20,106 nucleotides of DNA from a virus: IMG/VR virus record IMGVR_UViG_3300009164_000457, positions 1 through 20,106 of that record; one strand, written 5' to 3'. Positions 1-20,106 of the stretch are shown in pieces (position 1 is the stretch's first letter; every line of letters begins with the position of its first letter). The notes under the pieces were generated by a model that worked only from the letters and a program-made list of their open reading frames with translations, searched no databases and was not told the DNA's origin. The position numbers and the translations under genes are program-made.

Positions 1-2
1 AA

Positions 3-224
3 GACAATATTAATAGCACACATAAATGGGTAGAGTATGCGTTAGATATTGTAGATATGTCTGCATTACTAATGCAAACAAATAATTTAAATGACAAATA
101 TGCATTAATGGACGCATTAGATACTGCCCAACGTAAAAAAGATTGGCATTATCGTCAAAAAAACTTTCGTTTACAAGATGCCATGCGTATTTTTGAGGCC
201 GCAAAATACATTGCCAAAAAGTAA
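3..224 (+). CDS. Hypothetical protein, 3' end only
   Basis: This frame is open from the left edge to a TAA at 222-224 and gives 73 C-terminal residues. The start lies outside the window. The piece is mixed in charge and predicted mainly helical by eye, with aromatic residues such as HKWVEYAL near the beginning and a basic end (AKYIAKK). I do not recognise a family. I prefer the plus strand because all following genes to 3196 are on this strand and a sigma70-like promoter begins one base after its stop. An open frame also exists on the minus strand over the same bases, but it has no ribosome binding site and runs against the local gene direction. Confidence 0.6.
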   Translation, partial: DNINSTHKWVEYALDIVDMSALLMQTNNLNDKYALMDALDTAQRKKDWHYRQKNFRLQDAMRIFEAAKYIAKK

Positions 225-253
225 TTGGCACAAATTCACTTTTGTGTTATAAT
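225..253 (+). promoter_or_regulatory. Sigma70-like promoter for the small acidic protein gene
   Basis: A -35 box TTGGCA (225-230) and a perfect -10 box TATAAT (248-253) are separated by 17 bases, one mismatch from the ideal host sigma70 promoter. Transcription should start near 260, giving a leader of about 20 bases that carries the Shine-Dalgarno sequence of the next gene. A 6-bp inverted repeat, CACAAA (229-234) and TTTGTG (241-246), lies in the spacer and could be an operator. The promoter begins right after the preceding stop codon. It fits an early phage promoter read by unmodified host polymerase. Confidence 0.8.
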
Positions 254-280
254 ATACACTTGTTCAACAAAGGAGTTACT

Positions 281-547
281 ATGCCTACTTTAACTGCCGC
301 ACAAAGCGCACAAATTAATAACACTGAAGTATACACTTTAGATTATGAGGCAGAAGCACTGCAAAGTTACGAGGACACCGGCGAGGACTTAATGGACGAG
401 CTCGAGGTACGTGCAACAAATATTATTTTAGAACAAACAAACTGGGACGCCCGAGAAGATTTAGGTGGCATCACCGTTTATTTCAAAGATAACACTTTAG
501 TTGCATTCTACGATTACGAGCAATTTAAAGGTACCATTTTTAATTGA
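281..547 (+). CDS. Small acidic hypothetical protein (88 aa)
   Basis: The ATG at 281 is chosen because AGGAG lies 5 bases upstream (271-275) and a promoter ends at 253; an in-frame upstream TTG at 242 lies inside that promoter. The product has 88 residues and is strongly acidic (ALQSYEDTGEDLMDELEVRA in the middle), ending in an aromatic-rich part with FKDNTLVAFYDYEQFKGT. No known motif, signal peptide or membrane segment is visible. Its own consensus promoter and good ribosome binding site suggest early and strong expression, as for host-takeover proteins, but that is only inference from position. Its stop codon overlaps the -35 box of the ligase promoter. Confidence 0.75.
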   Translation: MPTLTAAQSAQINNTEVYTLDYEAEALQSYEDTGEDLMDELEVRATNIILEQTNWDAREDLGGITVYFKDNTLVAFYDYEQFKGTIFN

Positions 548-572
548 CACATATTCTCTATGCTGTTATAAT
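544..572 (+). promoter_or_regulatory. Consensus sigma70 promoter for DNA ligase
   Basis: A perfect TTGACA (544-549) and a perfect TATAAT (567-572) are 17 bases apart. The expected start is near 579, leaving a leader of about 24 bases before the ligase ATG at 603. The -35 box overlaps the TGA (545-547) of the upstream gene. The -10 box lies in the loop between two 12-bp inverted repeat arms, described separately. Confidence 0.85.
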
Positions 573-587
573 GATAGCATAGAGAAT
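553..587 (+). repeat. 12-bp perfect inverted repeat around the ligase -10 box
   Basis: ATTCTCTATGCT (553-564) is exactly complementary to AGCATAGAGAAT (576-587), with an 11-base loop that holds the TATAAT box. The second arm is followed by TTTT, so in RNA from the upstream promoter it could act as a factor-independent terminator for the 281-547 gene. In DNA it could be an operator or cruciform controlling the ligase promoter. Ligase transcripts starting near 579 contain only part of the second arm and so would not form the hairpin. The stem is AT-rich, which makes it a weak terminator. Confidence 0.65.
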
Positions 588-602
588 TTTTATGGAACCA
601 AT

Positions 603-1916
603 ATGGACAAACCTTGGCAAGTTATCAGCGATTTGGAAATTCATTCCAGTCGCTTAAACAAAGAAGCTATTATTCAAGTTCAAGCAGAAGCAGGCAATAA
701 CGAATTTTTCGAAGGCTGTAGGCTAGCACTTGATCCCATGATTACATTTGGGCTTAAACAAATACCGGAGAAAACAGATGAAGATGGCGTTGGCATGGAT
801 TGGGATAGTTTTAGTCTCATTATCACTGGCTTTGTTAATCGCAGTCTCACAGGCAACCTTGCACGTGATACCGTTAATAAAATGATGGCCAGTGCCACTA
901 AGGCACAGTGGAATGGTTGGTATCGTCGTATCCTTATCAAGGACCTACGCTGTGGTACCAGTGAAAAAACAATTAACAAGGTTGTGGAAAAGAAATATGA
1001 TAGTTATAGCATCCCTATTTTTGGTTGTCAGCTTGCTCATGATAGTGCTAATCATGAAAGTAAAGTTACTGGCCAGAGACTTATCGAAGTCAAACTTGAT
1101 GGGGTTCGTATTATTACTATTGTCCATCCCGACGGCCGTGTTGATCAATTTAGCCGTAATGGTAAAGAACTGGTAAACTTTCCGCATATTAAAAAACAGT
1201 TTGCCAGCATCGCAGATTCGTTGCTTGAGCCCTGGGTGTTCGACGGCGAAATTATGAGCAGTAGTTTCCAAGACTTAATGAAGCAGGTACATCGTAAAAG
1301 TGATGTTGATGCCAATGATGCTGTACTTCACTTATTTGATTGTATTCCTCTTTGTCATTTCGAACAAGGACAGTGGAATGCTACACAGGAATTCCGTAGC
1401 AATCATTTAAAAGAATTTGTAGAACATCATCAGGACTCGTTGCCCAATGTAACAATGGTGGGACAAGAATTAGTTGATTTGGATTCCAACGCAGGTCAAC
1501 AAAAGTATAAAAAGATTAATGCACTGGCCATCGAAGGCGGCTATGAAGGCATTATGATTAAGGACCCAATGGCTCCTTATGAATGCAAGCGCAGTTATGC
1601 TTGGCTAAAACTAAAGCCTTTTATTGAAGTAAGCTTGGAGGTACAAGGTGTCGAAGAAGGAACAGGACGAAATGAAGGACGATTGGGCGCACTCATCTGC
1701 GGTGGAGACGACGGAGGGCGGTATATTCAAGTCAATTGCGGTAGTGGGTTCACTGATAACGACCGCATTGATTATTGGAATAATCGTAATAACCTTTTTG
1801 GAGCAGTGGTTGAGGTAAGAGCGGACGCTATTACACAAAATCAAGACGGAACTTATAGTCTTAGATTCCCTCGCTTTTTGCGATTCCGTGGATTTGTTCC
1901 CGGAGAAAAACTTTAA
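603..1916 (+). CDS. 30: ATP-dependent DNA ligase (T4 gp30-like)
   Basis: The product has 437 residues and seals nicks in duplex DNA using ATP, for phage replication, recombination and repair. The nucleotidyltransferase motifs occur in order. Motif I is EVKLDGVR, with the AMP-accepting lysine at K164 (K159 in T4 ligase). Motif III is FDGEIM, IIIa is LHLFD, motif IV is EGIMIK and motif V is WLKLKP. A C-terminal OB fold follows, ending in RFPRFLRFR. An N-terminal helical domain of about 130 residues precedes the core, as in T4 ligase (487 aa). The ATG at 603 is the only in-frame ATG downstream of the promoter; a weak GGA lies 6 bases before it. An ATG at 592 is in another frame and stops after 21 codons. 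Confidence 0.95.
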   Translation: MDKPWQVISDLEIHSSRLNKEAIIQVQAEAGNNEFFEGCRLALDPMITFGLKQIPEKTDEDGVGMDWDSFSLIITGFVNRSLTGNLARDTVNKMMASATKAQWNGWYRRILIKDLRCGTSEKTINKVVEKKYDSYSIPIFGCQLAHDSANHESKVTGQRLIEVKLDGVRIITIVHPDGRVDQFSRNGKELVNFPHIKKQFASIADSLLEPWVFDGEIMSSSFQDLMKQVHRKSDVDANDAVLHLFDCIPLCHFEQGQWNATQEFRSNHLKEFVEHHQDSLPNVTMVGQELVDLDSNAGQQKYKKINALAIEGGYEGIMIKDPMAPYECKRSYAWLKLKPFIEVSLEVQGVEEGTGRNEGRLGALICGGDDGGRYIQVNCGSGFTDNDRIDYWNNRNNLFGAVVEVRADAITQNQDGTYSLRFPRFLRFRGFVPGEKL

Positions 1917-1924
1917 GGATTTAT

Positions 1925-2239
1925 ATGAAAGATTGGCTACGCAGAAAACTACATACCTTCTTATGGCCAGAAGATCAGCCTGTTGCTTATGATGATGATA
2001 GAAAAATGGCTACTCTTAGCGGTGCCCGGACTGGGCGGCATCACAACTCATTAGGCAGTGAAAACGAACCTTTGAGATTTACAGTTTACAATGCTTCAGG
2101 AGGCAAAATTGTCGAGATTAATCACTACGATTCAAGAACGGATCGTCACCATACGAGCCTACATATTATTACAAGTGATGAGGACTTTGGAGAATCGCTT
2201 GGAAAAATTGCGTTCCTCGAAGTCCTTAAAAAAGGATAA
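1925..2239 (+). CDS. Hypothetical protein (104 aa)
   Basis: The ATG at 1925 follows the ligase stop by 8 bases, with AAGGAT (1915-1920) as a ribosome binding site, so it is probably cotranscribed with ligase. The N-terminus is basic and amphipathic (MKDWLRRKLHTFLW). A histidine-rich middle (ARTGRHHNSLGS) leads into a part that reads like a small beta sheet, with FTVYNASGGKIVEINHYD and then RHHTSLHIIT. An acidic helix and a basic tail (EVLKKG) end the protein. I do not recognise a family. No catalytic motif or metal site is evident; the repeated RHH pairs could bind metal or nucleic acid but this is untested. Confidence 0.75.
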   Translation: MKDWLRRKLHTFLWPEDQPVAYDDDRKMATLSGARTGRHHNSLGSENEPLRFTVYNASGGKIVEINHYDSRTDRHHTSLHIITSDEDFGESLGKIAFLEVLKKG

Positions 2240-2243
2240 TATT

Positions 2244-2480
2244 ATGCTTAATGAACGAGAGATTGGTTCAATACTTGCCGCTCAATTAATGAGCGCAGTT
2301 CGCAACAGAGATCAAGCTCATGTAAGCAGTGTCGGATCTTCTTATTCTTATTTAAACGATTCAGGAAAAAAGGTTATGGCAGAACTTGTAGATCTTATGT
2401 TTATCAAAGCAGTAGAATGTGATAAGAACCGCAGGCAAGATGAAGCTGAACAATTTATCATGGATAATCTTAAAAAATGA
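2244..2480 (+). CDS. Hypothetical helical protein (78 aa)
   Basis: The ATG at 2244 is preceded by AAAGGA (2231-2236) at 7 bases and sits 4 bases after the previous stop. The frame is open further upstream, but those codons lie inside the preceding gene. The 78 residues look almost entirely helical: MLNEREIGSILAAQLMSAVR, then a short serine/tyrosine-rich turn (SSVGSSYSYL), then two helices ending in QFIMDNLKK. It is mixed in charge with no cysteine pairs or known motif. Its TGA overlaps the ATG of the next small gene (ATGA), indicating translational coupling. Function unknown. Confidence 0.7.
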   Translation: MLNEREIGSILAAQLMSAVRNRDQAHVSSVGSSYSYLNDSGKKVMAELVDLMFIKAVECDKNRRQDEAEQFIMDNLKK

Positions 2481-2638
2481 AATGCGTTACTTGCCGAAAC
2501 GAAATTACTTTAAATTGTAATTATAATCAAGGACGCTGTCCTCATCGTCCTCCTATAATTAACACTCACTCGTTGAGATTATATAACCTTATGCTAAGTA
2601 TTAGAAATGTATACAACAAGCTCAAGTCTAAAATATAA
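2477..2638 (+). CDS. Small four-cysteine protein, possible zinc knuckle (53 aa)
   Basis: A short frame starts at the ATG overlapping the previous TGA (ATGA, 2477-2480) and ends at TAA 2636-2638. The first 26 residues hold four cysteines, C3, C6, C14 and C21 (KCVTCRNE, then LNC, then GRCPHRPP), a spacing compatible with one zinc site. The remainder is basic and aliphatic. Its last 32 bases overlap the next gene in another frame, so this is a dense overlap in the style of phage early genes. There is no separate Shine-Dalgarno sequence, so translation would depend on coupling. The ordered cysteines and the exact ATGA junction are the main reasons to believe it. Confidence 0.6.
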   Translation: MKCVTCRNEITLNCNYNQGRCPHRPPIINTHSLRLYNLMLSIRNVYNKLKSKI

Positions 2639-2837
2639 AACTTATAGAAAAAATGATCCTGGATTTAATTTCAGTCCGGATAACATTGTTGTAGTGCCTA
2701 GGGCAGGATTTGAATTCGGCGATGGCTGTCCCAGAGAATATCAGTTAATTATTGCCGAATGTATCAACAACGGTTGGATCAAACCAATTGCATACCAACC
2801 TGTACACGAACACTTTATGGAAGAACTAACAAAATGA
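2607..2837 (+). CDS. Hypothetical protein (76 aa)
   Basis: The ATG at 2607 lies inside the end of the upstream cysteine protein gene, in a different frame. The ribosome binding site is poor, so coupling is likely. The product begins with a serine/lysine/tyrosine-rich stretch (MYTTSSSLKYKTYRKNDPGF), continues with a probable strand (NIVVVPRAGFEFGDG) and then a helix with EYQLIIAECINNGW. It contains one short segment, GDGCPREYQ, but no paired cysteines. I do not recognise a family. Its TGA overlaps the ATG of the pyrophosphohydrolase gene (ATGA, 2834-2837), so the two are probably made together. Confidence 0.7.
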   Translation: MYTTSSSLKYKTYRKNDPGFNFSPDNIVVVPRAGFEFGDGCPREYQLIIAECINNGWIKPIAYQPVHEHFMEELTK

Positions 2838-3196
2838 CAAACCCCTTTAAGGACCAAGAGAAATTTATGAAGGCCTGCGACCAAAGCGTCGAAGGCTTTA
2901 ATCAAGAACAATTCAAACTGTATGTCAACTTAATCAAAGAAGAATATACAGAACTTAATGAAGCAATTAATAACACTGACCAAACAGAAACGTTGGACGC
3001 ATTGATTGACATCCTAGTTGTTACCATTGGTGCTATCCATAGTATGGGCAGTGATGCTGAAGGTGCTTGGAAAGAAGTTATGGCCACCAACTTTGCTAAG
3101 ATTGACAAAGAGACTGGTAAAGTTCGTAAACGCCCAGATGGCAAAGTATTAAAGCCGATTGGCTGGGTTGCGCCTTCACTTAGACCTTTTGTTTAA
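2834..3196 (+). CDS. MazG-like nucleotide pyrophosphohydrolase
   Basis: The product has 120 residues and matches the all-alpha NTP pyrophosphohydrolase superfamily (MazG, dUTPase-2 and HisE relatives). The metal-binding pattern EExxE followed by ExxD is present: KEEYTE (E36, E37, E40) and ETLDALID (E52, D55, D59). The tail GKVRKRPDGKVLKPIGW is typical of the phage branch often labelled phosphoribosyl-ATP pyrophosphohydrolase-like. Such enzymes hydrolyse nucleoside triphosphates to monophosphates and pyrophosphate; the substrate here is unknown. The start at 2834 is used because it overlaps the upstream stop; a longer in-frame extension upstream lies within the previous gene. Its TAA overlaps the end of the convergent gp5-like gene by 4 bases. 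Confidence 0.85.
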   Translation: MTNPFKDQEKFMKACDQSVEGFNQEQFKLYVNLIKEEYTELNEAINNTDQTETLDALIDILVVTIGAIHSMGSDAEGAWKEVMATNFAKIDKETGKVRKRPDGKVLKPIGWVAPSLRPFV

Positions 3197-5445
3197 TATG
3201 GCCATGGGCCGGTAAAACCCTGTTTAGCAATGTTTGCTAAATTGCCATTGGTTGTATTTTGACTAACTTGATTATTAAATTCGTAGGTAGATCCAACAAT
3301 TGGATTTCCTGTTACATTAAAATAGTTTGTCGCGGCAGCTAATGTTTGTTGATCCGTTGCGCCACTAGCAGTTTGCTGATTTAGTTTACCTTTGGCAATC
3401 ATTTCATTAGTTTTAGCCATACCTTTATCAATGACTTGCTGTTCATTGACTTCGGGTCCGTAGTTGTTATTAGCAATGATACCTGCTTCCAAAATTCTTC
3501 GATTTCTATCTCTTTCGTCGGCAGCAATGAAACTTGCGGCTTGGTCCCACGCACCTGCCTTATATAAAGGTATCAAATCTATTTTCTCGCCTTTTACAAA
3601 TGCCATACTAGCATCACCTGTTTGGTTTTGTAAACTGACTAATCCGTCAAATACATTTTGTGGTATTGATTTTACATTTGATCCGGATAACATATTTTTA
3701 ACATCACGCTGATTTCGTGCAAGATCATTATACAACATATCTTGTGCTTTGTCTGGACTGATACCTTGACTTAGCATTTTAGTTACATCAGCAGACGATC
3801 CTGATCCAACAGATACCCCTCCTGCTACTACATTGTTAGATGGAAATATTTTATCTGTTACACTTTTTATTCCACTGGTTACAGTATTTTCGGCAGCCTT
3901 AAGTTTGTCTCCAAATTCTTTAAAAATGTTTGCGCCCAATGCTACTGCTCCATTGCCAGGTGGTAAATTTAAATCAAAACCTTTTGCGCCAGTATAAGGC
4001 GGCGTTGCTTTTTGTGGAACTATCACACTTCCATACCCTCCACTCTCTCCATTCGCATCGGCAGTATTAACAGGAGTGTATCCGTTTTGTTGCTTGATAA
4101 CACTGACAATTTTATCACTGACTGTGGCATCTTCTACTGCCACGTCGTCATCTTTATTAGGAGTAGGTACAATTGGTGCTGGTACTTCATTCTCTTTTGG
4201 TTTTCTAGGCTGTATTTGATCAGGTGCAGGATCAGATTGCATTTGCATATTCCCAGTGCCAATGGGGTTAATCATTCCGCTATGGCCGGCCCATGGTTCA
4301 TGTTCTGGAACAATACTACAAATACTTTCTTTTACACCTTGATTAACAGCTAGGTTGTACATTGGTATTTCATTGGCTGCATCAGCAACTGGGCCATTCA
4401 TATGTATAACGCCAGCTGTTTCATAATGCGCTACACCACTTAGAATATTACTGGTCTCGCCGCTGGTAATTTTAGTATTTGTTACTGCTAACATAGAAAC
4501 TTCATTGCCAGCACTTACTTGGAAACTGCCGGCATTGGCTTTCATATTGATATTCAGGCCTGCTTCTATGTTGACATTGTTATCTGCATATAAGTTTATA
4601 TTTTCTTGGCTTCTTATGTTTATGTCTTTACTGCCATATAAATGTATTCTTCCATCTGCACTTAACTCTATCCAACTCTCGCCATTTTTACTGATAAGGT
4701 AAACGTGACCGGCAACATCATCTAATAATAATTGTGTTCCGTTTGTAGTTCGTAGTCTGATCAATCTATTATTGCCGTCTTTGTCACCATCATCTAATAC
4801 AAATTGATGTTGACCTGGAGTCAGCAAACCAATAACTTTGCTGGGTGCTTCACGCATTGCTCCGCTGGTAGTTGTTCCTCTAAGCGTATCATTTTCCAAA
4901 CCCTGAGTTTTTAAAGCAGTATATGCAGGTTCATGCGCTACATATTTTGTTAAATCAGGATCTAAGTCTTTTCTATTTTTTGGTGCAACTGGTATGTTAT
5001 CGCCTTTATGAGTATTGCCCGCGGGTATACCAGGAATACTAACTTGAGTGCCTGTTTGAAATATACAAGCAAACCAATAACAAGGAGCTCCTTTGCCAGC
5101 TATAAATGTAACTAATACCTGTGCGTCTAAGTCGGGAGGTACTGCCCAAAATCCATAGCTTTTAATTGTGTCGCTGTATTCTTCTACATTTTTTCCTTGA
5201 TCGAAGATACTTGTTGTGCCACCAAACGGACTAGCATAACTAGCGGAGTGCCAGCTGGATTCGGCTTCAGGATCTCCTCCAAAGTCAGGAATATATACTT
5301 GTAAGCGACCCATGTTTTGTGGATCATCATTCTTTTTTACAATACCTATGTATACGCCTTGCCGACGTGGTACATTGGCACTTTCATTGGTTGTATAACT
5401 TGCTGGTGCTTTTACACTACCATTTGCTTTTGCGACTCTTGCCAT
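3193..5445 (-). CDS. 5: Baseplate central spike (gp5-like) with degenerate lysozyme-like C-terminus
   Basis: The product has 750 residues. Residues about 30-130 form the gp5/VgrG-type OB fold (GVYIGIVKKNDDPQNMGRLQV, then YGFWAVPPDLDAQVLVTF). Residues about 235-305 form the intertwined beta-prism needle, with short alternating repeats such as DINIRSQENINLYADNNVNI. HEPWAGHSG near 382 is a segment seen in gp5 homologues. After a proline-rich linker, residues about 556-660 resemble the C-terminal lobe of GH24 phage lysozymes (GISPDKAQDMLYNDLARN, then PQNVFDGLVSLQNQTGDAS). No convincing Glu/Asp/Thr catalytic triad is visible before it. T4 gp5 instead carries an active lysozyme between OB fold and needle. 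This is the last gene of the hub operon; its ATG overlaps the hub protein stop (TAATG). Confidence 0.88.
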   Translation of the reverse strand: MARVAKANGSVKAPASYTTNESANVPRRQGVYIGIVKKNDDPQNMGRLQVYIPDFGGDPEAESSWHSASYASPFGGTTSIFDQGKNVEEYSDTIKSYGFWAVPPDLDAQVLVTFIAGKGAPCYWFACIFQTGTQVSIPGIPAGNTHKGDNIPVAPKNRKDLDPDLTKYVAHEPAYTALKTQGLENDTLRGTTTSGAMREAPSKVIGLLTPGQHQFVLDDGDKDGNNRLIRLRTTNGTQLLLDDVAGHVYLISKNGESWIELSADGRIHLYGSKDINIRSQENINLYADNNVNIEAGLNINMKANAGSFQVSAGNEVSMLAVTNTKITSGETSNILSGVAHYETAGVIHMNGPVADAANEIPMYNLAVNQGVKESICSIVPEHEPWAGHSGMINPIGTGNMQMQSDPAPDQIQPRKPKENEVPAPIVPTPNKDDDVAVEDATVSDKIVSVIKQQNGYTPVNTADANGESGGYGSVIVPQKATPPYTGAKGFDLNLPPGNGAVALGANIFKEFGDKLKAAENTVTSGIKSVTDKIFPSNNVVAGGVSVGSGSSADVTKMLSQGISPDKAQDMLYNDLARNQRDVKNMLSGSNVKSIPQNVFDGLVSLQNQTGDASMAFVKGEKIDLIPLYKAGAWDQAASFIAADERDRNRRILEAGIIANNNYGPEVNEQQVIDKGMAKTNEMIAKGKLNQQTASGATDQQTLAAATNYFNVTGNPIVGSTYEFNNQVSQNTTNGNLANIAKQGFTGPWPY

Positions 5446-8441
5446 TAACCTTTACCCCCTAATGCCGCTTTTCTAATATACTCTGCTTCATCTGCGGCCT
5501 TGACATCGGATGGCAACAAATATCTATTAGGGCCATTTCTGCCAGAAGGTATTACACCAACACCGTAGTTATAATATTCGTTGCCGGCTTTCAGGCCTTC
5601 TTCCCATGTATTATATCCATTATACTTGTTTCTGTCAGCAACATAACCAACACCTAATGGATTATTAACATCTGCTGGGCCTGGGCGAGCAGTATTGTTG
5701 CTCTTCCAATCATCCAGGCCGCCTGCGCCACTCTTAGTCATTGCTAGACCCGCAAGAGTATCTGCAGAGTATGGTTTGTTATTTGGTACACCTGATTCTG
5801 CGTAAGCTTTCTTATCTGCATCTTCTAAATGTTTATAATAAGCTTTAGTTTCTTCGCTATATTGACGTTTGGCTGATTCGTATGCTTCATTTCTAGACTT
5901 ACCACTATCAACCATAGACTGTGCATTTGTCACTGGATCTACAACTGCTGGTGGAGGGTTATCTCTTAGTATAGCTCTTTGTTTGTTTAATGCGTCATTG
6001 ACACCCGGAGTCGATGAAACAGTGGCCGGCGCAGTTACTCCTCCTGCACCCATACCTTCATCGCCAGATAACGCTTCTTGTTTTAATTGTGCATTTCTTT
6101 GATTTGTTGCACCTTGTTCTCGCATTTCATTTATGCGATCTTTGGCTTTGTCTTCAGAGGCTAGTACGCCGTCTGCCCAGTCTTCAAATGACACAGCGCC
6201 GCCTTCTGTTAAATTGGCTCTAGGTAAAATATGACTTGGTATTGTTACGTCCCTAATAGATTTTAACTTCTGAGTCCATTTACCTTCTTTAAAAATATTT
6301 TCAACTTCATATACTTGATATATTCCAACAATTTGATCATTATAATTAAAAGTCATTAAATCTTCATCATTGTAGCCACCGTCTGGCATCATCGTACAGA
6401 AATAAAATAACTGACTTCCTTGATACCACTGCGCTACACCATAGTCGGTGGTCCACAACGGTTCTTTAGTTTTCCAGCCTTTTTCAATATTTGGCATTTT
6501 TGCTTCGAGCATTGCTCTAATTTCTTTTTCACTAGAACTAGGCAGTTGAATTTTTGACAAACCTATACTGCCGTTTAACAATAAGTTAGGAACTCCCAGC
6601 CAATACGGGTCACCAACAATTTCCATGTCTAAGTTAACCAAGTCTCGTGGCGCAAGCTGAACTGCGAATATTTTTTCCATTAGTTTTTCGTTTTCTGATT
6701 TAATAATGTCAACTTGCTCGCCAATAACGTCGGGCTCCATTCTGGGTATTAAATTAGGGTAATCTAACTCTATAGATTTTCTATATATAGTTTCCCATAC
6801 ATTTTTGTCCTGTCCTACATCCTCTGCGTAAACTAAACTATTGAGCAAATCTTTTCTATTTTTTATTCCGGTGCCAGTAACTTTTTGTTGTTGCGTATTA
6901 AATTCATCTTCTCGTTTTGCAATTTCATTATTCAAGAATGTTAGATAATCTTGTATGTCTTTATAATCCTTTTGTGCTTGTTTGCCTTGTCGGCTGACAT
7001 AGCGTTGATAAGCTTCTGGATCTCCTTTGGCATATTTTTGCATATCCTCTTTTAATTTTGTAGTCAAGGTTTGTGCTTTGATCTGCATCATTTGTATATC
7101 AATTCGAGCAGAACCTTGATTGTCAGCATGTGCGTACGGACTAACTCTTCTATTATAATTTTGTAAGTTCATTGCGCCGGAACCTGTTTGATTTCGATCT
7201 GCCCATATAACAGGAAAACTAGGTATACTGAATGATTGATTGTACTGCAAATCTGCTCGAAGAACTTCAGTGTTCATACCAGTATAATTAAAATAATATA
7301 ACTTGCGTAACAACCCTTCTTGAAGATAATATCTTAATTTCGTTAGTACTTTGTCCTTGTTACTCATTTTGTTTAACAAGGCTAGTTCATCTGGATACTG
7401 ATACATGTTTGCTTGATCAGCCAAATAAATTAAATACACATGTTTTACCGCATAACGATTGCGTATATAATCAAATGATTTATAAACACTATAGGTTTCG
7501 ACTCTAAAAAATTGATACACATTACCTAACATACTTTGTAAATCAGCTTTACTTTTTTCGCTACTGCCTGCGGCATCCGATGATACTGGTTTTGGTCTAT
7601 TAGGTAATAGGTCTGATATATCTTTTGTGCTTTGTAATATTTTTGTTATTTGTTGAGTTAGTGGAGTTCCTGGACGCACACTAACATTGTATCTTCCACT
7701 GAAGAATGAACCTATTCCTCCCCAAGTTCCAGTAACGTTGGCATCTGCTTTACCTTTTGATGTAAATGCATATTTTTCTATTCTAGGCTCAACTAAGAAA
7801 TGGTATTCATCATGAAATACATCTTGACTTGCAGGATTAGGACCACCAACGGCCGCGGCAGCGCCGGCTTTTTGCCTGGCGGCAGCATACTTAAATTCTT
7901 TTGTTTCTAATTCAACTTGTAATAGTCTAAAATATTCACCGATGGTGCCTGCTTCGATAGTAGTTGTTTCTTTTATAGGTTGTACTAAATCAGTTTGACC
8001 GTGATGGGTAGAGTGGCAGAATGTCACGTTATATTCTGTGCCTTTTTCCGTTACTGTGGCTTTTACATCTGTGGATATAAACATAATGGGCCATATGTAT
8101 TTGTATGGTGAGCCTGATTCAGGAACATTTTCACCAAATATCTCAATTTCTAATAGATACTTACAGTCGAGGTAATTCATTGATCCCACTTGAAAGGCGG
8201 AGGCTTTGATATAATCCAGCAAGGCCATACCTGTGGGTTCATATATCTTTAATTCGCCATAGTTGTTCATGGCGATGGTTGTGTTAGCATTGGCATTAAT
8301 CTTACTTTGCCAACTGACATCAGTGATTATGAATCTACCAGTTGTGGCAGTTTCTGCAACAACTACTCCAAGCCTAGGATCTAATTTGTTAACATCATTT
8401 GGATGTACCAATGTTAATCGTGTATAATATGTATGTGCCAT
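5445..8441 (-). CDS. 27: Large gp27-like baseplate hub protein
   Basis: The product has 998 residues, against 391 for T4 gp27. The N-terminal 190 residues contain hub-like beta segments (YGELKIYEPTGMALLDYI, and IWPIMFISTDVKATVTEKG). A central part is rich in charged helices (about 450-530). Near residue 600 comes VNLDMEIVGDPYWLGVPN, a pattern common in hub proteins, followed by NYNDQIVGIYQVYEVENIF and KWTQKLKSIRD. A Q/A/P-rich linker (about 750-880) leads to a small C-terminal domain with NPLGVGYVADRNKYNGYNTW and EEGLKAGNEYY, like the structural lysozyme-like domains of virion proteins. The gp27 assignment rests on position just upstream of gp5, the hub-like motifs and size; sequence similarity to T4 itself is low. 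It starts 2 bases after the M23 gene, with GGCGGA as ribosome binding site. Confidence 0.7.
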   Translation of the reverse strand: MAHTYYTRLTLVHPNDVNKLDPRLGVVVAETATTGRFIITDVSWQSKINANANTTIAMNNYGELKIYEPTGMALLDYIKASAFQVGSMNYLDCKYLLEIEIFGENVPESGSPYKYIWPIMFISTDVKATVTEKGTEYNVTFCHSTHHGQTDLVQPIKETTTIEAGTIGEYFRLLQVELETKEFKYAAARQKAGAAAAVGGPNPASQDVFHDEYHFLVEPRIEKYAFTSKGKADANVTGTWGGIGSFFSGRYNVSVRPGTPLTQQITKILQSTKDISDLLPNRPKPVSSDAAGSSEKSKADLQSMLGNVYQFFRVETYSVYKSFDYIRNRYAVKHVYLIYLADQANMYQYPDELALLNKMSNKDKVLTKLRYYLQEGLLRKLYYFNYTGMNTEVLRADLQYNQSFSIPSFPVIWADRNQTGSGAMNLQNYNRRVSPYAHADNQGSARIDIQMMQIKAQTLTTKLKEDMQKYAKGDPEAYQRYVSRQGKQAQKDYKDIQDYLTFLNNEIAKREDEFNTQQQKVTGTGIKNRKDLLNSLVYAEDVGQDKNVWETIYRKSIELDYPNLIPRMEPDVIGEQVDIIKSENEKLMEKIFAVQLAPRDLVNLDMEIVGDPYWLGVPNLLLNGSIGLSKIQLPSSSEKEIRAMLEAKMPNIEKGWKTKEPLWTTDYGVAQWYQGSQLFYFCTMMPDGGYNDEDLMTFNYNDQIVGIYQVYEVENIFKEGKWTQKLKSIRDVTIPSHILPRANLTEGGAVSFEDWADGVLASEDKAKDRINEMREQGATNQRNAQLKQEALSGDEGMGAGGVTAPATVSSTPGVNDALNKQRAILRDNPPPAVVDPVTNAQSMVDSGKSRNEAYESAKRQYSEETKAYYKHLEDADKKAYAESGVPNNKPYSADTLAGLAMTKSGAGGLDDWKSNNTARPGPADVNNPLGVGYVADRNKYNGYNTWEEGLKAGNEYYNYGVGVIPSGRNGPNRYLLPSDVKAADEAEYIRKAALGGKG

Positions 8442-8443
8442 TC

Positions 8444-9166
8444 TTATCCGCCGTCGTGCATTTTATGAACATCATTTGTGTTTAATAAGCCTCGTTGCTT
8501 AATAAATCCTCCCAGCGCATCATTATTGTTATTTGGGCTCTTAGGTGTTGTTTTTGGTGGTGTTGGTTTATTGTACAATCCCTCTTTCTTTTTCTGCTTA
8601 TCTTTATTTAAATCTGGACTTTGATTTTTTCCAGGTTCAGGTAACGGTTTCCCTGCTTTAAATTTGTTTGGCACAGCACTACCAGTTCTTAAATTATTAA
8701 TAGGATTTCCGTCTTTATCTAAATTATATGTAGCAACATTTAAATATGGTTTACCAGTGTTTGGGTCAATTGATTCCGGGTTTGCAGGTTTGCCGCCTTG
8801 ATTGGTTGGTTTTTTGCCGCCGGGCCAAGCTTCGAAATGTAAATGTGCGGCATAAGGTCTACCCGAACTATCAGCACCTGAATTTCCTGTGCTACCTAAA
8901 TATGTACCTGGCTGTAATTGCATACCGGGCTGTAGCTGTTTAGGAGCAGTGTCTAAGTGAGCATAATAATACTCTGTGCCATATTGATCTCTAACCACAA
9001 CCCCATTCCCGCCGGTTGCATTTGGAGTATCCATTACTTTAACAACAGTAACTGGTTGTGTATTATATAATGGTGTACCTACTGGTGTACTAAAGTCGCA
9101 GCCTTCATGACTTCTATTTCCCCTATCTGCACCATAACCACCATGCTTGTGCGTGCCGGTGGCCAT
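8444..9166 (-). CDS. M23 family peptidoglycan endopeptidase of the baseplate
   Basis: The product has 240 residues. The complete zinc metallopeptidase signature of family M23 (LytM/lysostaphin type) is present: HxxxD as H20-EGC-D24, the helper histidine in YAHLD (H70), and HxH as H108 and H110 in AAHLHFEAW. These enzymes cut peptide cross-links in peptidoglycan. The catalytic domain spans about residues 1-120; a lysine/proline/asparagine-rich linker (150-220) and a short tail follow. There is no signal peptide, consistent with a virion component rather than a secreted enzyme. The gene lies between the gp53-like and gp27-like genes; its ATG overlaps the previous stop (TAATG), with GGAG 8 bases upstream. 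The likely role is local wall digestion during injection. Confidence 0.9.
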   Translation of the reverse strand: MATGTHKHGGYGADRGNRSHEGCDFSTPVGTPLYNTQPVTVVKVMDTPNATGGNGVVVRDQYGTEYYYAHLDTAPKQLQPGMQLQPGTYLGSTGNSGADSSGRPYAAHLHFEAWPGGKKPTNQGGKPANPESIDPNTGKPYLNVATYNLDKDGNPINNLRTGSAVPNKFKAGKPLPEPGKNQSPDLNKDKQKKKEGLYNKPTPPKTTPKSPNNNNDALGGFIKQRGLLNTNDVHKMHDGG

Positions 9167-9489
9167 TATCTAACTCCTGCCAATTTCTCCAACAAAGATG
9201 AGTCACTGGGGATAAACATTTGCATGCCTGATTTAAAATCCCATATAGGATCTTTAACAGTATCAGCATTTGCCAGTGCTATCACCCACCATAATCTGCT
9301 GGTGCCAAATTGTTGGTAACTAAACAAGTCTATCCTGTACTCGCACTCTGGAGGCACTATAACATAGTCACCTTTTGTATAGTTTATCATAGGTAACTTG
9401 GATACATCTAAATAAAAGTTTTTAATAGATGTCTGACGAAGAAAACTTCTATCACCGTACATGTCTGTTGGAATAATAGTGGATATCAT
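9166..9489 (-). CDS. 53: Baseplate protein with LysM-like fold (gp53-like)
   Basis: The product has 107 residues. The central and C-terminal part (CEYRIDLFSYQQFGTSRLWW, then VIALANADTVKDPIWDF and KSGMQMFIP) matches the LysM-like pattern of T4-type baseplate wedge protein gp53 and of small LysM-like tail proteins encoded next to hub genes in many contractile phages. These proteins connect the central hub to the wedges, or cap the tube-hub junction. T4 gp53 has 196 residues, so this is a short form. The gene is coupled to both neighbours by TAATG overlaps. The exact gp53 equivalence is inferred; the LysM-like fold is the better supported part. Confidence 0.65.
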   Translation of the reverse strand: MISTIIPTDMYGDRSFLRQTSIKNFYLDVSKLPMINYTKGDYVIVPPECEYRIDLFSYQQFGTSRLWWVIALANADTVKDPIWDFKSGMQMFIPSDSSLLEKLAGVR

Positions 9490-10148
9490 TAAATGTATCC
9501 TTTCGAACTTAATGCGCCTTTGGAAAAGTCTTCTAAATTAAATTCATTGACAGCTTTATATATGTTTGGTTGCATTAATAAACTAATATTAATAGTAAAA
9601 AATACTGGCAAATAAAATTCTTTAGTTCGTTGACCAGTGACTACTATTTCAGGAACACCATCTGCACCTGCAGCAGGTACTTCAGTTGTGGGGTTTTTTA
9701 CGTCTCGGGTTGCGTCTATTAATTTGTTATCCGGAGAAAATACACCTTTGACATAATCAATATCATCGGGGAATGTCATTGAAAACTTACTAATAACCAC
9801 AGGCACTTTATTGAATATCGGACTGCCGTGTGCAAAGAATCTTAGAATACGTGGACTTTGACCACGTTGATTATCAGTTCTGCCATAATTCATTTTAGTA
9901 TAGGTACGCAAAAATCTAATGGCATATTCGCAGTGGTCAAAGTGCTCTTTGGTATGGGCACTAAATTTACAAGTTAAACCAATTACTGGATTCTCTGTTC
10001 TAGAATATGCATACGGCTGATAATTAGTATGTGTGAGGCTGTATGCGTCGTACTTGACGTCATTACTATATTCGATTTGTGGAGTATATTGAAATCTTAA
10101 TTCTTCCAAAGTTCCAACTGGGTTTTTTGCTAATAGGTACACGCTCAT
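9489..10148 (-). CDS. Probable baseplate tube-initiator or cap protein (gp48/gp54-like position)
   Basis: The product has 219 residues and is the first gene of the hub operon. Its sequence is rich in beta-strand and aromatic patterns (SRTENPVIGLTCKFSAHTKE, then MNYGRTDNQRGQSPRILRFF). A later part, KVPVVISKFSMTFPDDIDYV, leads to PVFFTINISLLMQPNIY and ends in DFSKGALSSKGYI. In contractile tails the gene before the LysM-like and hub genes usually encodes the tube initiator, so a gp48/gp54-type role is plausible. I cannot demonstrate homology by eye. The ATG at 10148 has no Shine-Dalgarno sequence; a late-promoter-like element ends 5 bases before it. The stop overlaps the next ATG. Confidence 0.55.
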   Translation of the reverse strand: MSVYLLAKNPVGTLEELRFQYTPQIEYSNDVKYDAYSLTHTNYQPYAYSRTENPVIGLTCKFSAHTKEHFDHCEYAIRFLRTYTKMNYGRTDNQRGQSPRILRFFAHGSPIFNKVPVVISKFSMTFPDDIDYVKGVFSPDNKLIDATRDVKNPTTEVPAAGADGVPEIVVTGQRTKEFYLPVFFTINISLLMQPNIYKAVNEFNLEDFSKGALSSKGYI

Positions 10149-10153
10149 ACTAG

Positions 10154-10161
10154 TATTTAGC
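10154..10161 (-). promoter_or_regulatory. Possible late promoter of the hub operon
   Basis: On the minus strand GCTAAATA, followed by CTA, matches 6 of 8 positions of the T4-type late element TATAAATA plus its common CTA extension. The last A lies 5 bases before the ATG at 10148, so transcription would begin at or next to the start codon and the message would have essentially no leader. The spacing is odd and the match imperfect, so this is tentative. Confidence 0.35.
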
Positions 10162-10195
10162 GTATAATAATCTATAGTTTTAATTCCAAAAAGAC

Positions 10196-10225
10196 TTGAC
10201 TTTGTTAAACAAAATGTGTTAAAAT
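10196..10225 (+). promoter_or_regulatory. Sigma70-like promoter of gp55
   Basis: TTGACT (10196-10201) and TAAAAT (10220-10225) are 18 bases apart, each one mismatch from consensus. The ATG of gp55 is 7 bases after the -10 box, so the message would be leaderless. A 13-base palindrome, TTTGTT-A-AACAAA (10201-10213), occupies the spacer and could be a repressor site. Confidence 0.6.
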
Positions 10226-10232
10226 AACTACT

Positions 10233-11096
10233 ATGGCAACATCACAAGCAAACCCACTAGCAAAACAGTACTTGACTAACAAGGAATTACTTAAAGAAAT
10301 TCATCTTAGTAAGAACAACTACAGTAGCTATACAAAACCCGAATATAACAACTATGATTTAATTTTAGCCGATACGTCTAAGATTAACATACGAACCATA
10401 GCAGAAGCTAAACGCAACCAAGCACTTAGATTAAGTCAGCTTGCGCTGGCAGAAGCTCAAAAGATTAATCCAAAAACTAAATTAGCAGAAGTTGAAATTG
10501 ACTATAAAAAAGTCGCAAAAACTGACGTTGTGTTTAGAATTATGACACATGATCATGTGCCTCTTGAACCAGGTCGTAAAAAGACTCCTAAGAACAGAGG
10601 TGATCATCACAGCAAATGTAACTTTCCTCCTTTTCAACATTTTAAGTTTAGCACCGAGGATGGTGCTGAAAAAGATGATTTGATCTGTGTGGGCAAGAGT
10701 CATTGGCGAGGTGATATGGACACCGGTGAGTTCAATCTAGAAGGCCAAATAACAAAAAAACTAGCCAAGAGTTATATGTTACTCTGTGAACGCTATAGTA
10801 TGCGTTTTAACTGGCGTGGCTACACTTATGTAGATGAAATGCGTAGTCAGGCATTGCTACAATTAAGTCAAATTGGATTACAATTCGATGAATCAAAATC
10901 GCAGAACCCTTTTGCGTATTATACTGCCGCTATCGATAATAGCTTTACTCGTATCTTGAACATTGAAAAGAAAAATCAAACTATTAGAGACGATCTGCTC
11001 ATTGAGCATGGCAGCAGTCCTAGTTTCTCTAGGCAGTTCGAACACGAAGCTAACATGCGTGACGAACGTGACCGTTTAGCAGGCTTGAAAGATTAA
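10233..11096 (+). CDS. 55: Late transcription sigma factor (gp55-like, extended)
   Basis: The product has 287 residues. The C-terminal half matches the T4-type late sigma factor: YSMRFNWRGYTYVDEMRSQ, then LLQLSQIGLQFDESKSQNPF and AYYTAAIDNSFTRILNIEK, a sigma region 2-like core that binds RNA polymerase and recognises the TATAAATA late -10 element. T4 gp55 has 185 residues. Here about 165 residues precede the core, with NKELLKEIHLSKNNYSSY and NFPPFQHFKF; from memory, similar extensions occur in gp55 of T4-like phages from aquatic hosts. The gene is divergent from the hub operon and is followed after 8 bases by gp47. No Shine-Dalgarno sequence precedes the ATG. Late elements elsewhere in the window fit its presence. 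Confidence 0.9.
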   Translation: MATSQANPLAKQYLTNKELLKEIHLSKNNYSSYTKPEYNNYDLILADTSKINIRTIAEAKRNQALRLSQLALAEAQKINPKTKLAEVEIDYKKVAKTDVVFRIMTHDHVPLEPGRKKTPKNRGDHHSKCNFPPFQHFKFSTEDGAEKDDLICVGKSHWRGDMDTGEFNLEGQITKKLAKSYMLLCERYSMRFNWRGYTYVDEMRSQALLQLSQIGLQFDESKSQNPFAYYTAAIDNSFTRILNIEKKNQTIRDDLLIEHGSSPSFSRQFEHEANMRDERDRLAGLKD

Positions 11097-11104
11097 CAAA
11101 TAAT

Positions 11105-12124
11105 ATGACAGATATGTTTAAGAAAGCGGCTGTTTTTACTGACATCCATTTTGGTATGCGCCAAAATAGTAAAGCCCATAACGATGATTGTTTGAGTTTT
11201 GTTAAATGGTTCTGTGCCGAAGCAACTAGTCAAGGTTGTGACACAGCAATCTTTATGGGCGACTGGCATCACCATCGTGCCACAGTTAATGTTAGTACAT
11301 TAAACTACACAGTAGATGCCATTGATTATATCAGTAAGCACTTTGAACGTTTCTTTTTCATTCCTGGCAATCATGATTTGTATTATCGAGAGAAGCGAGA
11401 CTTAACAAGTATTCCATTTATTAGAAATCAGAAAAACGTTATTTTGGTTAATGATGTTTATACCGAAGGTGGGGTAAGTCTTGTGCCTTGGCTAGTAGGA
11501 GATGAATGGACTGGAATGAAACGTCTTGATAGTCGTTATGTGTTCGGTCACTTTGAACTTCCATACTTTAAAATGAACGCCATGGTAGAAATGCCAGATC
11601 ATGGCGGACTAAACAAAGGCCATTTTCCTAATCAAGAAAAAGTCTTTAGCGGACACTTCCATATGAGACAGCATAATGGTAATGTAACTTATACTGGCAA
11701 TGCCTTTCCACATAACTATTCAGATGCTTGGGATGATGATCGAGGCATGATGATTCTTGAGTTTGGTGGACAACCTAAGTATATTGCTTGGCCAGATGCG
11801 CCCAGTTTCAAAACTATTGATCTTACAAGATTGATTGAAGATCCAGACAAGTATATGAATCAAAATAGTTTCTTACGTGTTACCTGCGATGCTGATATTA
11901 GTTTTGAAGAAGCAACATTCTTAAAAGAGAACTGGATGGAAACATACAAGTTGCGAGAACTGAATCTTATTCCAGCCAAGCGTGAAGAACATACACAGGA
12001 TTGGAGTGGCGATGTACACTTTGAATCAGTGGATCAAATTGTTGTCAGTCAACTAACTGCAATTGAAAGCGATGTAGTTGATCGCCAAACACTCATTGAC
12101 ATTTACAATGGACTTCATGTATAA
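11105..12124 (+). CDS. 47: Recombination endonuclease subunit gp47 (Mre11/SbcD-like)
   Basis: The product has 339 residues, like T4 gp47. The calcineurin-type phosphoesterase motifs are all visible: FTDIHFG (D13, H15), FMGDWHHHR (D53), IPGNHDLYY (N89, H90, D91), VFGHFELP and FSGHFHMRQ (H184, H186). These bind two metal ions and give nuclease activity. With gp46 it processes DNA ends for recombination-dependent replication and degrades host DNA. A second ATG at 11114 is possible, and neither start has a recognisable Shine-Dalgarno sequence. It lies between gp55 and gp46, 9 bases before the gp46 start. The end of this gene contains the gp46 promoter. Confidence 0.93.
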   Translation: MTDMFKKAAVFTDIHFGMRQNSKAHNDDCLSFVKWFCAEATSQGCDTAIFMGDWHHHRATVNVSTLNYTVDAIDYISKHFERFFFIPGNHDLYYREKRDLTSIPFIRNQKNVILVNDVYTEGGVSLVPWLVGDEWTGMKRLDSRYVFGHFELPYFKMNAMVEMPDHGGLNKGHFPNQEKVFSGHFHMRQHNGNVTYTGNAFPHNYSDAWDDDRGMMILEFGGQPKYIAWPDAPSFKTIDLTRLIEDPDKYMNQNSFLRVTCDADISFEEATFLKENWMETYKLRELNLIPAKREEHTQDWSGDVHFESVDQIVVSQLTAIESDVVDRQTLIDIYNGLHV

Positions 12125-12125
12125 T
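12096..12125 (+). promoter_or_regulatory. Consensus sigma70 promoter of gp46
   Basis: A perfect TTGACA (12096-12101) and a perfect TATAAT (12120-12125) are 18 bases apart; they lie in the last codons of gp47 and just past its stop. The ATG of gp46 is only 8 bases after the -10 box, so the predicted transcript has zero or one leader base. It would let gp46 be made separately from gp47. Confidence 0.65.
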
Positions 12126-12133
12126 ACACTACG

Positions 12134-13909
12134 ATGATTAAACTCAAAAATTTAACTGTAAAAAACTTTCTTTCGGTAGGTAACGTTACCCAAGCATTAA
12201 GATTTGATCAACATGGTCTTACTCTTGTATTAGGTAATAACTTAGACTTAGGTGGCGATGGCAGTCGTAATGGCACGGGTAAAACTACTATAGTTAACGC
12301 ATTGAGCTATGTATTATATGGCACCGCGCTGACTAATATCCGTAAAGACAACCTTATCAACAAGACTAACACTAAGAACATGTTAGTTACTTGTGAAATG
12401 GAAGTTAACGGCCATAATTATAAAATTGAACGAGGTCGTAAACCTAATGTGCTTCGTTTTATTGTCGATGATCAAGAAGTCGACAAAGGCGAAACTGAAG
12501 AGCAACAAGGTGAGAATAAAGAAACCCAAATAGAAATTGAACGGCTGTTGGGTATGAGTCATGATATGTTTAAACATATTTGTGCGTTAAATACTTACAC
12601 TGAGCCATTTTTAAGTCTTAAGACCAATGACCAGCGTGATATCATTGAACAGCTTCTTGGCATTACACAACTCAGTGAAAAGGCAAATTTACTTAAAGAT
12701 CTTATTAAGAACTCTAAAGATCAAGCCAAAGAAGAAGAATACAGAATTAAGGCAGTATCAGATGCAAACACTAAAATTAAAAACTCTATTGACGACTTGG
12801 AACGTCGTAGTCGTCTTTGGCAGACTAAGCAAACCGACGAACTCGAAAAGCTGGCAGCGGCCATTGACGAACTATTAAACATCGATATTACACAAGAGTT
12901 AGAAAATCATAAAGCACTGGCATTATGGCAAGCTAATGAAAAAGAACTTAAACGTAATAACAAAGATTTAGCCACACACCAAAGTGCTGTTAAACGAGTT
13001 ACACAACAATTGGCAGACTTGGCCAGTGCTCAGGGTCATGCATTAGAACACAAGTGTCATGCTTGCGGACAGGATGTTCATGATGACAAACAAGTTACCA
13101 TGTTAGATGATATTAATAACGCTATTGCTACACTAACTGAAGAACTCGACAAAGAATCAAAAGCACTCAAAAAAGTAGAAAAACAAATTTTGGATCTGGG
13201 CAAGTTAGGCAGTGCTCCTAAAGTAAAGTATTCTAACATTGACGATGCTGTCAATCACAAGAGTACCTTAGAAACAGCACAGGACCAGTTTGAGCGCAGA
13301 GCACTGGACATCGATCCCTATGTTGAACAGATTGAACATTTAAAGACAACTGCCTTAGAAGAAATTAATTTTGATATTATTAACAGTTTGACTAAACTGC
13401 AAGAGCATCAAGAGTTCTTGCTTAAACTGCTAACCAGTAAAGACAGTTTTATTCGTAAACGTATAATCGAACAGAACTTGGCTTATCTAAATCATAGACT
13501 TGCTTATTATTTAGAAAAGCTGGCGTTACCGCATGAAGTAAAATTCCGCAGTGACTTGGAAGTAGACATTACACAACTTGGACAAGAGTTTGATTTTGAT
13601 AACTTGAGTCGAGGTGAACGTAATAGACTTATTTTGGGCTTGTCGTGGGCATTCAGAGATGTCTATGAAAGTTTGAATAGGCCAATCAATTTGTTGTTTA
13701 TCGACGAAATGATTGACAGTGGTATGGATGCCAATGGCGTTGATAACAGCTTGGGCTTGCTTAAAAAGATGGCCAGAGAAAATCGGAAGAATATCTTCTT
13801 GATCAGCCACCGTGATGAACTGGTCGGAAGAGTAAATAACATACTACAAGTTGTTAAAGAAAACGGATTTACAACTTTTAATACAGATATAGAAATGGTA
13901 GAGGCATAA
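12134..13909 (+). CDS. 46: Recombination endonuclease subunit gp46 (Rad50/SbcC-like ATPase)
   Basis: The product has 591 residues (T4 gp46: 560). Walker A is GSRNGTGKTT (about 43-52). Long coiled-coil arms rich in E, K and L follow, with a zinc hook CHAC (C308, C311) at the apex (HKCHACGQDVHDD). The C-terminal half holds the ABC signature LSRGERNRL from residue 491 and Walker B LLFIDE (520-525), then the conserved histidine switch LISHRDEL. It forms a complex with gp47 that resects DNA ends. The gene has its own consensus promoter and no Shine-Dalgarno sequence. It is followed after 4 bases by the small basic protein gene, whose ribosome binding site lies in its last codons. Confidence 0.95.
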   Translation: MIKLKNLTVKNFLSVGNVTQALRFDQHGLTLVLGNNLDLGGDGSRNGTGKTTIVNALSYVLYGTALTNIRKDNLINKTNTKNMLVTCEMEVNGHNYKIERGRKPNVLRFIVDDQEVDKGETEEQQGENKETQIEIERLLGMSHDMFKHICALNTYTEPFLSLKTNDQRDIIEQLLGITQLSEKANLLKDLIKNSKDQAKEEEYRIKAVSDANTKIKNSIDDLERRSRLWQTKQTDELEKLAAAIDELLNIDITQELENHKALALWQANEKELKRNNKDLATHQSAVKRVTQQLADLASAQGHALEHKCHACGQDVHDDKQVTMLDDINNAIATLTEELDKESKALKKVEKQILDLGKLGSAPKVKYSNIDDAVNHKSTLETAQDQFERRALDIDPYVEQIEHLKTTALEEINFDIINSLTKLQEHQEFLLKLLTSKDSFIRKRIIEQNLAYLNHRLAYYLEKLALPHEVKFRSDLEVDITQLGQEFDFDNLSRGERNRLILGLSWAFRDVYESLNRPINLLFIDEMIDSGMDANGVDNSLGLLKKMARENRKNIFLISHRDELVGRVNNILQVVKENGFTTFNTDIEMVEA

Positions 13910-13913
13910 AATT

Positions 13914-14123
13914 ATGACAGAAGAAAACACAACTCCAGTAAACACTCAAGAAGAATTGATTAAACAATTCCAAGTTTACATTGAAGAAAACGAAAAATTT
14001 ACAACTAAAAAAGTTAAGGCAGCTGCAGGTCGTGCTCGCAAGGCACTACAAGAAGTTGCTAAATTAGTCAAGCAAAGACGTAAAGAGATTACAGAAGAAA
14101 AGGCAGCATTGTCAGTTAAATGA
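13914..14123 (+). CDS. Small basic helical protein, Hc1-like
   Basis: The product has 69 residues: an acidic N-terminus (MTEENTTPVNTQEELIKQF), then a lysine/arginine-rich helix (TKKVKAAAGRARKALQEVAK, then LVKQRRKEITEEK). The alternation of A, K and R resembles histone H1-like Hc1 family proteins of chlamydiae and phages, suggesting DNA or RNA binding. This is a resemblance in composition and pattern, not a proven homology. TAGAGG in the end of gp46 (13899-13904) is a good Shine-Dalgarno sequence. The TGA overlaps the next ATG (ATGA), so it is coupled to the GIY-YIG gene. Confidence 0.7.
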   Translation: MTEENTTPVNTQEELIKQFQVYIEENEKFTTKKVKAAAGRARKALQEVAKLVKQRRKEITEEKAALSVK

Positions 14124-14548
14124 CATGGTTGTTCGAAGGAACTTCGGTAGACTCACTTCCTGAGGATTGTATTGGTTTTGTTTATCTCATTACCAATACT
14201 ATCACAGGCCGCAAATACATAGGCAAAAAATTAGCAAAATTCTCTAAGACAACTTATAAAACAGTAAAACTAAAAAACGGCACCAAAAAGAAGAAAAAAA
14301 TTAGAAGCAAAATCAACAGCGACTGGATGGACTATTATGGTTCCTCCGATGAACTTAACAAAGATATACTCACTCTTGGCAAAGAAAATTTCACCCGCGA
14401 AATACTACACTACTGCAAATCTAAGGCCCATACTTCATACCTCGAAGCTAAGGAACAATTCGACAGAAAAGTTCTTGAATCAACTGATTACTACAATGGC
14501 CAAATATCCGTTAGAGTACACGGATCCCATATCATAAACAAAATTTAA
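14120..14548 (+). CDS. GIY-YIG nuclease-domain protein (SegE-like)
   Basis: The product has 142 residues. FVYLITN (20-26) and RKYIGKK (31-37) form the GIY-YIG core strands. A lysine-rich insert (about 48-64) follows, then SDWMDYYGSSDEL and the helix SYLEAKEQF with a conserved-looking glutamate. This is the layout of the SegE-like branch, small free-standing proteins common in T4-like phages. They are usually called putative homing endonucleases, although many are fixed genes without evidence of mobility. The basic insert may bind DNA. It is translationally coupled to the Hc1-like gene and is the last gene before the structured intergenic region. Confidence 0.8.
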   Translation: MTWLFEGTSVDSLPEDCIGFVYLITNTITGRKYIGKKLAKFSKTTYKTVKLKNGTKKKKKIRSKINSDWMDYYGSSDELNKDILTLGKENFTREILHYCKSKAHTSYLEAKEQFDRKVLESTDYYNGQISVRVHGSHIINKI

Positions 14549-14550
14549 AT

Positions 14551-14770
14551 CGGCAACAGCCACAAAGACACTACTGATAATGCTCGTGCCGGCAAGTTAA
14601 ATAGGCGCCTGAATCCGTTCTGATGTGTGACGGTAGGAAATTCTGAGCAGTAGCAGAGACATGATTGCCACTATCCCAATGATGTTGGGACGAAGCGTTA
14701 GACTTGAAAAACGCTGGCATGTGTATGTATAGTCAAAATGAGTGGGCACTGCTGAGTCATTGCACCCCAC
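14551..14770 (+). ncRNA. Candidate structured noncoding RNA
   Basis: No convincing reading frame occurs between 14549 and 14824. By hand count 106 of 220 bases are G or C (48%), clearly above the AT-rich neighbouring genes. Helices visible on the plus strand: 14551-14555 with 14587-14591, continued by 14558-14560 with 14582-14584; 14615-14618 with 14630-14633; 14642-14645 with 14654-14657; a three-way junction closed by GCCA 14667-14670 and TGGC 14715-14718 holding hairpins 14674-14679/14685-14690 and 14695-14699/14710-14714; and GTGGG 14742-14746 with CCCAC 14766-14770. No tRNA T-loop, tmRNA ends or group I intron core was found. The strand is uncertain because helices exist in both transcripts. 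Function unknown. Confidence 0.5.
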
Positions 14771-14771
14771 G

Positions 14772-14807
14772 AAAATTAAGCTGTTTATCTATTGGCTACT
14801 TAATTTT
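14772..14807. terminator. Bidirectional terminator between convergent units
   Basis: AAAATTAAG (14772-14780) pairs perfectly with CTTAATTTT (14799-14807) across an 18-base loop. In either direction the RNA stem ends in a run of U that is part of the stem, typical of compact bidirectional terminators. It lies at the meeting point of the rightward gp55-gp46-GIY-YIG unit and the leftward gp26-like unit. Confidence 0.6.
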
Positions 14808-14824
14808 GCGTTATATTCGAAGAG

Positions 14825-15055
14825 CTACATAAAAAGGTACAGCGTAACCGCCTTTACTAGAAATAGTTGTAGTGATAGATTACGATAATGGGCCTCTGGC
14901 ATGTTATTTTTACTTTTGCCCCTAACAGGGCGAAGTACGACTTCAAAACCTTGGCATAATATATCTTGTACAGTATCGTTGAATATGTTAAAAAAGAATT
15001 CTAAGATTTGTGTTTTACTGTAAGTAAAAGGTAAATCTTGTTGTTCTATGAACAA
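14825..15055 (-). CDS. Small unknown frame without ATG start
   Basis: The frame codes for 76 residues if a TTG at 15055 is used. It has no ATG near its beginning and no good Shine-Dalgarno sequence. It is hydrophobic and aromatic at first (SKTQILEFFFNIFND), then basic (VVLRPVRGKSKNNMPEAHYR) with a hydrophobic end (LQLFLVKAVTLYLF). The patterned sequence and its position between the previous gene and a terminator favour a real product. The previous frame ends TTT TAA G; a +1 slip on the four T residues would fuse that protein to this one. Alternatively TTG initiation is coupled to the overlapping stop region. I do not recognise the family. Confidence 0.5.
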   Translation of the reverse strand: MFIEQQDLPFTYSKTQILEFFFNIFNDTVQDILCQGFEVVLRPVRGKSKNNMPEAHYRNLSLQLFLVKAVTLYLFM

Positions 15056-15056
15056 C

Positions 15057-15290
15057 TTAAAATCTTTCTTGAGTTAATGTTTGTGTTGGCTTAATGCCTT
15101 TATCTATACTAATTTTCTCTTTGAGCACTTTAAGGAATATTCGCTTTTCGTCATGGGTTAAATTCCATATTTGTTCATAACTCTGCCCTGAGTATATGGC
15201 CAACGTTGCGATATCTTCTATTAGGGCTTTTGACTCTTTGTCTAAGTTATCCAATAACTTAAGAACTTCAGGGCCTGACTTTGCTGTCAA
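15057..15290 (-). CDS. Small tail/hub assembly protein, probably read by -1 frameshift from the gp26-like gene
   Basis: The frame gives 77 residues from a TTG at 15290; there is no ATG, and AAGG lies only 3 bases before the TTG, too close for normal initiation. The protein is helical (PEVLKLLDNLDKESKALIED, then YSGQSYEQIWNLTHDEKRIF), resembling small tail-assembly chaperones. By order it sits where T4 has gene 51 (hub assembly catalyst), but similarity to gp51 cannot be shown by eye. The reading frame is -1 relative to the gp26-like gene, and a U UUU UUC heptamer lies at the right place to join them (see separate entry). It may therefore exist as the C-terminal domain of a longer fusion protein. 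Confidence 0.65.
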   Translation of the reverse strand: MTAKSGPEVLKLLDNLDKESKALIEDIATLAIYSGQSYEQIWNLTHDEKRIFLKVLKEKISIDKGIKPTQTLTQERF

Positions 15291-15308
15291 AAGCCTTAGA
15301 CGAAAAAA
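15272..15308 (-). other. Candidate programmed -1 ribosomal frameshift signal
   Basis: On the minus strand the gp26-like codons ACT TTT TTC GTC TAA contain the heptamer T TTT TTC (15308-15302) in zero frame, the X XXY YYZ form. A -1 slip continues as CGT CTA AGG CTT TTG ACA, the frame of the next gene, without a stop. Six bases after the heptamer begins a possible hairpin: GGC 15295-15293 with GCC 15274-15272, and TGAC 15289-15286 with GTCA 15279-15276 around a 6-base loop. Heptamer, frame register, short spacer and a missing ATG in the next gene all agree. Confidence 0.6.
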
Positions 15309-16132
15309 GTTGTTGGGTTCAAATCTATGCTGGATTCGTAGCCATGACTACAATTTTGGCATGTAACATTAAATGTCTTTTTCATACCTTTTTGTGCTAA
15401 TGACATAATACCATTTTCAATCTTCTTGAATTCTGGTTGACTTATTTGTTCCACCCATTCTTTGATATTGGTACTATCAGTGACAGTAACACCATCTGGT
15501 AATAACACGGTGTCAATACATGCTCCGATAATTAACAAATTCTGATTAGTCAGTGTGTTGTAACTCTTTTGCAAAAGATTAACTTTTTCTTTTTCATCCA
15601 TGTTACCTTGCTCTGCTTGTTGGATGTTTCTAACCTGTTCGTATTGTACCCAGTTTAAGTTTAGTAACTGTTTTACGTTAACAGGCTTGATAAACACTTT
15701 AATACCATCATCTAATGTAATGGGATCAAATTTATCTATAATAGCAATGCTGGCAATAAAATGATTTAAGTTTAGTACAGATTCGTTTCTTGTACTGCAT
15801 TCCGGACATTGTGTTTCGATGTCCAAATCTTCACCATAGGTACAACGTCTGATGGCCAATAGCACTGCATCTAAATCAATAGCTGGCATTGTATCCACAC
15901 TGGTAATACTGGGTACACAGCTATTGAGTAATTGTGTGATAGCCGTGCCATTTAGTAGCGCATCGGCATTTTTCATTAGCAGTTCATCTTTAGCTGTCAT
16001 TGGATATACAGCGATTTCTCCCATGTCATTAAAGTCACTAGGCTTGTTGTCATAGTACTGACCTTGACTGGGTAGCTTGATCCATATTCCAGGCTTTCTG
16101 AAATACTGCTTTAGTGGATTGTTTTCTGACAT
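15296..16132 (-). CDS. 26: gp26-like baseplate hub/assembly protein
   Basis: The product has 278 residues and matches the T4 gp26 baseplate family in pattern: GIWIKLPSQGQYYDN near the start, VYPMTAKDELLMKNADALLN (43-62), then LLAIRRCTYGEDLDI. T4 gp26 has 208 residues; this one carries extra length. Two cysteine pairs, C109/C112 (TQCPECS) and C258/C261 (VTCQNCS), could form a zinc ribbon. The protein is thought to act in assembly of the central baseplate hub. The ATG at 16132 has GGAG 7 bases upstream (16143-16140), and a perfect late promoter lies before it. The gene is divergent from the tape measure gene. Its last codons contain the frameshift heptamer. Confidence 0.85.
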   Translation of the reverse strand: MSENNPLKQYFRKPGIWIKLPSQGQYYDNKPSDFNDMGEIAVYPMTAKDELLMKNADALLNGTAITQLLNSCVPSITSVDTMPAIDLDAVLLAIRRCTYGEDLDIETQCPECSTRNESVLNLNHFIASIAIIDKFDPITLDDGIKVFIKPVNVKQLLNLNWVQYEQVRNIQQAEQGNMDEKEKVNLLQKSYNTLTNQNLLIIGACIDTVLLPDGVTVTDSTNIKEWVEQISQPEFKKIENGIMSLAQKGMKKTFNVTCQNCSHGYESSIDLNPTTFFV

Positions 16133-16143
16133 GGTTTAACTCC

Positions 16144-16151
16144 GATAAATA
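16144..16151 (+). promoter_or_regulatory. Late promoter of the tape measure gene
   Basis: GATAAATA matches 7 of 8 bases of the T4-type late element TATAAATA. Transcription would start near 16157, giving a leader of about 34 bases before the ATG at 16191. It lies next to the ribosome binding site of the divergent gp26-like gene and faces that gene's own late promoter. Confidence 0.5.
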
Positions 16152-16164
16152 AACTTATATAATG

Positions 16165-16172
16165 TATTTATA
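16165..16172 (-). promoter_or_regulatory. Late promoter of the gp26-like unit
   Basis: The minus strand reads TATAAATA exactly (plus-strand TATTTATA), the full T4-type late promoter element recognised by gp55. The start is expected near 16159, leaving a leader of about 26 bases with GGAG before the ATG at 16132. Confidence 0.75.
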
Positions 16173-16190
16173 TAGTAAAAACACACTTTA

Positions 16191-18623
16191 ATGGCTGATA
16201 GAATTTCCGGAACAGTTGAACCTAGTATACAAGGCGGGGAAGGTTATTTCACCTTTTCGCTAGATGGCTTATCTACGGCCAAGCAAATGGAAAAGCTAAT
16301 TGGCTTGACCGAAGACTTAGTCAAGCGAATAGTTGGTAAAGATGCCGAAAGTTTAAAAGAACAAAAAGCACAAACAGCCGCGATAAATGCCAGTACTGAT
16401 GCCATTGAAAGCGAAACAGATGCTAGAAAAGATTCAGAAAAAGAATGGATTAACTCTACTAGATTTATTAAAAACATATTCCATGGCCAATTTGGTTTAG
16501 CTTTAGATGAATCATCTAAAGGGCTAACAGCGTTTGCAGGTATTGTTGGCTTTGCTTATGGTAAACTGGAAAATTATGGCAAAGATCTAGGCGAAGGTTT
16601 GAAACGTGGCGTTGCGGGTAGCACATTTGATTTGGCAATTGCATCTAAATCAGCAGGTGTTAGTGTTACAACTTTTACAAAAGCATTGGGAGAGAGTGGC
16701 GGAGCATTTGCCAGTCTGGGCTCAGGAGCAACCGACGGTGCAAAACAATTTGGTGGATTAGTAAAAAGTGTTAGACTAGCCACAGCAGACGTTGGTAATC
16801 TAGGCATGGGTCTAGATGAAATGGCAATATTCACTGCTCAACAAACAAAGACAGCAGTACAGCAGGGATTTAAAGGCAAATCGGCACAGGATGCTGTAAT
16901 CAGAAACAGTCGTGAATTAGGTAAAGAATTAGATGTGTTAGCATCCAGAACAGGTAAGAGTGTCATGGAAATGGCGCAGGCCGCAATGAAACTGTCGCAG
17001 GATCCTATTGTTGCTAACTTTGTTAGAAGTATGAAATCAGGTAATAGAGAAGTATCTGGTGCGATTCAAAGCTTTGGCGCAAGTATGAATGCGCTATTTG
17101 GTGAGATGGGTGATAAGATAGGTCAAGACGCTCTTCAATCCGCTATCAGCGGATTACCAATGGTAATAACTGACACTGGTAAGAATATGTTGCTTGCTGG
17201 CACTGGCATATACGAAGAAATAGAACGACAAGCACAATTAGCCAAAGCAGGCAATAAGATAACAGAACAAGATCAAGAGAAACTGCGTGATATGGTCATG
17301 CGAACTGTTAAATCACGTGAACAAGAATTGGCAGCCTATGCTCAAATACCGGGTGTTGTTGGAGATAGTGCTAGACAATTATTAAAAATGGCCGACGCCG
17401 CTTCAACGTATAACAGCGAAGAAAACATAAGAGATCGCAAACGTGCTGATTCAGCAAAACAATTTAACGCTGAATTAAGATCACTACAAGCTAGTTTGCA
17501 AGAAATGGCAATACCGTTGTTAAAAGCAATTAACATGATTGACTGGGCATCAGTATTCCAAGTTATTTCTTTTATACCTAGAAAAATAGCAGAAGTAATG
17601 GATTTCTTTGGAGCTATAGTTAAATCACTGCCTGAGCCATTAGTCACTGTATTTTCTGCTGTGGGATCAGTACTCAGTACATTTGGCAGTGTGATATTAG
17701 GCGTAGGTGTACTGCTAGGTATGGTTGCAGTAGGTGTTAAATTATTCAATGGAGGAATAGGAATATTAGGCAAAGGATTAAGTGTATTAGGAGTTACAAC
17801 GTTGCCTACATATATAACTAAGTATGCCATAGTTAACAAAGCATTAGATTCATTTACTGCGGCATTGCTCAAGGCAGCCTCTACAGCTAAAAATGACGGT
17901 TTTGGGGGATTTGATCGACCGCAACGCAATCGTGGAAGAAGAACAGGTCAAGGACCAAACCCAGCAGACATTCCAGCATCTCAACGTAAAGCTGATGGTA
18001 AAGATTTCCCAAGTAAATTACCTGAAAATGCCAAAGGTGGAAATACCAGTGGCAAAGGACCAAACCCAGCTGACATTCCAGCATATCAACGCAAAACTAC
18101 TGGCAAAGATTTTCCAAGTAAATTACCTGAAAATGCCAAAGGCGGAAGTATTGCTAACGGGCTATATGGTATGGCTAAAATTGGTGGTAAATTATCAATA
18201 GCTGGAATGGCAACTGGTCTAGCCGCAGATGTTACAGCTGATATGTTAGGTCGAGAAACGTTTTGGGGCAAAGTTGCAGATACAGTTAGTACAGCCGCAG
18301 CCTTAGGGGGCACTGGAGCAATGACAGGTAATCCATGGCTTGCAGCCGGCGGCGCCGCTCTGGGATTAGGCACCGGCTTATATAAAAACTTCTATAGTGA
18401 TAGTGCTAGCAGTATGTCCGGAGAAATCACATCACAAGCAGCCAGTGGTGACAATCCAGTGTTAGCCGCACAGTTAGCCAGTATTGAACAACAAAAGAAA
18501 CAAAATGATCTAATGCTTGAATCTATCAACGAACAAGCCATTGCCAACAGAATAGCGACTATGGGATTGAGCAAAGACGACGATTTGGCACGTAGAATAA
18601 GTGCCATAAGCTTTAACGCATAA
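16191..18623 (+). CDS. Tape measure protein (gp29 role)
   Basis: The product has 810 residues. It is long, rich in A, G, K, Q and S, and mainly helical, with a hydrophobic glycine-rich stretch at about 480-535 (FSAVGSVLSTFGSVILGVGV, then LLGMVAVGVKLF) and a second near 715-730 (WLAAGGAALGLGTGL). This is the usual profile of phage tape measure proteins, which set tail tube length, sit inside the tube and may help DNA cross the inner membrane. T4 gp29 has 590 residues. Residues 586-654 hold two copies of a 35-residue unit. The ATG at 16191 lacks a clear Shine-Dalgarno sequence. The assignment rests on composition, size and position beside the gp26-like and portal genes, not on direct similarity to gp29. 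Confidence 0.75.
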   Translation: MADRISGTVEPSIQGGEGYFTFSLDGLSTAKQMEKLIGLTEDLVKRIVGKDAESLKEQKAQTAAINASTDAIESETDARKDSEKEWINSTRFIKNIFHGQFGLALDESSKGLTAFAGIVGFAYGKLENYGKDLGEGLKRGVAGSTFDLAIASKSAGVSVTTFTKALGESGGAFASLGSGATDGAKQFGGLVKSVRLATADVGNLGMGLDEMAIFTAQQTKTAVQQGFKGKSAQDAVIRNSRELGKELDVLASRTGKSVMEMAQAAMKLSQDPIVANFVRSMKSGNREVSGAIQSFGASMNALFGEMGDKIGQDALQSAISGLPMVITDTGKNMLLAGTGIYEEIERQAQLAKAGNKITEQDQEKLRDMVMRTVKSREQELAAYAQIPGVVGDSARQLLKMADAASTYNSEENIRDRKRADSAKQFNAELRSLQASLQEMAIPLLKAINMIDWASVFQVISFIPRKIAEVMDFFGAIVKSLPEPLVTVFSAVGSVLSTFGSVILGVGVLLGMVAVGVKLFNGGIGILGKGLSVLGVTTLPTYITKYAIVNKALDSFTAALLKAASTAKNDGFGGFDRPQRNRGRRTGQGPNPADIPASQRKADGKDFPSKLPENAKGGNTSGKGPNPADIPAYQRKTTGKDFPSKLPENAKGGSIANGLYGMAKIGGKLSIAGMATGLAADVTADMLGRETFWGKVADTVSTAAALGGTGAMTGNPWLAAGGAALGLGTGLYKNFYSDSASSMSGEITSQAASGDNPVLAAQLASIEQQKKQNDLMLESINEQAIANRIATMGLSKDDDLARRISAISFNA
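17946..18155 (+). repeat. Two tandem 105-bp units in the tape measure gene
   Basis: Units 17946-18050 and 18051-18155 share long identical blocks (GGACCAAACCCAGC begins at 17952 and again at 18057) and encode G(Q/K)GPNPADIPA, then KDFPSKLPENAKGG, twice. The period is 105 bases, 35 codons, so the frame is kept. Differences are mainly at third positions, so the duplication is not brand new. Confidence 0.9.
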
Positions 18624-18633
18624 CGAATAATTT

Positions 18634-18641
18634 AATAAATA
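18634..18641 (+). promoter_or_regulatory. Late promoter of the portal gene
   Basis: AATAAATA matches 7 of 8 bases of TATAAATA, 16 bases before the portal ATG. Transcription starting near 18647 would leave AGGAT (18648-18652) very near the 5' end, still usable as a ribosome binding site. Confidence 0.5.
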
Positions 18642-18657
18642 TATAACAGGATAAATT

Positions 18658-20106
18658 ATGAGTTGGCGTAAACACTTTCAAATACCACAAACAGCAAACG
18701 AAGTAGCTGCCTCCAACAGAGGCAAAGAAGCTCATCACATGGGCAGTTCTAGCAAGTTTAGTAGCTGGCTCAAAGACGTATATACAGGTACACCTAATCG
18801 TGTTGACCGCTACATGCAATACGAAATAATGGACAACGACAGTGAAGTTAACAGCGCACTAGATACTGTTTCAGAATTCTGTACTCAATTTGATTTTGAA
18901 AGCAACTTACCATTTACCATTGAACACTTTCAAGATCCCACAGAAGCTGAAGTTAAAGTACTAAATGCCAGTTTGCGCCAATGGTGTTTGCTTAACGATT
19001 GGAACAAGCGTGTATGGCGTATGGTGCGTAATACATTAAAGTTTGGTGATCAATTCTTTATTCGTGATCCTGAAACATACGTTTTATACTATGTCAATGC
19101 CGCTGATGTATCTAAAGTTATTATCAACGAAGCTAAGGGCAAAGAGATTGAACAGTATTTGATCAAAAATATTAGCTTGGATGTCAATGATAAAGTAGCA
19201 ACAAGCCCCTTAATTACGGATCAAAACTATGGTCCTACACAGTTTAACAAGCAGGCTTTTACGCAATTTGCTACGCCAAGCACAGGCACTAATACTAATT
19301 CAAATCAAGTAGAAACAGCAGTCAGTGCCAGCCATGTAATACATATTAGTTTAAGTGAAGGCATGGATGTAAACTATCCATTTGGCAATAGTATTTTAGA
19401 ATCAGCTTATAAAGTATATCAACAAAAGAGTTTATTAGAAGACAGTATCATTATCTATCGTGTACAACGTGCTCCTGAACGCAGAGTATTTTACATTGAC
19501 GTAGGTAATATGCCAGCTAACATGGCTATGAGCTTTGTTGATAGAGTTAAAAATGAGATTCATCAAAGACGTATTCCAAGTCGTACTGGTGGCGGAACTA
19601 GCATCATGGATGCTAGTTACAACCCATTAAGTATGCTAGAAGATTACTTTTTTGCTCAAACAGCAGAAGGTCGTGGCAGTAAAGTTGAAGTATTGCCAGG
19701 CGGTGATAACTTGGGTCAAATTGATGACTTGAAGTATTTTACTAATAAACTGATGCGAGCATTACGTATTCCTAGCAGTTATATGCCAACAGGACCAGAT
19801 GATGGCACAGCTGCATACAATGATGGCAGAGTAGGCACAGCGTTTATTCAAGAATATCGCTTTAACAAGTATTGCCAACGACTACAGAATCTAATGATGA
19901 CTCCATTAGACAAAGAATTTAAAATGTTCTTGAAAAAGAAAGGCATTGAGCTTGATTCAAGTACATTTACATTGACATTCTTACCACCGCAAAGCTTCAG
20001 TGAGTACAGAGAAATTGAAGTTAACAATGCTAGAGCCGCAGTATTCGGACAGCTAAGTGAAGTTGCTTATCTAAGCAGACGTTTTGTATTGAAGAAATAT
20101 CTAGGC
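18658..20106 (+). CDS. 20: Portal vertex protein gp20 (partial at 3' end)
   Basis: The frame is open from the ATG at 18658 to the window edge, giving 483 residues without a stop; T4 gp20 has 524, so only the end is missing. Typical gp20 segments are visible: RYMQYEIMDNDSEVNSALDT near the N-terminus, QRAPERRVFYIDVGNMPANM from about 270, then SMLEDYFFAQTAEGRGSKVE, LPGGDNLGQIDDLKYFTNKL and FLPPQSFSEYREIE. The portal forms the dodecameric ring at one capsid vertex through which DNA is packaged and ejected. AGGAT lies 5 bases upstream, and a late promoter element precedes it. Confidence 0.93.
   Translation, partial: MSWRKHFQIPQTANEVAASNRGKEAHHMGSSSKFSSWLKDVYTGTPNRVDRYMQYEIMDNDSEVNSALDTVSEFCTQFDFESNLPFTIEHFQDPTEAEVKVLNASLRQWCLLNDWNKRVWRMVRNTLKFGDQFFIRDPETYVLYYVNAADVSKVIINEAKGKEIEQYLIKNISLDVNDKVATSPLITDQNYGPTQFNKQAFTQFATPSTGTNTNSNQVETAVSASHVIHISLSEGMDVNYPFGNSILESAYKVYQQKSLLEDSIIIYRVQRAPERRVFYIDVGNMPANMAMSFVDRVKNEIHQRRIPSRTGGGTSIMDASYNPLSMLEDYFFAQTAEGRGSKVEVLPGGDNLGQIDDLKYFTNKLMRALRIPSSYMPTGPDDGTAAYNDGRVGTAFIQEYRFNKYCQRLQNLMMTPLDKEFKMFLKKKGIELDSSTFTLTFLPPQSFSEYREIEVNNARAAVFGQLSEVAYLSRRFVLKKYLG

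Follow-up and report, generated by a model that had tools for sequence, protein, structure and literature searches.

A conserved slippery heptamer at the end of gp26-like genes points to -1 frameshifted tail-assembly chaperones in jumbo phages and cyanophages

Introduction

In the DNA analysed here, i.e., 20,106 nucleotides of the virus record IMGVR_UViG_3300009164_000457 of IMG/VR (hereafter the window), a gp26-like gene runs into a small reading frame lacking an ATG, and the question raised by this locus is whether the two are read as one, with some ribosomes slipping back by a base at the end of the first to yield a second and longer protein. In a 2016 review, frameshifting of the G-T type was viewed as widely conserved, T4 being the exception (PMC5009743), and another paper counts gp26 and gp51 of T4 among the hub assembly chaperones (PMC3004832). 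A preliminary description of the window, made from its letters, had proposed that a -1 frameshift may join the gp26-like protein to the next frame, none being described, to its author's knowledge, for gp26 of T4-like phages. Such a frameshift was, however, published in kind in 2022: as far as the papers citing it convey, the study of Vladimirov, Gautam and Davidson (Virology 2022;566:9-15) deals with some T4-like phages in which a short gene is accompanied by a long, fused one (PMC10885494) and with poly-T slippery sequences in T4-like TAC-N genes (PMC12846349). In the TAC-N/TAC-NC pairs of that study, as cited, and in the window alike, the short form is of the gp26 type and a poly-T slippery site precedes its stop; set against gpG/gpGT of lambda (PMC5009743), the heptamer of the window is T_TTT_TTC. 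The idea of a frameshift is right and, to the extent reported by the citing papers, already published in kind for T4-like phages. What the present analysis adds is the extension to jumbo phages, a quantification and recurring stimulator-like hairpins, the novelty being limited to new members and quantification; a literature search, in which the 2022 study was known via citing papers, found no paper on jumbo phages with a gp26 frameshift.

The gp26-like gene, its slippery site and the -1 frame

The gp26-like gene (15296-16132, minus strand) encodes a protein of 278 aa, which would be the short form (TAC-N). By profile search, this protein matches PF12322 T4_baseplate (E=3.2e-22, 79.8 bits for a cut-off of 24.5) as well as phrog_150, i.e., baseplate hub (E=3.1e-28), and its AlphaFold model (pLDDT 88.6, pTM 0.83) matches predicted viral baseplate-hub proteins of the gp26 type. 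Experimental structures were less informative: a Foldseek search of the PDB with the gp26 model returned nothing significant, nothing meaningful came from sequence searches of the PDB using T4 gp51 or the gp26 profile, and the alignment of the HK97 chaperone (2ob9) to the gp26 model by VIA-align (Z 5.9, 100/107 residues, rmsd 5.0) falls within the range of unrelated entries.

The gene ends with AAC CCA ACA ACT TTT TTC GTC TAA, where the stop TAA occupies 15296-15298 and the slippery heptamer T_TTT_TTC (TTTTTTC) occupies 15302-15308 (minus strand), its TTT and TTC being codons of gp26. The -1 frame is open from 15347 down to a stop at 15057-15059, namely 96 codons from stop to stop and 83 codons from the slip (15057-15308, minus strand). 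With no stop and no ATG over these 83 codons, a homologous frame in relatives and a model in which it forms helices (AlphaFold, pLDDT 78), this stretch is the candidate C-terminal extension of a long form (TAC-NC); the product of the -1 slip would begin FFRLRLLTAKSGPEVLKLL and the fusion of gp26 with the -1 frame is predicted to reach 358 aa. The earliest ATG, GTG or TTG of the -1 frame after the slip in the window is the TTG at 15290, reached after six codons, which makes a poor start because AAGG stands just 3 nt upstream. As such, the in-register heptamer, the stop-free passage into the next frame and the want of any start there besides a TTG with AAGG 3 bases away, all asserted in the preliminary description, were found in the window as described. 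Just downstream, a third frame on the minus strand (14825-15055) was considered as well and rejected, as it is not kept open in relatives.

Conservation of the slippery site among relatives

The sample comprised 115 gp26 loci, namely 35 of jumbo type, the window included, and 80 of cyanophage type fetched with the gp26 of S-PM2; as these loci include near-duplicates, they were also counted as 34 lineages at <70% gp26 identity and 15 at <50%. The closest relatives of the window (90-94% gp26 identity) lie on contigs of 172 and 233 kb, and the named ones are jumbo phages, e.g., Atu_ph07, XacN1, PA5oct, Phosso, BF, Munch, 121Q, CBB, RaK2 and GAP32, among others. Conservation of the heptamer and of the missing ATG in related phages had been put forward as a check of the frameshift. 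On the first count the heptamer is invariant, standing in register in 115/115 loci, as TTTTTTC in 113 and as TTTTTTT in XacN1 and RAS14 (loci L018 and L026); the outcome is also favourable on the second, the next frame being usually without an ATG near its beginning. In all 115 loci, the -1 frame opens at the heptamer and runs for about 60-95 codons into a small conserved downstream frame. Depending on the locus, the gp26 stop follows the heptamer at a distance of 3 to 33 nt, and the -1 frame is open across this interval in every locus.

The constraint at this site goes beyond the encoded residues. Across the 34 lineages, the amino acid preceding Phe-Phe can be N, S, T, D, H, A, R or Y, yet it is invariably encoded by a codon with T in third position; the first Phe codon of the site is TTT throughout, although TTC makes up 37% of the Phe codons in these genes. 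Under a null based on the genes' own codon usage, the T_TTT context has a probability of about 1e-15 over the 34 lineages and about 1e-7 over the 15, the lineages being treated as independent, which they are not fully. At other Phe-Phe pairs within the same genes, the T_TTT_TTY context occurs in 2 of 18 cases. Past the Phe-Phe pair, the first residue of the -1 frame is Arg in 105 of the 115 loci, and the residue at this place in the 0 frame is variable. The heptamer is real and far from a chance occurrence. Four further T4-like phages were also considered, of which IC12 and phiAS5 carry T_TTT_TTC, RL38J1 carries T_TTT_TTG and the Pseudomonas phage Cygsa01 has no heptamer, its gene pair showing a TAATG overlap instead.

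Separate initiation and transcriptional slippage

The T-run could be incidental and the second frame an independent small gene, translationally coupled or reinitiated close to the gp26 stop at a codon other than ATG. Overlaps of the ATGA or TAATG kind, typical of coupled starts, are indeed found in three loci (L014, L016 and L017), an ATG stands five codons past the slip in many cyanophages, and Cygsa01 itself combines a TAATG with the lack of a heptamer. In Atu_ph07, Phosso, 121Q, S-PM2 and many cyanophages, an early ATG lies no more than a few codons from the slip, so that separate initiation may add to frameshifting in all of these; the annotations of Phosso, 121Q and S-PM2 treat the second frame as a gene of its own. 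This explanation nevertheless appears very unlikely as a general account, since the frame in the window is devoid of any ATG, with AAGG too close to its TTG, and incidental coding fails to account for a heptamer in 115/115 loci in which a T invariably precedes the Phe codons. Moreover, many lineages have their first start 14-36 codons past the slip, yet the -1 protein is conserved from the slip onward (FFR..LL). An independent start at a TTG or an ATG was thus rejected as the main route, starts being missing or late in most lineages. Entry from further upstream was also considered: an ATG, GTG or TTG precedes the slip in the -1 frame in 1 of the 115 loci and, in Munch and Hallingskeid (loci L020 and L027), a -1 stop stands right before the heptamer, so that no ribosome could come into the -1 frame from further upstream there.

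Runs of six T can cause some slippage of polymerases, and the run at this site, of six T or seven in XacN1 and RAS14, is of a suitable kind for an RNA polymerase adding or dropping a U, in which case the frame would be changed in the transcript instead of on the ribosome. Against this transcriptional slippage, which we regard as extremely improbable, stand the form of the site, which in 113 of the 115 loci is a heptamer phased with the codons and terminated by a C instead of an extended homopolymer, and the enrichment of structure directly past the heptamer, as expected for ribosomal frameshifting.

Downstream RNA structure

A hairpin 6 bases downstream of the heptamer had been noticed from the letters of the window, and a 10-bp stem does start exactly 6 nt after it, GGCUUUUGAC at 15286-15295 pairing with GUCAAAAGCC at 15225-15234. 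This outer stem closes a putative stimulatory stem-loop (15225-15295, minus strand), proposed from its fold z and from pairing in relatives. The fold z is -2.0 in the window and ranges from -3.8 to -1.7 in four relatives (L001, L004, L006 and L009). In the window, the signal requires an 80-nt stretch including the outer stem, the first 50 nt past the heptamer alone folding no better than chance (z 0.04). Over the 34 lineages, the 60 nt starting 4 nt past the heptamer give, against dinucleotide shuffles, a mean z of -1.77, with 56% below -1.5, and the mean values for control segments of the same genes are -0.11 to -0.27 on the upstream side and -0.70 at a greater distance downstream. The sequences of the stems differ by clade, with shorter hairpins in clades other than those of the window and of S-PM2-like phages. 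In the clade of the window, 95% of the cells of the 10-bp long-range stem are paired, with one double change from A-U to U-A; in S-PM2-like phages, 94% are paired in an 11-bp hairpin, with one change from C-G to U-A. Because the stem sequences also encode protein, there is little structural covariation, and the downstream stem-loops are likely stimulators of the frameshift.

The two products and their relation to gp26 and gp51 of T4

Both gp26 and gp51 of T4 belong to the same PHROG family as the gp26-like protein of the window, i.e., phrog_150, of which the 282 positions are covered differently, from 14 to 235 by T4 gp26, from 13 to 280 by T4 gp51 and from 240 to 281 only by a 57-aa cyanophage 'gp51' (E=1.7e-6 against the end of the profile). 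From this coverage, T4 gp51 resembles a protein of the gp26 type that already carries, as a fusion, the small extra domain into which other phages would frameshift. The preliminary description had taken gp26 plus the next frame for the T4-type counterpart of the G/GT pair, which these spans of gp26, gp51 and cyanophage gp51 support. In 2022, Vladimirov, Gautam and Davidson reportedly gave the chaperone genes of T4-like phages their names and found frameshifting to be conserved in several T4-like groups, T4 using separate genes 26 and 51; on the basis of that study and of the phrog_150 coverage, the long form of T4-like phages (TAC-NC) would be the equivalent of T4 gp51.

The resemblance to the window differs from phage to phage. 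In cyanophage S-PM2, gp26 ends with TCT TTT TTC GCA TAA and the -1 frame runs into gp51, as in the window, although the locus is annotated as two genes and the C-terminal domain is shorter, being the 57-aa 'gp51'. In T4, the two forms are separate and divergently oriented genes, and gp26, whose downstream neighbour is gene 25, lacks a slippery site; a frameshift in T4 itself was rejected, as gp26 ends with GAG TTC TTT GAG and the -1 frame is not open. Aligned as fusions, the jumbo and cyanophage profiles match over 280 columns with a probability of 98.7, and the C-terminal domains alone of the jumbo phages and of the cyanophage second frame (ORF2) align weakly (probability 47). By hhalign, the ORF2 family of the window shows no significant similarity to T4 gp51 (probability 0.5), and cyanophage ORF2 aligns to T4 gp51 over 38 columns with a probability of 74. 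Direct C-terminal similarity being weak, the assignment of the C-terminal domain of the window rests more on position, mechanism and the fused profile.

Neighbouring genes and RNA

Adjoining the gp26-like gene and divergent from it, a gene of 810 aa (16191-18623, plus strand) is a candidate for the tape measure protein. It has weak family matches only in profile searches and no match in 50,697 phage records; it is conserved in related contigs, and the RaK2 gene found at its place is annotated as similar to tape measure protein. A tape measure identity is plausible for this neighbour.

On the other side of the pair, about 500 nt (14549-15056) separate it from a GIY-YIG gene and retain 78-94% DNA identity in relatives, with no reading frame kept open among them. 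An Rfam match to the Polynucleobacter-1 RNA (RF01718; 46.9 bits, cut-off 37) lies there at 14581-14724 (plus strand), and RF01718 matches of 46.9-74.9 bits occupy this position next to the gp26 pair in seven loci of related phages, which suggests a phage RNA. We know of no function for this RNA family. As the Rfam match covers just part of 14549-15056, an additional structured RNA may lie at 14725-15056. The gene adjoining this conserved RNA region (14120-14548, plus strand) encodes a SegE-like GIY-YIG homing endonuclease (PF19835, E=1.7e-33), of which the best PHROG match, phrog_447, is labelled NAD synthetase, probably a mislabel. Further along, a 69-aa protein (13914-14123, plus strand) matches the histone H1-like Hc1 family (PF07432, E=9.5e-11), a family of DNA-binding proteins that one would not expect next to the recombination and tail genes of a phage.

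Proposed mechanism and implications

It is very probable that a programmed -1 frameshift at the end of gp26 yields a short (TAC-N, gp26) and a long (TAC-NC) tail-assembly chaperone. Ribosomes translating the gp26-like gene would meet T_TTT_TTC, where a fraction would slip back by one base, tRNA-Phe re-pairing with TTT TTT, and the stem-loop 6 nt downstream probably aids the slip. Most ribosomes would end at the TAA, giving the 278-aa short form, and the slipped minority would give the 358-aa long form with its extra helical C-terminal domain. The two products would correspond to TAC-N and TAC-NC of the T4 type and handle the tape measure protein in tail assembly, like gpG and gpGT of lambda, the long form in T4 being provided by a separate gene, namely gene 51. 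Conservation of the signal and of the -1 frame can be read in the sequences themselves, and so can the domain composition of T4 gp51; we infer the slippage, its efficiency and the chaperone function, and such reasoning gives good support to a role of the gene pair as tail-assembly chaperones. Regarding its origin, we lean slightly towards a gp26 frameshift, with a T6C site and clade-specific hairpins, being ancestral to the T4 superfamily, RaK2-like jumbo phages included, and being lost on the branch of T4, where a duplication gave rise to genes 26 and 51.

For the pair annotated as 'baseplate hub' and 'hypothetical protein' in the jumbo phage and cyanophage records examined, the gene model is thus corrected and a likely function proposed, and the ratio of short to long chaperone becomes testable in several lab phages. 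The frameshift signal extends to jumbo phages of which the gp26 is only 25-30% identical, and the finding supports the published account of why T4 seemed to be without the otherwise conserved G/GT frameshift.
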